Part shown: piece after piece, positions 1 through 64,000 of the stretch
How positions within the stretch are numbered: the stretch's first letter is position 1
Layout of the letters: the number at the start of each line of letters is the position of its first letter
Origin: Pseudomonadales bacterium
GTDB lineage: Bacteria; Pseudomonadota; Gammaproteobacteria; Pseudomonadales; Azotimanducaceae
DNA: 64,000 nt
Assembly (NCBI GenBank): GCA_028285415.1
Contig: JANQPF010000033.1
Location: 62,001-126,000, forward strand
Reading direction: 5' to 3'
Made by a program: the position numbers and the translations under genes
Notes under the pieces: model-generated
The model's database searches: none
What the model saw: only the letters and a program-made list of their open reading frames with translations
Told to the model about the DNA's origin: nothing

Positions 1-1
1 C

Positions 2-124
2 GTTCTTGCTGAGGTTTTTTACAAGTTCGGGAGCTTTACCCTAGAGGCTGTGGCTTTCCTGGGAACATGGTTTCTAACAGATCTATTGATCTCAAAGATT
101 CGGCAATCGCTGAATAGGAGTTAG
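2..124 (+). CDS. C-terminal fragment of an unidentified membrane protein (5' end outside window)
   Basis: The reading frame that begins at base 2 is open up to a TAG at 122-124 and gives about 40 residues with a coherent composition, including a hydrophobic stretch around FTLEAVAFLGTWF. The other two forward frames hit stops at once or look random. The protein therefore probably begins upstream of the window and this is its C-terminus. The next gene starts two bases after the stop, which suggests one transcription unit. Family unknown. Confidence 0.45.
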   Translation, partial: VLAEVFYKFGSFTLEAVAFLGTWFLTDLLISKIRQSLNRS

Positions 125-126
125 AC

Positions 127-363
127 ATGGGCAAGGTCGGAAAAGGCCGCTTGGGGGGAGCAAAGAAAAAGGCATCGGAGGATGCCCTCGCAGAAAGCGC
201 TAACACGCCACGCAAACCATCTTCCGATGAGCTTGATGGTCGTCAGGCAAGTATTGGTCACGAAAGACGCCAAGGAGGTCCGGATCTGGGGGTTGCTGAC
301 GCAGGTGACTTAGAAGCGTCGTCGACCACGGAATCCTCATGCGAGGATGCAAGTGAAAGCTGA
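127..363 (+). CDS. Small hydrophilic hypothetical protein
   Basis: A 78-residue polar protein with a basic N-terminus (MGKVGKGRLGGAKKKA) and a Ser/Glu/Asp-rich C-terminus. It has no signal peptide and no recognised domain, and looks largely disordered. ATG at 127 follows the sequence taggagttagac, in which aggag is a good ribosome-binding site. It lies between the stop of the upstream fragment (124) and the start of the propeller protein (394) on the same strand, so it is probably co-transcribed. The opposite strand also has an open frame here, but it lacks a comparable ribosome-binding site. Function unknown. Confidence 0.5.
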   Translation: MGKVGKGRLGGAKKKASEDALAESANTPRKPSSDELDGRQASIGHERRQGGPDLGVADAGDLEASSTTESSCEDASES

Positions 364-393
364 CGCCAAAAGTAACTGCAGGGAGGCAAGGCG

Positions 394-1680
394 ATGCCAG
401 AAGTCAAACTGTTCTCGAACAAAGCACTCAACAATATCGACACCGGAGTTCTTTCAACGTCCACAGTGTGCGAACCCAGCGTAGCCGCTAGCGGAAACGA
501 AGTCCTACTGACCGGCAATTGGTTTGCAACTAGATCCTTAGATGGTGGTGCATCTTGGGATTCGATGGATCCTTTCACGTACTTTCCGCACGTCGACGGC
601 GGATTTTGTTGCGACCAATCGGTAATCTACGAACCCAGCCGAGATATCACCATTTGGCTACTTCAATACCTTAGAGCAGACGACCAGGAAAATACCCTTC
701 GTGTAGTCGTTTCGCCCGGGGTATCTATAGGAAACAATGTCTGGCATTGGTGGGACTTTCGGCCAAGTGATGTAGATCCAAATTGGATTCGGCAATGGTT
801 CGACTACAACCATATTGCCGTTTCGAACAATTTTGCGTATGTGGGCACTAACATGTTTGATGCGGAAGATGTGTTCACCCAATGTGTTGTCTTTCGACTC
901 CCGCTTGATGAGCTTGCAAACGTCAACTCATCTCTCAGCTACGACTATTACGAAACACCAGACAACTTTTCTCTTCGATGCTGCCAGGGCGCTCGCGATG
1001 TGATGTATTTTGGCTCGCACAACTCAAATCGTGAGCTTCGTCTCTTTGAGTGGCGTGAGGACAGTGCCAGCGTCGCCACACACGATATTGCGATTTCTAA
1101 GTGGAACTACGGACCAAACAGTGCGAATGGCCCTGATGGTAGAAACTGGCTCGCTCGAAGTGACTCAAGGATCACTGCTGCCTATTTAATACCAGATCGC
1201 GAGATCGGGTTTGCTTGGACGGCGAACAAGCAAGGCTTAGCACGGCCTTATCCATTTGTTCGATGTGTTGTCATCGACCCCGCATCCAATTCTGTTGCCG
1301 CCGAACCTGACATATGGAGCAGTAATTTCGCTTATGCATATCCGGATATGTGCGCAAACATGCAGGGGCACGTCGGAGTCTCATTGTTTCGCGGCGGCAA
1401 CATGCACCATCCAGGTCATGTTGTTGGTATACGAGACGATTTGAGCGGCGGCTCGTGGGATCTCAAGGAAACTCGTGCGAGCACTGATGGCCCGAGTGAC
1501 GAAAAGTGGGGAGACTATGTTAGTTGCAGACCCGCATGGCCGAGCGCCTCAACTTGGGTTACCTCGGGCTTTACGCTTCAAGGTGGCGGTAGTCGCGACG
1601 ACATAGAACCTCAGTACGTTCACTTTGGCAGGGATCGAAACACACCCATGGTCGAACGCTGGCGGAGGACAAGCAGATGA
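394..1680 (+). CDS. Asp-box (BNR/sialidase-like) beta-propeller protein
   Basis: A 428-residue protein with no obvious signal peptide. It carries a classical Asp-box, SLDGGASW, near residue 50, and sequence of the type found in sialidase-like propellers (CDQSVIYEPS near residue 75, EKWGDYVSC near residue 370). Such propellers occur in glycosidases but also in non-catalytic binding proteins, and I cannot assign sialidase catalytic residues, so activity is open. ATG 394 is preceded by gggaggcaaggcg, a strong ribosome-binding site. Its stop overlaps the ATG of the following lipoprotein gene in an ATGA at 1677-1680, so the two are translationally coupled and may act together at the cell surface, though the export route of this protein is unclear. 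Confidence 0.65.
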   Translation: MPEVKLFSNKALNNIDTGVLSTSTVCEPSVAASGNEVLLTGNWFATRSLDGGASWDSMDPFTYFPHVDGGFCCDQSVIYEPSRDITIWLLQYLRADDQENTLRVVVSPGVSIGNNVWHWWDFRPSDVDPNWIRQWFDYNHIAVSNNFAYVGTNMFDAEDVFTQCVVFRLPLDELANVNSSLSYDYYETPDNFSLRCCQGARDVMYFGSHNSNRELRLFEWREDSASVATHDIAISKWNYGPNSANGPDGRNWLARSDSRITAAYLIPDREIGFAWTANKQGLARPYPFVRCVVIDPASNSVAAEPDIWSSNFAYAYPDMCANMQGHVGVSLFRGGNMHHPGHVVGIRDDLSGGSWDLKETRASTDGPSDEKWGDYVSCRPAWPSASTWVTSGFTLQGGGSRDDIEPQYVHFGRDRNTPMVERWRRTSR

Positions 1681-2216
1681 AAATATCAAGCCTACTTGTT
1701 CAGTCGTTGATATTTTCGGCGTTGCTTACAATGGCGGTTGGTTGTAGAAGCAAACTAGAAGTCTGGGACGCCAACGAAAAGACGGTAAATGGCGTGCCAG
1801 TCAAAATAGGTGAAGTTTATGTCAAGCAGGGGTTTCATAGTGAGCACTCGAAAGGCAAACCCTGCGATAAGGCAGAATTCGTTGATACCGTTGTATTGCC
1901 GACTGGTGCTACTTATTACATAAATGTCGACCCTGCTGACTTCGCAAAAACTGGGTTGGTGATCAAAACACACGAAAGTGGCGTACTTGCTGAAGTAACC
2001 CTTAACACTGACCCGGCTTCTGAGGCAATTAGCTCTACCACGGAGGCGCTAACGAGCCTTCTTCCGTTTCTAGGCTTGCTTCCTTCGGAACGATCTTCTT
2101 CGGCTGAAGCACAGGCAGAAGCTGCCCCCTCCGATGAGACGCAAAATCCAGCCTGTGATGCTGGAGAAACTGATGTCAAATTCTTTACGTTGAAGAAATG
2201 GATCGAAGATCAATAG
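1677..2216 (+). CDS. Lipoprotein, unknown function
   Basis: A 179-residue protein with a lipoprotein-type N-terminus: MKISSLL followed by a hydrophobic core and a lipobox-like AVGC with Cys near residue 23. The mature part has no family I recognise. It contains a stretch TEALTSLLPFLGLLP that could be a short amphipathic or hydrophobic segment, then an Ala/Glu-rich linker and two further cysteines (PACDAGET). The gene starts inside the stop codon of the propeller gene (ATGA overlap). The pairing of a propeller and a small lipoprotein suggests an envelope-anchored assembly; this is inference. Confidence 0.6.
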   Translation: MKISSLLVQSLIFSALLTMAVGCRSKLEVWDANEKTVNGVPVKIGEVYVKQGFHSEHSKGKPCDKAEFVDTVVLPTGATYYINVDPADFAKTGLVIKTHESGVLAEVTLNTDPASEAISSTTEALTSLLPFLGLLPSERSSSAEAQAEAAPSDETQNPACDAGETDVKFFTLKKWIEDQ

Positions 2217-2597
2217 CACTATTTTCTGAGCTGTCCAGACAAGATCCACGCTTAAAAGGATCCACAACGATTCGAACCCGATCTAGCAACACGGTTTTGT
2301 TCTAACTTACCAATAGCGCTAGCGCTTTTGTTGCCGATTGGTGCAAATTTGCCTTTTTCGAGCTTCAAGCCCAGATCGTAAGCCACTTGGGCACCCACTG
2401 GGTAACGCCACTATGCAGTTATCAAGCGAGCGGGTCTGTAAGCTAATACCATGATTCAGCGTGAGCCAAAGAGGCTGGTTTATTGCTAGGTCGCGGACCT
2501 GTAAGTAACGCTAGCTTACAGTGCGGGCTGCGTTGCAGACGCACTTGCGTCCCACGATACAAGCCGATCTTGCACGATTCAGGCGTCACATGCTCAA
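2217..2597. other. Intergenic region with small hairpins
   Basis: About 380 bases without a supported gene. I see a short hairpin at about 2486-2501 (AGGTC/GACCT arms) followed closely by a TGTAAG...CTTACA pair near 2501-2522. The motif tgtaagctaat near 2435 partly repeats the second arm. A GCTAGCGC palindrome lies near 2318. No terminator with a T-run and no RNA gene was recognised. Confidence 0.3.
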
Positions 2598-4325
2598 ATG
2601 AAGAACGACTCACTCGTTATCGCGACAACAATTGCAATGTCCAACGTAAGCCTCCTACACATATCCGACACGCACTTTGGCCAGCCTAAGAATCGGGGTG
2701 CTCAAGCACGGATTGTTGGGGCATTGACGCAAGCGGTACACCAGCATGTAAAAGATGTAGAACACCCCCCTCAACTCTGCGTGTTTTCGGGTGACTTAGC
2801 GCATAGTGCGACTCGCGCCCAGTATGACGCGTGTGCGAAGTGGCTCGAAGAACTCATGGAACCACTAAATGGCTGCAAGTTGTTTATTGTTCCTGGTAAC
2901 CATGATGTGAAACGCCCAAAGGCCTCTTCTAGATTGGTCAAAGAACTTCGGAATGCACACTATGCGGAGGAGAGCTATCGCATCAATCATGCTCAATTCG
3001 CTCAAGCACCCCACCTAGATGAGTTCGTGGCCTGGCATGAGGAGCTGAAGAATCTCTCATCGCTAGAAATTGTCTCAGACTGGTCTACTTCGCGATTGCT
3101 CTGCCACCAAAAAATCGATATCGACAACATACCAACCAACCTCATCGGCATAAACTCAGCAATTCTATCTTGTGGAAACGATGATCGAGGAAAACTCGCA
3201 GCTGACATAGACGAATTAAATAACTCGTTAGCGCTTACGCGTGCAGATGAAGAGCTAATTGTCGCCACAAGTCACCACCCAATTGGAGTTGCCGCCGGCG
3301 AAGGCCAAGATACCGGCTGGTTCGTTAATTGGAACAATGCTGAGTTAGAGAAGCTCCTACTACAATCCACGGGGCCTCACATGTACCTTCACGGACATCT
3401 TCACGAAGCGACGGGAACCACGGTGGGGATGTCGAGTGGACAACACCTCACCTTGTTCGGTGCAGGTGCTGCGTACAATACTGACCGACCGATGAAGTTC
3501 GCTTTTTACGAGATTGACTTGGCTGGGCGAATCATCAAACCGCAGACGTACTTTTATAGGGAAAGAGCGGGCAAGTGGACTGAGGATCCTGAAACTTCCC
3601 AGCCTGTGGGTGCAGTTTTACCGCAGCATACTGATAACAGAGCCAGCATAAGCTATGCGCACTCTTGTAGCGCCGCAAGGGCAGTGTTTAGTCAAGCGTT
3701 CTTGGAACATGATAGACCTGGTCATACACTGACCGAGGTCCGATACGAGTGCCGTATGCTTGAAAATGGTGATGGCCTGGTCCGCAATACGCTTTGTCTC
3801 AAGCCCACTGGTGAAGAGCCAGTTCAGTTTTTCAAATATGAAATCGATGCACAAGGTCAAGACATTCCATCAGTCGGCTACGTCGAAGAATTGGATTTTC
3901 AAATCAGAGACCTGAGTGGCAAAGATGCAACTTATCTCGTTATCAGCAACGAGCCCAACTTCAAAGAGCTTTGCATCTTTTTCCTGCCAAGAATGGAAAG
4001 CGAAACTGACTCTCGAACCATTGAGATCACTTTTCGCTGGCCTGGCTTTGTGAATGAGTTTGTTAGGGGAGGTAAGGTCCGACTTGACTGGCATTCTAAG
4101 GCATCGAACCAAAGCGAGACAGCAGATTTGACGCTATGCATGCAGTTTCCTGCTTGCTACGACAATGTTGGATGCAAGATAGTTGGTCAGATTAGTGATC
4201 ACGCCACCAATAACATGTCCATTGAGAGCGATGGATGTAAGACTTGGACGTATCGTGTTGAGAATGCAAGCCTCCGTGGAGGAGCAAAGTACGGGTTAGA
4301 GTTTGTGGACGAATCTACCACATAG
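2598..4325 (+). CDS. Calcineurin-like metallophosphoesterase with long C-terminal extension
   Basis: A 575-residue protein whose first ~280 residues have the full calcineurin-like phosphoesterase motif set: SDTHFG (D-x-H, near residue 23), SGDLAHS (near 65), PGNHDV (near 100), SHHP (near 226) and HGHLH (near 265). These residues bind a two-metal centre in 3',5'-cyclic nucleotide phosphodiesterases (CpdA-like) and SbcD-like nucleases; substrate here is unknown. The C-terminal ~290 residues match no domain I recognise. A second in-frame ATG at 2637 (MSNVSLLHISD) places the first metal motif close to the N-terminus, as usual in the family, and may be the true start; neither start has a strong ribosome-binding site. 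A short Gly-rich ORF follows. Confidence 0.75.
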   Translation: MKNDSLVIATTIAMSNVSLLHISDTHFGQPKNRGAQARIVGALTQAVHQHVKDVEHPPQLCVFSGDLAHSATRAQYDACAKWLEELMEPLNGCKLFIVPGNHDVKRPKASSRLVKELRNAHYAEESYRINHAQFAQAPHLDEFVAWHEELKNLSSLEIVSDWSTSRLLCHQKIDIDNIPTNLIGINSAILSCGNDDRGKLAADIDELNNSLALTRADEELIVATSHHPIGVAAGEGQDTGWFVNWNNAELEKLLLQSTGPHMYLHGHLHEATGTTVGMSSGQHLTLFGAGAAYNTDRPMKFAFYEIDLAGRIIKPQTYFYRERAGKWTEDPETSQPVGAVLPQHTDNRASISYAHSCSAARAVFSQAFLEHDRPGHTLTEVRYECRMLENGDGLVRNTLCLKPTGEEPVQFFKYEIDAQGQDIPSVGYVEELDFQIRDLSGKDATYLVISNEPNFKELCIFFLPRMESETDSRTIEITFRWPGFVNEFVRGGKVRLDWHSKASNQSETADLTLCMQFPACYDNVGCKIVGQISDHATNNMSIESDGCKTWTYRVENASLRGGAKYGLEFVDESTT

Positions 4326-4343
4326 ATCCTAGGAGTGAACTTT

Positions 4344-4412
4344 GTGAATGAACCTGAGCTAGAAATCGGTCGTGGGGGAGCCATTGGTGGTGGTACTGGA
4401 GGAAGTGGTTGA
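4344..4412 (+). CDS. Putative 22-residue Gly-rich micropeptide
   Basis: A GTG at 4344 lies eight bases after aggag (4331-4335) and opens a frame of 22 codons ending in TGA at 4412. The peptide starts with an acidic part (NEPELEIGRGG) and ends AIGGGTGGSG. It begins 18 bases after the phosphoesterase stop, so it could be translated from the same message. There is no homology evidence. A strong ribosome-binding site with such a low-complexity glycine tail is unusual, but the ORF is short enough to be chance. Confidence 0.3.
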   Translation: MNEPELEIGRGGAIGGGTGGSG

Positions 4413-4770
4413 CCGTCCGTTGACCTCACGTAGCGTGCCCCGAACCCCAAAAACAACGATTAGAGTAATGTTGCTGATCGGGTGTGCCGCATGACCTGAC
4501 TAGCACTGTGGTGGCTCGAAGCCCAGTAGCCCAAGTTCACCCAGCCCCGGCGAGTTGAGCGTTTGCCTGTACATCGTACTCTTCGCGGCGAATCCGAAAC
4601 CCTCCACCAAGCGATCAACAGAAACCTTTCAGGATCGCAGTTCGGCAAGTATAGGCAAACCCTTGGTGGATAGTGGGTGTTTCCTCGGAAACTAGATGGA
4701 ACGCCGTACAAGAAATGCAACCCAAATCTTCACCCCCCGTCTTGGCCCCATCGATGCCAACAAACTTGGG
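4413..4770. other. Intergenic region, no gene recognised
   Basis: The stretch between the phosphoesterase unit and the convergent Dps gene. Short frames exist on both strands, but none has a convincing composition or ribosome-binding site. I saw no clear terminator or RNA gene. Confidence 0.3.
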
Positions 4771-5292
4771 TTACGTGTTAGAAGAGAGTTCAGCGTCGAG
4801 TATCCAGAGTGTTCTTTCCACTACTCCAAGTGTCTCAACAAGAACGTGTTCCGAAACAAAATCTCCTTGACCCGTCATCATATGAATATCAGTACGCAAA
4901 GACTCGCTGTATTTCGAGTATGCTCTTTGGAGGGCAACTAAGTGTTCTCTAGGGTCGATTGCATCACCCGGGTATGGATCGAGGGAAGAGTGCTCATCGA
5001 GAAACTCCCGAGTCCCCCTGGCCTGTCCCCCGATGGTAACTAATCGCTCGGCCAACTGATCGCTGACCTTCTCGATGTCCTTGTTAAACTGATCGAACAT
5101 GAGGTGTAGCGACATGAAATTCTCACCTCTTACGTTCCAATAAGCCTGCTTAGTTTGCAAAACAAGATCCAACGAATCGGCCAAGCGTGCCTGAAGGTGC
5201 ACAGCGGAACTCTGCCTTGTGGGGGCTGGAATGTCATCGCTCGTGACGTGTGGAGGGACTTTGTATAACTGTGATGGGGCGTTGACTGTCAT
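4771..5292 (-). CDS. dps: Dps/ferritin-like DNA-protection protein with altered ferroxidase residue
   Basis: A 173-residue Dps-family protein. Dps forms a dodecamer that stores iron and shields DNA during starvation and oxidative stress. The signature region reads KQAYWNVRGENF...LHLMFDQF...VSDQLAERL. By alignment to E. coli Dps (H51, H63, D67, D78, E82), the second His, both Asp and the Glu are present, but the first His (in KQAHWN) is replaced by Tyr. The N-terminal ~35 residues are Pro/Thr-rich. ATG 5292 lies just before a divergent intergenic region with an inverted repeat. The Tyr substitution may alter ferroxidase kinetics; this is inference. Confidence 0.85.
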   Translation of the reverse strand: MTVNAPSQLYKVPPHVTSDDIPAPTRQSSAVHLQARLADSLDLVLQTKQAYWNVRGENFMSLHLMFDQFNKDIEKVSDQLAERLVTIGGQARGTREFLDEHSSLDPYPGDAIDPREHLVALQRAYSKYSESLRTDIHMMTGQGDFVSEHVLVETLGVVERTLWILDAELSSNT

Positions 5293-5401
5293 TGAGTGTT
5301 CCTAGCCTGGGATATTCGACAAGGAACATGATGCCACCGGTCTGGCTTCGCGATAACTCTATCTGTGCACAAAGCACTGTTGCGCATTCAGCAAAGCTTG
5401 T

Positions 5402-5418
5402 GTTGCGAAAACCGCAAC
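5402..5418. promoter_or_regulatory. Inverted repeat in divergent dps/dsbA-like promoter region
   Basis: GTTGCG (5402-5407), a five-base spacer, then CGCAAC (5413-5418) form a perfect 6-bp inverted repeat between the divergent dps and DsbA-like genes. A further ttgcaac lies about ten bases downstream. The placement suits a regulator binding site acting on one or both promoters. The regulator is not identifiable from the window. Confidence 0.35.
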
Positions 5419-5505
5419 GGTGTTCACAATTTGCAACGGATTATCATCTTCTAAACCTCCCGATAGCATGCGTCTTGTTCGCTAATACAGACAGGAGAAC
5501 AAGAC

Positions 5506-6210
5506 ATGAAAATCAAAGTGACTGTAACGTCAGATTTCATCTGCCCTTGGTGCCTTATTGGCGCGAGTCGATTGGAGAAGGTCATCGAGAGTCTACCTGC
5601 GTCGATCCGGGCCGAGGTGGAGTACCTTCCGTTCCAGTTAAACCCCGATATGCCTAAAGAAGGCATGGATCGCAAGACCTATCGTAGCCAAAAGTTCGGC
5701 AGCTGGGAGCGCTCGCAGGCGCTTGACGCTCACACCGAGTTGGCTGCTATGGAAGATGGTTTGAAGTTCGACTATGCCGCAATGAAACGCACACCGAACA
5801 CGTTCGATGCACATCGGTTGTCCTGGTTTGCGGCGAAGAGCGGAAAGCAGGCGGCGTTTGTGCGGGCTGCTCTCCGGGCGTACTTCGCGGGTGGAAAAGA
5901 TATCGGCGAGCACACGGTGTTGACCGATTTGGCGGTTGCCGTGGGGCTCGATCGAGATACGGTTGCTGAGTTTTTGGCCAGCGAGGAAGGCGTCGACGAA
6001 GTCACGGCGCTAGAAGCGGAGGTCAAGCGCAAAGGTATTCGTGGCGTGCCTCACGTTGATCTCCACGGGTTCGGCTTCACCGGTGCACCGGATGTCGATG
6101 AGCTTCGCGAAGCGTTTTTCCAAGCCTTCGAAAAGAAAACAGGTTCAAGACCCAATACGACCGATGAGTTCTGTGAGGAGGGGGTCTGTGATGTTGGAGG
6201 TGTTTCATGA
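5506..6210 (+). CDS. DsbA-family oxidoreductase, FrnE-like
   Basis: A 234-residue thioredoxin-fold protein with CPWC at residues 13-16 (SDFICPWCL), the active-site form of the FrnE/DsbA-like and 2-hydroxychromene-carboxylate isomerase-like group. Another family feature is the GVPHVDLHGFGFTGA segment near residue 175, with the cis-proline loop (VPH). There is no signal peptide, so it is cytosolic. The C-terminus has an extra Cys pair (EFCEEGVCDVGG). ATG 5506 follows acaggagaacaagac, a strong site. The stop overlaps the start of the next gene by four bases (ATGA, 6207-6210), so it is co-translated with an FAD monooxygenase. FrnE-like proteins often accompany oxidative tailoring or stress functions. 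Confidence 0.8.
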   Translation: MKIKVTVTSDFICPWCLIGASRLEKVIESLPASIRAEVEYLPFQLNPDMPKEGMDRKTYRSQKFGSWERSQALDAHTELAAMEDGLKFDYAAMKRTPNTFDAHRLSWFAAKSGKQAAFVRAALRAYFAGGKDIGEHTVLTDLAVAVGLDRDTVAEFLASEEGVDEVTALEAEVKRKGIRGVPHVDLHGFGFTGAPDVDELREAFFQAFEKKTGSRPNTTDEFCEEGVCDVGGVS

Positions 6211-7361
6211 ATAGGCAACCAAAAGCGCTTGTTGTTGGCGGGTCTCTTGGCGGGCTATTCGCCGGTAACATGCTCAGAAAGGCAGGTTGGGGTGTGGAGA
6301 TTTATGAACGATCGCCCAACAGTTTGGACAGCAGAGGCGGTGGTATCGTTCTACAACCCGATGTCGTTGAAGTGTTCAATCAGGTGGGTGTGGATACCAA
6401 TAGCATTGATCTGGGCGTCATGTCCCAGCATCGCAAGGTTCTCGCCCCAGATGGCGGTATCTACAAGAATCAGATTGCGCCTCAAATGCAAACGTCATGG
6501 TCGTTAATCTACAACACAATGAGAGACGCGTTTGGCGATGAGCACTACCATCAAGGTAAAGCAGTCGTCGGTGTGCTGCGCGACACTGACTCAGCCACGC
6601 TGGTGTTTGAAGATGGTTTATCAGCGATAGGCGATTTGGTCGTTGCGGCAGACGGGAACAACTCCACTGTACGCAAGCTTCTATGGCCTGAGGCTGAACC
6701 TACTTACGCAGGGTACATTGCCTGGAGAGGATTGGTGCCTGAGCTACAGATGCCCCTGCTCGCACGAAAACACCTTCATGGTGATTTCGGCTTTGCAAAC
6801 AACAGCGGCTCGCACATATTGGGGTACCTCGTCCCTGGAGAAGGTAACGACACCCGAGAGGGTCGCCGTCTGTACAACTGGGTGTGGTACCGGGCAACCG
6901 ACGATGCCATGCTCAAGGACGTGATGACGGATAAGCACGGTGTTAATCGTGGCTTCTCCATGCCTGAGGGGCAACTTTCTCCACAGTGGAGAGAACATGT
7001 TTATCGAGAAGCCGGAGAGCTCTTAGCTCCTGCGTTTAAGGAAGTAGTTCGAGCAACCGAAGAACCTTTCGCACAAGCCATAAGAGATCTCAGAGTGTCT
7101 ACTATGGTGAAAGGTAGGGTAGTGCTACTTGGAGATGCAGCATTTATTCCCAGGCCGCATACCGCTGCGAGCACTTCGAAGGCGGCAGCTAACGCTCTAG
7201 ACCTTATGGCTGCCTTAGTTCGCCATCCCGATTCAGTTGAGCAGGCATTGGAGTCATGGGAGCACAACCAACTGACACTCGGCGAAATGCTTTATGTGCA
7301 GGGAACCACGGTAGGAAACAATTTGCTGTTTGGATCTCCGCCTGTTACGAGCGTGGGCTGA
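6207..7361 (+). CDS. FAD-dependent monooxygenase (aromatic-ring hydroxylase type)
   Basis: A 384-residue flavoprotein hydroxylase. The N-terminus has the Rossmann FAD motif in the form VVGGSLGGLFAG (residues 9-20) with the acidic residue ending the second strand (EIYERS), a DG motif near residue 145 (VVAADGNNST) and the second FAD-binding GD motif LLGDAAFIPRPHTAA near residue 305. This GDAAF-x-x-RPHTA form resembles 2,6-dihydroxypyridine 3-hydroxylase-like enzymes, so an NAD(P)H-dependent hydroxylation of an aromatic or N-heterocyclic substrate is likely, but the substrate is unknown. It overlaps the DsbA-like gene by ATGA, suggesting joint expression. Confidence 0.8.
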   Translation: MNRQPKALVVGGSLGGLFAGNMLRKAGWGVEIYERSPNSLDSRGGGIVLQPDVVEVFNQVGVDTNSIDLGVMSQHRKVLAPDGGIYKNQIAPQMQTSWSLIYNTMRDAFGDEHYHQGKAVVGVLRDTDSATLVFEDGLSAIGDLVVAADGNNSTVRKLLWPEAEPTYAGYIAWRGLVPELQMPLLARKHLHGDFGFANNSGSHILGYLVPGEGNDTREGRRLYNWVWYRATDDAMLKDVMTDKHGVNRGFSMPEGQLSPQWREHVYREAGELLAPAFKEVVRATEEPFAQAIRDLRVSTMVKGRVVLLGDAAFIPRPHTAASTSKAAANALDLMAALVRHPDSVEQALESWEHNQLTLGEMLYVQGTTVGNNLLFGSPPVTSVG

Positions 7362-7606
7362 CCAAAGCGGAAATTATGACGCTCTGTGCGACCTCGAGAC
7401 CGCGCTTACATATTGCTTTGCTCAAGTGACCAATAGCGCTCTAGAGCTTTGAGCACGGCTCAGGCTGAGTTGTCACTGAGCGTCATATACCAACTGATCT
7501 GCCAATCTAGACCCTTCATTGAAAGTCATTGCGGCTTTCTTCAGAAATGCACGACGGGAATTGCAATGTTGTGCGTAGAACTAGTGAAATCAGCTGGAGA
7601 TCACCG

Positions 7607-7852
7607 ATGATGAAAACCTTGCTCGTTCTTATTTCATTTACCCTGACTGTGACGGCTCTCGGACAACCCGGGAACAGCTCGTGCCGAGACGAAATTCGAG
7701 AATTGTGCCCAAACATCGAGCGCGACAGAGAAGCGATGAAACAGTGTGTGCAAGACAATCTGGAGAAACTCTCTCAGGGATGCCGGCAAGCAATGGAAGA
7801 GCGCCGCCAAAAAATGGAGGGTCAGGGCAGACCAAGAGCCGGGTCGAGCTAG
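7607..7852 (+). CDS. Small secreted Cys-rich protein (GLG1-repeat-like)
   Basis: From ATG 7607 the product is 81 residues: a signal peptide (MMKTLLVLISFTLTVTALG) and a mature part with four regularly spaced cysteines (CRDEIRELCPN...QCVQDNLEKLSQGCRQAM). This spacing resembles the Cys-rich GLG1-type repeat seen in small periplasmic bacterial proteins. An upstream in-frame start at 7529 would add 26 residues and disrupt the signal peptide. The ctggaga at 7594-7600 is a suitable ribosome-binding site for 7607. Two disulphides in the periplasm are likely. Function unknown. Confidence 0.65.
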   Translation: MMKTLLVLISFTLTVTALGQPGNSSCRDEIRELCPNIERDREAMKQCVQDNLEKLSQGCRQAMEERRQKMEGQGRPRAGSS

Positions 7853-7962
7853 TCGACCCCTCAGAACCGGCGTGCTCCACATTCCTTGTCAATTCTCCGA
7901 TGTTTGTGTTGTCTGGCTTTATCTAGAGTGACGGACAAGGGAATCGAGCAACGGAGCCTTCT

Positions 7963-8946
7963 GTGGATTGGCGAAAACTCGTGCTACTCAGTGTGTGTCT
8001 TACAATTGCATGCGGAGAGGATGCGGAGGAGGAAGAGGACGCTGCAGGCGATGACATAGACAGAACATGCTATGCAGACGGTTCGCTCGGAGATGAGCAA
8101 ACGTTTGTTTACGCGATCACGGATGCAACCGAGGAGCAGTTTCTTGTTTTTGAAGCATCTACGCTGGCCTCCGAATCAGAGCTCAGACCGCTGCTGATTT
8201 GGCTGACGGGTAACACATGGGCGTCAAACAACGCTCCGACAAACGCGCCGCCTATTGCGCGGAGCATCGCTCGAGAAATCGGGGCCCACTATGCCAGAGT
8301 CAGCTATCGCCATAGCGACGCCACACCATGGCCGTTGCAGATTCAGGACGTTAAGACTGCCATTCGATACCTTCACACCAGGGCAGCTGAATTGCACATA
8401 GATGCGGAGCGTGTGTTTATCGGCGGGGACCAGACGGGTGCTCATCTCGCCTCACTTAGCGCTACCTCAACGGGTATCGACGAGTTTCTGGGCGACGACC
8501 ACCTCGCACAAACTGACCGTGTCGAAGGGGCAATCTTGCTCGGGGGAGTCTATGACTTCGAAACCATCACAGAGGATATTCTCTCTGTCGAACTTAGTTG
8601 CGACAACGCAGGTCAGACTATCATAGATGCAACCAAGACTCTTTTTGGCTGTTCAGATGCTCCCGACGAAGCGCCCGCATTACAAGAGTGCGACTTCACC
8701 CTCCTGGAACAGGCTTCTCCTTTGTTTCATGCCAGCAGTGACGACCCAGCTTTGCTTCTATGGCACGGCGAAGAAGACTGTGAGGTACCTAGCCGGCAGA
8801 GCGAGCGATTGGCGGAAACGTTGGTTGACAGGTCGTTGCCAGTTCACCTTGATGTGCTCGTGGACGCAGCAGACGTGACTGACACATTGAGTCCCATCGA
8901 TGTAGAAATTGCGCTGGCTGAAATGGTCGAGTGCTCGTCAGAGTGA
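7963..8946 (+). CDS. Alpha/beta-hydrolase-like lipoprotein with non-canonical catalytic residues
   Basis: A 327-residue protein from GTG 7963 with a lipoprotein signal (MDWRKLVLLSV...LTIAC, Cys near residue 17) and an acidic linker. The body resembles acetyl-esterase/BD-FAE type alpha/beta hydrolases: PLLIWLTGN near the oxyanion position, a strand-helix elbow GGDQTGAH near residue 154 and an acid motif WHGEEDCEVP near residue 268. In active relatives the elbow reads G-x-S-x-G; here the nucleophile position is Asp. The C-terminal segment where the catalytic His is expected (VLVDAADVTD) has no His. It may be a pseudo-enzyme or binding protein, or use Asp chemistry. It converges with the S8 protease gene, leaving two bases between the two stops. 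Confidence 0.65.
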   Translation: MDWRKLVLLSVCLTIACGEDAEEEEDAAGDDIDRTCYADGSLGDEQTFVYAITDATEEQFLVFEASTLASESELRPLLIWLTGNTWASNNAPTNAPPIARSIAREIGAHYARVSYRHSDATPWPLQIQDVKTAIRYLHTRAAELHIDAERVFIGGDQTGAHLASLSATSTGIDEFLGDDHLAQTDRVEGAILLGGVYDFETITEDILSVELSCDNAGQTIIDATKTLFGCSDAPDEAPALQECDFTLLEQASPLFHASSDDPALLLWHGEEDCEVPSRQSERLAETLVDRSLPVHLDVLVDAADVTDTLSPIDVEIALAEMVECSSE

Positions 8947-8948
8947 AG

Positions 8949-11687
8949 TCAGTATGCTAATCCAGATTCGATGCGGTGATGCGTAGAACGGCTTGTGTCG
9001 ATCAAGCTTTGATAGCTGCTTATGATCTCCAGGGCGACAATCTCCGAATCATCAGCGATGGTGACAATAGCTAGATCGTCCAGCTCCGGATAGCCGCCAC
9101 AAGCGTCACCGGCGTCGCAGATCAAGCCATCATTGTCATTGTCTGTGCCCACCACAACCAGGTAGTCGCCAGGCGCAAGATCCGTAAACTCAAAAACGTA
9201 GACGCCGGAAGCTGCGTCATTCAATACCAAGGAACGTACAGTTCGATTAGTAACAGGATCGGCCAAGACGATATACTGAGTACCCACTGTGGCGCCGGAC
9301 CGATCCGACAGAGTCTCCAACGCCACTGATACAGTCAGCGTGTTTTCACTAGTTTCAACCACGATGTCTGCAAATGACATCCCATCTGCAAGGTTTGTCC
9401 TGTCCACGCGCACGTAGTAGCTACCAATACCATTAGTATCAACGTCGCGAGCTATCACATCGAGCCATGTCGCGTTCGTAGACATGTCTCTAACGGCTAA
9501 GGGCGTTTCCCCAACGACACTCAACGTTAAGATGAGCTCGTCATCAAACTCGGTAAACTGAAGTACATCTGGAGAGCTCACGACCACGGATGACAGTAGC
9601 TCTCCGGAAGCTAACCGCTGAGCCGCTGTGACAGCGCGATCGGCATCGACGACTGATAGCGATTCACCATCAATGGGTAAGGAAAGGTCGCCGCGGAGCA
9701 AGAGATTTTCAATGTCAGAAGGACTTAGGCTGGGGTAAAGACTTTTCATCAGCGCCAAAACGCCGGAAACATGTGGTGCCGACATCGAGGTGCCCGTCAG
9801 AATACCCCATCCGAACTCTATGTTTCCTGAGCTGTCGTCTCCCAGTGTGCTCAAAATACCATCAGCAAGCCCGTCCGCGTTTACATCGCTATCGGTGCTG
9901 CCGCCGGGTGCCGCAATATCCACGGTTGTACCGAAATTCGTGTATTGCGTCAGCGTTCCGGCAATGTTCGTAGCTGCGACGCTGACGACGCCATCGTATG
10001 CGGCAGGATACATCGGCTGTGTGGATCCTTCGTTCCCTGCTGACGCAACTATCAGAATATTCTGGCTAACAAGTTCAGTAATGGTGTCCTGCTCAAACTG
10101 GGAATAACCGCCGCCACCTAAACTCATGTTCACGATGGAGACCGGTTGTGAGGGCACCTCCCCGGAGATGTTGGTTAACCCACCCGCATAGCGGAGGGCT
10201 TCGATCAAGTCCGCTGAAGTTCCCCCATTCCGACCCAGTACGCGAAGGGGCATGATCCGGGAACCAGGCGCAACACCAGTGCCGCCAATGCCGTTGTCAC
10301 CTGCAGCGGCTATGCCGGCGACGTGAGTTCCGTGAAAGCTACTCGAAAAGAAGGCTCCGCCATCGCCCGGATCATCGGGATTGTTGTCAACTCCATCGCC
10401 ATCGAGTGCATTATCTGGATCTGATATGAAGTCGAAACCTGGTAGCAGCTGACCTTCGAGATCGGGATGAGCCAGAAGGACACCTGTGTCGATCACGGCC
10501 ACAGACACGTCACCACTACCCTGAGAAGTGTCCCATGCCGATGGAATGTTGATACTGTCGTAATGCCATTGGCTTTCGAACAAAGGATCATTCGAAACAG
10601 CCATCGATGCTCTTAGAAACACGGGTTCTGCCGCGTCTACCCCTCGCCAATCTTGAATGGCTTTCAAACCGAGAAGCTGACGATATCTTCGTAAGGCATG
10701 GTCACCTACGGTACCGTGGGTAGGTAGTGCAGTTCGCATTAGCATTTCGTACCAGGGATCAGCACCGTTGGTGAACACATGTTCGACCGCACCGCCACGG
10801 CGCTCTACTCGCATCCCGTTGGTGAGAGAAGCTCCGACGTCGCCTCGCACTAAAAACTCGTCTGCTGCGTACGGCAACCACAAGGTTCGTGCTTGTGTGT
10901 CAGGAAGACCCAAAGAAGTTGTTAGGATGTAATTAGAGGCACCGTTAATCGCTACTACCTCTACAATGTACTCACCGTCGGCTTCGATGCTTACTTGCTC
11001 CTGAGTTGAATTGGAAACGGAAGCATCGATCAGCACTTGGTTCGTATCCCAGATACGCAAGTCGAGGTCGGCTGCGGCAGCGATGGACAGTTGTACAAGC
11101 TGACCCGCGCTGAGAGGCATTGCATAAAAGTCGGATACATCGCCGATCTCTTGCAACACACCCTGCGCTCCGCTACCTGGCGTTGCCGCGTAGCCACCTA
11201 ACAGTACGTTGTTTTCCAAATGTTGAGCCGTGTCGAAACTGTTGTTCTCGAAATGCGGATTGTCAGGATTGTTCGTATCCCCATCGATTCGAGAAGCGCC
11301 CGGTACCACAACACTGCCACTCAAGCGATTGCCAGGCTCCACTGAAATCACTTGTTGTGCCGTAGATGTCGCACCTTGATTATCCGTGACCGTCAACTCA
11401 ATCGTATAGGATCCAGAAACTTCGAAGAAATGAGAACTGACGACTCCGTCTTCGAGAAGTAACGCCTCGTCCAGGGTCCATGCATATGACACAATCTCCA
11501 CATCGTCTGTTGAAGCTGAGGCATCAAATACAACTTCCAAAGGCGCCCGCCCCGAGCTTGGTGTGGTACTAAACTCAGCAACGGGCGGCTCATTGCCCAC
11601 GCTTTCGGCATCGTCTTCACTGGAACTGCTCCCACAGCTCTGCATAGCGATCAGTAACAATGGGGCGAGGTACTTTCGTTTCTCCAC
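8949..11687 (-). CDS. S8 subtilisin-like protease lipoprotein with PKD and pre-peptidase domains
   Basis: A 912-residue secreted protease. The N-terminus is a lipoprotein signal (MEKRKYLAPLLLIAMQSCGSS). Then come a PKD-type Ig-like domain (residues ~35-120: PVAEFSTTPSSG...FDASAS), a PPC-like beta-domain (~165-260) and the S8 catalytic domain, with Asp in AVIDTGV (near residue 397), His in FHGTHVAG (near 450) and Ser in GTSMSAPHVSG (near 633). The C-terminal ~200 residues are beta-rich, with a calcium-binding-like DNDNDG. It likely degrades extracellular proteins from the outer-membrane surface. Downstream it converges with the hydrolase-like lipoprotein; upstream lies a terminator hairpin belonging to the DUF4397 unit. 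Confidence 0.88.
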   Translation of the reverse strand: MEKRKYLAPLLLIAMQSCGSSSSEDDAESVGNEPPVAEFSTTPSSGRAPLEVVFDASASTDDVEIVSYAWTLDEALLLEDGVVSSHFFEVSGSYTIELTVTDNQGATSTAQQVISVEPGNRLSGSVVVPGASRIDGDTNNPDNPHFENNSFDTAQHLENNVLLGGYAATPGSGAQGVLQEIGDVSDFYAMPLSAGQLVQLSIAAAADLDLRIWDTNQVLIDASVSNSTQEQVSIEADGEYIVEVVAINGASNYILTTSLGLPDTQARTLWLPYAADEFLVRGDVGASLTNGMRVERRGGAVEHVFTNGADPWYEMLMRTALPTHGTVGDHALRRYRQLLGLKAIQDWRGVDAAEPVFLRASMAVSNDPLFESQWHYDSINIPSAWDTSQGSGDVSVAVIDTGVLLAHPDLEGQLLPGFDFISDPDNALDGDGVDNNPDDPGDGGAFFSSSFHGTHVAGIAAAGDNGIGGTGVAPGSRIMPLRVLGRNGGTSADLIEALRYAGGLTNISGEVPSQPVSIVNMSLGGGGYSQFEQDTITELVSQNILIVASAGNEGSTQPMYPAAYDGVVSVAATNIAGTLTQYTNFGTTVDIAAPGGSTDSDVNADGLADGILSTLGDDSSGNIEFGWGILTGTSMSAPHVSGVLALMKSLYPSLSPSDIENLLLRGDLSLPIDGESLSVVDADRAVTAAQRLASGELLSSVVVSSPDVLQFTEFDDELILTLSVVGETPLAVRDMSTNATWLDVIARDVDTNGIGSYYVRVDRTNLADGMSFADIVVETSENTLTVSVALETLSDRSGATVGTQYIVLADPVTNRTVRSLVLNDAASGVYVFEFTDLAPGDYLVVVGTDNDNDGLICDAGDACGGYPELDDLAIVTIADDSEIVALEIISSYQSLIDTSRSTHHRIESGLAY

Positions 11688-11787
11688 TAAAGACTCCCAC
11701 AGCTAGCTCACGCATGGCATTAAATGCCGCTGCTACAAGGAGTACTCATAAGCAGTCCATTGAATTGTTAAGAAGTTCCAACGAGCA

Positions 11788-11826
11788 AGAAAAGTGGCTA
11801 CCGCAAGAGCAGCTCTCGCGGTAGCC
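11788..11826 (-). terminator. Hairpin terminator after the DUF4397 operon
   Basis: GGCTACCGC (11796-11804) pairs with GCGGTAGCC (11818-11826), and the inner AGAGC/GCTCT arms extend the stem. On the minus strand the hairpin is followed by ACTTTTCTT. It lies about 110 bases after the stop of the DUF4397 gene ending at 11935. It fits a factor-independent terminator that separates this unit from the S8 protease gene downstream. Confidence 0.65.
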
Positions 11827-11934
11827 TTGCCTATTCAGGCAACCAAGTAGAATGACTGTAGATCAAACTTGGATGACTTTTATAGCAAGAAAGCGTTAGC
11901 GTGCCGACGTTACTTGGAGTTTATTCATCAAACT

Positions 11935-13332
11935 TTAGTTTTCTTGTGACGTAAAATCGTCCAACAAGACAGCGGTGGTGCCACCACCGCCACCCTCTAC
12001 GTCCGTCAAGACAATCGTGTAGATACCGCCAGGTGCTAACTCCACCCGTAGCGGCCCGAAAACAAACGTGCCGTTGAAACTGTTTAGTGCAACAAAGTCG
12101 TAGGTGCTCGGTGGGAGTATGGCCGTCTCAGTTCCACCCAAACTCTGGTTTGCAAATTGCGGCGCCACATCGTCAACCGGTTGGGCAGGCGCAGAGAGAA
12201 CACCATTGACCACTCCGGCGTTGGCCGACGCGTTTATGAATTGCACTCGGCTTCGGTCCGTTATCCGCCTACGGGTATCGAGGATGACCGTTGACGTTAC
12301 AGAATCATCGGCTGAGTTGCCCGCAATGACTAATGTCGAAAATGTACCTGCTACGAAGTCTAGATTGCTCTCGTGGATGAAACGGTCAACGATTCCAGGT
12401 GGTGTGACGTTGATGCTTGTGTTCAGATTCTCGTCATCGAACTCGGTGTATTTAGTGATCGCACCAAAGTTCAAGTCAGCGACAAATGGTGCTTGGTTGG
12501 TAGAACCAAAGTACACGTCGAATGACAATTGGTCGGAAACTGCGTTTACAACGCGAGTTGCCGTGGGCAAAACAGGAGAGGGAAAGTCTAGTCGTCCCGA
12601 GTCGATCAGTTGAACGACTTCAATCCCACCATCAGGTCCAAAGTAGTCTACTATCGCGAACAGCGTACGCTCGCCACCTGTGAGTTCAAAAGGACCTGAG
12701 TCGTACAACACCTCGACCGAACCTTGTTCGGTGATTCTGATTCGCCGCTCGGTTTCAGAACTCGTCACGCTAACCTCCGTATATCCGCGGGGTAGCAAAG
12801 TTGATACAGGAGCTGCATCAAATAGATTTGCGCCTGGCCCTGTTAGATAGACGTCCACTGCAGGGACGCTTGTCGCGCCCATTACCCACCAGATCTCTGC
12901 GTCGTCTCCCTCAATCCCATCTTCGTCAAGAAACTCAGCCTTTATCTGCTCGACAATCTGTAGATCGAAGTTGTCGAGGGAGCCAAAGAAGAGAAAAGTA
13001 TCTTGATCTTCGTTGAAAAGACTTCTCTCCAGATCTTCAACTAAGAACTCCGTGTCACCGTTTACGTCAGTGTATACGACGTCTAGTTCGTACTCGCCTA
13101 CCAAGATCGATGTTAACGCTGAGCCTCCGGCGAATGGCGCCGTAAACTGCTGTGCCGCGTAACCAACAATCAAGTCTGGGCTGTCAGGAATTAAGTTCAG
13201 GAATCGAACCTCACCTTCACGAGGGATTTGATTTTCCTCTTCTACTGCAGACTCTTCGATGTCGCTGTCACTCGCGCCGCACGCTGTGAGTAAAAAATAG
13301 AGAGCTATGTGAATTAGCCGCTTATCGCGCAA
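11935..13332 (-). CDS. DUF4397-repeat lipoprotein (paralogue 1)
   Basis: The chosen start is a TTG at 13332, preceded by ggag, giving a lipoprotein signal (RDKRLIHIALYFLLTACGAS) and 465 residues; an upstream ATG at 13413 would add 27 residues and spoil the signal. The mature protein has repeated beta-sandwich units of DUF4397 type, each with phrases like VRFLNLIPDSPDL, TRVVNAVSDQLSFDVYFG and VQFINASANAG. DUF4397 proteins are envelope or surface beta-repeat proteins of unknown role. The start lies inside the end of paralogue 2 (stop at 13322), so translation is coupled. It forms a family of three with the genes at 13322-14716 and 17356-18708. Confidence 0.75.
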   Translation of the reverse strand: MRDKRLIHIALYFLLTACGASDSDIEESAVEEENQIPREGEVRFLNLIPDSPDLIVGYAAQQFTAPFAGGSALTSILVGEYELDVVYTDVNGDTEFLVEDLERSLFNEDQDTFLFFGSLDNFDLQIVEQIKAEFLDEDGIEGDDAEIWWVMGATSVPAVDVYLTGPGANLFDAAPVSTLLPRGYTEVSVTSSETERRIRITEQGSVEVLYDSGPFELTGGERTLFAIVDYFGPDGGIEVVQLIDSGRLDFPSPVLPTATRVVNAVSDQLSFDVYFGSTNQAPFVADLNFGAITKYTEFDDENLNTSINVTPPGIVDRFIHESNLDFVAGTFSTLVIAGNSADDSVTSTVILDTRRRITDRSRVQFINASANAGVVNGVLSAPAQPVDDVAPQFANQSLGGTETAILPPSTYDFVALNSFNGTFVFGPLRVELAPGGIYTIVLTDVEGGGGGTTAVLLDDFTSQEN

Positions 13333-14716
13333 AGGAATCTCCGTATCGCAGCTCGGTCGGTGGGCCACCTGCCGGGTTGTCCACCAAATAAAGCGTGTAG
13401 TAGTTACCCTCAAAAAATGTGAGGCGCACAGGGCCTATAATTGTCGACCCGTCTTGGGACAGTACGTAGAGATCGTAGTCGCCGAGGTCGAGTCTGGAGT
13501 TAGCGTTCGATCCGTATTGCATTGTGTGAGTTGGCGTAGCGCCCAGAGGCTCTTGCCCCGGTGCCAAGATAAACAAGTTCACCTGCTCTGCCGAAGGCGC
13601 GGCATTGACGATCGTTAGATCTGCAAAAATTGCGATTGGACGGCTGTCTTCGAGAATGAATTGCCCAGCGATCGAATCGTCCGGTTCGTTTCCGGAAACA
13701 ACCAGCCGAACCTGCTCTCCCGGCCCAAACTCGTAGTTCTCTTCGAACAAGAAGGTTTGGGTATCCCCAGAAGGGGTCACGTTGACACTCTTTGTCTCCG
13801 GGTCCAGGAGCTCCTGTATTTCGGAGTCTTCACCAAACAGTACGTCGCCAAGAATCGGTGTATCTGCCGTATCGCCGAAGTAGACGTCAATTCCGGGAAC
13901 ATTCGAAACCCAATTCGTTGCAAGAAAGGTAGTAACATCTTCCTGATCGTTCACGATGAACGAACCCACGGACCCAGCGCGGCTTAGTTGCATGCTGACA
14001 CCTGCTGGTCCAAAGGCATCTGTCAAAAAAAAGAACTGTCTTCTGAGCGTATTGATCGATATTGTGTTGCTGTCAAAAACCACATCATTCGTGTCTGCAA
14101 GAGTCACCCAGATTCGATAGTTGCTGTCCCGTTGAATTAACTGAAGTCCACTACTCGATCCGTAAGACAGTCGGAAAAGCGGCGAACGAGTGAGGATCGA
14201 TTCATCGGTCTCGGTAAGATACACATCGATGTCCCCTTGGCTTGGAGCGCCATGGAAAAACTCTACAAAGAGCGTTTCAACGTCAGCTTGTTCGTCTTCA
14301 TCGAGGTCGCTGAAATCCTCTAACTCGTAGTCGAATATCCGAAGTTCTGGTTCGTCAACGGTGCCGAATGTGGCGACAACAATCTCACGCTCAGCGCCAA
14401 CACTGAGCGATCTTTGAGGAAGAATTGCAACCTCCTCTTCGTTCAGCGTGTCGTAAACCACGTCGAGGTCATACTCACCCAGTGACAACGAAACGCTGGC
14501 GGAAGCACTTGGGAATTCCAGTGCCTCCAAGCGCGACTCGTTTTCGCTATCGGCTCCGACTTCGTTGTACACCGCTGAAATCGCTGGTGAGTCAACGAGC
14601 AGATTTACGAGCTGAATTGAAGCGTCTTCGGCGGAATCGCCACTGCTGCTGCTACCCCCGCCACAGCCAAATACCAAAACTGTGGCAAAGAGTGTCAATG
14701 CCCTCCCAATGTTCAA
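13322..14716 (-). CDS. DUF4397-repeat lipoprotein (paralogue 2)
   Basis: A lipoprotein with a lipobox LVFGC after NIGRALTLFATV and a Gly/Ser-rich tether. Three DUF4397-like beta units follow (IQLVNLLVDSPAI, NWVSNVPGIDVYFGD, LTIVNAAPSAEQVNLF). I prefer the TTG at 14716, which gives a standard signal peptide; the longest frame begins at 14743, directly against a terminator hairpin. It overlaps paralogue 1 by 11 bases, so the two are an operon. The acidic composition and the same domain order as the other two paralogues suggest duplication. Likely exposed on the outer membrane or in the periplasm; function unknown. Confidence 0.75.
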   Translation of the reverse strand: MNIGRALTLFATVLVFGCGGGSSSSGDSAEDASIQLVNLLVDSPAISAVYNEVGADSENESRLEALEFPSASASVSLSLGEYDLDVVYDTLNEEEVAILPQRSLSVGAEREIVVATFGTVDEPELRIFDYELEDFSDLDEDEQADVETLFVEFFHGAPSQGDIDVYLTETDESILTRSPLFRLSYGSSSGLQLIQRDSNYRIWVTLADTNDVVFDSNTISINTLRRQFFFLTDAFGPAGVSMQLSRAGSVGSFIVNDQEDVTTFLATNWVSNVPGIDVYFGDTADTPILGDVLFGEDSEIQELLDPETKSVNVTPSGDTQTFLFEENYEFGPGEQVRLVVSGNEPDDSIAGQFILEDSRPIAIFADLTIVNAAPSAEQVNLFILAPGQEPLGATPTHTMQYGSNANSRLDLGDYDLYVLSQDGSTIIGPVRLTFFEGNYYTLYLVDNPAGGPPTELRYGDSFAR

Positions 14717-14744
14717 TGCAGCCCCAAAAATACCGTAGAACAAG

Positions 14745-14773
14745 AGCAGCCATTACACAGGGTAATGGCTGCT
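14745..14773 (-). terminator. 12-bp perfect hairpin terminator of the two-component operon
   Basis: AGCAGCCATTAC (14745-14756) and GTAATGGCTGCT (14762-14773) form a perfect 12-bp stem with a five-base loop. On the minus strand it sits after the small secreted protein gene ending at 14834 and before the DUF4397 operon. The plus-strand side is followed by gtttctttt, so it could work in both directions. Confidence 0.7.
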
Positions 14774-14833
14774 GTTTCTTTTAAGACTCCTTAAGAAGTG
14801 CAAAGGGCAAGAACACGCGTAGCCCAGCGAACC

Positions 14834-15229
14834 TCAGGTTCTTGGCGGCGCGGTTTCGCTCTGCGTCCGACGGTGTGACCGATCCCTCTGTCTTGGAACG
14901 AGCTCAAAAGCTTCACCAGGACGTTTGTTTTCCATCTCCTGAAGCCGTCTCATCTGTTCCGAAGACAAGCCAGGCTTGCACGCAACATCGCGGTCCATTC
15001 GGGAGCCTGCGTTGACGCAATTCTTTTGGAAGCGTGCGCTGCGTTCTGGCTCTGACCGAGCCGGTGCGGCCGAGGTGCTGCCAGTCGTGGGTAAGATACT
15101 CGCTAGGGAGAAGCAGGCAATGTACAACAGACTACGGAAACAGCCCCGCATCATGTGTTTCAACTTCGAGAGGCGCGCACGTGTCATCAACATCGGCATC
15201 CAAACTGATTTTGCTATGAGACGCGACAT
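14834..15229 (-). CDS. Small secreted protein coupled to the sensor kinase gene
   Basis: ATG 15229 lies one base after the stop of the sensor kinase gene, giving 131 residues. An alternative ATG at 15154 would give a cleaner signal peptide (MMRGCFRSLLYIACFSLASILP). The mature part is short, basic and contains two Cys (NCVNAG, VACKPG) followed by SSEQMRRLQEMENK, reminiscent of small periplasmic stress proteins. The position directly downstream of a CpxA-like kinase suggests a role as accessory or target of that signalling system; this is inference. No family recognised. Confidence 0.5.
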   Translation of the reverse strand: MSRLIAKSVWMPMLMTRARLSKLKHMMRGCFRSLLYIACFSLASILPTTGSTSAAPARSEPERSARFQKNCVNAGSRMDRDVACKPGLSSEQMRRLQEMENKRPGEAFELVPRQRDRSHRRTQSETAPPRT

Positions 15230-15230
15230 T

Positions 15231-16592
15231 TCACTCCGGTGCAATGGGAAGATTGACAAGAATTGCAAATCCTCGGCCCGGCAAGTTGTGTGCACATATA
15301 TCTCCCCCATAAACACGCACAATCCGTTCGGCGATTGTCAGCCCGAGTCCGTAACCACCAGTTGCGCGGGTTCGCGAGTCATCCACCCGTGCAAATGGTT
15401 CGAAGATCTGCCTTAGTTTCGCTTCAGGTACTCCAGGACCACGGTCTTCTACAGCAACCTCGTAGTTCGTTGCGACCTCGCGCAGATTTAGAAACACCTC
15501 TTCACCAGGTGGTGAGTGGTGCACTGCATTTCTAACTAGGTTGTCAAACAAACTCATGAGGAGTGCAGGATCGCCTGCGAATGGGCAAGGCTTGGATGGG
15601 GTTGTAAGCCGAACGCCTAAACGCTTGTCAGCGACTTCGTACTCTGCATTGCGTGCGCAACTGTCGAGCAGCGTTCGGAGATCGATCTCCTCACGAAATG
15701 CTTCTCTGTGAACAGTCTCGAGCTTCGATAGCTTAACAAGGCCTTCCACCAGACGGTCGATAACAGAAATTTCGGATACAATGCGTGCCACCGCACTTCG
15801 GTTTTCAGGTTCAACTTCCAAAATCTCAGCCGCTACATGCATGCGTGCAAGAGGAGATCTGATTTCATGTGATAGGTCGCGTACCAGCTCTCTCTGATGT
15901 TGGATCAGGCGACGCACCTCCATCGAACGTTCTCCAAAACGGCGCGCCAGGGACCCGACTTCGTCCTTTCTAGTGAACAACCTTTCGTTGAAGTCGATGT
16001 CAAAGTCGTCGTCGAGCATGCGCGTGGTCAGATCTGACAAACGATCTATCGGCGCTGCGACCATACGTACCAGCCCCCACGCAACAACAGCGGATAGCGC
16101 TGCGCTAAACGCGAGTAGCGTTTGCAGACCTACCTCACGGAATAGGGTCCAGATTGGGTTCTGTGCAGAACTAAACGCAAATATGAGGTAGTACCTTCTC
16201 TGTTCGTCAACGTAGATCGCTCGTGCCAGAATTGGCGGGGTTTGAGGCGAGGGTTTGTTCGAACTCCTCTCTACTGGCTCCGTGACTTCTGCAAACGCAA
16301 TAGCTTCTGGTAGCGCTCTACCAAGCACATCTTCGCCGTCCATATCTATCAGGTAGGCTGTGCCGTACTCGCTGGATTCATTGTGTTCAAGAAAGGAAGA
16401 TACATCTTCGCCTGCTAACAGTCGGCGCTCCAACTCGTCTGCTAATGACATCACAACGCGATCCGGTCGAAGCTGTACGGCTTGAAAGTCGTTGAAACTC
16501 CACCATTGACTGACCGCGACACCGATAAGCAAAAACATCGCGAGCAACAGGAACCATGTGGTGACCCAGAATTTCCATACCAACGTGCGCAC
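15231..16592 (-). CDS. Sensor histidine kinase, CpxA/EnvZ type
   Basis: A 453-residue membrane histidine kinase. It has an N-terminal transmembrane helix (~8-28), a periplasmic sensor region (~30-150), a second transmembrane helix (~155-178), a HAMP linker, then the HisKA box RDLSHEIRSPLARMHV with the phospho-acceptor His near residue 242, and an HATPase domain with an N-box (DNLVRNAVHHS), G1 (EDRGPGVPE) and G2 (GGYGLGLTIAERI). GTG 16592 shares its first base with the TAG stop of the response regulator gene, so the two are tightly coupled. It likely senses an envelope condition and phosphorylates the adjacent regulator. Confidence 0.92.
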   Translation of the reverse strand: MRTLVWKFWVTTWFLLLAMFLLIGVAVSQWWSFNDFQAVQLRPDRVVMSLADELERRLLAGEDVSSFLEHNESSEYGTAYLIDMDGEDVLGRALPEAIAFAEVTEPVERSSNKPSPQTPPILARAIYVDEQRRYYLIFAFSSAQNPIWTLFREVGLQTLLAFSAALSAVVAWGLVRMVAAPIDRLSDLTTRMLDDDFDIDFNERLFTRKDEVGSLARRFGERSMEVRRLIQHQRELVRDLSHEIRSPLARMHVAAEILEVEPENRSAVARIVSEISVIDRLVEGLVKLSKLETVHREAFREEIDLRTLLDSCARNAEYEVADKRLGVRLTTPSKPCPFAGDPALLMSLFDNLVRNAVHHSPPGEEVFLNLREVATNYEVAVEDRGPGVPEAKLRQIFEPFARVDDSRTRATGGYGLGLTIAERIVRVYGGDICAHNLPGRGFAILVNLPIAPE

Positions 16593-17263
16593 TAGATCCT
16601 CGCCAGGATGTATCCCACTCCACGAATAGCCCGAATGCGCGTTTTGTTGTCACCATGCTCACCCAGTTTTCTCCGCAAGTTACTGATGTGGGTATCGAGA
16701 CTGCGGTCGAAAGGGGATATCTCCCGACCTAGAACCTCACGGTATAGCGTTTTGCGTGTGATCGGTTCCGTTGGAGAGTCAAGTAGACGCTGAAGTATTG
16801 CGCATTCGACGGAGGTCAGGTTTATTTTTTTGTCCGAAACCACCACGGCAAACTCGTTCGGAATGAGCTCTATGTCATGGTGAATCATATTGGTCTGAAT
16901 ACTGCTGTCTCTACGCCGACTCAATGCGCGAATCCGAGCCGTAAGCTCGCGAGAGCTGAAAGGTTTTGATACGTAGTCATCGGCGCCGAGGTCTAAACCT
17001 GTGACCCGATCGTCCTCGCTACCTTTCGCGGTCAACATTATGATAGGTATTTGTGAGTCACGTCTGAGCTTCTGAAGTACATCAAGACCACTTTGCTCGG
17101 GCAACATCACGTCCAACAAGACAACGTCAAACTGTTCTGGTGAAAAGCGCTCTAAAGCCTCTTCGGCGCTAGCGACAACCTCCACACGCATTTGCTGGCG
17201 CTCTAAAAAGTTAGACAACAAATCTGTGAGTTCTCTATCGTCGTCCACCAGCAGCACCCGCAT
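16592..17263 (-). CDS. OmpR-family response regulator
   Basis: A 223-residue regulator with a receiver domain: acidic pocket VDDD (residues 6-9), phospho-acceptor Asp51 in VVLLDVMLPEQSG, Thr in MLTAKGSEDD and Lys in VSKPF near residue 101. A C-terminal winged-helix domain follows (residues ~125-223, ending SNLRRKLGEHGDNKTRIRAIRGVGYILA). It is the first gene of a minus-strand operon with the sensor kinase and a small secreted protein. Its targets may include the flanking DUF4397, BamA-like and TonB-receptor genes, but no shared box was identified by eye. Confidence 0.93.
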   Translation of the reverse strand: MRVLLVDDDRELTDLLSNFLERQQMRVEVVASAEEALERFSPEQFDVVLLDVMLPEQSGLDVLQKLRRDSQIPIIMLTAKGSEDDRVTGLDLGADDYVSKPFSSRELTARIRALSRRRDSSIQTNMIHHDIELIPNEFAVVVSDKKINLTSVECAILQRLLDSPTEPITRKTLYREVLGREISPFDRSLDTHISNLRRKLGEHGDNKTRIRAIRGVGYILARI

Positions 17264-17355
17264 TGTTGATCTCCGTCGACTACCACGGCTGGGAGCGTCA
17301 TTGGCACCGCACTGCCATGTTTAACAAAATAGGGACTGACGACTTCAACGCATCC

Positions 17356-18708
17356 TTAGTTGGCGGCTTGAAAGTCATCCGTCAGTGTTATGTCGATTGG
17401 CGTCCCTCCACCGGGAGCGTCTGTTAGATACACCCCGTAGATGCCCCCAGGGCTCACGCTGATCCGTTCAGGTCCAAAGAGGATTGTTTCCTCACCCTCG
17501 CGAGTGAAAACAACATCGTAGTCGCCTCCATCCAGTGCAACAACGCCGTTAGCCAACAACACAAAATTTGAGAATACTGAAACCGAGTCGTCCACCTGCT
17601 CGCCAGGTACAAGAAAGTACACATCGACGGATTCCGCGCTAGGTGCAGCATGGACCACTCGTACCTGCGCGCTGATCCCGACGCGGCGGTTATCGTCTCG
17701 AACAAATCTTGCGCGCAAGCTAGCATCGCCAACTTGCCCACTTAACACCATGGTTCGGGATTCTCCTGGTACCAAAGTCACGTCGTCTGAGAAAACGACA
17801 GTGGCGGGGTCACCGGGAAAGGTAACAATGAACTCATAGGTATCCGGCAATAGTTCCGAATATCCACTAAGCCTCGCAAATGAGACGTTTGAGCTAATTG
17901 GTGCTGTCAAGGTGTCGTTAACATAAACATCCAAGTCAGCTAGGTCGGGCGCCATATTGGCAATTCTGAACTCACTTGGCAGTGCTTCGTTACTGAGCGT
18001 CGATGCTGAATTGGTATCCACCTGCACGACACGCATAACACCACCTCCAGGGCCAAAATAGTCTATGGCGACAAATAACCTGCGGGTTAGCGCCTGTAGA
18101 CGTGTTGGACCCGCCTGGTAGATCACACTACCGCTATCACCGTCTGTTGCCACAACGAAATAGTCATCGCCGGCATCAAGGTTGACGATATCCGAAGTTT
18201 CATTGGGTGCGAGTGCCGCTAGAGGAGATTGACCGTTTAGGTTAGCCGAACCACGCACCAAGTAGATTTCTACGGCTTCAACTGCAGTGGCATTGACGAA
18301 TTGAACCTCAACGCCAGACTCTACGTCGGCTTCTGAGTTTTCTAGTTCGATCAACTGAGTTGACTCAAGGGGGCCGGTAAGTACCAGGCTCACCTCACTT
18401 TCGCGCGCGTAGCTTATCGTTTCGTCTTCGATCAGATCTATCTCATCACCGTCTGGCTCGAAGTAGCTGACGTCTAACTCGTCGTTGCCGTTAGAAATGC
18501 GAAAGAGATTAGAAGCTTGCCCGAAGGAAACCGTCGCAGTCGGTCCTTCCTGCAGTCTGAAAAGAATTGGTGGACTATCGGGCACAGCGTTGATGAAGCG
18601 AGTGTCCGCCTCGGGATCTAGACCACTGCTGCTGCCCCCGCTGTCGCATGCGGAAATACCCGATGCCAGCAGAAGCACCGTGAGCACGAAATGGAATCTC
18701 TTCACCAT
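17356..18708 (-). CDS. DUF4397-repeat lipoprotein (paralogue 3)
   Basis: A 450-residue lipoprotein: signal MVKRFHFVLTVLLLASGISAC, Gly/Ser tether, then three DUF4397-type beta units (TRFINAVPDSPPI, FRIANMAPDLADLDVYVND, VRVVHAAPSAESVDVYFL). Domain plan, length and C-terminal ending (GGIYGVYLTDAPGGG) closely parallel the two paralogues on the far side of the two-component genes. ATG 18708 follows aggaagaatgg on the minus strand. It lies between the regulator operon and the BamA-like gene, so it may belong to the same envelope-response group. Confidence 0.78.
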   Translation of the reverse strand: MVKRFHFVLTVLLLASGISACDSGGSSSGLDPEADTRFINAVPDSPPILFRLQEGPTATVSFGQASNLFRISNGNDELDVSYFEPDGDEIDLIEDETISYARESEVSLVLTGPLESTQLIELENSEADVESGVEVQFVNATAVEAVEIYLVRGSANLNGQSPLAALAPNETSDIVNLDAGDDYFVVATDGDSGSVIYQAGPTRLQALTRRLFVAIDYFGPGGGVMRVVQVDTNSASTLSNEALPSEFRIANMAPDLADLDVYVNDTLTAPISSNVSFARLSGYSELLPDTYEFIVTFPGDPATVVFSDDVTLVPGESRTMVLSGQVGDASLRARFVRDDNRRVGISAQVRVVHAAPSAESVDVYFLVPGEQVDDSVSVFSNFVLLANGVVALDGGDYDVVFTREGEETILFGPERISVSPGGIYGVYLTDAPGGGTPIDITLTDDFQAAN

Positions 18709-18789
18709 TCTTCCTCTGGAAAACGCCCAAAATGTTGACTGGCAACACGCGCAAGACCAACCAAAAAAGTCTTAATTTTTGTGAAGGGG

Positions 18790-21111
18790 CTAAAACGTCC
18801 TTCCCAGCTCGAATTGGAAGTGCTCTCTCTCGTCGCGAGCGTTCGTGTTGAACGGCTTGGCAAACGAAAAGGTCATTGGTCCCAAGCCGGTGAGCCAGGT
18901 CGCAGACAGACCGACCGACCAGCGCATTTGGTTTAGATCCACATCGAGACACTGGTTAGACTGTGCTGAACAGTCACTGCTAAACACATTCCCGGCGTCT
19001 AGGAAAAAGGTGGTTCGGAACTGGCGTGGATCGTTGACAAACGGCATCGGAAACACAACTTCCGCGCCGCCAAGTACAAGGACGTTACCCCCAAACGGAT
19101 CACCTTCCCGCGTGAAGGGATCAGTGGGGGATATCGTCGAGCGAGGGCCTAGAGTATTGGTACGAAACCCTCTAACGGATCCGAAACCACCGGCGAAGAA
19201 GTTTTCGTAGAAAGGCAGCGATTCCGTTCCACCGTATCCATCTCCATAACCAACTTCCGTATGAACTCTGAGTGTTAGCGGTCCCACTAGTGGGAAGTAG
19301 CGTTCACCTTCGTAAGCAACCTTGAAGTATTGCAAGTCACTCCCTGGCACACTGGCTTCCAGACTTACGCGCTGCGAATGACCTCGGTCTGGAAACAGTC
19401 CTCGGTTCAAAGCGATCTTCTGCCAGCCGAGTTGAAGTAGTAAATCGGTAGATCGCTCGTCGTTTGCATCGAGAAATTCCTCGATCTCCAGAGCAGGGAA
19501 ACTACCCGCGGTAATGTCGTTGGTGATGATCCGCGCACCAAAGTTTATCCGCTCCACTTCAGATATCGGAAAACCGAAGTTGACCCCACCACCGAACGAA
19601 TCTGTCGTGAACCGAGCGATGTTGTTTTCTTCGAAATCGGTACGTCGCAAAAAGATGTTGTAGCCACGAGAGATGCCATCTAGCGTGAAGTAGGGATCAA
19701 AGTAGTTCACACTGAGCGCTGATATGAAACGACTAAAGCTTGCGCTGATGCCGAAAGAGTTTCCGGTACCCAGAACGTTGTTGTTTTGCAGACTTGTTCC
19801 GAATATGACACCGCTGCCCTGAGAGTACCCAACTGTTGCACTGATACTCCCGCTTGGTTGTTCTTCTACTTCGAATGCAACATCAATCTGAGTCTCTGTA
19901 CCGGGGACCTGAGGCGTTTCTACAGAGACATCTCGAAAGTATCCGAGACGCTCCAATCTAACCTTCGATAGATCAATAAGCCGGGTGGATGCAACCGCTC
20001 CTTCAAACTGACGAACTTCACGACGTAGCACCTCGTCGTTTGTTATGGTGTTTCCGCTGAACTCTATTCGCCGCACGGTCGCTCGGCGACCGGCATCGAC
20101 GAAAAACTCAACGTCGACTAAACCATCCTCTCGAACCAACGGTACCCCAGAAGCTGTTGCGAACGAAAAGCCCGCATCCGTGAGCACTCGTGTAAGTCTG
20201 CTCTCGCTTGCCACGATAGCCTGTTGTGAGAAGATCTCGCCTTTTGTAGTAACTGGTAGTTTTTGCAGATCTTCTATTCGCAGATCGCCGATGTCGCCAA
20301 GTACTGAAACCTCACCAATTCGGTGAACTTCACCCTCCTCAACGGCCAGTGTGAGGTACACATCCTTTGTAGTGGGAGACAACGACAACTGCGTCGAGCG
20401 AAGCCGATAGTTAACGTATCCTCGATTCTTGAAGTGTGCTTCGAGCTTTTCGATGTCACCAGCGAACTTTTGTCGTGAGTACTTGTGATCGTTTCTTATG
20501 AATGAGAACAAACTGGGATGCTTTATTTCGAAAAGATCTAGCAGCTCCTCTTCTGGGTACGCGGTTACGCCTACCAGGTTAATCTGCCTCACACTAGATG
20601 GTTTGCCTTCTCGAATCTGGATTTTGATGGCAACCCGGTTACGCGGTAGCTGATCAATGGTCGCTTCAACTTCCGCATCGTATCGTCCTTCACCTACATA
20701 TTGTTGTTCGATCGCTTGAGTTACGCGATCGAGCGCTGCGCGCCTCAACAGCTCACCCTGAGCCAATCCTTGATCTTTCAGACTGTCGATCAAATTGTCA
20801 GTTGGGATGGCTTTGTTCCCGTCAACCTCAATCGACTCAACCTGGGGATGTTCTTCGAGAGAAATCACCAGGACATTGCCGTCCCTCCCAATTCGAACGT
20901 CGTTGAAGTATCCGGAAGCGAAAAGGCTTCTAACGATCTCCCGCACTTCGAAACTGCCTATTTCGTCGCCCAAGTCATAAGGAATCAAGCTGTAAGCACT
21001 CCCCGCAGATACTCGGGCGAGGCCTTGAAGGCGTATATCCTCAACTGAAAACGCTAGACTTTCTGTCCACACGCCGACGAGGAACAACGTCAAAACAAGC
21101 GAGCGAAACAT
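18790..21111 (-). CDS. BamA/Omp85-family outer-membrane assembly protein
   Basis: A 773-residue Omp85 protein with a signal peptide (MFRSLVLTLFLVGVWTESLAF) and POTRA domains over residues ~22-400 (FSVEDIRLQGLARVSAGS, VESIEVDGNKAIPTDNL, RIEFSGNTITNDEVL). The 16-stranded barrel carries the loop-6 motif VRGFRTNTLGPR and a C-terminal Phe (ELGRTF), the beta-signal. BamA inserts beta-barrel proteins into the outer membrane. The usual neighbours of bamA (rseP, skp, lpxD) are absent; instead it sits between a DUF4397 lipoprotein and a TonB receptor. It may therefore be a second, specialised copy, or the region may have been rearranged. Confidence 0.85.
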   Translation of the reverse strand: MFRSLVLTLFLVGVWTESLAFSVEDIRLQGLARVSAGSAYSLIPYDLGDEIGSFEVREIVRSLFASGYFNDVRIGRDGNVLVISLEEHPQVESIEVDGNKAIPTDNLIDSLKDQGLAQGELLRRAALDRVTQAIEQQYVGEGRYDAEVEATIDQLPRNRVAIKIQIREGKPSSVRQINLVGVTAYPEEELLDLFEIKHPSLFSFIRNDHKYSRQKFAGDIEKLEAHFKNRGYVNYRLRSTQLSLSPTTKDVYLTLAVEEGEVHRIGEVSVLGDIGDLRIEDLQKLPVTTKGEIFSQQAIVASESRLTRVLTDAGFSFATASGVPLVREDGLVDVEFFVDAGRRATVRRIEFSGNTITNDEVLRREVRQFEGAVASTRLIDLSKVRLERLGYFRDVSVETPQVPGTETQIDVAFEVEEQPSGSISATVGYSQGSGVIFGTSLQNNNVLGTGNSFGISASFSRFISALSVNYFDPYFTLDGISRGYNIFLRRTDFEENNIARFTTDSFGGGVNFGFPISEVERINFGARIITNDITAGSFPALEIEEFLDANDERSTDLLLQLGWQKIALNRGLFPDRGHSQRVSLEASVPGSDLQYFKVAYEGERYFPLVGPLTLRVHTEVGYGDGYGGTESLPFYENFFAGGFGSVRGFRTNTLGPRSTISPTDPFTREGDPFGGNVLVLGGAEVVFPMPFVNDPRQFRTTFFLDAGNVFSSDCSAQSNQCLDVDLNQMRWSVGLSATWLTGLGPMTFSFAKPFNTNARDEREHFQFELGRTF

Positions 21112-21255
21112 ACTTCAACTATTCATTGGCAGCCAATCTGGACTCGGAGGATAGGGACTGTAAGCAAGTGATACATCCGACATTGAGAATTCTTCAGAAT
21201 TCTTGACGCGCCAAATGATTCGTTTCGCCACGTCATGTGTGGAGAGAGAGAAGTG

Positions 21256-21285
21256 GCGTACGGACGGAACCTCCCGTCCGTACGC
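21256..21285 (-). terminator. 12-bp hairpin after the TonB receptor gene
   Basis: GCGTACGGACGG (21256-21267) pairs perfectly with CCGTCCGTACGC (21274-21285) around a six-base loop, starting eight bases after the receptor stop on the minus strand. The following sequence is pyrimidine-rich (CACTTCTCTCTC) rather than a pure T-run. It probably ends transcription of the receptor gene or stabilises its 3' end. Confidence 0.6.
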
Positions 21286-21292
21286 TTGCTAG

Positions 21293-24076
21293 TTACAGAT
21301 TCGCCGAGAGTCGGGCAAAGAAGTAGCGACCTATGGCATCGTAGAGGAAAAGGTCGGTATTGTTGCCGCTGGAAAAGACATAGGGCGGGTCTCGGTCAAA
21401 CAAGTCGTTAACACCAAAGACGATGGTGTATTGGTCTAGGTTGTATCGAACCCGCACATCGTGTTCAGTGTGTGATGGCACATCTTCGTATCCAAACACG
21501 TTGTTCCCATCGAAATCAGGATCGCTCATTCCGTGGATATAGCGCGTTCGCCATTGGAAGTCGAAGTTCCGCCACGCCACGTCTATGCTAGCGTTAGCTT
21601 TGATCCGTGGAATCGAACCTCGATCGTCTGCTCCCCCTGCTCCAGGGTAAAAGGTGTTTTCGCGCACGTATGTACCTTGAAGGTTTACGCGCCACAGTGT
21701 GTCCCGGAGGCCTTCAAATTCATACAAAGCGCCTAGATCGAAACCATCAGTGGACACTTTGTCGAGGTTTGCCAGCCCATTTGTCATGTTTCTCACAGAC
21801 AGCCCGGCGGCGTTCACAACCGTTTCGAATTGATCACACTCTGGTGCGGTCAAGCCTACTGGGCCACGATAGCAGTCTTTCACAATTGAGTCTGACGTCG
21901 GTCGGCTAATCAAGTCTGAAACTTCAATATCCCAGTAGTCGACCGACAGCGAAAATCCTTCCAGAAACTGCGGCGTGAAAATGAGCCCAATTGTGGATGT
22001 ATCTGCTGTTTCAGGCTCTAGGTTTTCGTTGCCCCCTGAAAGGACGGCAAACTGGGCTGATACCTGTGGCGTCGCTGTGACGACGCCATCGAGGACGCAA
22101 TTCTGTTCCACGTTTGGGTCGTTTGCGCGTTCAGATGCGTCTGCGCAAGGATGATCGAAGAAATCGAAACTCACCACACCACCACCAAACAGATCCGTAA
22201 CTTGAGGTGCTCTATAGGCTGTGCTCAGCGTAGACCTGACACGAATATTCTCGTTGATCTGCCAGTTCAGACCGGCACGTTGAACCGCTTCGGATCCAAA
22301 ATTGGAGTAATCGGACAAACGATATTGGAAGTTGATGTCCAAGCGTTCGAACGCCGGTAGATCGGCCAACAAAGGCACATCAATTTCTGCGAACCACTCA
22401 TCGACGCTGAATGAACCCTGCGTTGTAAACACCTGATTGGCAACTGACTCACCTGCTTCGGTAACTGAGTCGGGCTTTGAAAGTCCCTCATCCGTGCGCG
22501 TTTCAAAGCCCAACGCCATTTGAACTTCGCCATAAGGCATGTCGAACAATGGCCCGCTTACCAACCCAAACCAACCGGTTGTCTCGAACTTTGATAGTGC
22601 CGTGGACACCTGTGTCATGTAGTCGATCTCACTCTGTGTCCAGTTACCGGGCCGTATCGCGTCCAGTGCACCGGATGGGTTCACCACCTGTGAACAGAGA
22701 GAGTCAAGCGCACATTGATCCGGGTCCGAAATCCGGACGAACCTTGCCAAGTTCCAAACCGCATCCGTCACCAAGTCTGCATTAACTCTGGTGTATAGAT
22801 AGGATGCCTCCCAGCGCCAACGGTCGAATACAGAGTCATCATTCAAGATCTCACCTCGAACCCCAGCAACCAGACGTGTGGTGTCAACTTCAAAGTCAGA
22901 CTGACGATTTCCGATCGTGCTGGTCGGCCGGAAGTAGAAGAATCCTCCTTCGCCCGCAACGGGAACGTTCGGGTTGGTGCCAGGCACATAAGAACCGTCT
23001 GGGTAAGCGGGGGTGCCGAAAGAGCCGGGGTTACCATCCAGATTACTTTGTCCGGTTCGTTTTGAGTATTGCATTTCAACGAACCCCTCCACACCGTCGA
23101 ACAATTCGTAGATTCCGTAGCCGGAAAGTGAATAGACCTCCGATTCGTTGTACAAATCCTGCTCGAGGCCGTAGTCGTAGCGCAGCAACTGCACCTGATC
23201 GGGACTTGTGGGAGACTGCGTCTGGAATGATGGGCAGTTCACCAGATCGTTGGTGACCTCGTCGCCTCCAAACGCCTTAGGTATCGTGCAAAAGAGGGTC
23301 CCATTGTCGCCAAAGAACACACCACCCGGCGAAAAGAAACTCCCTTGCGAGATACTGGTCTCGTCAAGAGACGAGACTGTTGGAAACGCCCAGCTTCTAT
23401 CGCGTTGGTTAATGTTGTTCTGATAGCGATATTCCGCACCCACAATAACAGAACCACGATCACTAGCAGTACCCATGGAGAAGTCGACGACGTACTGTTC
23501 GCCGTCACCCTCGCTGGAAACGCCAGTCGTCGTTCCCGCCTGGACACCCTCAAAACGTTCCTTGAGAATAACGTTTACAACCCCCGAAATTGCGTCGGAG
23601 CCATATATGGCGGACGCACCGTCTCTCAGTATGTCCACCCGATCAATCATGGCCTGGGGTACGAAGGTCAAATCAACTGCTTCGTTGGCCAGCGCATCTG
23701 CAAAGTTGGCCACCCGTCGGCCATTTATCAACACTAGTACCCGGCTTTGCCCCAAATTTCTAAGGTCAATCGAAGTCGCGCCGCCCCCGGACAGCACACT
23801 CGACTGATTGAAACCAGCCGTTCCCGCGACAGCCTGAGAACGTAACACCTCGCCAAGATTCGAAAACCCGCTTTCTAGGATCGACTCGCCAGTTATCACC
23901 GTGATGGGGCTCGCGCTGGTGAAGTCAGATCGCTTTATACGAGACCCCGTCACCACTATCTCTTCGAGCGTTTCGTCCGCGGCCACATCCTGCTCGACGT
24001 TTTCCGCGAATACGCCAGGTGCGATCGAGTACGCGAGCAATGCTACAAACCACAGTCTGCATCTTACGCTGATCAT
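21293..24076 (-). CDS. TonB-dependent outer-membrane receptor
   Basis: A 927-residue receptor. A signal peptide (to about residue 24, VFA) and a TonB-box region (EEIVVTGSRIKRSDF, near residue 35) are followed by a plug domain (PITVITGESI...GATSIDLRNLGQSRVLVLINGRR...IDRVDILRDGASAIYGSDAISGVVNVILK) and a beta-barrel ending in FFARLSANL. The GSRIKR plug signature is common in receptors of gammaproteobacteria that take up carbohydrates, peptides or unknown ligands. No periplasmic partner or hydrolase lies next to it, so the substrate cannot be inferred. It is followed by a strong hairpin. Confidence 0.92.
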   Translation of the reverse strand: MISVRCRLWFVALLAYSIAPGVFAENVEQDVAADETLEEIVVTGSRIKRSDFTSASPITVITGESILESGFSNLGEVLRSQAVAGTAGFNQSSVLSGGGATSIDLRNLGQSRVLVLINGRRVANFADALANEAVDLTFVPQAMIDRVDILRDGASAIYGSDAISGVVNVILKERFEGVQAGTTTGVSSEGDGEQYVVDFSMGTASDRGSVIVGAEYRYQNNINQRDRSWAFPTVSSLDETSISQGSFFSPGGVFFGDNGTLFCTIPKAFGGDEVTNDLVNCPSFQTQSPTSPDQVQLLRYDYGLEQDLYNESEVYSLSGYGIYELFDGVEGFVEMQYSKRTGQSNLDGNPGSFGTPAYPDGSYVPGTNPNVPVAGEGGFFYFRPTSTIGNRQSDFEVDTTRLVAGVRGEILNDDSVFDRWRWEASYLYTRVNADLVTDAVWNLARFVRISDPDQCALDSLCSQVVNPSGALDAIRPGNWTQSEIDYMTQVSTALSKFETTGWFGLVSGPLFDMPYGEVQMALGFETRTDEGLSKPDSVTEAGESVANQVFTTQGSFSVDEWFAEIDVPLLADLPAFERLDINFQYRLSDYSNFGSEAVQRAGLNWQINENIRVRSTLSTAYRAPQVTDLFGGGVVSFDFFDHPCADASERANDPNVEQNCVLDGVVTATPQVSAQFAVLSGGNENLEPETADTSTIGLIFTPQFLEGFSLSVDYWDIEVSDLISRPTSDSIVKDCYRGPVGLTAPECDQFETVVNAAGLSVRNMTNGLANLDKVSTDGFDLGALYEFEGLRDTLWRVNLQGTYVRENTFYPGAGGADDRGSIPRIKANASIDVAWRNFDFQWRTRYIHGMSDPDFDGNNVFGYEDVPSHTEHDVRVRYNLDQYTIVFGVNDLFDRDPPYVFSSGNNTDLFLYDAIGRYFFARLSANL

Positions 24077-24741
24077 TTCTTATCCCCTTAATCAGTTCGT
24101 TCTTGCCCGCGAAAGCAGCGAGCGATAACCAATTAAACGAACAAGTCAGCGCAACCAACATGCGAGTTGAGTTTTCTTAAGAAAAAACCAGACAAATCGA
24201 CAATTCGAAGCTGTGATCAGTTAACTCTTCTTGACAAAAGATAGAGGCTTCTCACGGGACAGTGAGCTCGCTGTTCTAGTTTAATGAGCACAGCCAGCAT
24301 TCAATGGTGGTTCACAACAACGAACGGCGTGGGTCAAACGGTCCCACAGCGCTGTCTGCCGCAACATTGTGATAGAACAGCTTTATATAGGGGGCGGCGG
24401 CTTCTCCACCCACGCCCCCGTATTTATTGGTAGTTGGTCAATGAAAGCAATTCCGCGTTTGTTGCCAGTTTAGTTTTCCCGGATCACAGGTAGCCTCCTA
24501 TCCGAGGTAGCTCACATGGTGTTTCACGCAAATCTCTTCTTTTGACCGACACAAAGTAACCAGTGCACATGTGCGCTTGAAAACTCATCTTTAGCGGGAT
24601 CGGTGTCTGATGTGATTGCGATCGAAACGCGGAAAGCTGGTTAAGAAGAGCTGTAGTTCAAGTTGGCGCCGACTCTTGCGGCAAAGTCCTTTGGACATAG
24701 CGATGGTGTTAATCGGAAGCGGTTATCGGGGTCGAATCGAT
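24077..24741. other. Long 5' region of the TonB receptor gene and spacer
   Basis: About 660 bases without a supported gene, between the receptor and a small-protein operon transcribed in the same direction. It contains ttgaca at 24230-24235 and AT-rich stretches that could be promoter elements. I saw no clear conserved RNA element, and forward frames near 24616-24959 are antisense shadows. Confidence 0.3.
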
Positions 24742-24972
24742 TCAAGGTGGTGGTTGGCTCTCGCCCTCGTCCGTATGTGCATCCACAATCGATGCAAGCG
24801 CTTGACGTCTTGCTTCCGCCAATTTCCGCAGGAGCTCCGGATCAGAGTCGACGGAGGCTAGTATTTGTTGATAGCGCCTTTGTACGAAGTAATTCGCAAT
24901 TCGATCGCGTTCAGCTAACGCACTCAACCAAATCGATCTCCGTCGGGCGCATCGGATAACCTGTTCCAACAC
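24742..24972 (-). CDS. Small basic-acidic hypothetical protein
   Basis: A 76-residue protein with a helical, charge-rich composition (RDRIANYFVQRRYQQILASV...LLRKLAEARRQALASIV) and no signal peptide. A GTG start at 24972 lies about ten bases after ggag, and the frame begins three bases after the stop of the preceding secreted-protein gene, so the two are likely coupled. No family recognised. Confidence 0.45.
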   Translation of the reverse strand: MLEQVIRCARRRSIWLSALAERDRIANYFVQRRYQQILASVDSDPELLRKLAEARRQALASIVDAHTDEGESQPPP

Positions 24973-24975
24973 GGC

Positions 24976-25227
24976 TTAGTTCTCCGGCTTAGACATCACG
25001 ATACGCTGCAGTGCGAGCCATTGCTCTTCAGTAAGAAGGGCTTTCAGGTGTGTGTAGCAATCACCATCAATGCAGGTGCTCTTTAGTCTTACCCACTGCC
25101 TCCATTGGCTATCGGAAAGCGCAACGGATTTCAAAGCTTTCTCAAGTTCAGCGATGTTCACCGCAATGGGTGGCGATGCCCAAGTGATCGCTGACAGGAA
25201 GATTAGGAAAAAAAGAGCAGCCTTCAT
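24976..25227 (-). CDS. Small secreted protein with a Cys pair
   Basis: From ATG 25227 the product has a signal peptide (MKAALFFLIFLSAITWASP) and a mature part with two Cys (STCIDGDCYTHL), followed by LLTEEQWLALQRI. Two ATGs and an upstream in-frame codon precede it; 25227 has ggag at a six-base spacing. The LTEEQ-type ending resembles small periplasmic metal- or stress-linked proteins, but I cannot assign a family. It is the first gene of a two-gene unit. Confidence 0.55.
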   Translation of the reverse strand: MKAALFFLIFLSAITWASPPIAVNIAELEKALKSVALSDSQWRQWVRLKSTCIDGDCYTHLKALLTEEQWLALQRIVMSKPEN

Positions 25228-25320
25228 CATGAGCTCCAAGTGATAGGTAACTTGAAGAAAATCTGCGAAACAACCAGCTGACGATCAGAAAATTGTTTTT
25301 GCGTTCAGATTGGTTAACTG

Positions 25321-25557
25321 TCACGGCGAGGATCCGTCAGATTGACGATAGTTGCAGGCTGATTCATCTCCAGATTCGTCTTCACGATCACAGCCTTCTT
25401 CGGTTTCCTCTTTGGTTTGCTTCTCGCTGGTATTCACTTTCTTAGTGACGCCTACATTGACAATGCCACCAATTGGGATGTGAGCACCCACAGTGGTGCC
25501 TTCCAACGATGTACATGCGGTTAAGATTGGAAACAAGGTGAATACCAGTTTTCTCAC
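25321..25557 (-). CDS. Small lipoprotein
   Basis: A 78-residue protein with a short lipoprotein signal (MRKLVFTLFPILTAC, Cys at residue 15). A Gly/Val-rich segment (VGAHIPIGGIVNVGVTKK) precedes a highly acidic tail containing two further Cys. It lies between two other small exported proteins on the same strand. Function unknown. Confidence 0.55.
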   Translation of the reverse strand: MRKLVFTLFPILTACTSLEGTTVGAHIPIGGIVNVGVTKKVNTSEKQTKEETEEGCDREDESGDESACNYRQSDGSSP

Positions 25558-25600
25558 GATTTCAGCTCGATGTAATTGGCCAGTGCTGGAGCTTCATATG

Positions 25601-25993
25601 TCATAGATCCAGCGTTGTTCCGGCACATAGTTGCGTGCCACTTTCGAAGTTCATATTTTCGCTGTCAATGTTGAGCGCAGAACCTTGACCCGAACGCAAT
25701 CGTTGTTCGGCTCGCATCAGCTCATAGGTAAACAGGAGCGCGTTTCTTTCCCTTGCCAGGTACTCCACGGTTGCGAGATAGCCAGCCATGTTTGGATCCG
25801 CGAGGTCCAACTGATCTTCGATGTCCAAAATTTCAGCATGCAAATGTTCCATGAGTTCCGCGAACTCACTCGATTCGTTTCGGCTGATTGTCGTTTCAGT
25901 GCACCAGAGATCGAACATGGATACATCTGTTTTAGCTTCTGCCCCCGACAAGCTTGCAAACCCTAAAGCGACTCCGACACACAACCTGATCAT
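25601..25993 (-). CDS. Secreted helical hypothetical protein
   Basis: The ATG at 25993 gives a normal signal peptide (MIRLCVGVALGFASLSGAEA) and 130 residues; a longer frame from 26119 would add 42 residues with no signal peptide at the front. A ggaag lies just upstream of 25993. The mature part has a single early Cys (DLWCTET), a central acidic coiled-coil-like helix (EFAELMEHLHAEILDIEDQLDL) and a C-terminal Cys (TQLCAG). No family recognised. Confidence 0.55.
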   Translation of the reverse strand: MIRLCVGVALGFASLSGAEAKTDVSMFDLWCTETTISRNESSEFAELMEHLHAEILDIEDQLDLADPNMAGYLATVEYLARERNALLFTYELMRAEQRLRSGQGSALNIDSENMNFESGTQLCAGTTLDL

Positions 25994-26293
25994 GTTGACT
26001 TCCAACGCCCAATCGACGCTATTTATAACTTGTTTAGTGCGCAACGTGTTTAAAGATAGTTGAAGAAGGGTGAACGAAAGTATTCTGGTGTTTTCCAGTA
26101 TCAATCTTGTTTCGACCATTTATGAAAGCGGCTGGGGTGCATGACTGGAGGACAGCCTTGAGCATGTTTGTCGAAACAGATGGTCGTGGGTCGGAATTTA
26201 GGAAACATGTAAGGTATTGCAAACTGATAAGAGCACACTTACGTTGAGATAGTATTTCTAATCACAGCCACTTTTCCGAAAAGGAGGAGGTTT

Positions 26294-27235
26294 GTGGACA
26301 AGTTCGCTGCACTTAGTGCATTTGTTGCTGTCGCTGAAGAGAGAGGATTTGCTCCAGCTGCTCGGCGAGCGGGCGTCGCGACTTCTTCAGTCACTAGACA
26401 AGTTGACAATCTCGAGGAATGTTTGGGCGTTCAACTACTTAATCGGTCAACACGTAAGGTGACACTTACGCCAGCTGGAGAAACATACTTTGAATACGCC
26501 ATCGATTTGCTACAAAAACTAGAAGAAGCGGATCGTGTTGTTTCGGAGGCTGAAGGGCCCATCAGAGGAACTTTGCGCCTAAGTCTACCCGTTGCCTTTT
26601 CGCGATTGCACGTAGCGCCGGCGATCCCTCAGTTTTTGTCCCTTTATCCAGAAGTTGATCTTGACCTGACAACAACTGACAACATTGTCAATCTGGTCGA
26701 CGACCGGATTGACATTGCGATTCGATTAGGCGTGCTGGAATCTTCCAGCCTCATTAGCAGAAAGCTTGCGCCACATAGGCGGGTCGTTTGTGCCAGCCCC
26801 GGGTACCTCGAATCATGCGGCACACCCAACTCTCCTGAAGACCTCGATGTGCACGAATGTTTGCTCTTCAACTACACGGATGGTGAGCAAACGTGGCTTT
26901 TTTCGAAAGGGAAGATGTCCAAATCTATCGAGCCGAAAGGGAGTCTAAGGGCCAATCACTCCGAGACGCTGCGAGAAGCGGCGGTTGGTGGCGCTGGAAT
27001 CATCATGATGCCAACATGGCTTGTCGGGCAAGATCTTTGTCGCGGTAACCTTGTGGAATTGCTGACTGACTGGACGGTGGATCATCGCCCTGGGGACTCC
27101 GGGATCTATGCGATCTACCTACCCAATCGTCGTGGCTCAAAAAAAGTTCGTGCATTCCTCGACTTCCTTAAACATCGATTTGGAGATCCTCCTTACTGGG
27201 ATTTGTCGGAAGACACACAGATTCTAACGAGCTGA
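26294..27235 (+). CDS. LysR-type transcriptional regulator
   Basis: A 313-residue LysR regulator: winged helix in residues 1-60 (FAALSAFVAVAEERGFAPAARRAGVATSSVTRQVDNLEE...LLNRSTRKVTLTPAG), a linker helix and a periplasmic-binding-protein-like effector domain. GTG 26294 is preceded by aaaggaggagg, an excellent ribosome-binding site. The downstream genes for a TauD-type dioxygenase and a peroxiredoxin-like protein follow on the same strand with short gaps, so it probably regulates or is co-expressed with them. Confidence 0.9.
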   Translation: MDKFAALSAFVAVAEERGFAPAARRAGVATSSVTRQVDNLEECLGVQLLNRSTRKVTLTPAGETYFEYAIDLLQKLEEADRVVSEAEGPIRGTLRLSLPVAFSRLHVAPAIPQFLSLYPEVDLDLTTTDNIVNLVDDRIDIAIRLGVLESSSLISRKLAPHRRVVCASPGYLESCGTPNSPEDLDVHECLLFNYTDGEQTWLFSKGKMSKSIEPKGSLRANHSETLREAAVGGAGIIMMPTWLVGQDLCRGNLVELLTDWTVDHRPGDSGIYAIYLPNRRGSKKVRAFLDFLKHRFGDPPYWDLSEDTQILTS

Positions 27236-27295
27236 TTGGTATTAACCCTAGACCAGGGGGAAAGGAGATGTGGAGCTTCAGATGAGGAGCAGAAT

Positions 27296-28093
27296 TTGAA
27301 CTCCAATGTGTCGTTCAACTTTACAGAGTTAACGCCGAGCTTCGGTGCCAAGATAGAAGGTGTCGATTTGCGAGGACCTCTGGATTCGGACTTGATCGAT
27401 GCGATCAAGGAGAGCTTGTGGAAGTACCACATCTTGCTGTTTCCAACCGCAGGATTAACTGAACAGCAACAAATCGACTTCTCTATGCAGTTTGGCGAGC
27501 TCGAAAAGTTCCCCGCACATCCTGTCATGAATCCCAACTATCCTGAGATTTACCCGGTATCTAACATCGAATCCCGGGGATTTGGCGACATTGGTTTGTA
27601 CTGGCATGCTGATGGATCTTTTCGACCAAGGCCAACCGTATTGTCTTTCTTCTACATGGAACAAGCGCCATTGATCGGCGGTGAAACTTGTTACACAAGT
27701 ACTGTTCATGCGTTTTCCGCACTGCCCGAAGAGATTCAGCATGAGATGATGGAGCTTAAGACGGTACACGGAAACGGAACGGTGCACCGATTAGTGCGGA
27801 CTCACCCCAATACAGGGACAAAGGCGTTGTTTGTTAATCTGGGTATGATGGTGGCGATTGTCGACACGCGTGGAGAGATTGTCGGTGTGAGCCCAAAGAG
27901 AAACCGCATCTTGCTAGAGCTAATTCAAGATACACTGGATCGGGAAGGCACCTACTATACGCATCATTGGAAGGATGGAGACTTGATCATTGCCGACAAT
28001 CGGCTGGCAGCCCATAAAGCGAAGCGAGCCCCGGCAGAGTATCCAAGATTGCTTCGACGCACGACGACAAAGGGTGAATTGCGCGAAGCGTAG
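27296..28093 (+). CDS. TauD/TfdA-family Fe(II)/2-oxoglutarate dioxygenase
   Basis: I choose the TTG at 27296, which has gaggag six bases upstream, giving 265 residues; the longer frame from 27236 adds 20 unlikely residues. The protein has the 2-His-1-Asp iron motif of the family: WHADGSF (His-x-Asp near residue 102) and a distal His in DNRLAAHKAKRA, followed by Arg residues in RLLRRTT that would bind 2-oxoglutarate. Members oxidise taurine, alkyl sulphates, phenoxyacetates or carnitine-like substrates; the substrate here is unknown. It lies just downstream of the LysR gene and upstream of a peroxiredoxin-like gene. Confidence 0.85.
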   Translation: MNSNVSFNFTELTPSFGAKIEGVDLRGPLDSDLIDAIKESLWKYHILLFPTAGLTEQQQIDFSMQFGELEKFPAHPVMNPNYPEIYPVSNIESRGFGDIGLYWHADGSFRPRPTVLSFFYMEQAPLIGGETCYTSTVHAFSALPEEIQHEMMELKTVHGNGTVHRLVRTHPNTGTKALFVNLGMMVAIVDTRGEIVGVSPKRNRILLELIQDTLDREGTYYTHHWKDGDLIIADNRLAAHKAKRAPAEYPRLLRRTTTKGELREA

Positions 28094-28132
28094 TTAAATT
28101 CCCCAACACGACGCAATTTGAGGCAGGAAGAA

Positions 28133-28807
28133 GTGGATGATGTACCTAAGCCACCTACTTTAGGCGCGCAAAACCGTGATGTGATCGCAAGTTATCTCGA
28201 TCTGCTTCCGAGCGACGTTCGTGATGATCTCGCGGAGAAATTAATAACAGAGTATGAATCTTCCGGTGCCCCGAAACCCCCTGATCTCGGGACACTTGCC
28301 CCAGACTTCAGCCTGTATGATTCACAAGGCCACAAACGGATCTTGCATGAGGCAAGCAGGCCAGTTGTGTTGTCATTTTATCGTGGGGGTTGGTGTCAGT
28401 TCTGCGCGAACGCACTTCGTGCGCTTCAGCGACGCTTGCCTGCAATCCAGGTTCACAATGGCATCATTTGGGGGATCTCGCCTGAGACACCGGAATCAGC
28501 GAAACAGACCGCGCGTGAAAATCGCCTGGGCTTCCCACTGCTGTTTGATCGTGACAATCGCGTTGCAGATCTTTACGGATTGCGATGGTCTTTCGCACCA
28601 ATACTTATGCCTGTTTACGAGCGGTATGGGATTGAGCCGCCAGAGCATCTAGCGAGACTTGATGTCCCGTTTCCAGCCACAATCATCGTCGACATCGATC
28701 ACACAGTCGTTGAAACCTTCATGGATCAAGATCCCAGTATTCGTATGGAGCCTGGCGATGTTGCAGCAGTAGTGAGGCAACTCAAAGCAGACCGGCTTCC
28801 TGACTAA
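28133..28807 (+). CDS. Peroxiredoxin-like (AhpC/TSA family) protein
   Basis: The preferred start is GTG 28133 after aggcaggaag (the frame is open from 28118), giving about 224 residues. The thioredoxin-like fold shows APDFSLYDSQG near residue 60 and the active site VVLSFYRGGWCQFCANAL near residue 80, a W-C-x-x-C form typical of AhpC/TSA-type proteins with both peroxidatic and nearby cysteine. There is no signal peptide. As the last gene in the LysR / dioxygenase group it may protect against peroxide formed by uncoupled dioxygenase turnover; this is inference. Confidence 0.8.
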   Translation: MDDVPKPPTLGAQNRDVIASYLDLLPSDVRDDLAEKLITEYESSGAPKPPDLGTLAPDFSLYDSQGHKRILHEASRPVVLSFYRGGWCQFCANALRALQRRLPAIQVHNGIIWGISPETPESAKQTARENRLGFPLLFDRDNRVADLYGLRWSFAPILMPVYERYGIEPPEHLARLDVPFPATIIVDIDHTVVETFMDQDPSIRMEPGDVAAVVRQLKADRLPD

Positions 28808-28979
28808 CAGAAAGATTGGCCGGCCTCGTTAATTGAGTATATGACCCGAGTCTATCTAAGCAGAACCGGCTTCTCGAGTGCTACCCGATCGCTACAGACG
28901 TATTGCAAATAACTTCAGCAAGAAGCGGATATCGCCAGATTGCCTACTAGCTCATTCACTCCAATTCTCCCGTGCAGCT

Positions 28980-30551
28980 CTAGTCGATATCTGAGCTGTG
29001 TCGCGGCCTGAAGCGGTCGAATGGTATGTCTACCGAGGTTTGGCTGAAACCTAGATAGGCTGCGAGCATACTGCGGCGGTTTTGGGGTTCAGCCCAGTAT
29101 TCGACCGCCTCCTTACGGGTTTTGATTTCCTCAACAACCTCCGTTGAAGAGTTGGAATCGCCAAATTTGCGATGCACAAACATTCCTTCGGATTCTAGCT
29201 CGACCGCGTTCGCATCCTTGAACGCAAAGATCGCTTGTAAGTTTGCCCCATCGATTGTCATTTCATCGGTTACATCCTGAGGAGCGAATCGTTTGCTTAC
29301 AAAGTCGATCTTGGGCTGAGCTCCACCTTCCAGACAGTTGACGAAGCCTATGTGCATCGGGAAGCGCTTTAGCTTTGCCTTGAAGTTGTGGGACTTTAAC
29401 TTGTCGGTGTAGTGCCACTGATACAATGGTGTTGTCAGTTTTCGATAAAGCGAGCCGTGGCTCGAAAAGTCCCTTGAAGGAACAAAGAGATAGTCAAGCG
29501 GCCTATTTTTGGATGCATGCTCTCTAAAAAAGTATCCGAAAACATCATCAAACCTTGTCGAAATAAAGTCAGCACATATCGGAAAGCCGGTATAGCCAAA
29601 GTCGGTTGCAAAAACGTCGACACTTGGTAACGGTGGGTGGCTAATAAAGCCTTCGAATATTTCCTTGCGTCGACCTGACATCGCATGTTCGTTCTTGAAA
29701 ATTCTACGAACAGGAGACGGTTTTTTTGTGCTATCCATCGTTAGGCTGGGAGAGACAAGCACCCCATAGGCATAGCCGAAATGTTTCTTTGTGGATGAGT
29801 AGCAATCGTTCAGTGTGCCTCCATGAATGAAGACTTGATAGCGATTCGCGATGTCTATCATTCGGTCTACTATGCTTTGGAAGGTCTGATCGCTGTCAAT
29901 AGGAGGGAAAGCGAATGAAGGAAACGCGTACTCACTGGCTACGATGAGTCCGCGCGGAAAGCTCGCTCTGTCTAGTGAGACGTCATCGACGCTAACTTCA
30001 ATGTCCAAGTCTACTGCTGCTTGGCGTAGTACGGTCCGTAGATTTTGGGTCAGCTTCTCCAAAGCATCGCTACCCTCAATCAATAGTGGGGATCTCGTTC
30101 CCGCTATATGAGAGCTGACGGACTCAACAACCCGTTTTCTTTGTTCTTTGGAAAGGTTGTGGCCTTTGCTCATTAGCGCCTTCGATGCCCACGAGGCAAT
30201 TCGCGATGTTGCCAATCGGTCCGCTGCCGCTTCCAGAGCGTCCAAATAGAAAGCTAGCAGACTCTTCCATTCGTCCTCTTCTAGTTCTGGACCATCTATG
30301 TTTGGTTGCTTGCTGAGATCGGTATAGAACGCAAACAGCAAAGGGGGAGCAGGCTGCTTGTCCGTAAGGATCGGCGTCCCCAGTTTGTGGCGTGAGTTTA
30401 AAAAAGACGAGAGCTGAGCTGCCATCGAATCACCAGGCTGCCCAAAAGAAACTAGGCAAGTATGAAGTTCTCTGTTTCCTTCACACTTACCTTCGTGCTC
30501 TAGTTTCCTGTAAAAAGGGTTTCGGTAGTAGCTGAAACCGCCAAGTGTCAC
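28980..30551 (-). CDS. Divergent nitrilase-superfamily-like protein
   Basis: A 523-residue protein. The central part has three segments that match the Glu-Lys-Cys triad layout of carbon-nitrogen hydrolases: LIVASEYAFPSF (Glu, near residue 207), IFKNEHAMSG (Lys, near 290) and GFPICADFIS (Cys, near 330). Nitrilases cleave nitriles or amides through this Cys. The ~190-residue N-terminal and ~120-residue C-terminal extensions match nothing known to me. GTG 30551 comes four bases after the previous stop, with gagg upstream. It is the last of a three-gene operon with two unrecognised proteins, next to mobile-element remnants. Nitrilase assignment is motif-based only. Confidence 0.6.
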   Translation of the reverse strand: MTLGGFSYYRNPFYRKLEHEGKCEGNRELHTCLVSFGQPGDSMAAQLSSFLNSRHKLGTPILTDKQPAPPLLFAFYTDLSKQPNIDGPELEEDEWKSLLAFYLDALEAAADRLATSRIASWASKALMSKGHNLSKEQRKRVVESVSSHIAGTRSPLLIEGSDALEKLTQNLRTVLRQAAVDLDIEVSVDDVSLDRASFPRGLIVASEYAFPSFAFPPIDSDQTFQSIVDRMIDIANRYQVFIHGGTLNDCYSSTKKHFGYAYGVLVSPSLTMDSTKKPSPVRRIFKNEHAMSGRRKEIFEGFISHPPLPSVDVFATDFGYTGFPICADFISTRFDDVFGYFFREHASKNRPLDYLFVPSRDFSSHGSLYRKLTTPLYQWHYTDKLKSHNFKAKLKRFPMHIGFVNCLEGGAQPKIDFVSKRFAPQDVTDEMTIDGANLQAIFAFKDANAVELESEGMFVHRKFGDSNSSTEVVEEIKTRKEAVEYWAEPQNRRSMLAAYLGFSQTSVDIPFDRFRPRHSSDID

Positions 30552-30554
30552 GAA

Positions 30555-31037
30555 TTAGCCTCGAGAGAATCTTCTAACAACTTTGGTCTTTGGACTAAAG
30601 TCACTCGCAATGCCGATTCGATCACTGCATCCGAAAAATGGGGCTCTCGATTCATCGTCCGGGTCGCAACTCCCTTCTCTCGCTGCAATCGTGAAACTGA
30701 ACAACTTTTTTTCACCGCTGGAATGTACCAGTACAATATCAGCTGATTCCTCTGCTTCTTCTACGCGAAGTGAGTCGATATCAGCAAGAGCTTTGTGAAG
30801 TTCGGAAGAGGCATCACCGACGAGTTCTAGTCTGCGAGGACCCGTCAGGCAAGACTCAGATAGGTCCTCGTCGGGTGCTTTACACCCACAACCGTCCGCG
30901 ATTTCGAAGTTCGCCGCCCGCGCGACTTTAGTGACTTCATTTTCAGATGAAATTAGTAATACGAGTGAGTTTTGGTTGCGCGTTTCATAGTACGACAGAT
31001 GGTTGCCAATCCGATTGGCATATTCTTGTTCCCTCAT
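30555..31037 (-). CDS. Hypothetical protein, middle gene of nitrilase-like operon
   Basis: A 160-residue cytosolic protein. It has a Cys cluster (DGCGCKAPDEDLSESC), a central helical acidic region and a C-terminal beta-rich part with two more Cys (REGSCDPDDE, FFGCSD). ATG 31037 is close to gaggg, so the start could be slightly different. The Cys set could bind a metal. It ends three bases before the GTG of the nitrilase-like gene, so the two are co-translated. No family recognised. Confidence 0.55.
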   Translation of the reverse strand: MREQEYANRIGNHLSYYETRNQNSLVLLISSENEVTKVARAANFEIADGCGCKAPDEDLSESCLTGPRRLELVGDASSELHKALADIDSLRVEEAEESADIVLVHSSGEKKLFSFTIAAREGSCDPDDESRAPFFGCSDRIGIASDFSPKTKVVRRFSRG

Positions 31038-31089
31038 CCCTCATAGCCCAAACATCAAACCGCTCATATTAATAGAGCGAATCGACATA

Positions 31090-31992
31090 TTACAAATTTA
31101 TAGCGTAGTCGTCGGGTATTGCTCTGGAGACGTAACGTTGCGCCGCAATCTGACTCTTACCTCCACTACTCATCGCTAAAAACAGCTTCGTTTCAGTAAG
31201 GCTATTCTTGGAAAGAGGATTAAACGTAAGTGACAGCTGCCTCAAGAACGACAAGCTATTGTCTTCTCCCTCAACGAAGAACCACTCTTCGTTTTGTTCT
31301 GAAAGCTCATCGTCACTAGTTCGTTCCGGCGAATAGCATCTGCGGTATTTCTGAAGAAATCTCTCCAGTTCCATGTCGCCGTTGTCGAGGTTTGTGAGGT
31401 CTTCCTGAACTTGTTTCTCGAGGGCTGTTGGGACCCCTGAAACGAGTACGGAAACGTCATACGTTTGTTGGAAGCCGTCACGATCAACTTCGTAGTGCGA
31501 AAGGAAAATTGGGAGAGCTTTGCGCCAGTAGTATTCTTGTGTAGCTTCTGAAGCAGAGTCAACTACGTCCGTAAATTCTTGTAGCGAGAGATTTGAATGA
31601 GCGATATCAAATTCGGTAAGTCTCACCCAAATCTTGGAGCGACTTCGTCCTGAACAAACCGTGCAACTTAGTCGCATTTCTACTTCACCTGAACCCCATT
31701 CGAATCTCATCAGAGGGAACACGACGATGTTCGGGTTGTGTTGGGATATACGTGCCCCTTGATCTTCGAGGCTGCGAAGGCTAACTGGCTGGCCGAGCTT
31801 GCAGTTCACTGCGTCACCGACAATTTCAAGGAGATTATCGGAACCTTCTATTAACTGCTCAGTGAGCGCATTGGCGACGCGCCGTTCAACAGTAATCCGC
31901 TTTCCGGGCGCACTGTTTTTCTCGGAAATCTCAAAGACTCGCATAGACCGATAGGTCCTACTCGCCACGGTCGCAGCGGCCTCAAGGGTCAT
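31090..31992 (-). CDS. Hypothetical protein, first gene of nitrilase-like operon
   Basis: A 300-residue protein without signal peptide or transmembrane segments. Features include a C-x-x-C pair (LSCTVCSGRSRSK near residue 112), a helical acidic segment near residues 195-235 and many aromatic residues in the N-terminal half. It starts at ATG 31992 about 50 bases upstream of the middle gene. No family recognised. Being the promoter-proximal gene of a self-contained operon in an accessory region, it could be the sensor or partner of the nitrilase-like enzyme; this is speculation. Confidence 0.55.
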   Translation of the reverse strand: MTLEAAATVASRTYRSMRVFEISEKNSAPGKRITVERRVANALTEQLIEGSDNLLEIVGDAVNCKLGQPVSLRSLEDQGARISQHNPNIVVFPLMRFEWGSGEVEMRLSCTVCSGRSRSKIWVRLTEFDIAHSNLSLQEFTDVVDSASEATQEYYWRKALPIFLSHYEVDRDGFQQTYDVSVLVSGVPTALEKQVQEDLTNLDNGDMELERFLQKYRRCYSPERTSDDELSEQNEEWFFVEGEDNSLSFLRQLSLTFNPLSKNSLTETKLFLAMSSGGKSQIAAQRYVSRAIPDDYAINL

Positions 31993-32279
31993 TGTACTTT
32001 TCGTCCCTGTGTCAAGTTTTCATCCCGCTCTTTGCCTAGCAAAACACGAGGGAAATGTCAAGCGCTGTTCGGGGGTCAGGCAAAATGATGGAGATTTCGG
32101 ACGATGAAATCAATGCACAACGCACGATTTTGCGTTTTTTTGCAATCCGCATGCTCTGCCCGGTGCCTACGCCTTTTTCTTAGTGTCAAACGACTCCCTT
32201 CCCTAACGATCACGATAACCTTTTCTTAGATTCTTGGCGACTCCCAATTAGATGCTGGTGGTTGCGAACCAGGATGCCC
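31993..32279. other. Spacer between nitrilase-like operon and relaxase remnant
   Basis: No supported gene. It should contain the promoter of the minus-strand operon (from 31992 upwards). The part above about 32220 merges into degraded relaxase sequence. Confidence 0.3.
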
Positions 32280-32535
32280 GAAAACGAGATTGCCCGCTCT
32301 AGAGGGCGCGCGTCGCCAGGATAGGTGACAGCGTGGGCGTGACGACGGCCTTTTTCTCATGAAACACAATGGCGGGCGGCTGATTATCCAGCCGCACCTT
32401 CTTTCCACGCGCTCAACCTCATCCATAAACATTGAGGTTTGGACACACTCATTGGCGGGTGGATTGAAGCTCACCGCATGAAAGAGGCTGCGAGTGCGCT
32501 GCGCGAGTTAGGCAAGGGATCGTCTGATGCAAATA
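32280..32535 (-). pseudogene. Frameshifted MobP-type relaxase fragment
   Basis: Read on the minus strand in shifting frames, this stretch matches the intact relaxase at 43374-44660. One frame gives FASDD, another TRSLFHAVSFNPPANECV and DEVERVE, a third QPPAIVFHEKK and, after a one-base shift, GRRHAHAVTY. The intact relaxase reads VSSDV, TRCRQYLFSISLSPPKGE, QPRIVLFHEKNGRRHGHAVYS in the same order. Frame changes and the missing flanks show it is dead. It is a relic of an integrated mobilizable element, next to the effector cassette that starts at 32638. Confidence 0.75.
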
Positions 32536-32637
32536 TAGTAGATACGCAGAGAAGTAGTCGAACGAAAGTAATGAGTTTCTACTCTCAGCGAAGACATGAG
32601 ACACTTGATGGGGTAAGCGGTTCGCTGAGCCAGTAAG

Positions 32638-33825
32638 ATGTCACCATTGGAAATCAAGGTCGCACTAACGATCACGGCAATACTAGGTCTCGTACCTATC
32701 AACGCGATAGCTGAAGCAGTGCATTTGTGCAACCGATCACCAGTAACGATCTCGATTGCGGTAGCGTACGAGGACGCTAATGGTAATTTCAACGAGAGCG
32801 GCTGGTACATAAAGGAGCCAGGGACCTGTGCTAGATTCTACGACGTCAACGGGAGTTTTTATTACTATGGTCGTTCTAGTACCAAATTAGCTAGATGGTT
32901 ACTGCAAAATCCAGCGGGTCAAATGGTTTGGGCTGGGGCGACGAAACTTTGCTTCCATCCGACTAGTAAGTTTAGATATGTGAATCAGAACCCTTGCGAG
33001 TACATCGCAGAATATAAGTCGCTTAAGTTGGATTACGACGGAGATACCACGCACTACCTGATTGAAACAAACCACAAACACGTCGCATTTGAGTACGCAC
33101 ACCTTCTCGCACGAGATCTAAAAGGACGAATGGAGTTCGAAGATTTTTTGTTAAGCAATCCCGGTCGAGAAAACCCGTTTCAGATCGGAGTACATGTTGG
33201 AGATACCGACTTCGGGGTACAGATCACAAAAGTGTGGGTAGGGATGCCAGCAGCGGACGAGGAAATCGAACCTGGCGATATCATCGCTCAGTTAGACGGC
33301 TATGAGATTGAGAGCACTCAAGATCTCTCGTGGGTTTTGAGTAGAATACCGTTTGATCGAAAAACACGTGTACCAATGACCATCATTCGCGACGGTGCCT
33401 ATCTACAGGGTGATGTAGAACCGCTGTTTTACCCGTTTAACCATGAGCTATATGCATCAAGTAGTCCAGCCAAGACGTTCATCTGGGAAATAGTGGACGG
33501 CATACCTTTGATGTTTGGTAACGAACTTGGTTGTGGTATCTATAACTTGTTCGTGGATGGCGCCGATGCTATCGATGAAAGGCGAAGTCCCGATTTGGCA
33601 AGGATTCTCGATGAATCTTCAGATTGTGCGGATCGCTACAACCGTTTGCAGGAGCTTCATAGAATCTTTCACCAAGAAGCAGAAGTGGCTGGGGCGTGGG
33701 CGGGTTTAGCTTTCGGTGTCGGTGGTTTGGTCAAAGGTACCAAAGCTGTGAAGGGCACATCACTTGCAGCTCGCTCTAGGTTTGTAGGCGGCGCTCAAGA
33801 TAGGAAAGGAAGTTTTAGCAAATGA
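32638..33825 (+). CDS. Secreted DUF1036-like and PDZ-domain protein
   Basis: A 395-residue exported protein. After a signal peptide (to IAEA, ~residue 27), a Cys-containing DUF1036-like domain follows (AVHLCNRSPVTISIAVAYED...GWYIKEPGTCARFYDVN) up to about residue 160. Then comes a PDZ-like segment (FGVQITKVWVGMPAADEEIEPGDIIAQLDGYEIESTQDLSWVL, ~200-255), and a C-terminal part with a Gly/Ala-rich helix (AGAWAGLAFGVGGLVKG). Its stop overlaps the next gene in ATGA (33822-33825). DUF1036 proteins are periplasmic or secreted with unclear roles. In this three-gene set it may chaperone or deliver the effector; this is inference. Confidence 0.65.
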   Translation: MSPLEIKVALTITAILGLVPINAIAEAVHLCNRSPVTISIAVAYEDANGNFNESGWYIKEPGTCARFYDVNGSFYYYGRSSTKLARWLLQNPAGQMVWAGATKLCFHPTSKFRYVNQNPCEYIAEYKSLKLDYDGDTTHYLIETNHKHVAFEYAHLLARDLKGRMEFEDFLLSNPGRENPFQIGVHVGDTDFGVQITKVWVGMPAADEEIEPGDIIAQLDGYEIESTQDLSWVLSRIPFDRKTRVPMTIIRDGAYLQGDVEPLFYPFNHELYASSSPAKTFIWEIVDGIPLMFGNELGCGIYNLFVDGADAIDERRSPDLARILDESSDCADRYNRLQELHRIFHQEAEVAGAWAGLAFGVGGLVKGTKAVKGTSLAARSRFVGGAQDRKGSFSK

Positions 33826-34505
33826 CACAGTTTAGAAGTAGGCTACTCCTCGCATTTTGCGTCGCGATCTTCTCGATTGTCGGCAATTCCGCGTTTGCCA
33901 AAAAACCCCTGAAAGAAACTTTTGACGAGGTTGTAACCGGATCTCATGCTACCTCGCTTGTTTCGCAAAGCACGAGGCAAGTAACACGGTATGGCGATGA
34001 GGCTGTTGAGCGAGGTTCTTTTGCCCGTCAAGGAGCAAACGCACATGGTGGAGGATCGCTGGCGACAGCTGATCGCATGCACGGTCAGGGTTCGTTTGCC
34101 ACATCGGGATCTGGGGCAAAAAAGGTAACAACTGGTGTTGACGCCACCGATGTAGCAAGCCCGAGCGGAGGAGCGCCAGCAGGAGCTCGGCTAGTACCTA
34201 AAGCGGACTCTTCAAAGACCGTCGCGACGGCGAATGGACATCGTCACCTTGTTTTATCGAACAAGCAAGCAAGAGAAACCGCAAAGACTTTCGGCATGAA
34301 AGAAGTTACTGGAAGCGTACCTTCTGCAATACAACGTCAGGTGGGAGCTAACCCTGTATTTTTAGACAAGAACACAAAGCGCTACCTGTCTCCAGATAAA
34401 GCAGGACATAGAGCAAACTATGCCTGGAAGCGGTTTGACCGAGAAGGCAATCGTGAAACAGGGACGTTAGATAGTGCGGGAAATTTCACGAAAGTAAGTA
34501 GTTGA
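33822..34505 (+). CDS. Secreted polymorphic-toxin-like protein
   Basis: A 227-residue protein with a signal peptide (MTQFRSRLLLAFCVAIFSIVGNSAFA), a low-complexity Ser/Gly/Thr linker (~residues 60-145) and a compact C-terminal domain (~150-227) with GANPVFLDKNTKRYLSPDKAG followed by YAWKRFDREGNRETGTLD. This layout resembles C-terminal toxin domains such as Ntox21-type RNases (NPVF...RY-x-S/T-PD...H...W...GT-D), but the match is loose and only one Asp and the His of the motif align. Coupled by ATGA to the DUF1036-PDZ gene and by TGATG to the next gene, a likely immunity gene. Toxin identity is inferred. Confidence 0.55.
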   Translation: MTQFRSRLLLAFCVAIFSIVGNSAFAKKPLKETFDEVVTGSHATSLVSQSTRQVTRYGDEAVERGSFARQGANAHGGGSLATADRMHGQGSFATSGSGAKKVTTGVDATDVASPSGGAPAGARLVPKADSSKTVATANGHRHLVLSNKQARETAKTFGMKEVTGSVPSAIQRQVGANPVFLDKNTKRYLSPDKAGHRANYAWKRFDREGNRETGTLDSAGNFTKVSS

Positions 34506-35023
34506 TGTGCGTTGAGGATCATTTCAGGCTTGAAGAGCTTTTCAAAGTCGGCCCATTCAATCGATTCGAGTTTGGTAAACGATTCGGACTGAACTGTGAT
34601 TCGATGCAAGATAAGATTGAGCGCGTCGTTGATGTGTTGTGCAGCGGAGAGTTTGGAGAGAGCGTTGAGACCTTCTTTGTCATCGAACAGGCCAATTCCG
34701 AACTAGAGACAAAATTCCTCGATGAACTACGTCGTGTCGGCGTCACAGAAACGTTGCACTTTCAAACTCACTTTGACGAAGACGACGAACTATACCGTTT
34801 CGTATTGCGAGCCATAGTCCCGTCTAGTCAGATTCGAAAAATTGTACGAGGTAAGTTAGCCAGACATATGCCTCAGCAGGCACATGCCTATTTCATGGCA
34901 GAGTTATTTTTTTCCTCGCCGGATGGGCGCATTGTTTTGAATCTATACGATGATCGAGGTTTTGATGTCGTTGCTGCATCGGACCGCGATCTTGACCAGT
35001 TCGTCAGGTACGCTCTCGAATGA
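34505..35023 (+). CDS. Candidate immunity protein, DUF3885-like
   Basis: A 172-residue cytosolic acidic protein from ATG 34505, which overlaps the TGA of the toxin-like gene by one base (TGATG). The C-terminal part, AELFFSSPDGRIVLNLYDDRGFDVVAAS, has the YDDRG-x-D signature that I associate with DUF3885 proteins, which frequently sit next to secreted toxins. The arrangement (secreted small protein with toxin-like C-terminus, then an overlapping small acidic gene) supports an immunity role. No experimental basis is visible. Confidence 0.6.
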   Translation: MCVEDHFRLEELFKVGPFNRFEFGKRFGLNCDSMQDKIERVVDVLCSGEFGESVETFFVIEQANSELETKFLDELRRVGVTETLHFQTHFDEDDELYRFVLRAIVPSSQIRKIVRGKLARHMPQQAHAYFMAELFFSSPDGRIVLNLYDDRGFDVVAASDRDLDQFVRYALE

Positions 35024-35064
35024 GATTGAGCTTTAGCTCCGCAAAAGAATGTCGGATCTGAAAA

Positions 35065-35335
35065 AAAAGCAGACCCCATAGCCGTGGTCGTATCAATATT
35101 CTCAGTGATGCAGCGAAAGCTAAGATTGCGCCGCTTACTCTTCAAGTGTGTCCAACGCATTCTTCAGTGAGCGAAATGCGCGTCCATCTTCCAAACCACA
35201 AGTACATCGCCTGCGGTCATTGTGCGCATAGTCCGATCGAAGCCGGGAGGATGTTTGGATACCGCAGAGATCCCATCGTCCTGGAAAGTGCCAAAGGTTG
35301 GCAACGAAAGCAGCCGCCTAAGTCAATGTAGACTT
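35065..35335 (-). pseudogene. Degraded serine resolvase/invertase fragment
   Basis: Minus-strand translation in shifting frames gives the order of a serine recombinase. DDGISAVSKHPPGFDRTMRT and GDVLVVWKMD run in one frame, RSLKNALDTLEE in another, then FRCITENIDTTTAMGSA in a third. The corresponding text in active resolvases is E-x-IS-x-R-P-x-F-x-R, GDVLVVWKLDRLGRSL and SLTE-x-IDTTTPMG. Stops and frame changes make it non-functional, and the N-terminal catalytic Ser part and DNA-binding C-terminus are absent. It ends about 40 bases beyond the immunity-like gene, so this cassette is bracketed by recombination relics. Confidence 0.75.
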
Positions 35336-35644
35336 GAAGCAGCCGGCGACACCTGGTCACTGGAAACAGATTCCAAGTGAGAATCATCAAGTTTTTAAGT
35401 ACTGCGTTAGCAGCTCGCACTTCCATCCAGCTGGCCGTTGATGAATGACGTTCTCGATTGATTAGTCTTCTTCCCGCGCGACGTTGCTGGGAATTTGCTA
35501 AAAAACGTCCGCTCTTAATATGTTCATCTGCTTTGGTTTGTGATGTATAGAGAAGAAAGTAACAGATCTTGTCCAAATCTCGCCGAACCGGGAAAAACAC
35601 TAGGCTCGCTGGGTCTCTGAGGAGACGAAGCGAAGATAGACACC
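35336..35644. other. Intergenic region upstream of the membrane protein gene
   Basis: About 310 bases with no supported gene. It probably holds the promoter of the gene at 35645. The minus-strand frames here are not convincing beyond the resolvase relic. Confidence 0.3.
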
Positions 35645-37099
35645 GTGGATATTGAGACCAAACGACTTTTTCTTAACCATCTGCGAAGCATCCACTTCGC
35701 GATCCTGCTGTCCTCCGGTGCAGTGTTCATTGTGCTGATTGGCTCGGATCGGCTGTACTCGTCAGCAACGGAGGAGCTGAACGACGTTCTGGCGCTTGAA
35801 GAAATCTACAGCCAGGAGTCGGTCTATCAGTCCGTTCAGGACTTGGCGTCAAAGAGGATGGAGAACTCAGATTTTTCCCTCCACAGTGAAGTTGAGAAAC
35901 GATTCAATGAAATCTTGAAGTCACGGTTTTCCGTGGCAGCAGGTATCTCGATCGATGGATTGGGTTGGTCGCGTTTGGAGCCAGACGTTGAGCTGGAAGA
36001 GATATGGGTGTCACGAAAACAGACCAAGTTTGGGGAGTACACGCGATCGAAGATGTTTGATTACTGGATTCTCGAGCGCGGCTATTTGCTGCTGGCTGAC
36101 AACGATCCGATCGGTGATCTGTCAGACTGGCCCGGGGTAGAGACTTACAGCGTCGCGGGTCTCTTGTCTTCGTTGGACACCATGCTATCGAACGACCAGT
36201 TCGATGAGTTCATGACCGCTGATGGCGACTTTGCAGTCCAGTCCTACCGCATCCAGGAAAACGGTGTGCGCACGGAGATCGAAGGCTCGTTGGTCACGGC
36301 GGAGTTAAACGTTCACCTCGAATCGGGTCGTCGTTTTGTTGGCACCATCGGTGATGTGGTACCGCTGGGTACCAATGACGGGCCGCGCATTGGCTTGCTG
36401 AAGATCCCATCAATCAACCATCAGCGGCTGGGTGCTGGGGCCGGGCAACTGCTGTTAAGTCTTGGCGAGAGCGTCGATCCGGTGATCCTTCAGATACAAG
36501 TCTACACGACGGAGACGCCGCACATTGGCTACTCGTTTGACCTCCCCGTCGTGTTTCGGCGAAGTGATTGGCGCTTTCATGAGGTACATCTCGGTGCGGA
36601 ATTTGAGCACAACCGCTACCTGGGGCGGTATAAAACCGAGAACTCCGCGAGCAATGTCTTTCCCAGCCTCTTTGAAACCGCAAAAAATCTGGGCTCTACA
36701 AGCACAGAGGACTTTGAGGATCATCTTGCGCAGCTTCAAAAATCCGGCTTGGGTCAGATAGAAATAGTCGGGCTGAAGGTCCCCAACAGAATCGTGGAAA
36801 CCTGGGGGATCGCGCTCGTACTGGCGTTGCAAGCGTACCTTCTGATCTATCTGCGTAAGTATCGAACCCTCAAAGCGCGGCCGGATCTCGAGCCCTTTCC
36901 CTGGGTAGGCCTCTACAGCGATTGCCTTTCGCTGATCGTTTTCCGCCTTTCATTGACACTACCGGCGGTGGTCATTGTGATGGTTCTCGGAAACGCGGCG
37001 TCGCTTCTGGAGGCAGACATGCAGCACATGGTGATGTTCGGCGTCGCCGTGCTGCTGCTCTTCCTGATTCGACGGGAGCATGACGAGATTTTGAATTGA
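35645..37099 (+). CDS. Hypothetical multi-pass membrane protein
   Basis: A 484-residue protein from a GTG. It has one transmembrane helix at residues ~17-35 (FAILLSSGAVFIVLIGS), a large middle region (~40-380) and a C-terminal membrane part with helices near residues 385-402 (WGIALVLALQAYLLIYL), 432-450 and 462-478. No enzyme motif stands out. The large loop is probably periplasmic. It is alone between the resolvase relic and the HigBA unit, and codon use looks more GC-rich than its neighbours, hinting at a different origin. Function unknown. Confidence 0.6.
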   Translation: MDIETKRLFLNHLRSIHFAILLSSGAVFIVLIGSDRLYSSATEELNDVLALEEIYSQESVYQSVQDLASKRMENSDFSLHSEVEKRFNEILKSRFSVAAGISIDGLGWSRLEPDVELEEIWVSRKQTKFGEYTRSKMFDYWILERGYLLLADNDPIGDLSDWPGVETYSVAGLLSSLDTMLSNDQFDEFMTADGDFAVQSYRIQENGVRTEIEGSLVTAELNVHLESGRRFVGTIGDVVPLGTNDGPRIGLLKIPSINHQRLGAGAGQLLLSLGESVDPVILQIQVYTTETPHIGYSFDLPVVFRRSDWRFHEVHLGAEFEHNRYLGRYKTENSASNVFPSLFETAKNLGSTSTEDFEDHLAQLQKSGLGQIEIVGLKVPNRIVETWGIALVLALQAYLLIYLRKYRTLKARPDLEPFPWVGLYSDCLSLIVFRLSLTLPAVVIVMVLGNAASLLEADMQHMVMFGVAVLLLFLIRREHDEILN

Positions 37100-37327
37100 T
37101 CGCGCAGTGTGGTCAGCCATCGTCGATGTTGTATCGATGGGCGTTGTGTTGGTCGCGGAGAGTTTGCCCGACGAGTACATCGGTGACCTATATCGGTCGT
37201 TTATGAAGGCGTCCACTCTGTAGGGGCGTCCCTCACAATTGAAAGTAATATCCCCGTAACCAAAGATAAAGATGTGTCCGTAGACTCCCCGAGGTTCGAG
37301 GTGCGGACTGGTATCAGCAACCGGCAA
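36959..37327 (-). other. Possible small or broken ORF in the spacer
   Basis: On the minus strand a frame beginning at TTG 37327 encodes a plausible protein-like stretch (PHLEPRGVYGHIFIFGYGDI, then RPYRVDAFINDRYRS) over the spacer 37100-37327. It then runs into the 3' end of the membrane-protein gene, where the text becomes low-complexity. It may be a gene fragment; aggaa lies upstream, but at a poor distance. Confidence 0.2.
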
Positions 37328-37477
37328 ACCAAACTGGCGGTTCCTTCAAGTCATAAACTCTAGCACATCATTGCTGACCGATACGTAGCGCATTAAATTG
37401 GGGAACACTGGAATTCCAAGTTTTTGGCGAAAATTCATGTCTTAGGTGTAATAGTTGGCGGTTCCATCGCAGAACTA

Positions 37478-38302
37478 TCACCCATCCGTGCCAGCTTCAG
37501 AGGGGGTGATTTCTGCCGATTTGGTTACGTTGTCTTGTTGGTGCTCGATTAACCCCAAAGGTTGGTGTTCGATAATCTGAACAATCTCCGTTGACTGCCG
37601 CTCAAGAACAACACGGATTTCCGCATTAATCTTTGCGTTAGACTCATCGAGTTCCTTGTTAGCTTCTTCAACTACATCAAGCACGAAATTCAAGACAGGG
37701 ACCCTTTTCGCTGAAACTTTGGCCAAGGCCTTGAGGTAGCGATTCAAATTGGGAATTTGAAATAGCTGATTCACGAAAGAGGACTTTTGGGCTGTTTCAA
37801 TTGTGGCAAGAATTCGCCTTAAATCCTGCTGGATACGCGAGCTATCTATCTGACCGCTGTCCAAAGCCTCAGTGATTGCCGCGACGGCACGATCATAGAT
37901 TTCGTTGATCGCTTTCTGATCATGGTGCTTTGAGACTACAGCGTCCAAGTTAACCAACGGGGAGATATCATCCGTGATCGAGGCGTTAAATTTGTGCGCC
38001 TGCATCTTGGATGCCGCGCTACTCAGTGTTCGGAACAAAGAGAGGCGTTTTTTTGCGTTGTTGTAATTTTGGCTAACTCCGAGTGCGCTCGCGTTACTTC
38101 TCATTAATTCGATCCAACTCGGCGTGGTCTCGGGTGTCAGCTCACTTTCCAAAGCATCTAGTGAAACCAATAACTCGCCTAGGCCTTCTTCTCTTGCCGC
38201 AGCATCGTCCCCCATCAATCTAAAGAGGTAGTCATCCCAGCTCTTTTTCAGGTGCTCATGCCGCACATGGAGCTTCTTCATGTATTGGTCTAGCGGGTTC
38301 AC
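37478..38302 (-). CDS. Third gene coupled to HigBA, unknown helical protein
   Basis: A 274-residue, highly helical cytosolic protein, with coiled-coil-like segments at the C-terminus (VLDVVEEANKELDESNAKIN). The GTG at 38302 overlaps the TAG stop of the antitoxin gene (TAGTG), so it is translated with the toxin-antitoxin pair. It has no domain I recognise. A third TA-linked gene can act as a chaperone, sensor or effector; here the role is unknown. Confidence 0.6.
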   Translation of the reverse strand: MNPLDQYMKKLHVRHEHLKKSWDDYLFRLMGDDAAAREEGLGELLVSLDALESELTPETTPSWIELMRSNASALGVSQNYNNAKKRLSLFRTLSSAASKMQAHKFNASITDDISPLVNLDAVVSKHHDQKAINEIYDRAVAAITEALDSGQIDSSRIQQDLRRILATIETAQKSSFVNQLFQIPNLNRYLKALAKVSAKRVPVLNFVLDVVEEANKELDESNAKINAEIRVVLERQSTEIVQIIEHQPLGLIEHQQDNVTKSAEITPSEAGTDG

Positions 38303-38595
38303 TACGCAGCTCCGCCAGATACACCATTGACTACGATTTCATCTTCACGGGCGCGCACTTGAGCGAGCTCCCAGTTCATTTGTAGGCGCATCCACGCATC
38401 GGCGCTGCTCCAGCCGATCTTCTCAAGGCGAATCGCCATTTCAGGCGAAATAGAGGCTTTTTCGTTCACTAGATTGTTAAGCGCTTGGCGAGAAACGCCT
38501 AGAAGCTTAGCTGCGTCCGTTACACTTAGCTCTGCAGCGGCGATGCAATCTTCTCGTACGATGCTGCCCGGATGTACAGGATTTTGCATAGTCAT
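38302..38595 (-). CDS. higA: HigA-family antitoxin (XRE helix-turn-helix)
   Basis: A 97-residue protein of the HigA type, starting PVHPGSIVREDCIAA and continuing with the helix-turn-helix SVTDAAKLLGVSRQALNNLVNEKASISPEMAIRLEK and the family ending AWMRLQMNWELAQ. It neutralises the HigB toxin encoded just upstream (stop of higB at 38608, 12 bases before) and represses the shared promoter, which contains a nested palindrome at 38899-38924. ATG 38595 is preceded by aaggaa. Confidence 0.9.
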   Translation of the reverse strand: MTMQNPVHPGSIVREDCIAAAELSVTDAAKLLGVSRQALNNLVNEKASISPEMAIRLEKIGWSSADAWMRLQMNWELAQVRAREDEIVVNGVSGGAA

Positions 38596-38607
38596 ATCAT
38601 TTCCTTT

Positions 38608-38883
38608 CTAGTGGTAGTCCACTAAATCAACATCTCGCGGTTCATCATCGAACCTAAATGTAATTCGCCAGTTTCCGCTCACCCAAACCGCATAGTGATC
38701 TTTCGAATCGCCTCGCAATGGATGAAAACGCCAGCCTGGAATGTTCATGTCTTCAGGCTGTGTTGCCGCATCAAGCATTGACAATATGCGTTTGATCTTC
38801 GAAAGCTGGTTCTGATTAACGCGGCTCTCATCACCTCTTTCATAAAGTCTTTTTAGGCCACGATGACGAAAACTCCTTATCAT
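38608..38883 (-). CDS. higB: HigB-family (RelE-fold) toxin
   Basis: A 91-residue RelE/ParE-fold toxin. The HigB hallmarks are visible: MIRSFRHRGLKRLYE, LDAATQPEDMNIPGWRFHPLRGD, then VWVSGNWRITFRFDDE and the C-terminal DLVDYH. HigB toxins cleave ribosome-associated mRNA. The order toxin-then-antitoxin is typical of higBA. It is the first gene of a three-gene unit with higA and a coupled unknown gene. Confidence 0.92.
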   Translation of the reverse strand: MIRSFRHRGLKRLYERGDESRVNQNQLSKIKRILSMLDAATQPEDMNIPGWRFHPLRGDSKDHYAVWVSGNWRITFRFDDEPRDVDLVDYH

Positions 38884-38898
38884 CTATTACTATTATCA

Positions 38899-38924
38899 TG
38901 ACAAGCGACAATTGTCACTAGTCA
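38899..38924. promoter_or_regulatory. Nested palindromic operator upstream of higBA
   Basis: The perfect 10-bp palindrome GACAATTGTC (38907-38916) is flanked at equal four-base distances by TGAC (38899-38902) and GTCA (38921-38924), giving a 26-bp symmetrical element. It starts 16 bases before the higB start and overlaps the AT-rich region that should contain the promoter. This suits autorepression by HigA dimers. Confidence 0.65.
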
Positions 38925-39047
38925 AATATTCCTATTCGTCTAGAGTTTGTCTCTTTTCTCGAAGGCGCACATTCCCGCAGATGGATGAGATGCGTAAGAA
39001 GAGGTCGAAAAACCGATATAATCGCTATTTGCGGTCGATTCCGTTGT

Positions 39048-39060
39048 GCGGTTAAACCGC
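39048..39060. repeat. 13-nt inverted repeat
   Basis: GCGGTT, one base, AACCGC: a perfect short palindrome in the spacer between the HigBA operator and the next gene. Meaning unknown. Confidence 0.25.
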
Positions 39061-39194
39061 GCGGCGGTACTGTACGCCAAGTCAAGATTCTGATTGGACC
39101 GGTCAATTGTTAGAAATGCGGCGAGAAGCGTGATTGGTTTGTGTGAACGTAGAAACTGCCCATATGGTGTTTCGACTTAACGATAGGCCTGTCG

Positions 39195-39458
39195 ATGTAT
39201 AAAACCACCTATCGATTTGACCGTGATTTAAACTCGCCAGCTGGCATCGTCAGTTCCAATCGACCTAGCACCGACGCTTTGTGCGCCCTTGAAAGATGGC
39301 GGAATTCTTCTTACAGAGACTACAAAGTCCTGGACGACACGGATGATTTCTTGGTTGCTCAGCTAAGCTTCGATCAAAATGACGAGCGAGCAGCAGCGGA
39401 CCTCGAGACCGAATCCGAGATTTCTGGGATCGAGAGGCAATTTGTTCGCGACAGATAA
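39195..39458 (+). CDS. Small hypothetical protein
   Basis: An 87-residue acidic protein (MYKTTYRFDRDL...YKVLDDTDDFLVAQLSFDQNDERAAADLE) without signal peptide. ATG 39195 has only a weak ribosome-binding site. It lies between the HigBA promoter region and the recombinase gene, convergent with the latter. No family recognised; could be real or spurious. Confidence 0.4.
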   Translation: MYKTTYRFDRDLNSPAGIVSSNRPSTDALCALERWRNSSYRDYKVLDDTDDFLVAQLSFDQNDERAAADLETESEISGIERQFVRDR

Positions 39459-39537
39459 CGAGTGGATAGGCTGGGGAGCGGGATCCTTCGGCTTTAAATC
39501 TACTCTATGAGGACCTGAGCACCCGCCGAGGAGCGGC

Positions 39538-40152
39538 CTACAACGCCTCGGCATAGAGTTCTTCTAACTCGGTAGGCTGGATGCAAAGATATTCAAGTGT
39601 CTGCCACTCGCTGGTGTGGCCAAACGCGCGGGTGAGGAGCGCAAGGGGTTTGTCAAAGGTCTTACGCTGATGGTAGCCCCAGGTTTTGCGCAGCGTATGC
39701 GAGCCGTAGTTTCCCTTTAGTCCTATTGCCGCGCACCAGCGCTTCACCAGAGCCGTTACGCAGATCGCGGTTATTGCCTCTCGGGTCTTATAGGATCGAA
39801 ACAATGGCGCGCTAGGGACCGGGTTGGGATGGACCGCCAGCCAGTCATGAACAGCAGCAAAGACATTGTCGTTTACGTTTGAACAGCGATACTTGCCGTT
39901 CTTGCTCTGCTTGATATCCAGCCTGTCACCGGGTTGTAGATGTGCAATCTGTCCGACCTTGATCGAAACTAGTTCGTTGGCGCGATAGGCCGTGTTGATG
40001 CCCAGTGTAAACAAACACAGGTCACGCGGGTTATCCGCCAACAGCATCTTGATGCGCTGGATGTCTTCAAGCCGGGTGATCGGCTCAACCTTGATAGATG
40101 CACCCTTTTTCGGGTGATTGGGATTACGCGAACGCACGGCGCTAGCAGGCAT
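39538..40152 (-). CDS. Short tyrosine recombinase (FimB-sized)
   Basis: A 204-residue tyrosine recombinase consisting of little more than the catalytic domain. The active residues are visible: Arg in NTAYRANELVSI (near residue 58), Lys in KQSKNGKYR (near 84), His-x-x-Arg in SHTLRKTWGYH (near 155), His in AFGHTS (near 178) and the nucleophile Tyr in LEYLCI (near 187). The N-terminal core-binding domain of phage integrases is missing, as in FimB/FimE-like invertases. ATG 40152 follows gaggtgcgcac. Two 22-bp near-identical inverted sites lie 63-206 bases upstream. It may drive integration of the mobilizable element or inversion of the nearby segment. Confidence 0.85.
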   Translation of the reverse strand: MPASAVRSRNPNHPKKGASIKVEPITRLEDIQRIKMLLADNPRDLCLFTLGINTAYRANELVSIKVGQIAHLQPGDRLDIKQSKNGKYRCSNVNDNVFAAVHDWLAVHPNPVPSAPLFRSYKTREAITAICVTALVKRWCAAIGLKGNYGSHTLRKTWGYHQRKTFDKPLALLTRAFGHTSEWQTLEYLCIQPTELEELYAEAL

Positions 40153-40214
40153 GTGCGCACCTCTTGTTCACCCATGCACTTGCCGCAGCGGGACAGTTTT
40201 GCGGGTACATAATA

Positions 40215-40236
40215 TTAACTAATTTGTAGAAGTTAA
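40215..40236. repeat. 22-bp inverted site 1 (recombinase-adjacent)
   Basis: The plus strand reads TTAACT, AATTTGTA, GAAGTTAA. Its reverse complement matches 20 of 22 bases of site 2 at 40337-40358. The site is itself an imperfect palindrome, with TTAACT and AGTTAA ends; the outer symmetry extends to TAATATTAAC/GTTAATATTA (40210-40241). It could be a recombinase crossover site. Confidence 0.6.
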
Positions 40237-40398
40237 TATTATAACCAAACCCCATGTCCAGCAAGGGATTCCGGTGATCCTGAAATTCCATTCTTCCTCA
40301 CAAATCGCGCGCAAAGCACTGCCCTGACGCGGCTCCTTAACTTCTACAAAAAAGTTAAAGCCTCGGGCAACAATTTTCTCGCCCCGGACATCTTCCAT
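40219..40398 (-). pseudogene. Possible VRR-NUC-like nuclease fragment
   Basis: A minus-strand frame from ATG 40398 gives about 59 residues with GFNFFVEVKEPRQGSAL followed by EEEWNFRITGIPCWTW. The E-V-K core followed by a tryptophan-containing helix resembles the C-terminal half of VRR-NUC-type nuclease domains (NFLVEVK...L...E...W). It lacks the N-terminal catalytic residues, and the EVK codons lie in inverted site 2, so it is probably a truncated remnant. The longer frame to 40644 runs under the plus-strand gene at 40414. Confidence 0.3.
40337..40358. repeat. 22-bp inverted site 2 (recombinase-adjacent)
   Basis: The plus strand reads TTAACTTC, TACAAAAA, AGTTAA. It is an inverted copy of site 1 with 20 of 22 bases identical; 100 bases separate the two copies. 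Like site 1 it has TTAACTT/AAGTTAA arms. Confidence 0.6.
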
Positions 40399-40413
40399 TG
40401 TTGAGGCTAAGTG

Positions 40414-40647
40414 ATGGGAAATTCTCAGAGCGATCACCCCTTTGGCGGAGTGTTTGGCGCAATAGGTGCCTTTGTCGGATTCGTATACAGGGAGCAATTC
40501 GGCGAGTGGCCTGTAGCCGTTGGCGGCGCTATCGCCTTTGCCATTATCAGATTCATTGTCGAGCACATCGTTTGCGCGCCTCATCATTGTGGCTCTGGTG
40601 GTCCTCATGGTTTTGTTTCGCCAAGCCTTCTTGCAGGGATTCATTGA
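40414..40647 (+). CDS. Small glycine-zipper membrane protein
   Basis: From ATG 40414 (a further ATG sits at 40411) a 77-residue protein with two hydrophobic segments, GVFGAIGAFVGFVY and VAVGGAIAFAIIRFIVEHIV. The G-x-x-x-G spacing is typical of small plasmid-linked membrane proteins. A gagg lies about six bases upstream. In the next frame, 40590-40714 also encodes a hydrophobic stretch (VALVVLMVLFRQAFLQGFIEG) that could be a second tiny protein or the result of a frameshift. Function unknown. Confidence 0.45.
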   Translation: MGNSQSDHPFGGVFGAIGAFVGFVYREQFGEWPVAVGGAIAFAIIRFIVEHIVCAPHHCGSGGPHGFVSPSLLAGIH

Positions 40648-40700
40648 AGGATTATCTGCCGTTGATCTGCTCTACACCCCGCTCGCGCTGGTCTTCATTC

Positions 40701-41123
40701 ATGTGGTGGCGTGAGATCGTACGGCGCAGTTTGTTTATGGGATTGCTCCTTGCATTGCTTTTGCCTGCATGGGTAGGAGCAGAGGAACCACTGGGTGAGC
40801 AAGCGGTTTCATCGCTGGACGCTTTAAAAAAAGCAAACGCCTATTCGTTTGACAAAGCTGGCATTGGGCTGTTGATCAGATTTGGCAGAGGCAATGGTGC
40901 AAGCGTTACGCCAGCGAGTATCGGCGAACAGTTTGTCGCGGAAATTAACAAGCGAGGAATTCCGGCGCGGTACTTCTACTACTATGCCGATTGGCCCGGA
41001 ATGACGGTTGAGTACCATATTGGTTACTCAGCCTTGGGACCGTGGGACGCTGATACTGCTGCGTCAAATTTAAGTGAAGCCGTGGCCAGAGCTCGAGCAA
41101 TGCGACGTATTCACGGTCAGTAG
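40701..41123 (+). CDS. Secreted hypothetical protein of the mobile element
   Basis: ATG 40701 gives a signal peptide (REIVRRSLFMGLLLALLLPAWVGA) and about 140 residues in total. The mature protein includes DKAGIGLLIRFGRGNG and an aromatic patch RYFYYYADWPGMTVEYHIGYSALGPWD, followed by a helical Ala/Arg-rich C-terminus. The start overlaps by 14 bases a short hydrophobic frame ending at 40714. No family recognised; the context is a mobilizable element. Confidence 0.55.
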   Translation: MWWREIVRRSLFMGLLLALLLPAWVGAEEPLGEQAVSSLDALKKANAYSFDKAGIGLLIRFGRGNGASVTPASIGEQFVAEINKRGIPARYFYYYADWPGMTVEYHIGYSALGPWDADTAASNLSEAVARARAMRRIHGQ

Positions 41124-41230
41124 TGATACTCTCGCTTGAGACGATTTGGCAAAAACACTTCTTCGGATAGTCGAACTTGTTGTGTGTAGGTGCTAGCTTA
41201 GAAGCTCATGGTCATCATGAGAGTGAATCA

Positions 41231-41485
41231 ATGGCAAAGAAGAACGATACGGTTACGTATGAGCTGAAAAGAGGAAGAAAGGTAGTCTATCGCGGCACAA
41301 CGAAAAACCCGGAAAAACGAGAGCAGGAACATCGTGCCGAAGGAAAGAGATTCGACACCATGAGGGTCACTTCGAGAAAGATGACAAGCGAGGGTGCTAA
41401 GCGAAAGGAGGCGGATAGCCTAGCTGCATATCGTCGATCCCACGGTGGTCAAAATCCTCTGTACAACAAAGACTCCGATGGGTAG
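41231..41485 (+). CDS. Minimal GIY-YIG-like protein
   Basis: ATG 41231 gives 84 residues: TVTYELKRGRKVVYRGTTKNPEKREQEH near the N-terminus, then MTSEGAKRKEADSLAAYRRSHGGQNPLYN. This follows the GIY-YIG order (Y-x-L...VYRGTT-NP-x-R-x-x-EH...E...P-x-YN), where the catalytic Arg (KR) and Glu lie at the expected places. GIY-YIG domains are nucleases or nucleic-acid binders. The frame extends upstream to 41177, but the ATG at 41231 gives the clean domain start. The protein is only the domain. Family call tentative. Confidence 0.5.
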   Translation: MAKKNDTVTYELKRGRKVVYRGTTKNPEKREQEHRAEGKRFDTMRVTSRKMTSEGAKRKEADSLAAYRRSHGGQNPLYNKDSDG

Positions 41486-41501
41486 ATGGAACGACTAGGC
41501 T

Positions 41502-42134
41502 ATGGAGCGGAGTAGTTTTCTCCGTGAATACACAGCCAAAACGCGTGTTTCATTCAGATGTTCGGCATGCGCGCGCGGACAGGTTGCGTTCCCTGACGCC
41601 CCTCGTCGAGCTGCCGGATCGTTTTTGCAAGTAGCGCAATGTCCCGCATGCGCCACTAGCTTCACGTTGGTGGGGAAGTGTCGCAAACAGGGTCGCCTAT
41701 ATTCGTATAGAGTTCGATATGTGGATCCGCCCTTCGATTTTTTTGAAATCCCCAACGGCTGTCCCAGTGAACTGTGTGATCAGATAAGAAAAGCTTTTCA
41801 ACTATCGTGGCTTAGTCGTGAGGCGGCTGCTAATGCGGTACGTATTGCGGTAGAGCTCGTGCTAGACAATAAAAACGTAGCAACGTACTCCGCTAGTAGT
41901 CGGAAGACTTCGTTACACGATAGAATCTTGCAGTTCCACGAAATCAATCCCGAAGCTGGAGAACTACTACTTGCCACTAAATGGCTGGGCAATGAGGGAA
42001 GCCACGCAGGTTCAAAACTCGATGACGAAGCGATACTTGATGATTTAGAGTTACTTGAGCAGGCCTTGGTTCTACTCTACGGGAATCGCGTCTCGCAAAT
42101 AGCGAAAAGGGTAAATAAGCGTCGAGGTGTCTGA
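41502..42134 (+). CDS. DUF4145-family protein
   Basis: A 210-residue protein with an N-terminal zinc-ribbon-like region (CSACARG near residue 20 and CPACATSF near 48) and a C-terminal helical domain with the DUF4145 layout: LSREAAANAVRIAVELVL, SLHDRILQFHEINPEAGELLLATKWLGNEGSH and a final DLELLEQALVLLYG. DUF4145 domains occur fused to or near restriction and other conflict proteins, where they may bind nucleic acid or nucleotides. It starts 16 bases after the GIY-YIG-like gene and is probably in the same unit. Confidence 0.7.
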   Translation: MERSSFLREYTAKTRVSFRCSACARGQVAFPDAPRRAAGSFLQVAQCPACATSFTLVGKCRKQGRLYSYRVRYVDPPFDFFEIPNGCPSELCDQIRKAFQLSWLSREAAANAVRIAVELVLDNKNVATYSASSRKTSLHDRILQFHEINPEAGELLLATKWLGNEGSHAGSKLDDEAILDDLELLEQALVLLYGNRVSQIAKRVNKRRGV

Positions 42135-42147
42135 GTCGCCAACGATA

Positions 42148-42816
42148 CTAATCGAAAGTTAAGTTCGACGTATGTTTTGTCTGAGCGAGAGCTTCTGCCT
42201 GAGTATCCGAGACGGTGTCTATGACGGTCTTGAATTGATCGTTATCGGATGATACGACCAAGCCTTTCTTGTCGGCCAAATCAGTCCGCTGTGCTACCTC
42301 AAGCACCTCAGTTTGTTCTTTGGGCGTCAACGTGTCTCGGCCTTGATGCTTCTCGACGATTGGTTTTAAAACCTGTGTACGTTGCCAGTCACGGACGTAT
42401 TGTGCTTCGTCCAAGTGTTTGTACTTATCCTTGATATTACCGTTTTCATCGAGGAAGAGTTGAGCCAAAGCCGAGAGACGTTCCTCATCGCTTTGTAGTT
42501 TGTTGTTCGTATCTTCATCGAGATAAGCTGCCGCCATATCGCCGACAACATCCTCCCCGTATTTTTCTTCCAGGCGTTTGTAGTTATGGGCCATCCGGTC
42601 TTGAAGCGCCGCCAGTTCATGGCACATCGCCTCGATGATGTCCCAAATTTCGGAAGTCTGTTTTTCGCGTTTGGATTTGATATTGGCGGCGGAGTCTTTA
42701 TCCGGATTGGCAGCCGCGCCGCGCGTGATTAGCCCATCGACCGAACCGCTTTGCTGACCGAGGAGAATCTCGTTTTCTTTGGCAGCATCAAATTTGGAGC
42801 GTAGGTCGTCACTCAT
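42148..42816 (-). CDS. Hypothetical helical protein
   Basis: From ATG 42816 (MSDDLRSKFDAAKENEILLGQQSG) 222 residues, highly charged and helical, with coiled-coil-like segments (KRLEEKYGEDVVGDMAAAYLDED). A longer frame starts at 42894 but is less likely. It converges with the DUF4145 gene (14-base gap). No signal peptide; function unknown. Confidence 0.5.
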   Translation of the reverse strand: MSDDLRSKFDAAKENEILLGQQSGSVDGLITRGAAANPDKDSAANIKSKREKQTSEIWDIIEAMCHELAALQDRMAHNYKRLEEKYGEDVVGDMAAAYLDEDTNNKLQSDEERLSALAQLFLDENGNIKDKYKHLDEAQYVRDWQRTQVLKPIVEKHQGRDTLTPKEQTEVLEVAQRTDLADKKGLVVSSDNDQFKTVIDTVSDTQAEALAQTKHTSNLTFD

Positions 42817-43017
42817 GCATCCCCTCGATCTAGGGAGACGCGCTCTATGGTATCGCATAGCTGTGGAGCAGAATTCACACAATGAATTCTGCACATTCTT
42901 AAGTACTTGTCGGGCACACCACGCCCCATTCTGCCACCTTTCCCAATGTCAACAATCCGGTAGATTCCAACCAGTATAGGTAGAAAGTGTTAATGAACAC
43001 TTAATTCCTGCATGAAT

Positions 43018-43227
43018 CTACCACTCAGGTTTTACCGAGATGTTTTCGTTTCGACGCTTGTTCTTCATCCACCATGCAATGGCTTCCAGTTCATCGACGG
43101 TGAATTCACCATCCAACGTCGCCCAGTTACGATCGGCATGCCACCCAAGATACTCCGTCAAGTTGTACAAGCCATTATCCTCCTTGATCCAGGAACCAAG
43201 AATTTTCCTTGCTTTTCTTTCATCCAT
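43018..43227 (-). CDS. Small hypothetical protein
   Basis: A 69-residue protein (MDERKARKILGSWIKEDNGLYNLTEYLGWH...FTVDELEAIAWWMKNKRR), compact with many Trp. ATG 43227 follows gaggag at about ten bases, a good site. Composition suggests a real folded small protein, possibly a regulator. No family recognised. Confidence 0.6.
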   Translation of the reverse strand: MDERKARKILGSWIKEDNGLYNLTEYLGWHADRNWATLDGEFTVDELEAIAWWMKNKRRNENISVKPEW

Positions 43228-43373
43228 GTTGTCTGAACTCCTCTTTGAATTTCATATGTCGTCTACGTAAAAAACTCAAGACAAAATACACATGTATCTA
43301 ACGAGGTTCGGGAAACATGGAGGTCTTACACCGAGCCAAGAACTGCGCGCATCGGAATAAATCGGAGAAAAAG

Positions 43374-44660
43374 TTAGGCATACTCTTGCGCAAGGCTCGG
43401 ACTTTCTCGAATGTTCCTAACATCTTCGATAATTGCTGCAAGTGTCTCGTAACGCTGGGCGGGTAGCGCACTAAAGACTTTGTCGATCATTCGGGACCGA
43501 TCCTGCTCAAATACTGCATGTAGAGATATGATCACATTCTCGACCTCCTCGCGTTCGATAATTTGTTTGTTTACCAAATCATCCCGCTCAGCCTGATCGC
43601 GTTTGTGCGCTGCGAACGCTTCAAAACGATTGCGCTCTTCAATCTGCGTCCAACGCCCGCGAATCCTGTCCCATAGTCCAAGTGCTCCGCGCCGAAATCG
43701 CCTTTGACGGATGAGGCTTTCTTCATCTTGGTTGAGTTTTTGCTGCGCTTTCAGGGCTTCACGCTGGCGTTGATGACGGTCCTGCAATCGTCTCACTTTC
43801 GCGCGCTGCGAGAAGAGCTGTTGTTCGTTCTGCTCACGAAGCTGGCCAATCAAAGAAAGCATCCGCTCACATAGTTGCTGATCAATCATCTCCCGCGTTT
43901 CATCAACACTCGGTAACTCCTTCGGCGGTCCCAATCTTTCTTCCAGGACCTTGCGTTTTTGACCGGTAGACCGGCTGAGGGAAAACACTTCGCCGCGCCA
44001 ATCCACTGCAACAAACCCGCGCCGGTCTCCACGTGCCAGATAAAAACCCTTTCGCTCCAATGCCTGCTTAACCTGCGCTTTCGTCTTCCCGCTCTGCCAA
44101 CACTCTCTCAACGTGGCTTTGATCTGCTTTGGATCAAGATCGAGCCTTCTCGCCTGTTGCCATTCGGCCAGCGAATAGTTCAATGGGTTGGTGAGCTTTC
44201 GGTCTTGGTGGCCTGGCGGTAAATCCCATCCATACGCCAGGTAGATCTGTTTCGAGATCGCCGCCATTCTATTTTTATAGAACGGCAGGTTGATCGCTTT
44301 CATTTCCGGTGTTATCCGGCTATAAACTGCGTGCCCATGCCTACGTCCGTTTTTCTCGTGAAACAAAACAATTCTCGGCTGTCCTTCCAGACCCATTTTT
44401 TCTTCAATCATCGACAGCGCTGTTTCATACGTTTCGATGTCAGCGCGCTCGCCTTTAGGCGGGCTCAGGCTGATCGAAAACAGATACTGCCGGCAGCGCG
44501 TGCCTTTAGCGATGGCTTCGGCTTCATCCAGCGCACCAAGCACATCACTCGAAACAAACCCGGAAGTTGAATGCACCTCAACATGTTCGTTATCTTCGAC
44601 GTTGAGGAGATGATGACCGAGCTTGCGTGCAAACCCGCGTTGCGAGGCCTTAATAATCAT
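43374..44660 (-). CDS. MobP-type relaxase
   Basis: A 428-residue relaxase that would nick at oriT and lead DNA transfer. The N-terminal ~170 residues are the catalytic domain, with the metal-binding motif FHEKNGRRHGHAVYS (near residues 100-114) and the upstream phrase TRCRQYLFSISLSPPKGE. The catalytic Tyr is not obvious by eye. The C-terminal half is a charged coiled-coil (QRAKVRRLQDRHQRQREALKAQQK). Its start overlaps the end of the MobC-like gene (44657-44660). A broken relative lies at 32280-32535. Confidence 0.88.
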   Translation of the reverse strand: MIIKASQRGFARKLGHHLLNVEDNEHVEVHSTSGFVSSDVLGALDEAEAIAKGTRCRQYLFSISLSPPKGERADIETYETALSMIEEKMGLEGQPRIVLFHEKNGRRHGHAVYSRITPEMKAINLPFYKNRMAAISKQIYLAYGWDLPPGHQDRKLTNPLNYSLAEWQQARRLDLDPKQIKATLRECWQSGKTKAQVKQALERKGFYLARGDRRGFVAVDWRGEVFSLSRSTGQKRKVLEERLGPPKELPSVDETREMIDQQLCERMLSLIGQLREQNEQQLFSQRAKVRRLQDRHQRQREALKAQQKLNQDEESLIRQRRFRRGALGLWDRIRGRWTQIEERNRFEAFAAHKRDQAERDDLVNKQIIEREEVENVIISLHAVFEQDRSRMIDKVFSALPAQRYETLAAIIEDVRNIRESPSLAQEYA

Positions 44661-45019
44661 TCGCCGCCCCGCTTTCCTAGTGATGTGAGTAGCAGGTTCC
44701 GAATTTCGCGAACATCTGCGCAGGCGTTGATGAGTACGGAACGGCTCTCTTCATCCAATGTGAGAGTTCCTTCACTCGCGGCTTGCGCAAGGGTGTTGAG
44801 ATTGTCGGAAAGCGGCGATCTCCCCAACGCCAGCAGACTTTGTGCAAGCGCCGTATTTTCCTTAATCGGCTTTGCCTGCTTTCGCCTGCGCGTCCCGTCG
44901 CTAAGAACGCACCGACGAATATGTTCGCCCAGACTCACGCCTGCCGCATCACGTTCAAGGCGCAAACGTTCTTCTGCAGTAAAGCGGATTGAAAAAGGTG
45001 AGGTCGGTTGCTTAACCAT
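44657..45019 (-). CDS. MobC-like relaxosome accessory protein
   Basis: A 120-residue protein with FSIRFTAEERLRLERDAAGVSLGEHIRRCVLSDG at the N-terminus, a ribbon-helix-helix-like DNA-binding pattern of MobC/TraJ-type accessory proteins. The C-terminal part has the helices EIRNLLLTSLG. It binds oriT and helps the relaxase. It overlaps the relaxase gene by four bases, as is usual for mobC-mobA pairs. oriT should lie upstream (above 45020). Confidence 0.78.
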   Translation of the reverse strand: MVKQPTSPFSIRFTAEERLRLERDAAGVSLGEHIRRCVLSDGTRRRKQAKPIKENTALAQSLLALGRSPLSDNLNTLAQAASEGTLTLDEESRSVLINACADVREIRNLLLTSLGKRGGE

Positions 45020-45077
45020 ACCTCACCTTAAGGCTCGCTCAGTCTACTTCCGGGAAACGGGCAAATATTTCGAATGA

Positions 45078-45470
45078 TTAACGCTCAAGAGCTGGAATCA
45101 GACGTGGATGCCTGCACTTTGCCCAAAGCGATAAGAGCCTCAATCGATCCGGGCGCCTCGATACCCTTCTCGGAATGTTTCGTGACTCAAACGCCTCCAG
45201 GTAATGCGAAAACCATCTTGTCGAATCCTTCTTGTCCAGAATAATCGGGTCGATATCAGGCAAGGCAAACAATTCACCCATGCGAAAAGGAAAACTCACA
45301 AAGCCTGTTCTGCAAAACACCAGAGACATATCGTCTGGCATTGTGTAACGCGACATGTCTGCTTCGGCCATGATCACGTTACTGATCACCATCCACAAAC
45401 GCTGATAGTTAAGGGGATCTAATAAATACTCATCGGTCTCCGCATAAGGCGGTTCAAATTCAACTCGCAT
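45078..45470 (-). CDS. Hypothetical protein, paralogue of the one at 48487
   Basis: A 130-residue protein; ATG 45470 follows gaggttttgtt. Its second half aligns with the protein encoded at 48487-48861: YQRLWMVISNV / YRRLWIAARNL, FCRTG / LYRSG, PDIDPI / PDIDEV, TRWFSHYLEAF / VRWLGYYFLAD, RPDRLRLLSLWAKCRHP / KFQRLQLIDLYFRIRYP. This is an unnamed family with two copies in this element. Cytosolic, function unknown. Confidence 0.6.
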   Translation of the reverse strand: MRVEFEPPYAETDEYLLDPLNYQRLWMVISNVIMAEADMSRYTMPDDMSLVFCRTGFVSFPFRMGELFALPDIDPIILDKKDSTRWFSHYLEAFESRNIPRRVSRRPDRLRLLSLWAKCRHPRLIPALER

Positions 45471-45747
45471 AACAAAACCTCAACCCCCGCAATCAAGGGC
45501 ACAGTAAAAGTTCCCCGAACGCACTGTTCGGTCTAAGAGATTTCGCGAAACTCTGTGATCGAGACTGCCCGTAGGATCTGCGAAGTGATACGAATAGATT
45601 TTGCGAACACTTGCGAATAGCTGTCGCCGCAACTTAGCCAGAACGTTTGTGAGAGCGACATTGACGTTTTTGCTTGACTCACTACCGGTTATTCCCTAAC
45701 TAAAGGAATTGTTTTTATCTGGAGCCCTGATCAGAGAGTGAAAAGAC

Positions 45748-46077
45748 TTGTCAGAGAAACTGCCTCGTGAGGAATATTTTGCAGAGATTGACCGCGTAGT
45801 GACTCACTTGGAATCAGCAGGAGTTTCCAAACCGCGATGCTTTCTTTTTAGAAAACTCTGCGAGGAAGTCTATGAAATGGAGAGAGAAAATGCCTATTTT
45901 CAAATCGGCAAGAGAAAAAAAGGCCACAACTTCCACGACAAACCCCCAGCAATGGTCCTCGATGACGTTGTCGAATTTTTTGTGGAAGAGCTCTGGAAAC
46001 CATCACGCTTAGAACAACACTACCAAGAGTATCTAAAGACCGTTAAACCTTTTAGCATTCAGGATCTGGAACCCTAA
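45748..46077 (+). CDS. Small hypothetical protein
   Basis: A 109-residue cytosolic protein from TTG 45748 (MSEKLPREEYFAEIDRVV...RCFLFRKLCEEVYEMERE). No signal, no family recognised. It is followed 26 bases on by a 392-residue unknown gene on the same strand, so they may be an operon. Confidence 0.5.
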   Translation: MSEKLPREEYFAEIDRVVTHLESAGVSKPRCFLFRKLCEEVYEMERENAYFQIGKRKKGHNFHDKPPAMVLDDVVEFFVEELWKPSRLEQHYQEYLKTVKPFSIQDLEP

Positions 46078-46103
46078 CTTCACTCATTAGGTATTCTAGC
46101 CAG

Positions 46104-47282
46104 ATGTATAGTTTCGGAGGTTCGAGGCGCTGCGATCCTAAATCTCTAGACGCAAAGTACGAAGCGATCCTGGCAGTGTTGTGCGCTCATAACTCTCACG
46201 CAGAAATGAAGCGTTCAGATTCTGAGTGGTTAGGTGCCACTTGGTGGACTTTCTTAAGAAACACCCTTAAGCAACATGATGCATGGCCGAAGTTCAAAAC
46301 CCTTCTAGAGCAGAACAAGCTAAATTTTAATACCGCAAACAAACTTCCGGCTGGACAAACACTTTCTCCCACGCGTTCAATTCCTTACTTTTGCCTTGCC
46401 GTAGAAGCCCTCGACGACGACTGGGAACTTCAAAAGCTCATAGAATTCTTCCTTGAGCAGATGCTGAGCAGGGGGCAGCTGCTAGACTTCAAGATTCGAA
46501 ACCCTGAAGCGTTGAGAGACAATCTGCTTTCTGGCCGTTCCAATATCGACGTCTGCTCTGAAGCTAACGCTCACTTCGATCACTTAGTCAAAGTGTTTAC
46601 GGATGGAGTCGAAGGTGTCACTGGAGATCAAGCTGCCTTGTCTCAGGAAGTCGCGGGGGTAGAGTCGGAATCAAACTTTTCAAACAGCAGCAATACTACT
46701 AGTGCTTATCAGGACGCGGTTAGACAACGCACATTCGACCTTCATTTGGTCTATAAACAGTTTAAGAGTGAATGGATCGTAAGGTTTGAAGAGAATATCG
46801 GCTTTGAGGCAGACCCTTCATCCTTCTTAAAAATAGTACAGCTCTATCTCCATCAAGCGGAAGAATTCCAAATAATGGAAAAAGAGATATCTCCGATGCA
46901 TTTCCGCGCCGCAGCTTTAGCACGCTTGGTATCAAATATCCGCCCGATTTCTCGCAGACCGCCAACCGTAGATTCGGACTCGAATATGGATGCAGAACGG
47001 ATCATGGGACAAATCAACGAAATCTTTGCTTTGCGCGTGTTCTTTTACTGCTTGGGGATGAACTCGAGTGATCTACGCGCGGAAGGAGTGTCGGCAGTTG
47101 TCAAGGATCTAATTGATGCGTTTAAGAACAAAGACCCACAGTTGGGGCTCCTGATAGCAATTGCAAAGCTCCTGAAGGCAAGTTCTAAGCTGGATGAACC
47201 AAAGAGAAATGAAGAAGAACATATCAAGGCACTCTTTCGAAGGTTTCAGACTTCTTTGCGCCAACGTATTCCCAGCGGCTAA
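46104..47282 (+). CDS. Hypothetical protein, 392 aa
   Basis: A 392-residue, mostly helical soluble protein. It has no transmembrane segment, a Ser/Asn-rich linker near residue 190 (SNFSNSSNTTS) that separates two helical halves, and an acidic C-terminus. No enzymatic motif recognised. It pairs with the 109-residue gene upstream in a stretch between the relaxase and the small element-backbone genes, a typical site for cargo. Its role is unknown. Confidence 0.55.
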   Translation: MYSFGGSRRCDPKSLDAKYEAILAVLCAHNSHAEMKRSDSEWLGATWWTFLRNTLKQHDAWPKFKTLLEQNKLNFNTANKLPAGQTLSPTRSIPYFCLAVEALDDDWELQKLIEFFLEQMLSRGQLLDFKIRNPEALRDNLLSGRSNIDVCSEANAHFDHLVKVFTDGVEGVTGDQAALSQEVAGVESESNFSNSSNTTSAYQDAVRQRTFDLHLVYKQFKSEWIVRFEENIGFEADPSSFLKIVQLYLHQAEEFQIMEKEISPMHFRAAALARLVSNIRPISRRPPTVDSDSNMDAERIMGQINEIFALRVFFYCLGMNSSDLRAEGVSAVVKDLIDAFKNKDPQLGLLIAIAKLLKASSKLDEPKRNEEEHIKALFRRFQTSLRQRIPSG

Positions 47283-47393
47283 AGCGCACTTCCCTACGTG
47301 GCACAATCGCGGCCTCTTTGTGCAATCCGTGAAAGGCGCCTTTAATCAGCGCTGAATCTCTTCATTTGTTCCCAGATTCATAAGCATATCAAC

Positions 47394-47597
47394 CTATTGC
47401 TTGCTCAATCGGCGCAAGCCAATTCGAACCATGCCAAGAATGGGATAGCCACCGATACCCGATGCCTGCCGGCGGCGCGTCAACAGGTTTTTCCCGTAAG
47501 CGTCGGCTAGGGCTGCTAAAGCAGATCCAAGCGCCGCTAACGGTCCCCCACAAAACCTGTGTGACACGTCGGGGTCGGGCGGCTCTACCCAAGGCAT
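47394..47597 (-). CDS. Possible small protein, divergent from 47645
   Basis: A minus-strand frame with ATG 47597 (TTG 47627 further up) encodes 67 residues that look protein-like (VEPPDPDVSHRFCGGPLAA, ALADAYGKNLLTRRRQ). There is no clear ribosome-binding site. Divergent from the gene at 47645. Weak support. Confidence 0.3.
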   Translation of the reverse strand: MPWVEPPDPDVSHRFCGGPLAALGSALAALADAYGKNLLTRRRQASGIGGYPILGMVRIGLRRLSKQ

Positions 47598-47644
47598 ATG
47601 GTTCGCAATTGTGCGGCCATTAAACAAAGAAGAAGGAGTTCGTT

Positions 47645-47890
47645 ATGACGAATGAAACTCAAAACCAAACCGAAGAAACCACTCAAACCTCCGAGGACAC
47701 CAACCGTCCGGACTACATCGTCAAGCAATATCGCGTGACCAAGGTCGAAGATGGCTGGAAAACCCGCAAAGAGCGGATCGGTGCAGCATGGAATGGCGCC
47801 AACGGTGCCATCTCGATCCGCCTTGCAGGTACGCAAATCATCGAAGGAGACATGCACCTCTTTCCTTCAACCGAGCCATCAATGGACTAA
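47645..47890 (+). CDS. Small element-backbone protein
   Basis: An 81-residue protein with a Thr/Glu/Gln-rich N-terminus, then RPDYIVKQYRVTKVEDGWKT and ERIGAAWNGANGAISIRLAGTQIIEGDMHLFP. The second half resembles small conserved proteins encoded on conjugative elements that read IG-x-AW...G-x-x-I-x-L-x-G-x-Q. Strong ribosome-binding site gaaggag before ATG 47645. Function unknown. Confidence 0.65.
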   Translation: MTNETQNQTEETTQTSEDTNRPDYIVKQYRVTKVEDGWKTRKERIGAAWNGANGAISIRLAGTQIIEGDMHLFPSTEPSMD

Positions 47891-47958
47891 CCGGTCCAGG
47901 TGAGGGCGCCATCAGCGCGTCCTCACCTCAACCCGACAACAAAGAAAGGAGTCTTGTT

Positions 47959-48324
47959 ATGGGTATGGATGTACATGGAAACAGCGGAGATACTTTTCGC
48001 GCAACGATCTGGGCTTGGCCCGCGATTCTAAGCTTTATACAAGATGCTGGTTACGATGTACCCAACAGTTGGCACTACAACAGCGGCGAAGGCCTTCAAT
48101 CGCAAGAGGAGTGCATCGCGCTTGCGGGAATTCTCGCGAGCCATCTTCACCGTTGGGATGGTTCACGTATTGAAGTGCCAAGCAACACGCTTTTCGTCGA
48201 TCAAAACGGAAATCTTGTGACCGAAAAATGTCCTGGTGCCGAAACGCCATTCTGGACCGATCGCGAGCACATCGTGGAATGGATCAAGTTTCTCAAAAAC
48301 TGCGAGGGCTTCGAAATCTGGTAG
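47959..48324 (+). CDS. Small hypothetical protein of the element
   Basis: ATG 47959 is preceded by aaagaaaggag and gives 121 residues (MGMDVHGNSGDTFRATIWAWPAI...FWTDREHIVEWIKFLKNCEGFEIW). The frame is open further upstream, but those starts run over the preceding gene. It is rich in Trp and acidic residues and has no signal peptide. It is followed by a strong terminator. Unknown function. Confidence 0.65.
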   Translation: MGMDVHGNSGDTFRATIWAWPAILSFIQDAGYDVPNSWHYNSGEGLQSQEECIALAGILASHLHRWDGSRIEVPSNTLFVDQNGNLVTEKCPGAETPFWTDREHIVEWIKFLKNCEGFEIW

Positions 48325-48344
48325 GCCCGCATAAACTCTGTGAG

Positions 48345-48378
48345 AAGGCCCATGAGTAATCGTGGGCTTTTTTTTTTT
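48345..48378 (+). terminator. Factor-independent terminator
   Basis: GCCCATGA (48348-48355) and TCGTGGGC (48360-48367) form an 8-bp stem with one G-T pair and a four-base loop, followed by 11 T residues (48368-48378). It ends the unit of the genes at 47645 and 47959. Confidence 0.9.
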
Positions 48379-48486
48379 CAGAAAAATGCGTGCGTATGTA
48401 TCCCGGTTCTTTTTTCCCACACTTAGCCAATTAATCCTTTACGCCTCTTCGCTTTGTTCAATCACTTAGGCCAAGAGGAGGCACAC

Positions 48487-48861
48487 ATGTTGTCACAACC
48501 AGTATGCGTCGTTTACGTCGCCACCCGCTCTGAGTTAGTGCGTAAAAGTTACTACCGCCGGTTATGGATCGCCGCGAGAAACCTCAAAGTCCCCAGAAGA
48601 GCCTGGCTTGATGAAATCGCGGATACCCTCAGAGACTTCGACGGGATGATCCTCTATCGATCAGGCATTCGCTATAACGTTCCGGACATCGATGAGGTCT
48701 TCGGTGATGATCCTGATGTCAGATGGCTAGGCTACTACTTCCTGGCTGATGCTAGCCACAAATACCCTCGGCACAGATCTCGTAAGTTTCAGAGGCTGCA
48801 GCTGATTGATCTATATTTCCGAATTCGATATCCGGACATGGCCGAGCATTTCGGAAAGTAG
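48487..48861 (+). CDS. Hypothetical protein, paralogue of the one at 45078
   Basis: ATG 48487 follows aagaggaggc and gives 124 residues: MLSQPVCVVYVATRSELVRK, then YRRLWIAARNLKVPRRAW, IRYNVPDIDEVFGDD and QRLQLIDLYFRIRYPDMAEHF. The second half aligns with the protein at 45078-45470. It is a single-gene unit with its own terminator. Function unknown; two copies within 3.5 kb suggest duplication during element evolution. Confidence 0.65.
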   Translation: MLSQPVCVVYVATRSELVRKSYYRRLWIAARNLKVPRRAWLDEIADTLRDFDGMILYRSGIRYNVPDIDEVFGDDPDVRWLGYYFLADASHKYPRHRSRKFQRLQLIDLYFRIRYPDMAEHFGK

Positions 48862-48872
48862 ATTTGCTAGAG

Positions 48873-48896
48873 GGGGCCAGCGCATGGCCCCTTTTT
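48873..48896 (+). terminator. Factor-independent terminator
   Basis: GGGGCCA (48873-48879), five-base loop, TGGCCCC (48885-48891), then TTTTT (48892-48896). It stands 12 bases after the stop of the gene at 48487. Confidence 0.88.
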
Positions 48897-48899
48897 ATC

Positions 48900-49530
48900 C
48901 TGAAGTGTAGTCTTCTCTGCCAATCCGAAAACTGAACCGTATCTGCATCAAGTCAATATCGGTTCATCGATCTAAGTCAGTATCCCCCAAAACCAGACGC
49001 AAAATCGGTCCGCTGCGCCGGATCAATGCGCCGGTTCAATCACTATGATCTGGTCAACACTTAAGCCGTTTCAAAGGACTGCAAGATGTGTGTTGTACTA
49101 CAAATCCCTGCGGGATTTTCGGCGTCTCTACGAGACGCTAAACAACACAATCTTGGCAAGGGAGACGCTGCGCTCTCCCGTTGCATCCCTCTCGCTGTGG
49201 CCCACGCCTAAGTATTCAGGTTCTTGTGCATCGATGACGCCGGATCACCGGAACCTCACTTGTAGACATTTCGCTATTGTGCCTGCTAGTTGAAACACCT
49301 CAGCTGACTTGAACGCTTGATACATGTCCCAGCGTCCACTATTAGAGCGGTCAATCAGTCTCGGTGTACAGGTTTATACCAAAAAGTTAGATAGGCGAAC
49401 TAGAGGCGAAATTGATAAACACAATGGTATGGTGCAGTATGAAGGAGTTGGGAACCTCAGCGCTTAATATGCAACTTGTCGCGATCTTTACTCAGAAGCC
49501 TGTCTCAGCGACTAAGCCTTTGCCTGATTC
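48900..49530. other. Non-coding region with a hairpin array
   Basis: About 630 bases without a supported gene. At 49102-49179 three hairpins follow one another: AAATCCC/GGGATTT (49102-49118, loop tgc), GCGTCTC/GAGACGC (49122-49138, loop tac) and GGGAGA/TCTCCC (49160-49179). A CCGG-atca-CCGG element follows near 49234. The frame 49045-49293 is not convincing. This may be a replication or transfer-related element, or an element junction. A similar array occurs near 63890. Confidence 0.45.
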
Positions 49531-49881
49531 GTGAGAGATTTTGCGAAACTAGCTCAGTTGGTTGCGTTACGTCGTGATCGTGAATCGCTGGGAGTCAAAG
49601 CTGCAGCATCACAGATTGGCGTACCTTCATCCATTCTATCCAAGGTAGAGCAAGGTCATATTCCTGATCTTGAGAATCTTGAGTTGATTTGTGATTGGTT
49701 AGCCATAAGTCCCTGCGATGTGTTGGGAGCGCATAAGAACCTCACATTGTCTCAACACGAGCTTAGAGTTCATGGGCACTATAAGAAAAAGAAGGTAAAT
49801 AGCCCTCATACGATGGAAGCGTTTTTTTATGCGATGTTGGCAGCAAAACGCGTGCTGAGGGAGTCAGCTAAAGAGAATTAG
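49531..49881 (+). CDS. XRE-family regulator
   Basis: A 116-residue protein from GTG 49531. Residues ~1-65 form a helix-turn-helix of XRE type (LVALRRDRESLGVKAAASQIGVPSSILSKVEQGHIPDLENLELICDWL). The C-terminal half is basic (HYKKKKVNSPHTMEA). It precedes an ImmA/IrrE-type protease gene by two bases, a pairing known from mobile elements where the protease cleaves the repressor after a stress signal. It probably controls the following genes. Confidence 0.85.
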   Translation: MRDFAKLAQLVALRRDRESLGVKAAASQIGVPSSILSKVEQGHIPDLENLELICDWLAISPCDVLGAHKNLTLSQHELRVHGHYKKKKVNSPHTMEAFFYAMLAAKRVLRESAKEN

Positions 49882-49883
49882 TA

Positions 49884-50453
49884 TTGCAGAGGGGTTTTAA
49901 GGCTCGTTGCGAGCGCATCTCGGAAGGCTATCGGATCGAACTTGGTATCCCAGTTCACCAAGCGCTTACCTATCAAACTCTTGCAAAACACCTAGGTGTA
50001 TTTGTCTACTTGATTGATGACCTTCCTTATCTCGATGACATCTACATTAGTCGGTTGCGGGATATAGATGGAGATGACTGGTCAGCTTTCACCGTCATGG
50101 AAGGAAAGCAATCGTTGATTGTTCTCAATTCAACCCACAGTGAAAGAAGGTTGCAGAATGATGCCATGCACGAACTTTCGCATATAGTTTTGGCACACCC
50201 CCCACTTGAAATGCAAGTCGTTGCAGAAGACATGTATTTCTCAAGCCGGTACAACAAAGCACTTGAAGACGAAGCGGACTGGCTCGCGGCAACCTTGTTG
50301 TTACCGCGGAAGGGACTATTGACCATCTACGGTCAATGTTTGGATGTAGAACAAACGGCGAATCACTTTGGCGTGAGCACACAGCTTACAAAGATGCGAC
50401 TCCAGCGAACCGGAATTCTAAACCAACTGAAATCACGAAGTGGTCGTCGATAG
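49884..50453 (+). CDS. ImmA/IrrE-family metallopeptidase
   Basis: A 189-residue protein from TTG 49884. The zinc-peptidase motif H-E-x-x-H is present as MHELSHIVLAH (near residue 96), with the downstream Glu in LEDEADWLAATLLLPRKGL near residue 133. ImmA-type enzymes cleave partner XRE repressors. It is tightly coupled to the XRE gene upstream and followed 32 bases later by the thymine pyrophosphorylase-like gene, so it probably derepresses the neighbouring system. Confidence 0.85.
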   Translation: MQRGFKARCERISEGYRIELGIPVHQALTYQTLAKHLGVFVYLIDDLPYLDDIYISRLRDIDGDDWSAFTVMEGKQSLIVLNSTHSERRLQNDAMHELSHIVLAHPPLEMQVVAEDMYFSSRYNKALEDEADWLAATLLLPRKGLLTIYGQCLDVEQTANHFGVSTQLTKMRLQRTGILNQLKSRSGRR

Positions 50454-50484
50454 CGCTGCTTCTTCAATTTCCTGGAGAACCACC

Positions 50485-51543
50485 ATGCACGCAATTGAAA
50501 TCGATGGAGTTACTCTTGAAACGACAGATGTTTTTTTCGCGTATTGGTACTTCGCTGCTGAGCGGCAAAAAGTGTTCTTCAATCGCCTGAGCAATCGAGG
50601 GGAAAAACCAACCGCGGATGAAATTCTATTAAAATACAAATTTACAAATGCCTATCGTGCATCTGATCGCGTAAGTCAGTACCTCATTCGCAATGTCATC
50701 TATCGTGACGACCTCTCGCAAGCACCTGACGAGCTTTTCTTCAGAGTTTTACTATTTAAGCTATTCAACAAGATCGAAACTTGGGAGTTTCTTGAAGCCG
50801 AACTCGATGAAGTTTCATTGCAGACCTACTCATTCAAACGGCTAGATAAATTGTTGGGTGAGCGCATGAACCGAGGAGAACGGATCTATTCAGCTGCCTA
50901 CATTATTCCTTCTTGCGGCAATGTTTTCGGATACGAATACAAGCATCAAAATCACCTAAAGCTCATTGAGTGGATGCTTAAAAAGGAGATTCCTGCGCTT
51001 CTCAAAGCTGCTCACTCTATGGCTGAGAGTTACAAGATCTTGCGCTCTGTGCCATCTCTAGGTCCCTTCTTGGCTTACCAATTTGCGACTGACCTCAACT
51101 ACAGTGATTTGACAAACTTCCCCGAAGATCAGTTTGTAGTTGCAGGTCCAGGTGCAATCGATGGAATCCAGAAGTGTTTTGTCGACACATACGGAGTTTC
51201 GGCGGAGGACATCATCAAATACATGTGTGAACATCAATCTCAATACTTGAGGGCTCAAAATGAACCCTTTCAATCTCTGTGGGGCCGACAGCTGCAGCTA
51301 ATTGACTGTCAGAACCTTTTCTGCGAGATCTCGAAATATGCTCGCGTGGCATATCCTGAAGTGATCGGTGTGTCTGGACGCAAACGAATTAAACAAACAT
51401 TCGTCCCTAGTCAGTCGTTGCCGACACCGTGGTATCCACCGAAATGGGGTCTTAACGAAAAAATATCGAAAGATGGATTTGCTCACTTACCTTCTTTCGC
51501 TGGACCAGAAACCGCAGCAGATAAGCAATACACCCTCTTTTGA
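50485..51543 (+). CDS. Alpha-glutamyl/putrescinyl-thymine pyrophosphorylase-like protein (HMUDK-hel type)
   Basis: ATG 50485 follows ctggag, giving 352 residues. The N-terminal part has the family phrases FFAYWYFAAERQKVFFNRL, KYKFTNAYRASDRVSQYLI and LLFKLFNKIETWEFLE, followed by a helical region with PSLGPFLAYQFATDLNYS and GPGAIDGIQKCF. I recognise this as the family formerly named 5-hmdU DNA kinase helical domain and later alpha-glutamyl/putrescinyl-thymine pyrophosphorylase, linked to hypermodified thymine in phages and conflict systems. The phrase PSLGPFLAYQ and the GPGA loop are like DNA-glycosylase helix-hairpin-helix elements. Its 3' end overlaps the opposing MazG gene by 61 bases. Confidence 0.65.
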   Translation: MHAIEIDGVTLETTDVFFAYWYFAAERQKVFFNRLSNRGEKPTADEILLKYKFTNAYRASDRVSQYLIRNVIYRDDLSQAPDELFFRVLLFKLFNKIETWEFLEAELDEVSLQTYSFKRLDKLLGERMNRGERIYSAAYIIPSCGNVFGYEYKHQNHLKLIEWMLKKEIPALLKAAHSMAESYKILRSVPSLGPFLAYQFATDLNYSDLTNFPEDQFVVAGPGAIDGIQKCFVDTYGVSAEDIIKYMCEHQSQYLRAQNEPFQSLWGRQLQLIDCQNLFCEISKYARVAYPEVIGVSGRKRIKQTFVPSQSLPTPWYPPKWGLNEKISKDGFAHLPSFAGPETAADKQYTLF

Positions 51544-53168
51544 GAGACTGACACCTTCAAACGGAAAGTCGCAATCCCCGTTTGCCACATTTTGTCTCGC
51601 AATTTGCCGCTAACCTTCGAGGAGTATTGGCCTCTTAATCTATCTGGAAAGATCTCGATAAGCTGATGATTTTTCTGGCTTCTGCTTTTGACATCCAGAC
51701 ATTCCAATATTGCTGTTTTGCAAGCAAGGCATGCACTTACTTGAGAGGGTGTGAATCTCCCGTTGCCTTTGAGGTGGTCAACTTCGCGCTTGGTCAAGTG
51801 TTTTAAACAAGTTCCTTCATTGTAGTTTTGAAACTCCCTGGTTGCTGCTCCTTGAGTGATCAGCTGTCCATCGATTTGTTCGAAAACATGGGGGTTGAAC
51901 GTCAGTCGTCGTGAGTGCAGATCCGCTGTTACTGTTCCTTGCTCTTCTAGTCGCAGCCGATGAAAAACGTCATAACCTTCCAGAATGGTGCTCACCCACT
52001 CCCAGTCCTTGTTGGCTTTGGGCTCTAGGTACTCAGTATATGACCGAAGTGTTTTCAGAAAATTGAAGGAGATTTCTTCCTCAGAGACAAAGAGTCGCTC
52101 TGGACCTTCTTGTCGCTGGTTGGGCGGCCTCGACCTTGCTGCTCGTTTTCCCTCTGAATGGATGAGTTTGACGATTACTTCCTCCTCAAGCTGCCCCCTT
52201 GCGCCATCCTCGACCTCGTCTGTTTGGATTTCCTGTTTTCGTTTTCGCGCTAACATCTTCCTTAAAACAGGAGACCAACCCAAATGGGCGGCGTTCGCTA
52301 TATGCATGACATCATGAAATCGGTAACCATCATCTTCACGGTTGTTGTCAGTGAGAGGGTCCCCGATTGGCTTCCCCTTGAAGTACATCTGTGACACACC
52401 TTTCCCGATTGTGAGAAACACGATAGCCATTTTTCTGGGGAAGCGCTCACCTTTGTTTGAATACGCGTCATGAAGCTGGGTGGGCTTGCCGCGGTCCTCC
52501 CTAAAACTGACTTTGCTGACGTTGCCTTTGACGATTTCCTCTAGCGGTTTACGGCATAGCGATGCAATGGCTGCGAGGTGCCAGATGATTTCACCAACAA
52601 TGACCTCAGTTTCTCTGTCGACTAAATTCTCATTTATGTTTAGTTCCAGCTCAGGTAACTTCTTGCGCAAGAGTTCTGCGCCTAGCTGGGTTAACACGCT
52701 CGCGCACACAGTTAGGAGCGTTCGATCTTTGGTTCTCGCAGTTTGATATGCTAGAGCTTGGTACTGGTTGAAAGAGACAGTGCCGTTCTTTAGCGCCAGC
52801 GTCGCGTTCTTGAGGAAATCTGGTGCTGACGTGAGAGTTGTCTGAATTCGAATAGACTTCTTTGTATCGCTAGAAATTTCATCTATAAGATGCTCAAGAT
52901 CCGAGCGTAGGATATCGTATCGCTTGTTGGTCACGAGACTCAACAGAGAGCATGCGTACCAAATAATGTCGCCGATCTCCTCGAAGATATCATCATCCGA
53001 CCAGACCTCGCTTCGCGCCTCCGTTATAAGCTGTTTTTTTATTGTCGAGATAAGCGAACCAATCTCACCGACTAATCCGTACAGAGCGATGTTTATTTGT
53101 TCTTCTTTGGGGGCGTCTTTGTAGCGGGTGGTCTTCCGTACAAAAGCATAGTAATCAGTGAGGTTCAT
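51483..53168 (-). CDS. MazG-type nucleotide pyrophosphohydrolase with MazG C-terminal domain
   Basis: A 561-residue protein. The first ~100 residues form a MazG-like domain with the acidic metal motif LVGEIGSL (near residue 33) and IFEEIGDIIWYACSLL (near 62). A second, degenerate MazG-like unit follows (residues ~125-225: QLGAELLRKKLPE...VIVGEIIWHLAAIASL), where the Asp of E-x-x-D is Glu. Residues ~245-345 match the MazG C-terminal domain (GKPIGDPLTDNNREDDGYRFHDVMHIANAAHLGWSP, VLRKMLARKRK, DEVEDGARG). The last ~200 residues are unrecognised, with a C-x-x-C pair (ACLACK). Likely hydrolyses modified or surplus nucleotides. It overlaps the convergent pyrophosphorylase-like gene by 61 bases. Confidence 0.75.
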   Translation of the reverse strand: MNLTDYYAFVRKTTRYKDAPKEEQINIALYGLVGEIGSLISTIKKQLITEARSEVWSDDDIFEEIGDIIWYACSLLSLVTNKRYDILRSDLEHLIDEISSDTKKSIRIQTTLTSAPDFLKNATLALKNGTVSFNQYQALAYQTARTKDRTLLTVCASVLTQLGAELLRKKLPELELNINENLVDRETEVIVGEIIWHLAAIASLCRKPLEEIVKGNVSKVSFREDRGKPTQLHDAYSNKGERFPRKMAIVFLTIGKGVSQMYFKGKPIGDPLTDNNREDDGYRFHDVMHIANAAHLGWSPVLRKMLARKRKQEIQTDEVEDGARGQLEEEVIVKLIHSEGKRAARSRPPNQRQEGPERLFVSEEEISFNFLKTLRSYTEYLEPKANKDWEWVSTILEGYDVFHRLRLEEQGTVTADLHSRRLTFNPHVFEQIDGQLITQGAATREFQNYNEGTCLKHLTKREVDHLKGNGRFTPSQVSACLACKTAILECLDVKSRSQKNHQLIEIFPDRLRGQYSSKVSGKLRDKMWQTGIATFRLKVSVSQKRVYCLSAAVSGPAKEGK

Positions 53169-53178
53169 GCTCGATTTC

Positions 53179-53808
53179 CTAGGGTTTCTTCTGTGTCTCG
53201 CGCGTAAAGCTCCATTCTATGGGCTCATCGATGTACCCACGTTCTGGAAACTGCGAAAGCCACTTTAGAAACGCTTCTATTCTGGCTCGTTCAAAATGGG
53301 CCTTGTGCCCTTGTCCGCTCATAACAAAATCGTGTAGCTGCTTTGGAATTTGAGGCCCCGATCTCCCCCAGTACGTATATTCTCTCCCTATGAGTACGCG
53401 GTTCGTACGCCCAGTATCACGTTTAAGGTTGGGCTTACTTAGTTTCCCATTGACTTCACTATGAAAAGAGTCGAGTTGAGAGTAGCCTCCACCCGATTTT
53501 GGCTTATATATGTTGTCACCATAGCGTTGCCGTAGACTGCCACGCATGTATGGCTTCTTGGATCGAAACTCATTTCTCTGCCAGTACTCATCGTAAGTGA
53601 TTATCTCGTCAATCTTCATCCAGTACACAAGCCGCGCATGCATACGTCGGTTTCTAGCTGCGGACCCCGTACCCACGACGTATTCCCCAACGCTTGCGTA
53701 GCGCCTTATGACTGGCTTACAGCACGCAAGCGTACAAGCGGTGCCGAATGGATTCGGCGCGAAACCATGATCATGTTGAACGACGTAGGTGTGAAAACGC
53801 ATTAGCAC
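53179..53808 (-). CDS. Nmad2-like nucleotide-modification-associated protein
   Basis: A 209-residue protein starting with FHTYVVQHDHGFAPNPFGTACTLACCKPVIRRYASVGEYVVGTGS, then RMHARLVYWMKIDEIITYDEYWQRNEFRSKKPY. This matches the consensus I remember for nucleotide-modification-associated domain 2 (Nmad2): D-x-GFAPNPF...CTLA-x-CKP-x-IR...G...GTGS. Nmad proteins are found with DNA base-modification enzymes and MazG or pyrophosphorylase-like genes; their exact role is unproven. It overlaps the end of the upstream gene by seven bases and lies ten bases before the MazG gene, so the three are an operon. Confidence 0.65.
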   Translation of the reverse strand: MLMRFHTYVVQHDHGFAPNPFGTACTLACCKPVIRRYASVGEYVVGTGSAARNRRMHARLVYWMKIDEIITYDEYWQRNEFRSKKPYMRGSLRQRYGDNIYKPKSGGGYSQLDSFHSEVNGKLSKPNLKRDTGRTNRVLIGREYTYWGRSGPQIPKQLHDFVMSGQGHKAHFERARIEAFLKWLSQFPERGYIDEPIEWSFTRETQKKP

Positions 53809-54221
53809 TTATTGCGTTCGGTAGCCGGCTCCTCTCTTTCCTCACCGTGCGGATCTTCGAATTTGGGTTCGCTAGTGCCGCTTGCCGCTCCGTTGATTTT
53901 GACGGCATCCCACGTAAGAACATCTGTCGCATATGACTCAATAGATGGAGGCAAATCCGTAACACCACCAGATCGAGACCACACTCCAATGATTCGGCAG
54001 TTCCTAGCAGATGCAGTTTTGAGGAGTTGCTCTAATAAGTTGAGGGGGATGTTGTTGTCAACGACAATGATCGTCGCATCGCAATCCTCGAGCACCAAAC
54101 GACATTCCTCGAGCGTCAAAGGATAATCACAAACGACGCATTCCAAGTCTAATTCTTCAGCGAGTGTGTTGATGGAGTCTATGTCGCCTCCGTCCGGCTT
54201 TAAGATAATTGCTTTCGCCAT
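53802..54221 (-). CDS. Rossmann-like (TIR/deoxyribosyltransferase-like) protein
   Basis: ATG 54221 follows gaggg, giving 139 residues (a TTG at 54236 would add five). Alternating beta-alpha pattern: AKAIILKPDGGDIDSINTLA, ECRLVLEDCDATIIVVDNN, NCRIIGVWSRSGGVTDLPPS. This resembles a Rossmannoid flavodoxin-like fold of the TIR or nucleoside 2-deoxyribosyltransferase type, but I cannot point to a catalytic Glu with certainty. The C-terminus is acidic and disordered (EDPHGEEREEPATE). First gene of the operon with Nmad2-like and MazG-type genes. Possible NAD- or nucleotide-processing partner; inference. Confidence 0.5.
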   Translation of the reverse strand: MAKAIILKPDGGDIDSINTLAEELDLECVVCDYPLTLEECRLVLEDCDATIIVVDNNIPLNLLEQLLKTASARNCRIIGVWSRSGGVTDLPPSIESYATDVLTWDAVKINGAASGTSEPKFEDPHGEEREEPATERNKC

Positions 54222-54236
54222 ATTCGTAACCCTCAA

Positions 54237-54550
54237 TACCTGCCAAGCTTGGATTTGTGTGGGCTTAACCCCCAGTTGTTCTCAAAGGCGGTGATTAAAC
54301 GCCCGTCCTAATTGATTGCCGCTCATTCCCAGAGCTTTTTGAAGTTCAAAGTGTATTGCGCGTTAGCTTTGAGCAACGAGCAACTTTGTTTCTTAGAAAT
54401 CGATTGTTGTTAGCAACTAAACGTTGATTCATAATGCACAAAATTGGCGACTAATCGTTTAGGAGGTAAAAATATAACAAAAATGGACAACAAAATCAAT
54501 AACTGCTAAAATAATGGAAGAAGTTAGATTCTAAAAGAAGGGTTGAAGAG
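54237..54550. promoter_or_regulatory. AT-rich divergent promoter region
   Basis: An AT-rich stretch between the minus-strand nucleotide operon and the plus-strand Fic gene. CTAAACG (54417-54423) and CGTTTAG (54456-54462) form an inverted pair 32 bases apart. An aggaggt near 54461 is too far from the Fic start to serve it. It probably contains promoters for both units. Confidence 0.4.
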
Positions 54551-55690
54551 ATGGTCTCGATCAATCTAGATCACGCTGTTAAGTATCACTACGGTAAATT
54601 CCCACCGAGATCTCTGCGTTACGACAAGTTCCTTGATCCTTTGCTCAGGGCAACCGAGGCAATTGCGCGTTATGACCAGATGCTAAAGAGCATGCGCAAC
54701 AGTGAGATTCTTCTTGCGCCACTGAGAAACCAGGAAGCGGTGATTTCTTCGCGCATGGAAGGAACTATCAGCACCATGGATGAGATTCTGGAGTATCAAT
54801 CGGAAATCTCTGATGACGCGATGGATGATGAAGGCAGTGATCTTTCGAACTTTCGTACTGAAGTTGTAGAGACTTTTCTCTATCAACGCGCGTTGAAGTC
54901 AGCACAAAATGCCATGTCGGATGGATACCCGTTGTCCGCCAATCTCATTCGACAAATTCACTCTACTCTGCTGTCGTTTGGACGTGGCGCATCAAAGTCA
55001 CCTGGGCAGTTTAAGACCGAACAAAACTATCTAGCCGATCGATCTCGTCGGAACATTAAGTTTGTGCCCATTGAACCTGAGCGGTTACCGGAAGGTATGG
55101 ACGTTCTTTTTGACTATATTGCGCACAACTCCCACTCGCCGTTGGTCAAAGCTGCGCTCGCCCATATTGAGTTTGAGGCGCTGCACCCGTTTCAGGATGG
55201 TAACGGCCGTATCGGGAGAATGTTGATTACTCTGATGCTATGGTCATCGCAGACTATTTCTCAACCTCATTTCTACATAAGCGGCTACTTAGAAGAGCAC
55301 AAAGACGAGTACATCGACACTATGCGTCGGGTTTCAGAGAAGGGCGATTGGGACAACTGGTGCGCATTCTTTCTGACGGCTGTAGAACATCAGGCAGAAG
55401 CGAATCTCGCTATTGCGGAAAGTATCATGGACCTTTACGAGGAGATGAAACAGGTCTTCTCAGAAGTATTGTCTTCCAAGTGGAGCATGGCCGCTCTGGA
55501 TTATGTGTTCACCAATCCTGTTTTCAGGAACAATCGATTCACTTCGAGAAGTGGAATTCCTCAGTCTAGTGCGAGTAGATTCACGCGAATCTTGAGTGAT
55601 GAAGGCCTCATTACCACTAGGATCGAGGCATCTGGTCAAAGGCCCGCTCTTTATTCGTTTGAACCTTTGATGCAAGTGGTACGAATATAA
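54551..55690 (+). CDS. Fic-domain protein (AMP-transferase type) with inhibitory helix
   Basis: A 379-residue Fic protein. The catalytic motif HPFQDGNGRIGRML (near residues 211-224) is complete, including the His and the GNGR anion-hole. An N-terminal segment AVISSRMEGTISTMDE (near residue 65) matches the inhibitory S/T-x-x-x-E-G/N helix, so activity may be autoinhibited. The C-terminal ~90 residues form a winged-helix-like segment (IPQSSASRFTRILSDEGLITT). Fic enzymes transfer AMP or other groups to target proteins. It is a single gene, between the nucleotide system and the coupling protein, transcribed away from both. Confidence 0.88.
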   Translation: MVSINLDHAVKYHYGKFPPRSLRYDKFLDPLLRATEAIARYDQMLKSMRNSEILLAPLRNQEAVISSRMEGTISTMDEILEYQSEISDDAMDDEGSDLSNFRTEVVETFLYQRALKSAQNAMSDGYPLSANLIRQIHSTLLSFGRGASKSPGQFKTEQNYLADRSRRNIKFVPIEPERLPEGMDVLFDYIAHNSHSPLVKAALAHIEFEALHPFQDGNGRIGRMLITLMLWSSQTISQPHFYISGYLEEHKDEYIDTMRRVSEKGDWDNWCAFFLTAVEHQAEANLAIAESIMDLYEEMKQVFSEVLSSKWSMAALDYVFTNPVFRNNRFTSRSGIPQSSASRFTRILSDEGLITTRIEASGQRPALYSFEPLMQVVRI

Positions 55691-55757
55691 TCTGAGTTAA
55701 TGAGTGCGTTTGTTATCCGTAGGTTCGGCGTCCTGTGGGATATCTAATGTTGAGGAC

Positions 55758-57401
55758 TTAGAGCTTTAACTTCGTGCGTGCTTTGTACCTCTTCCCGAAG
55801 AGCGGGTTAATCCCAACCCAGCGTTTCCAAGGGCTCACCTCATGGTAACCAATCTTTTTCAGCCGCATCGGCTTATGCTCCCGTACGAACACAATCGCAT
55901 CTGTACATCGTCGCACTTGCTCCGGGGTCATCAGATGCATGGAAGCATCACTGAGTGAGCTGGTCGGCGCATCAAAAGCCGATGCTCCCAGATTGTAGTT
56001 CTTAGCCTTAACCGTTGTGGTGCCCAGCATCTCGGAAATCAGCCGATTGGTTTTGTGCGATCTTGTTCCAAAAATCACCTTGACCTCTGTTTGAGATAAC
56101 AAGGTTTCCAACGATTCTCGGCCGTAGACCCGAACCCATTCTTCGAGCTCCTGGACCACCAGCCAGATAACGATGTGAAACTCTCTGGCGAGCGTCATCG
56201 TGCGCGGCAGCACATCGATTTTGAAATTTGTGATTTCGTCGAGGAGGTAGACGACCCTATTGCCCTGCTGCTCTCGAATGAGTTCGGTCAGCGCACACCA
56301 GCCGAGCAAACCCATCCACGGTGCCATGACATCCGCGCGCGTCGGATCACCCATCAGGTAAACTGTCACTTTCTCCTGGCGCATATCACGAAACCGAAAA
56401 TCACATGCCGCGGCAGATTCCGCGAGCACACCCGATGGGCTAAATGGCTCAAGTACCTGCACAGAGCCTTCGCGAAACGATTCAATCTGCTTGGGATCAC
56501 CCTTTGCGAGCTTGGTATGAAGGTCGGTGGCCAAACGCGCCAGATCGCCGCTCAAGGCATTGCTTTCCATGGCCTTTGTCAATGCATGCGTCAGCGCGTC
56601 AATGTCGCTGAGAAGTTCTAGCGCCCTTGCAAGGGTTGGCGTTTCCTTGCCAAGAGCGACCAGATAAACGAAGGTGAAGGCCAGGAACTTGCGCGATGCA
56701 TCGCGGAAGAATTTGTTCTCCGCCGAGCGGGTTGGTTCAGGGTAAAGCTGCAAGGCAATGGCATGCGCATCACTCAATAAAAATGAGTGCAGCGCTTCCA
56801 TTGCCCAGTCATCGATCAGGATTTGCAAAGGATTATAGCGCCAGGGCGTGCCCAAGATGTCCGCATGATCGCCAGTGGGATTGACGGTGATAATTCTATG
56901 TTTGAGCTTTCTACGGCGAAGCTCTGCTGTCATAACTGCTAGGGTTTTCTTGAGATCTGCCACCAGCATCGAAGAACGATTGTGACAAAGGGCTGGAATG
57001 ACAAAATTTGTCGTCTTACCGCCTCCGGCCGGGCTCAGGACAAGTCCACAGGATTCCGTATCGACCCACACAGGCAGCTTTTCAAGGAGGCCAACCAGGT
57101 AGCCTTGGCCGTGCCGTTTCTTAAGCAGATTCGCCTTCTTGGCATCCTTGGGACTCGCCCATTCCGCAGTACCCGCACGATCTCCTGGGCGTTTGATCCA
57201 CCAACGGTAGATCAAGCGTACACTCAGGCGCAGGAGATTGATCGCGACGCTGAACCACAGTAGCGCTGCAAAACTGGCAAGACCATAAAAGAACCAGACA
57301 TCCGGGGTATAGAGGAGATGTTCGAGTTCGAGCGCAGCCCAGCTCAAAAGCCCAGCCAGCAGCGCCGAGCCAAAGACGCTCGGCTGATGGCGCTGCATCA
57401 A
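55758..57401 (-). CDS. VirD4/TraG-family type IV coupling protein
   Basis: A 547-residue coupling protein. Two N-terminal transmembrane helices (residues ~8-60) are followed by the ATPase domain with Walker A SPAGGGKTTNF (near residue 124) and Walker B VYLLDEITNF (near residue 386). A TraG-like sequence PMRLKK follows near the C-terminus. It would link the relaxosome to a type IV secretion channel. It overlaps the upstream gene by four bases (57398-57401). No VirB/TraB channel genes are in the window, so the element is probably mobilizable or has its channel genes elsewhere. Confidence 0.88.
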   Translation of the reverse strand: MMQRHQPSVFGSALLAGLLSWAALELEHLLYTPDVWFFYGLASFAALLWFSVAINLLRLSVRLIYRWWIKRPGDRAGTAEWASPKDAKKANLLKKRHGQGYLVGLLEKLPVWVDTESCGLVLSPAGGGKTTNFVIPALCHNRSSMLVADLKKTLAVMTAELRRRKLKHRIITVNPTGDHADILGTPWRYNPLQILIDDWAMEALHSFLLSDAHAIALQLYPEPTRSAENKFFRDASRKFLAFTFVYLVALGKETPTLARALELLSDIDALTHALTKAMESNALSGDLARLATDLHTKLAKGDPKQIESFREGSVQVLEPFSPSGVLAESAAACDFRFRDMRQEKVTVYLMGDPTRADVMAPWMGLLGWCALTELIREQQGNRVVYLLDEITNFKIDVLPRTMTLAREFHIVIWLVVQELEEWVRVYGRESLETLLSQTEVKVIFGTRSHKTNRLISEMLGTTTVKAKNYNLGASAFDAPTSSLSDASMHLMTPEQVRRCTDAIVFVREHKPMRLKKIGYHEVSPWKRWVGINPLFGKRYKARTKLKL

Positions 57402-58675
57402 CGCTCCAGGAGTTCGTGCGCGGTCCGGACAATCGTATAAACGGATTGACCGGGACCTGCTTCTAAGCGCGGTTTAACATCCGCGCCGCGATTGCCCTCA
57501 GAAGGATCAAGCACAAAAGTTCTTGCATAGGTCTCCCCATCAATCGAGATACGCAGCTCTGCGTTGACCGGAACGCTGGGAACCCCATGATAGACATTGA
57601 TCGCCACCAAAAGGGCGCGTAGATCAATCGGCACTGCAAACTGAATACTCTCTTTGCCGTTGGTGGCTTCAGGAGAGGCCCTATAGTCTTTCCAATATCG
57701 ACCCTGTGGCGTTTGGGTCAGCCGGTAGGAAAGCGCCGGTGCGCCCGGAAACGGGCATGCATAGAGATCTAAGTCGCAGGAAACGCAATCCCAAGACAGA
57801 CCTAACTCGACACGTTCTGCGCGCCGGATTGTGTTTGCAGAAGGCATCACGTCACTCAGGGGGCGCTCGAATATCGAACGCTCAATCTCAACTGGTGCGA
57901 GATAAATCATCTCCAGCTTATCGGTCTTGTTGGGCACGAAACGCTGAGCTGGCTCGGCGTTTGCAGCCGCGCGTGCGTAGACTGACGCTGCATCACTGGT
58001 AAAGCTCGCGAGCACACCTCCCTGCGCTTGTAGATACAAACTCCACCAACGCTCGACGAAATGCAGGTGCCGAGAGGAAGGCAGCAGCGCCTCATCCTGA
58101 TGCAAGAGATGAACACGCAAGTTCGACAGATCACCGCCTTTCGCACCAAAAACGGAAGCGCCCCGATCAACACGTAAATGGCCATCGCCCGGAAAGTGAC
58201 CGCCTGTCATGGAGAAGGCCGGTTCGCTTGGATCGTCATACAGCGCGGAACCCAGGACAATGACTTCAATCCCCGATGAAGCATGATGAGAGAGATGCCG
58301 AAGAAGCTGCGGAAGCAAGATTGCTCGCGGCACAGAAGGTGCATCCTCACCACCCGGTGTTTTCACCGACTGGGTGAACGCCATCAACGCCGCCACATTC
58401 GCGCGGTTATAGTTCACCAGCGCTTTGGGCGACCCGTAGCGCGGGTCATCCGGCACTTTGAAAGCCCCAAGGGTACGGAGTTTGTAACCATCGATCAGGA
58501 GCGCCTGATCGCCCGGCTCAAGCGAAACCAAAAATTCCAATGCGCGGCTCATGTCTTGTTTGAGCGTCTGCGGCTCGCCCCAGGGTGAAAAGACCAGTGC
58601 ATAGTCCTTGGCTTGCACCGGGAATGAGAAGGTGATGCTCAGAAGCACCACCAGTAAAGAGAATAAAGATTTCAT
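57398..58675 (-). CDS. Exported element-backbone protein
   Basis: A 425-residue protein with a signal peptide (MKSLFSLLVVLLSITFSFPVQA). The mature protein begins with a Rossmann-like region containing YALVFSPWGE...ALLIDGYKL and IEVIVLGSALYDD, which resembles a von Willebrand factor A-like fold but without a visible MIDAS motif. A Cys pair CVSCDLDLYACPF sits near residue 300, and the C-terminus has a beta-rich part. It overlaps the coupling-protein gene (ATGA) and lies 20 bases downstream of the membrane protein gene, so it belongs to the transfer operon. Exact role unknown. Confidence 0.55.
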   Translation of the reverse strand: MKSLFSLLVVLLSITFSFPVQAKDYALVFSPWGEPQTLKQDMSRALEFLVSLEPGDQALLIDGYKLRTLGAFKVPDDPRYGSPKALVNYNRANVAALMAFTQSVKTPGGEDAPSVPRAILLPQLLRHLSHHASSGIEVIVLGSALYDDPSEPAFSMTGGHFPGDGHLRVDRGASVFGAKGGDLSNLRVHLLHQDEALLPSSRHLHFVERWWSLYLQAQGGVLASFTSDAASVYARAAANAEPAQRFVPNKTDKLEMIYLAPVEIERSIFERPLSDVMPSANTIRRAERVELGLSWDCVSCDLDLYACPFPGAPALSYRLTQTPQGRYWKDYRASPEATNGKESIQFAVPIDLRALLVAINVYHGVPSVPVNAELRISIDGETYARTFVLDPSEGNRGADVKPRLEAGPGQSVYTIVRTAHELLER

Positions 58676-58695
58676 AAAGTCTCCGGAAAACTGAA

Positions 58696-59703
58696 TTAAG
58701 AGAAATCACTGGCGGCGCGATATCGACCGCGTAGATAGATAAAACTCGCGACCTGCTCATTGATCTCCGCCTCGCGTTCATCGCCCAGGCGGCGCTCACG
58801 GCCAAACAGTTCCGCACGTTTGTTTGAGAGTTCGTCATGCGCTTTTTTGTGCTCATCACATGCGCGCTTCACTTCGATGTAATCGATGTTCTGCGTGTAG
58901 TAATCCGGTGCGTACTTCACGTAGATATGCTCAGCGGCAAGAAACAGTGCACTGCCCGCGAGCATCTCGGCGGCGAGCTGCGTCCAGACCAGCGCGGTAT
59001 TGGTGTTGGTTTTCGGTTCAAGCAGAGAGTCGAAAGAAATCGAGGCGCCCACACCATCGAAATTTATGGCAAAAAGCACAGTCCAGGTCAGTAAGACCGC
59101 TAAGGTCAGAGCGAATATGAACTGCGCGTAAAGACGACGCGAAGCATCGAACGCCATAAAGTTGGTGGCGAATTTAACGGCGACCGATCCGATGGGCAGC
59201 AACGCCGAGAGCCCCATCGCCAGCCACGGATCCTCCAGGAACACCGGATTGCCTGACGACATCAAATTGGCAAAGACGTTGCCTGCCCCCAGTGCCAATG
59301 CGAGCAGGGCAAACAATACGATCAAGATGATTAGGATTTTGTCTTTCGTATGCCAATCCGAAAACGGCACTTTGTGTACATCCTCACCCGTTTGCGCATG
59401 GGGCGCGCGCACAAACTGCGGCGTGTCAGCTTGCCTCTTTTCAAGTTTGGCTAGCTCTTCAGTAGAGCGTTTGTAGCGCGGATTCAAATCCGCCAGCAGT
59501 TCCTGAGCCCTCGTGCGCTCATCGCCATGTTTGGCATCCCAAAGTCTCGCGGCTTGTTCTGTCACCAAACGCGCAGCGGCCTCAACATCTTCATAGGCTA
59601 GGAGCTTTCGAATGAAATCCGGCTCAGCAGGTCTGGGGATGCGTTGCGGCGCTTTACCGGTGGACTCCACCAGCGTCAGCGCAGCGCTTTTGGTTTTTGC
59701 CAT
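58696..59703 (-). CDS. Multi-pass membrane protein of the transfer operon
   Basis: A 335-residue protein. The N-terminal ~130 residues are cytosolic and helical; then come membrane segments near residues 128-152 (ILIILIVLFALLALALGAGNVF), 165-180, 190-213 and 235-252, with the remaining C-terminus charged (EHKKAHDELSNKRAELFGRERRLGDERE). It is the first gene of the operon that includes the exported protein and the coupling protein. Similar membrane proteins flank coupling-protein genes in integrative elements. Function unknown. Confidence 0.6.
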   Translation of the reverse strand: MAKTKSAALTLVESTGKAPQRIPRPAEPDFIRKLLAYEDVEAAARLVTEQAARLWDAKHGDERTRAQELLADLNPRYKRSTEELAKLEKRQADTPQFVRAPHAQTGEDVHKVPFSDWHTKDKILIILIVLFALLALALGAGNVFANLMSSGNPVFLEDPWLAMGLSALLPIGSVAVKFATNFMAFDASRRLYAQFIFALTLAVLLTWTVLFAINFDGVGASISFDSLLEPKTNTNTALVWTQLAAEMLAGSALFLAAEHIYVKYAPDYYTQNIDYIEVKRACDEHKKAHDELSNKRAELFGRERRLGDEREAEINEQVASFIYLRGRYRAASDFS

Positions 59704-60012
59704 AGATCACCTCACAGGTTGGTTGTTGGTGAGGTGATTGAAACGCTGGATAGCAGCTGGGTTGGGAAACAATGCGTATGTTTCGTTTGTACCTATCAGA
59801 CATCACGCATGAGAGCTGTTCTGGAGATTCTCAAGCATGCTTTTGGCCGCTTCACCACGACCTGAAGGAGGATCCCTGCGATCCCCCAGACGATTTATGC
59901 AGGCCAACCCTGTACGGGTTAGATGTCATTGAGGGAATTCCTTCTCGTCCTTGGAGCACCTCGCTAGGTAGATCTCCTCTTGATCACAACTTAAGGCTGG
60001 ACGTATGGACTT

Positions 60013-62493
60013 CTAGGTTTCGATTTCGACGTCGATATTAGTTTCAATGACTGCGTTGACCGGGGTGTACAAATCAAACTCGATATCTGCGGTTCGCAAG
60101 GTAATTACCAGTGCGTATCGAGCTTTTTGATTGCAGACCTCAAGACTCGCTCGATTTCGCCACCAGCCCATGGTCGGCTTTACACAGAGCATATTACGTA
60201 GTGCCAACTGCGCTGCCGGTCCCCGCCATACATCGCAGTGAAGTGAGCCTGCCGATACACTTTGCGAACCAAGCATCCACCTGTTGTCTTCGGCAGCAAA
60301 ACGGACACGATCTTTTGGGTCTTCCCTTTCTTTGGTGTTGAGCCGTTGAAGAAACTCCTGCGAATCTTCAAGCGGTCGCATGAGATCGAAGCGAAGGCCG
60401 AACGACTGATAGCGTTGTGGATCGACTGAAGATGAAGCCCCGGGATTAGGTTCGATGAAATAGGACAACGTTACTTTGAGCTCAACTTCAGCTTCGCCAA
60501 GGTCCTCTAGTGTTCGCAGGGGCCATGGAAGTTGATAGTAGTGACAATCTGAAAACCGCCTGCCTCCACCTGACTTATAGGGCTGGATGTGGTTTTGTGC
60601 CACTAAGGCCAGGTCATTAATCGCAGATGCGCGGGCGCGCTCCAGAGAGGGCACTCCATAACCAAACCGCCGTAGCGAGGGATATCTGTCGCGCAGTCCT
60701 CGTGCAGCTGCCAGTTCATCCTCCATGGTCTGGGTCCATTCTGCGCTATGAACAATAAGAGCCCGTATCGTTTCCGGCCAATAATCAGGGAATTCCTCTG
60801 TCAGCATAGCCGCGATGCGGGAAACTTGAGCTGTTGCAGCACTGGTCGCGCAAAATGGAGATAGCGGCTGTCGATCAACGTCACTACCCGTCGTTAGTGT
60901 GCATAGTGAATCTGCGGTATACACGCTTTCTCCGTCAGGACTCACGACTCGATTTCCGGCCTCCATCACGACATCAGGTTTGAAAGCTGTTTTGCCCTGA
61001 GGCCAAAGCACTGAGGTCCGGCTATGCGGGCTGAGCGCCCCCACATCGACTAAAGGCTCGTGATCTTGAAGATCTTCTTCGGCGACTGCTACTTTGTTTG
61101 TATAGCCGCCGACGGTAATGGCATTCCAGGCTTGAGCGGGGTCCTCAATTGGATACTCGTCGTTTGGTAGAATTCGACTACGCTCGATATGCTCGGGAAT
61201 GTTTCCCGCTGATACCACGAATAAACGTCTCTTTGGTTCTTCTCCCTCATCTCTCAGCGCCCCTGAGGTGATCTGATCGATGGCAGCGCTCCATGTGGTT
61301 GCGCGTGAACCTGATACGTTTTCATTTGTGACCGCCATACAGAAGACGCGTTTCCGCTCAGGGTTGTTTATCTCGGAGATAGAGACTCCTGATTGGGTAA
61401 CAGCGCCATATGATTTGGGATCATTTGCTCCAAACCCATCAGGCGGAAGAAACTTCACTGACTCCAGTCGGTGTTTCAGCTCCATTTCGCTGTCGTCAAC
61501 CAAACGCGGTGTCAGATCTCCATGTAAAGCAAGTCCAGCCATCAGCGTACCGTGGCCGGCTTGGTCATCTTCTCCCCACCGTGAATTGATCGCCATCATA
61601 TCGACTGTACCCAGTGCAGGCTCAATCAGGACATGTGCTCTATTCACTCCCGTATCAAGCAGGCAGATTGCGGTGGCTTCGTTGCCGGGCCAAGTCGTCC
61701 TCTCAGCAAGGTTGACCGCCCAATCAAACTGATCTTCTCGGTTCTCATCAGTAAAAAACACTGGCGATGCGCTTGCTCGACGCAACTCCGCAATTCCAAA
61801 CGTTGCGAACAAGAGCAATTCTATCGTCACTCGGTTAGTGAAGATGGGGACGACCGTAGATTCAGGAAATCTCAACCAGTAGTGTGCTTCTCCTACAACC
61901 GCTCTTAGCTGTTGCGCGTGAGCAGAAACAGATTCTTCCGCACCCGAGAAACACCATACCTCCCACCAAAACTCGGTTTCTGGATCATCTGGAAGTGCAT
62001 TTGGATCATCTGTCCAAAACGTTTGTAGCCTGGCTACACGGAATGCTTCTATTGGTTCTACGAAGTTTCTATTCGGTGGATTGCCAGCCACCGTTAGTTC
62101 TCCACCCGTATAGTCTTCAAGAATTCGTTCCAGCACCGGTCTGGCCGCGTCTGGCACGAATAGGGCGACTGTGAGTGCTTCATTCGGCTCCATCCGAACA
62201 GCACCTGGCTTCATACCATCATCCTTTCGTTCTAGCTTGTCGACTTTTCGCTGCCGGACGATCTCTACCTCGACGTACTTTCCGCCTGCCGGTTCGATTC
62301 CGTCTGGTGTTGGGGGGGACTGCTGATTCATAACAGCAAAGGCAGTCTCGAGTTCACGTCTCAATCGCGAGCCGTGTTCCTCTCGTATCCTCGGAGCGCT
62401 CCCGCCGCCACGATATTGAGATGGGGCCTGGTATTCACCATCTCGCTTCCTCTGAGAGATATCGAGATGCGGGAGTGAGAACCGCTCGGTCAA
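60013..62493 (-). CDS. S8 subtilisin-like protease paired with an AAA+ ATPase
   Basis: An 826-residue cytosolic protease from TTG 62493 (aagga about eight bases upstream), with no signal peptide. The catalytic triad motifs are ICLLDTGVN (Asp, near residue 279), GHGTLMAG (His, near 313) and FCATSAATAQVSR (Ser, near 549). An N-terminal ~270-residue region and a C-terminal beta-rich region have no known domain. It starts five bases after the AAA+ gene, so the two are a module. Cytosolic subtilisin-AAA+ pairs recur in bacteria and are considered candidate conflict or quality-control systems; the target is unknown. Confidence 0.85.
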   Translation of the reverse strand: MTERFSLPHLDISQRKRDGEYQAPSQYRGGGSAPRIREEHGSRLRRELETAFAVMNQQSPPTPDGIEPAGGKYVEVEIVRQRKVDKLERKDDGMKPGAVRMEPNEALTVALFVPDAARPVLERILEDYTGGELTVAGNPPNRNFVEPIEAFRVARLQTFWTDDPNALPDDPETEFWWEVWCFSGAEESVSAHAQQLRAVVGEAHYWLRFPESTVVPIFTNRVTIELLLFATFGIAELRRASASPVFFTDENREDQFDWAVNLAERTTWPGNEATAICLLDTGVNRAHVLIEPALGTVDMMAINSRWGEDDQAGHGTLMAGLALHGDLTPRLVDDSEMELKHRLESVKFLPPDGFGANDPKSYGAVTQSGVSISEINNPERKRVFCMAVTNENVSGSRATTWSAAIDQITSGALRDEGEEPKRRLFVVSAGNIPEHIERSRILPNDEYPIEDPAQAWNAITVGGYTNKVAVAEEDLQDHEPLVDVGALSPHSRTSVLWPQGKTAFKPDVVMEAGNRVVSPDGESVYTADSLCTLTTGSDVDRQPLSPFCATSAATAQVSRIAAMLTEEFPDYWPETIRALIVHSAEWTQTMEDELAAARGLRDRYPSLRRFGYGVPSLERARASAINDLALVAQNHIQPYKSGGGRRFSDCHYYQLPWPLRTLEDLGEAEVELKVTLSYFIEPNPGASSSVDPQRYQSFGLRFDLMRPLEDSQEFLQRLNTKEREDPKDRVRFAAEDNRWMLGSQSVSAGSLHCDVWRGPAAQLALRNMLCVKPTMGWWRNRASLEVCNQKARYALVITLRTADIEFDLYTPVNAVIETNIDVEIET

Positions 62494-62498
62494 TTTCT

Positions 62499-63491
62499 TT
62501 AATCCTTAAACAGAGCGTCTCGCATCTCCGCTCGCTCTTCCATGCGTTGCAATATATCGACCGTCGAGAGTTGGTCTTTTTCGTCCAAAATAGCTGTCTT
62601 TACGGCATCCTCCGATGCCTGAACAACCTCTGCCTGACTCAACCCTCGTGCTGCCTCAATGAGCTTTTTCCACACCAGTCGAGGATGTTTCATCGGTCTA
62701 ATGTTGGCAGTGATTAACTTCCTTATTTGCTCGTCGCTAGGTGCCGTGAATTCGAGTACAACATCGAACCGCCGAAGCAGCGCTTTATCCAGAAGCTCGG
62801 GGTAGTTTGTTGCTGCAAGCACCACACTGTCTGTGGAATTGGTTTCTTCCATAAACTGGAGGAAGGAATTCAATACACGCCGCATTTCTGCAACATCATT
62901 CGTTGAATCTCGCCGACTACCGACCGCGTCAAACTCATCGAAGAGATAGACGCCGCGTCTTGTATTTACTTCGTCAAAGACCAACCTCAACTTAGAGGCT
63001 GTTTCTCCCATGAATCTAGTGATCAGAGCATCGAGGCGAATGACAAAGAGAGGAATTCGCAGGGTATGCGCAAGACCTTCAGCTGTCATGGTTTTTCCCG
63101 ACCCAGGCGGGCCTACGAACAAGACCCTCCTATGAGGTGTTTTACCATGCTCTCGTAGCCAGCCCCTCTTTTGCTGTTCCCGCGTAAAGAGATTCAGCTT
63201 CGAACTCAGTTTGTTGCTTAGAACAACGTCCTTTAGGGCTACCCGTGGTTCTCGCATGACCAACATGCCGCTGAGGTCGCCCCGTGGTTTTGAAAAGGAA
63301 ACCGGAACGCTCGCTCCTCGACCGGTTCGATCACGTGCTTCATCTACCGCTGCCCTAATCTCTTCGGCTGTGGTTTTGTGACCACGCCTAGCCTCGGCAG
63401 CAGCAACCTGCAACGCGATTGAAAACAAGCGCTCATCATCGTCTTTCGCGCGGCTGCGAACTATTTCAAGAACTTGTTTGGCATTCGACAT
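62499..63491 (-). CDS. AAA+ ATPase of the subtilisin pair
   Basis: ATG 63491 gives 330 residues (a second ATG at 63503 is possible). It has one AAA+ module: Walker A VGPPGSGKTMTAE (near residue 128), Walker B VYLFDEFDAVGSRRD (near 182), sensor and Arg-finger-like LLRRFDVVLEF (near 235). It belongs to the FtsH/spastin-like clade of AAA+ proteins that unfold or remodel substrates. The N-terminal ~100 residues are a helical region. It precedes the S8 protease by five bases, so it probably feeds or gates the protease. Confidence 0.88.
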   Translation of the reverse strand: MSNAKQVLEIVRSRAKDDDERLFSIALQVAAAEARRGHKTTAEEIRAAVDEARDRTGRGASVPVSFSKPRGDLSGMLVMREPRVALKDVVLSNKLSSKLNLFTREQQKRGWLREHGKTPHRRVLFVGPPGSGKTMTAEGLAHTLRIPLFVIRLDALITRFMGETASKLRLVFDEVNTRRGVYLFDEFDAVGSRRDSTNDVAEMRRVLNSFLQFMEETNSTDSVVLAATNYPELLDKALLRRFDVVLEFTAPSDEQIRKLITANIRPMKHPRLVWKKLIEAARGLSQAEVVQASEDAVKTAILDEKDQLSTVDILQRMEERAEMRDALFKD

Positions 63492-63559
63492 GCTAAGCAC
63501 CATCCTTGTGCACTGACATGTTAACGTATCTCACTCCGTACGCTTGAACTAGAGAAATC

Positions 63560-63838
63560 TCATCTGGGAACAAAATTGACCTCCAGTTCGTAGCCGACTG
63601 CTTTTGCGTACGCCTGCACTGTAGAGACAGCCGGTGACACGTCTGAATTCTCGCTTTCAAGGCGCGATATATGAGTACGACTCGTTCCCAACCTTTCGGC
63701 GACTTGCAGTTGCGTCAAGCCCGCTGCTTTCCTTAGGCTGACGAGCTTGCGTTTCAAGGTTGACCCATCGGTTGTCTTTGGTGAATCCAACTTCTTCGGT
63801 CTATCGACACAGTTTGGCGTTTTTTTGATATTGCTCAT
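63560..63838 (-). CDS. XRE-family regulator / antitoxin-like protein
   Basis: A 92-residue protein. After a Lys/Pro-rich N-terminus (TPNCVDRPKKLDSPKTT), a helix-turn-helix of XRE type (LVSLRKAAGLTQLQVAERLGTSRTHISRLESENSDVSPAVSTVQAYAKAVGYELEV). It resembles antitoxins that regulate their own gene. A perfect 10-bp inverted repeat lies six bases upstream. No toxin gene is seen within the window. It may also regulate the AAA+/S8 module 70 bases downstream. Confidence 0.85.
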   Translation of the reverse strand: MSNIKKTPNCVDRPKKLDSPKTTDGSTLKRKLVSLRKAAGLTQLQVAERLGTSRTHISRLESENSDVSPAVSTVQAYAKAVGYELEVNFVPR

Positions 63839-63843
63839 CTTGG

Positions 63844-63867
63844 CAGCGTATCATATTTGATACGCTG
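63844..63867. promoter_or_regulatory. Perfect 10-bp inverted-repeat operator
   Basis: CAGCGTATCA (63844-63853), four bases (tatt), TGATACGCTG (63858-63867). It is a perfect 10-bp inverted repeat directly upstream of the XRE gene start (63838) and is the obvious candidate for autorepression. Confidence 0.8.
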
Positions 63868-64000
63868 AGTCGATTCTGGAGGTATCTTGGGGAAGGCCTT
63901 CCCCCTGCTTCTACTCCGCATACGCGGATTTTCCGGCACCCCCTTCGAGCGGGGACACCCCGCAACGCCCCGGAGGAAGGGGCATTGCATCCCCTCAGAA
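63868..64000. repeat. GC-rich hairpin array at window edge
   Basis: In 130 bases I see several adjacent palindromes: GGGGAAGG/CCTTCCCC (about 63890-63905), CCGC/GCGG near 63927, CGGGG/CCCCG near 63949 and GCCCC/GGGGC near 63967, ending with ggggcattgcatcccc. It resembles the array near 49100 (both contain ttgcatccc). It runs out of the window, so the full extent is unknown. Confidence 0.5.

Follow-up and report, generated by a model that had tools for sequence, protein, structure and literature searches.

A convergent XRE-ImmA-HMUDK_hel and TIR-Nmad2-MazG_C locus as a possible regulated anti-phage module in a Pseudomonadales bacterium

Gene content and genomic setting of the locus

Here we describe a six-gene locus from a Pseudomonadales bacterium, located by inspection of open reading frames at 49531-54236 of a 64,000-nucleotide stretch of DNA (the window), which corresponds to positions 62001-126000 of a 212-kb contig in a genome of 5.97 Mb. 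The genes are open and placed as the initial annotation had described, and form two converging runs, XRE, ImmA/M78 and HMUDK_hel on the plus strand and TIR-like, Nmad2 and MazG-MazG_C on the minus strand, whose 3′ ends overlap at 51483-51543. The features are as follows:

49531..49881, plus strand: XRE/HTH regulator, 116 aa (HTH_31/HTH_3 matches, E ~1e-4, just below cut-offs)
49884..50453, plus strand: ImmA/IrrE M78 metallopeptidase, 189 aa, with an HELSH motif (Peptidase_M78, 1.9e-14)
50485..51543, plus strand: HMUDK_hel, aGPT-Pplase-type (PF18723, 4e-100; ATG at 50485 used, the ORF opening at GTG 50440)
51483..53168, minus strand: MazG-MazG_C nucleotide pyrophosphohydrolase-like protein, 561 aa (PF18722, 1.7e-54)
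53179..53802, minus strand: Nmad2 (PF18753, 1.9e-66; probable ATG start, with GTG 53808 possible, giving 53179-53808)
53802..54221, minus strand: divergent TIR-like protein (PADLOC ThsB, 5.8e-8; the ORF opens at TTG 54236, 144 aa)
54551..55690, plus strand: flanking SoFic-like Fic protein, outside the core (Fic and Fic_N in Pfam; PADLOC SoFic, 5.5e-107)

At the junction of the TIR and Nmad2 genes the probable ATG of the latter overlaps the stop of the former as TAATG. Searches of the genome found Nmad2, HMUDK_hel, the MazG_C protein and the TIR-like protein in a single copy each. A tyrosine-integrase ORF (39538-40152) precedes the locus, which has a MobA/VirD2-type relaxase (43374-44660) on one side and, on the other, a T4SS coupling protein (55758-57401), with an IetA/IetS pair ~6-9 kb away and the SoFic-like protein, a candidate defence gene outside the core, adjoining. 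The locus looks like cargo on a mobilisable element that carries several defence genes. The window holds no tRNA genes, and scans for promoters (8 promoter-like sites against 6.4 expected) and terminators (4 terminator-like sites against 4.6 expected) were uninformative.

Family assignments

Pfam searches placed HMUDK_hel (335.2 bits against a curated cut-off of 25), MazG_C (184.7 against 29.7) and Nmad2 (223.9 against 26.1) in the families first suggested for them, and these assignments, together with that of the M78 protease, stand far above the cut-offs. The XRE and MazG calls were matched below the Pfam cut-offs, the MazG half alone reaching 15.6 bits against 22. The latter is backed by a remote match of its family profile to solved MazG-like proteins and dCTP pyrophosphatases (best 4.7e-6), and its residues E35, E63, E64 and D67 are invariant in alignment A1. 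The putative HTH repressor and the M78 protease with its HExxH motif make up an ImmR/ImmA-type gene pair.

A sequence search found no credible solved structure among the relatives of HMUDK_hel or Nmad2. The structure model of Nmad2 (pLDDT 94.6) matches ASCH/EVE/YTH-like folds, as a PUA-type domain might, and HMUDK_hel is predicted to adopt an HhH-glycosylase-like fold. The latter lacks the HhH-GPD catalytic Asp/Lys after the hairpin, with F195 and G221 in 28/28 sequences at positions equated by eye. Pfam searches of the 10 proteins encoded at 45.7-55.7 kb detected no thymidylate synthase, HMUDK kinase, ADDT, dUMP-hydroxymethylase or tailoring gene, and no Dcd-like protein.

Relatives and conserved co-occurrence

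A scan of GTDB genomes with the Nmad2 alignment returned 550 candidate stretches, of which 543 were confirmed relatives, and the best 80 loci were annotated with profiles seeded from the window, plasmids and other genomes; presence was counted anywhere in the fetched locus, up to 8 kb per side, some loci being shorter. The window locus is, by this sequence comparison, one of hundreds of relatives and not unique. In 78/80 of these best loci the gene directly upstream of Nmad2 encodes a TIR protein, and the two exceptions, L055 and L092, begin at a contig edge. The kept loci come from many phyla, across which the core families co-occur.

Among the same best 80 of 543 loci, MazG_C occurs in 60, a uracil-DNA glycosylase-type gene (UDG) in 47 and HMUDK_hel in 26; UDG and HMUDK_hel are found together only in L061, and neither is found in 8. 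This alternation persists among the 56 loci left after collapsing at 75% Nmad2 identity (both in 1, UDG only in 26, HMUDK_hel only in 22, neither in 7; p 1.4e-8). In L042, Nmad2 and MazG_C share a single ORF of 774 aa, possibly a natural fusion or an assembly error. Plasmid searches returned 33 records with MazG_C, 16 with Nmad2 and 21 with HMUDK_hel, and in IMG/VR 7/62 candidate stretches were Nmad2 relatives, with the TIR-Nmad2 pair in 5/7; no TIR was found beside Nmad2 in L123 and L124, nor beside the distant Nmad2 of L011. Since Nmad2 is present in only 2/58 related genomes and MazG_C in only 4/369 genomes of the class (own genome included in both), the genes of the locus have probably spread horizontally.

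Dcd-like neighbours (cluster c2, one member of which was Pfam-tested) are present in 9/80 loci. dCTP deaminases act in defence by destroying deoxynucleotides, and these neighbours, together with the MazG-type domain, would fit an unlikely though serious alternative in which MazG_C, accompanied in relatives by Dcd-like proteins and UDG or HMUDK_hel, breaks down ordinary pyrimidine deoxynucleotides upon infection, without any step that recognises modified bases. However, such depletion leaves the ASCH/EVE/YTH-like Nmad2 and the hypermodification-type HMUDK_hel unexplained, and the window proteins scanned include no Dcd-like member.

The TIR protein and its cysteine tail

The product of 53802-54236 was initially annotated as Rossmann-like, with TIR and nucleoside deoxyribosyltransferase (NDT)-like families as candidates. 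It has no Pfam match at E 0.1, ThsB_TIR included, but from residue 73 to its last residue it matches the PADLOC ThsB model PDLC00418 (5.8e-8), and it aligns with divergent TIRs of related loci. Three of these match the model over the same C-terminal part (L028 5e-13, L051 1e-5, L044 2e-5), whereas two relatives have canonical TIRs whose matches span the entire model (1e-92 and 2e-57). We accordingly read the protein, on its sequence relationships, as a divergent, degenerate ThsB-type TIR protein, a change from the Rossmann-like label; the deoxyribosyltransferase candidate was rejected, as it gained no Pfam match and the TIR relationship was found instead.

The catalytic glutamate of TIR domains lies in a WxWE motif, which is absent from the window protein. 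By strict pattern the motif is present in 32/47 TIRs labelled canonical (TIRb), a label that denotes a profile score >150 and not the motif (15/47 fail it), and in 0/31 of the divergent subgroup to which the window protein belongs (TIRdiv). The two branches also differ in their neighbours: genes of the SLOG/TIR-pair type, defined as any member of clusters c0, c4 and c5 (1-2 members of each Pfam-tested, giving TIR_2, SLOG cluster2 and SLOG cluster3), accompany 25/44 canonical-TIR loci against 0/34 divergent-TIR loci, and 16/33 against 0/23 after collapsing at 75% Nmad2 identity (p 4e-5). From the missing motif and the missing neighbours we infer that the core in the window's branch works without TIR catalysis.

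The window TIR ends in ERNKC, and a cysteine within the last three residues is found in 68/79 Nmad2-adjacent TIRs, against 1/25 other TIR ORFs in the same loci. The tail mostly takes the form R-[HYN]-x-C, and many members of the window's subgroup end in TKRNKC. The 11/79 exceptions are L063 and L072, where the cysteine lies slightly further inward, tails of the RNLCVDEE type in L041, L042, L044 and L045, and TIRs whose C-terminal stretch has no cysteine, in L040, L050, L064, L077 and, for one copy, L091. A terminal cysteine could arise as a by-product of the next start codon, where TGC or TGT overlaps ATG or GTG; this explanation is ruled out because the residue is kept where the TIR and Nmad2 genes do not overlap (TIRb 30/34, TIRdiv 19/22).

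Thoeris-like signalling, in which the TIR protein would make an ADP-ribose-type signal for a SLOG or SIR2 effector, draws on the ThsB_TIR proteins of relatives and on the SLOG/TIR-pair neighbours of canonical-TIR loci, and the window protein itself matches the ThsB model weakly. In contrast, neither the motif nor such neighbours occur in the window's branch, and the 10 proteins at 45.7-55.7 kb include no ThsA-type SIR2/SLOG or macro effector. Signalling of this kind may hold for relatives and is highly improbable for the window locus.

Thymine chemistry and comparison with phages

Host HMUDK_hel proteins share 25/70 near-invariant positions with both phage proteins compared, those of the M6-like phage PAC6 and of LuckyBarnes, which makes a related 5-substituted-dU substrate a reasonable expectation. 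HMUDK_hel matches 486 phage records and lies in the M6-type hypermodification operon of the PAC6 record; tblastn found no match to the window Nmad2 or MazG_C among 50,697 phage records (E 0.01, 0.001), and a PHROG of MazG-like phage proteins matches MazG_C remotely (5e-23). The locus resembles phage thymidine hypermodification operons in its HMUDK_hel protein with common invariant residues, and differs from them in that the window proteins scanned include no P-loop HMUDK kinase, ADDT or thymidylate synthase.

Across 25 HMUDK_hel loci, a thymidylate-synthase-type gene is present in 0/15 that carry MazG_C and in 9/10 that do not; 8/9 of these calls were made through cluster c1, whose tested members (4/4) are Thymidylat_synt in Pfam, the ninth (L071) having no Pfam match, and L055 and L092 were left unlabelled as their upstream side is cut, the loss of L092, an HMUDK_hel locus with c1 and without MazG_C, lowering the 9/10. 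Pfam gives no match for the thymidylate-synthase-type proteins of L009, L012, L071 and L090, and the L012 protein owes this name to its annotation. Given the split by MazG_C, a locus like that of the window would not itself produce a modified precursor.

A second architecture, an exception in having both a synthase-type gene and MazG_C, runs acyl carrier protein (ACP) or small ORF, XRE, ImmA, annotated thymidylate synthase, HMUDK_hel and MazG_C (L012, L109, L110, L111). Its gene order is found in two further genomes, L009 and L010, and on Streptomyces plasmids with an unannotated gene at the synthase position and a differing orientation.

Such operons, the M6-type phage operon and the radical SAM or O-methyltransferase partners of some bacterial HMUDK_hel loci are what one would expect if the module made a hypermodified thymidine nucleotide or base, for self-marking or as an antiviral nucleotide, with HMUDK_hel as transferase or kinase-partner as in phages. 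We consider this quite unlikely for the window, whose scanned proteins comprise no synthase, kinase, ADDT or tailoring gene and which falls on the synthase-free side of the split.

The XRE-ImmA link and PD-Lambda-2

The proximity of XRE and ImmA genes seen in the window is a real association. HTH and ImmA genes lie within ~4 kb of HMUDK_hel in 8/16 plasmid regions examined (from 21 plasmid records), and 11/26 HMUDK_hel genome loci have an M78 protein within 8 kb, against 5/54 others (Fisher p 0.0018, uncorrected for relatedness).

The convergence of a divergent TIR-Nmad2-MazG_C run on HMUDK_hel is repeated in L041, L042 (with its single ORF), L044, L045, L051, L056, L067 and L069; Rhodococcus RHA1 has the same convergent layout, but a canonical TIR. 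In 7/8 of these same-layout loci (L069 excepted) an M78 protein encoded shortly before the TIR gene matches PD-Lambda-2_B, the XRE-peptidase (3e-104 to 3e-149), and PD-Lambda-2_A matches a small ORF beside it in both loci tested (L041, L044), as well as the N-terminal part of the L042 ORF. PD-Lambda-2 is described as a tested abortive-infection system built from a HigB-like protein, an XRE-peptidase and one further component (PMC9519451). The XRE-peptidase of the same-layout relatives is thus of a toxin-antitoxin-like type, a reason for caution over the damage-triggered switching proposed in the initial annotation. As the core proteins of L051 match no PD-Lambda-2 model, PD-Lambda-2 may be either a partner or a separate neighbour in these loci.

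The XRE and ImmA of the window differ in being small, separate and on the other (HMUDK_hel) side of the locus. When the 80 loci are compared by BLAST, the ImmA closest to that of the window is a 185-aa protein of L062 (28% identity, E 2e-15), a Chloroflexi MAG locus that also has TIR, Nmad2, MazG_C and a convergent HMUDK_hel. A small XRE (113 aa) adjoins it; the window XRE matches a different ORF of that locus (2341-2700, E 8e-6).

Unrelated genes gather on mobile elements, and the six genes might be chance cargo, XRE-ImmA then being a regulator or toxin-antitoxin pair with no tie to the other genes, which would serve nucleotide housekeeping. The window XRE has no match at E 1 to the profile of XREs from other HMUDK_hel operons, and neither it nor ImmA matches the PD-Lambda-2 models at E 0.1, which would suit such an origin. 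Nevertheless, HTH-ImmA recurs near HMUDK_hel in several phyla and the core recurs in the same gene order, and we regard chance assembly as very unlikely.

A proposed mechanism and its relation to known systems

We tentatively favour, as plausible though somewhat short of probable, a reading of the locus as a regulated anti-phage (conflict) module that belongs to a TIR-Nmad2-MazG_C-glycosylase-fold family and acts on modified deoxyuridine nucleotides or DNA. XRE would repress the module and ImmA would lift repression upon stress or infection, or the pair may be a toxin-antitoxin-like guard as in PD-Lambda-2. Nmad2, by its looks a PUA-type modified-base reader, would recognise a modified deoxypyrimidine; the dead TIR would serve as its adaptor and would dock by the R-N-K-C tail, either on Nmad2 or on a partner. 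MazG-MazG_C would hydrolyse modified or ordinary pyrimidine dNTPs to monophosphates, and HMUDK_hel, a relative of the phage 5-hydroxymethyl-dU hypermodification protein, would bind or alter that same 5-substituted dU, whether in a nucleotide or in DNA, with failure of phage DNA synthesis as the outcome. Because the locus proteins scanned include no thymidylate-synthase-type gene, the substrate would be supplied by the phage.

A second proposal sees a modified-base immune complex in which the NAD-cleaving motif was lost, the TIR became an adaptor and the Arg-x-x-Cys tail couples it to the YTH/EVE-like Nmad2 reader, which licenses an attack by the hypermodification enzyme and MazG on modified thymine nucleotides of the invader; the family's other branch would have kept TIR catalysis and gained SLOG effectors. 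Taken whole, this proposal is doubtful.

Burroughs et al. 2015, cited by DefensePredictor, reportedly predicted parts of nucleotide-modification defence. The available passages of the DefensePredictor paper list aGPT-Pplase, MazG, MazG-C, a nucleotide modification associated domain, UDG and dUTPase in predicted, unvalidated systems, and HTH among the figure abbreviations (PMC13092281), so that the domain types of the window are among its predicted parts; 'ImmA' appears nowhere in its text, and those passages mention neither a dead TIR nor the cysteine tail. Of the combination, which the initial annotation could not name as a described system, the domain types are already predicted in print. 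The literature searched describes neither the degenerate TIR branch nor the cysteine tail, the alternation of UDG with HMUDK_hel or the association with XRE-ImmA, and reports no experimental test of an Nmad2-type gene set; comparative studies of 2013 and 2015 may cover part of this, and priority is uncertain. Brig1, a single-gene anti-phage glycosylase acting on alpha-glucosyl-hmC, sets a precedent for a UDG-superfamily enzyme that restricts modified-base phages (PMC11078745). UDG takes the place of HMUDK_hel in relatives of the window locus, which itself has HMUDK_hel and not UDG.

The defence role of these domain types is thus predicted and the mechanism inferred; what appears new here, from sequence comparison, is the conserved R-x-x-Cys tail of the TIR and the WxWE-less subgroup without SLOG/TIR-pair neighbours. 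If the favoured reading is true, the locus would represent a defence aimed at the base modifications by which phages evade restriction, and the C-terminal cysteine tail would have a purpose across a whole TIR clade. The pairing of canonical TIR with SLOG in one branch and of degenerate TIR without SLOG in the other makes the choice between signalling and direct action a question testable by a one-gene change.

Neighbouring genes of the locus and its relatives

A PD-Lambda-2_B XRE-peptidase is encoded immediately upstream of the divergent TIR-like gene, which lacks the WxWE motif, in seven of the eight loci that share the layout of the window (L041, L042, L044, L045, L051, L056 and L067; L-numbers denote related loci in other genomes and plasmids), and may be either a partner or a separate system. 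Two further neighbours lie in the window itself, the first, a candidate defence gene, immediately adjoining the TIR-Nmad2-MazG_C/HMUDK_hel locus and the second constituting a catalogued defence system:

54551-55690, + strand: SoFic-like Fic protein (E = 5.5e-107)
60013-63503, - strand: pair of IetS-like subtilase (E = 2.5e-36) and IetA-like AAA ATPase (E = 3.6e-71)

A metallophosphoesterase-type protein of ∼730 aa (cluster c9) is encoded near the system in L026, L036, L037, L043 and L090, with a similar protein, by annotation, in L013 and L016.

Alternative gene arrangements

Two TIR-Nmad2 cassettes in opposite orientations occur within each of L021 and L091, and in L042 a single 774-aa ORF from position 8001 holds both Nmad2 and MazG_C, reflecting either a natural fusion or an assembly error. 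On plasmids L115 and L116, HMUDK_hel adjoins genes for the epsilon/exonuclease and alpha subunits of DNA polymerase III, which is suggestive of phage-plasmids. HMUDK_hel also recurs in operons (L012, L109, L110, L111 and others) ordered acyl carrier protein (or small hypothetical protein), XRE, ImmA, annotated thymidylate synthase, HMUDK_hel and MazG_C, two of which include a holo-ACP synthase gene; this type of operon looks like one for the regulated synthesis of an acylated or modified thymidine nucleotide.
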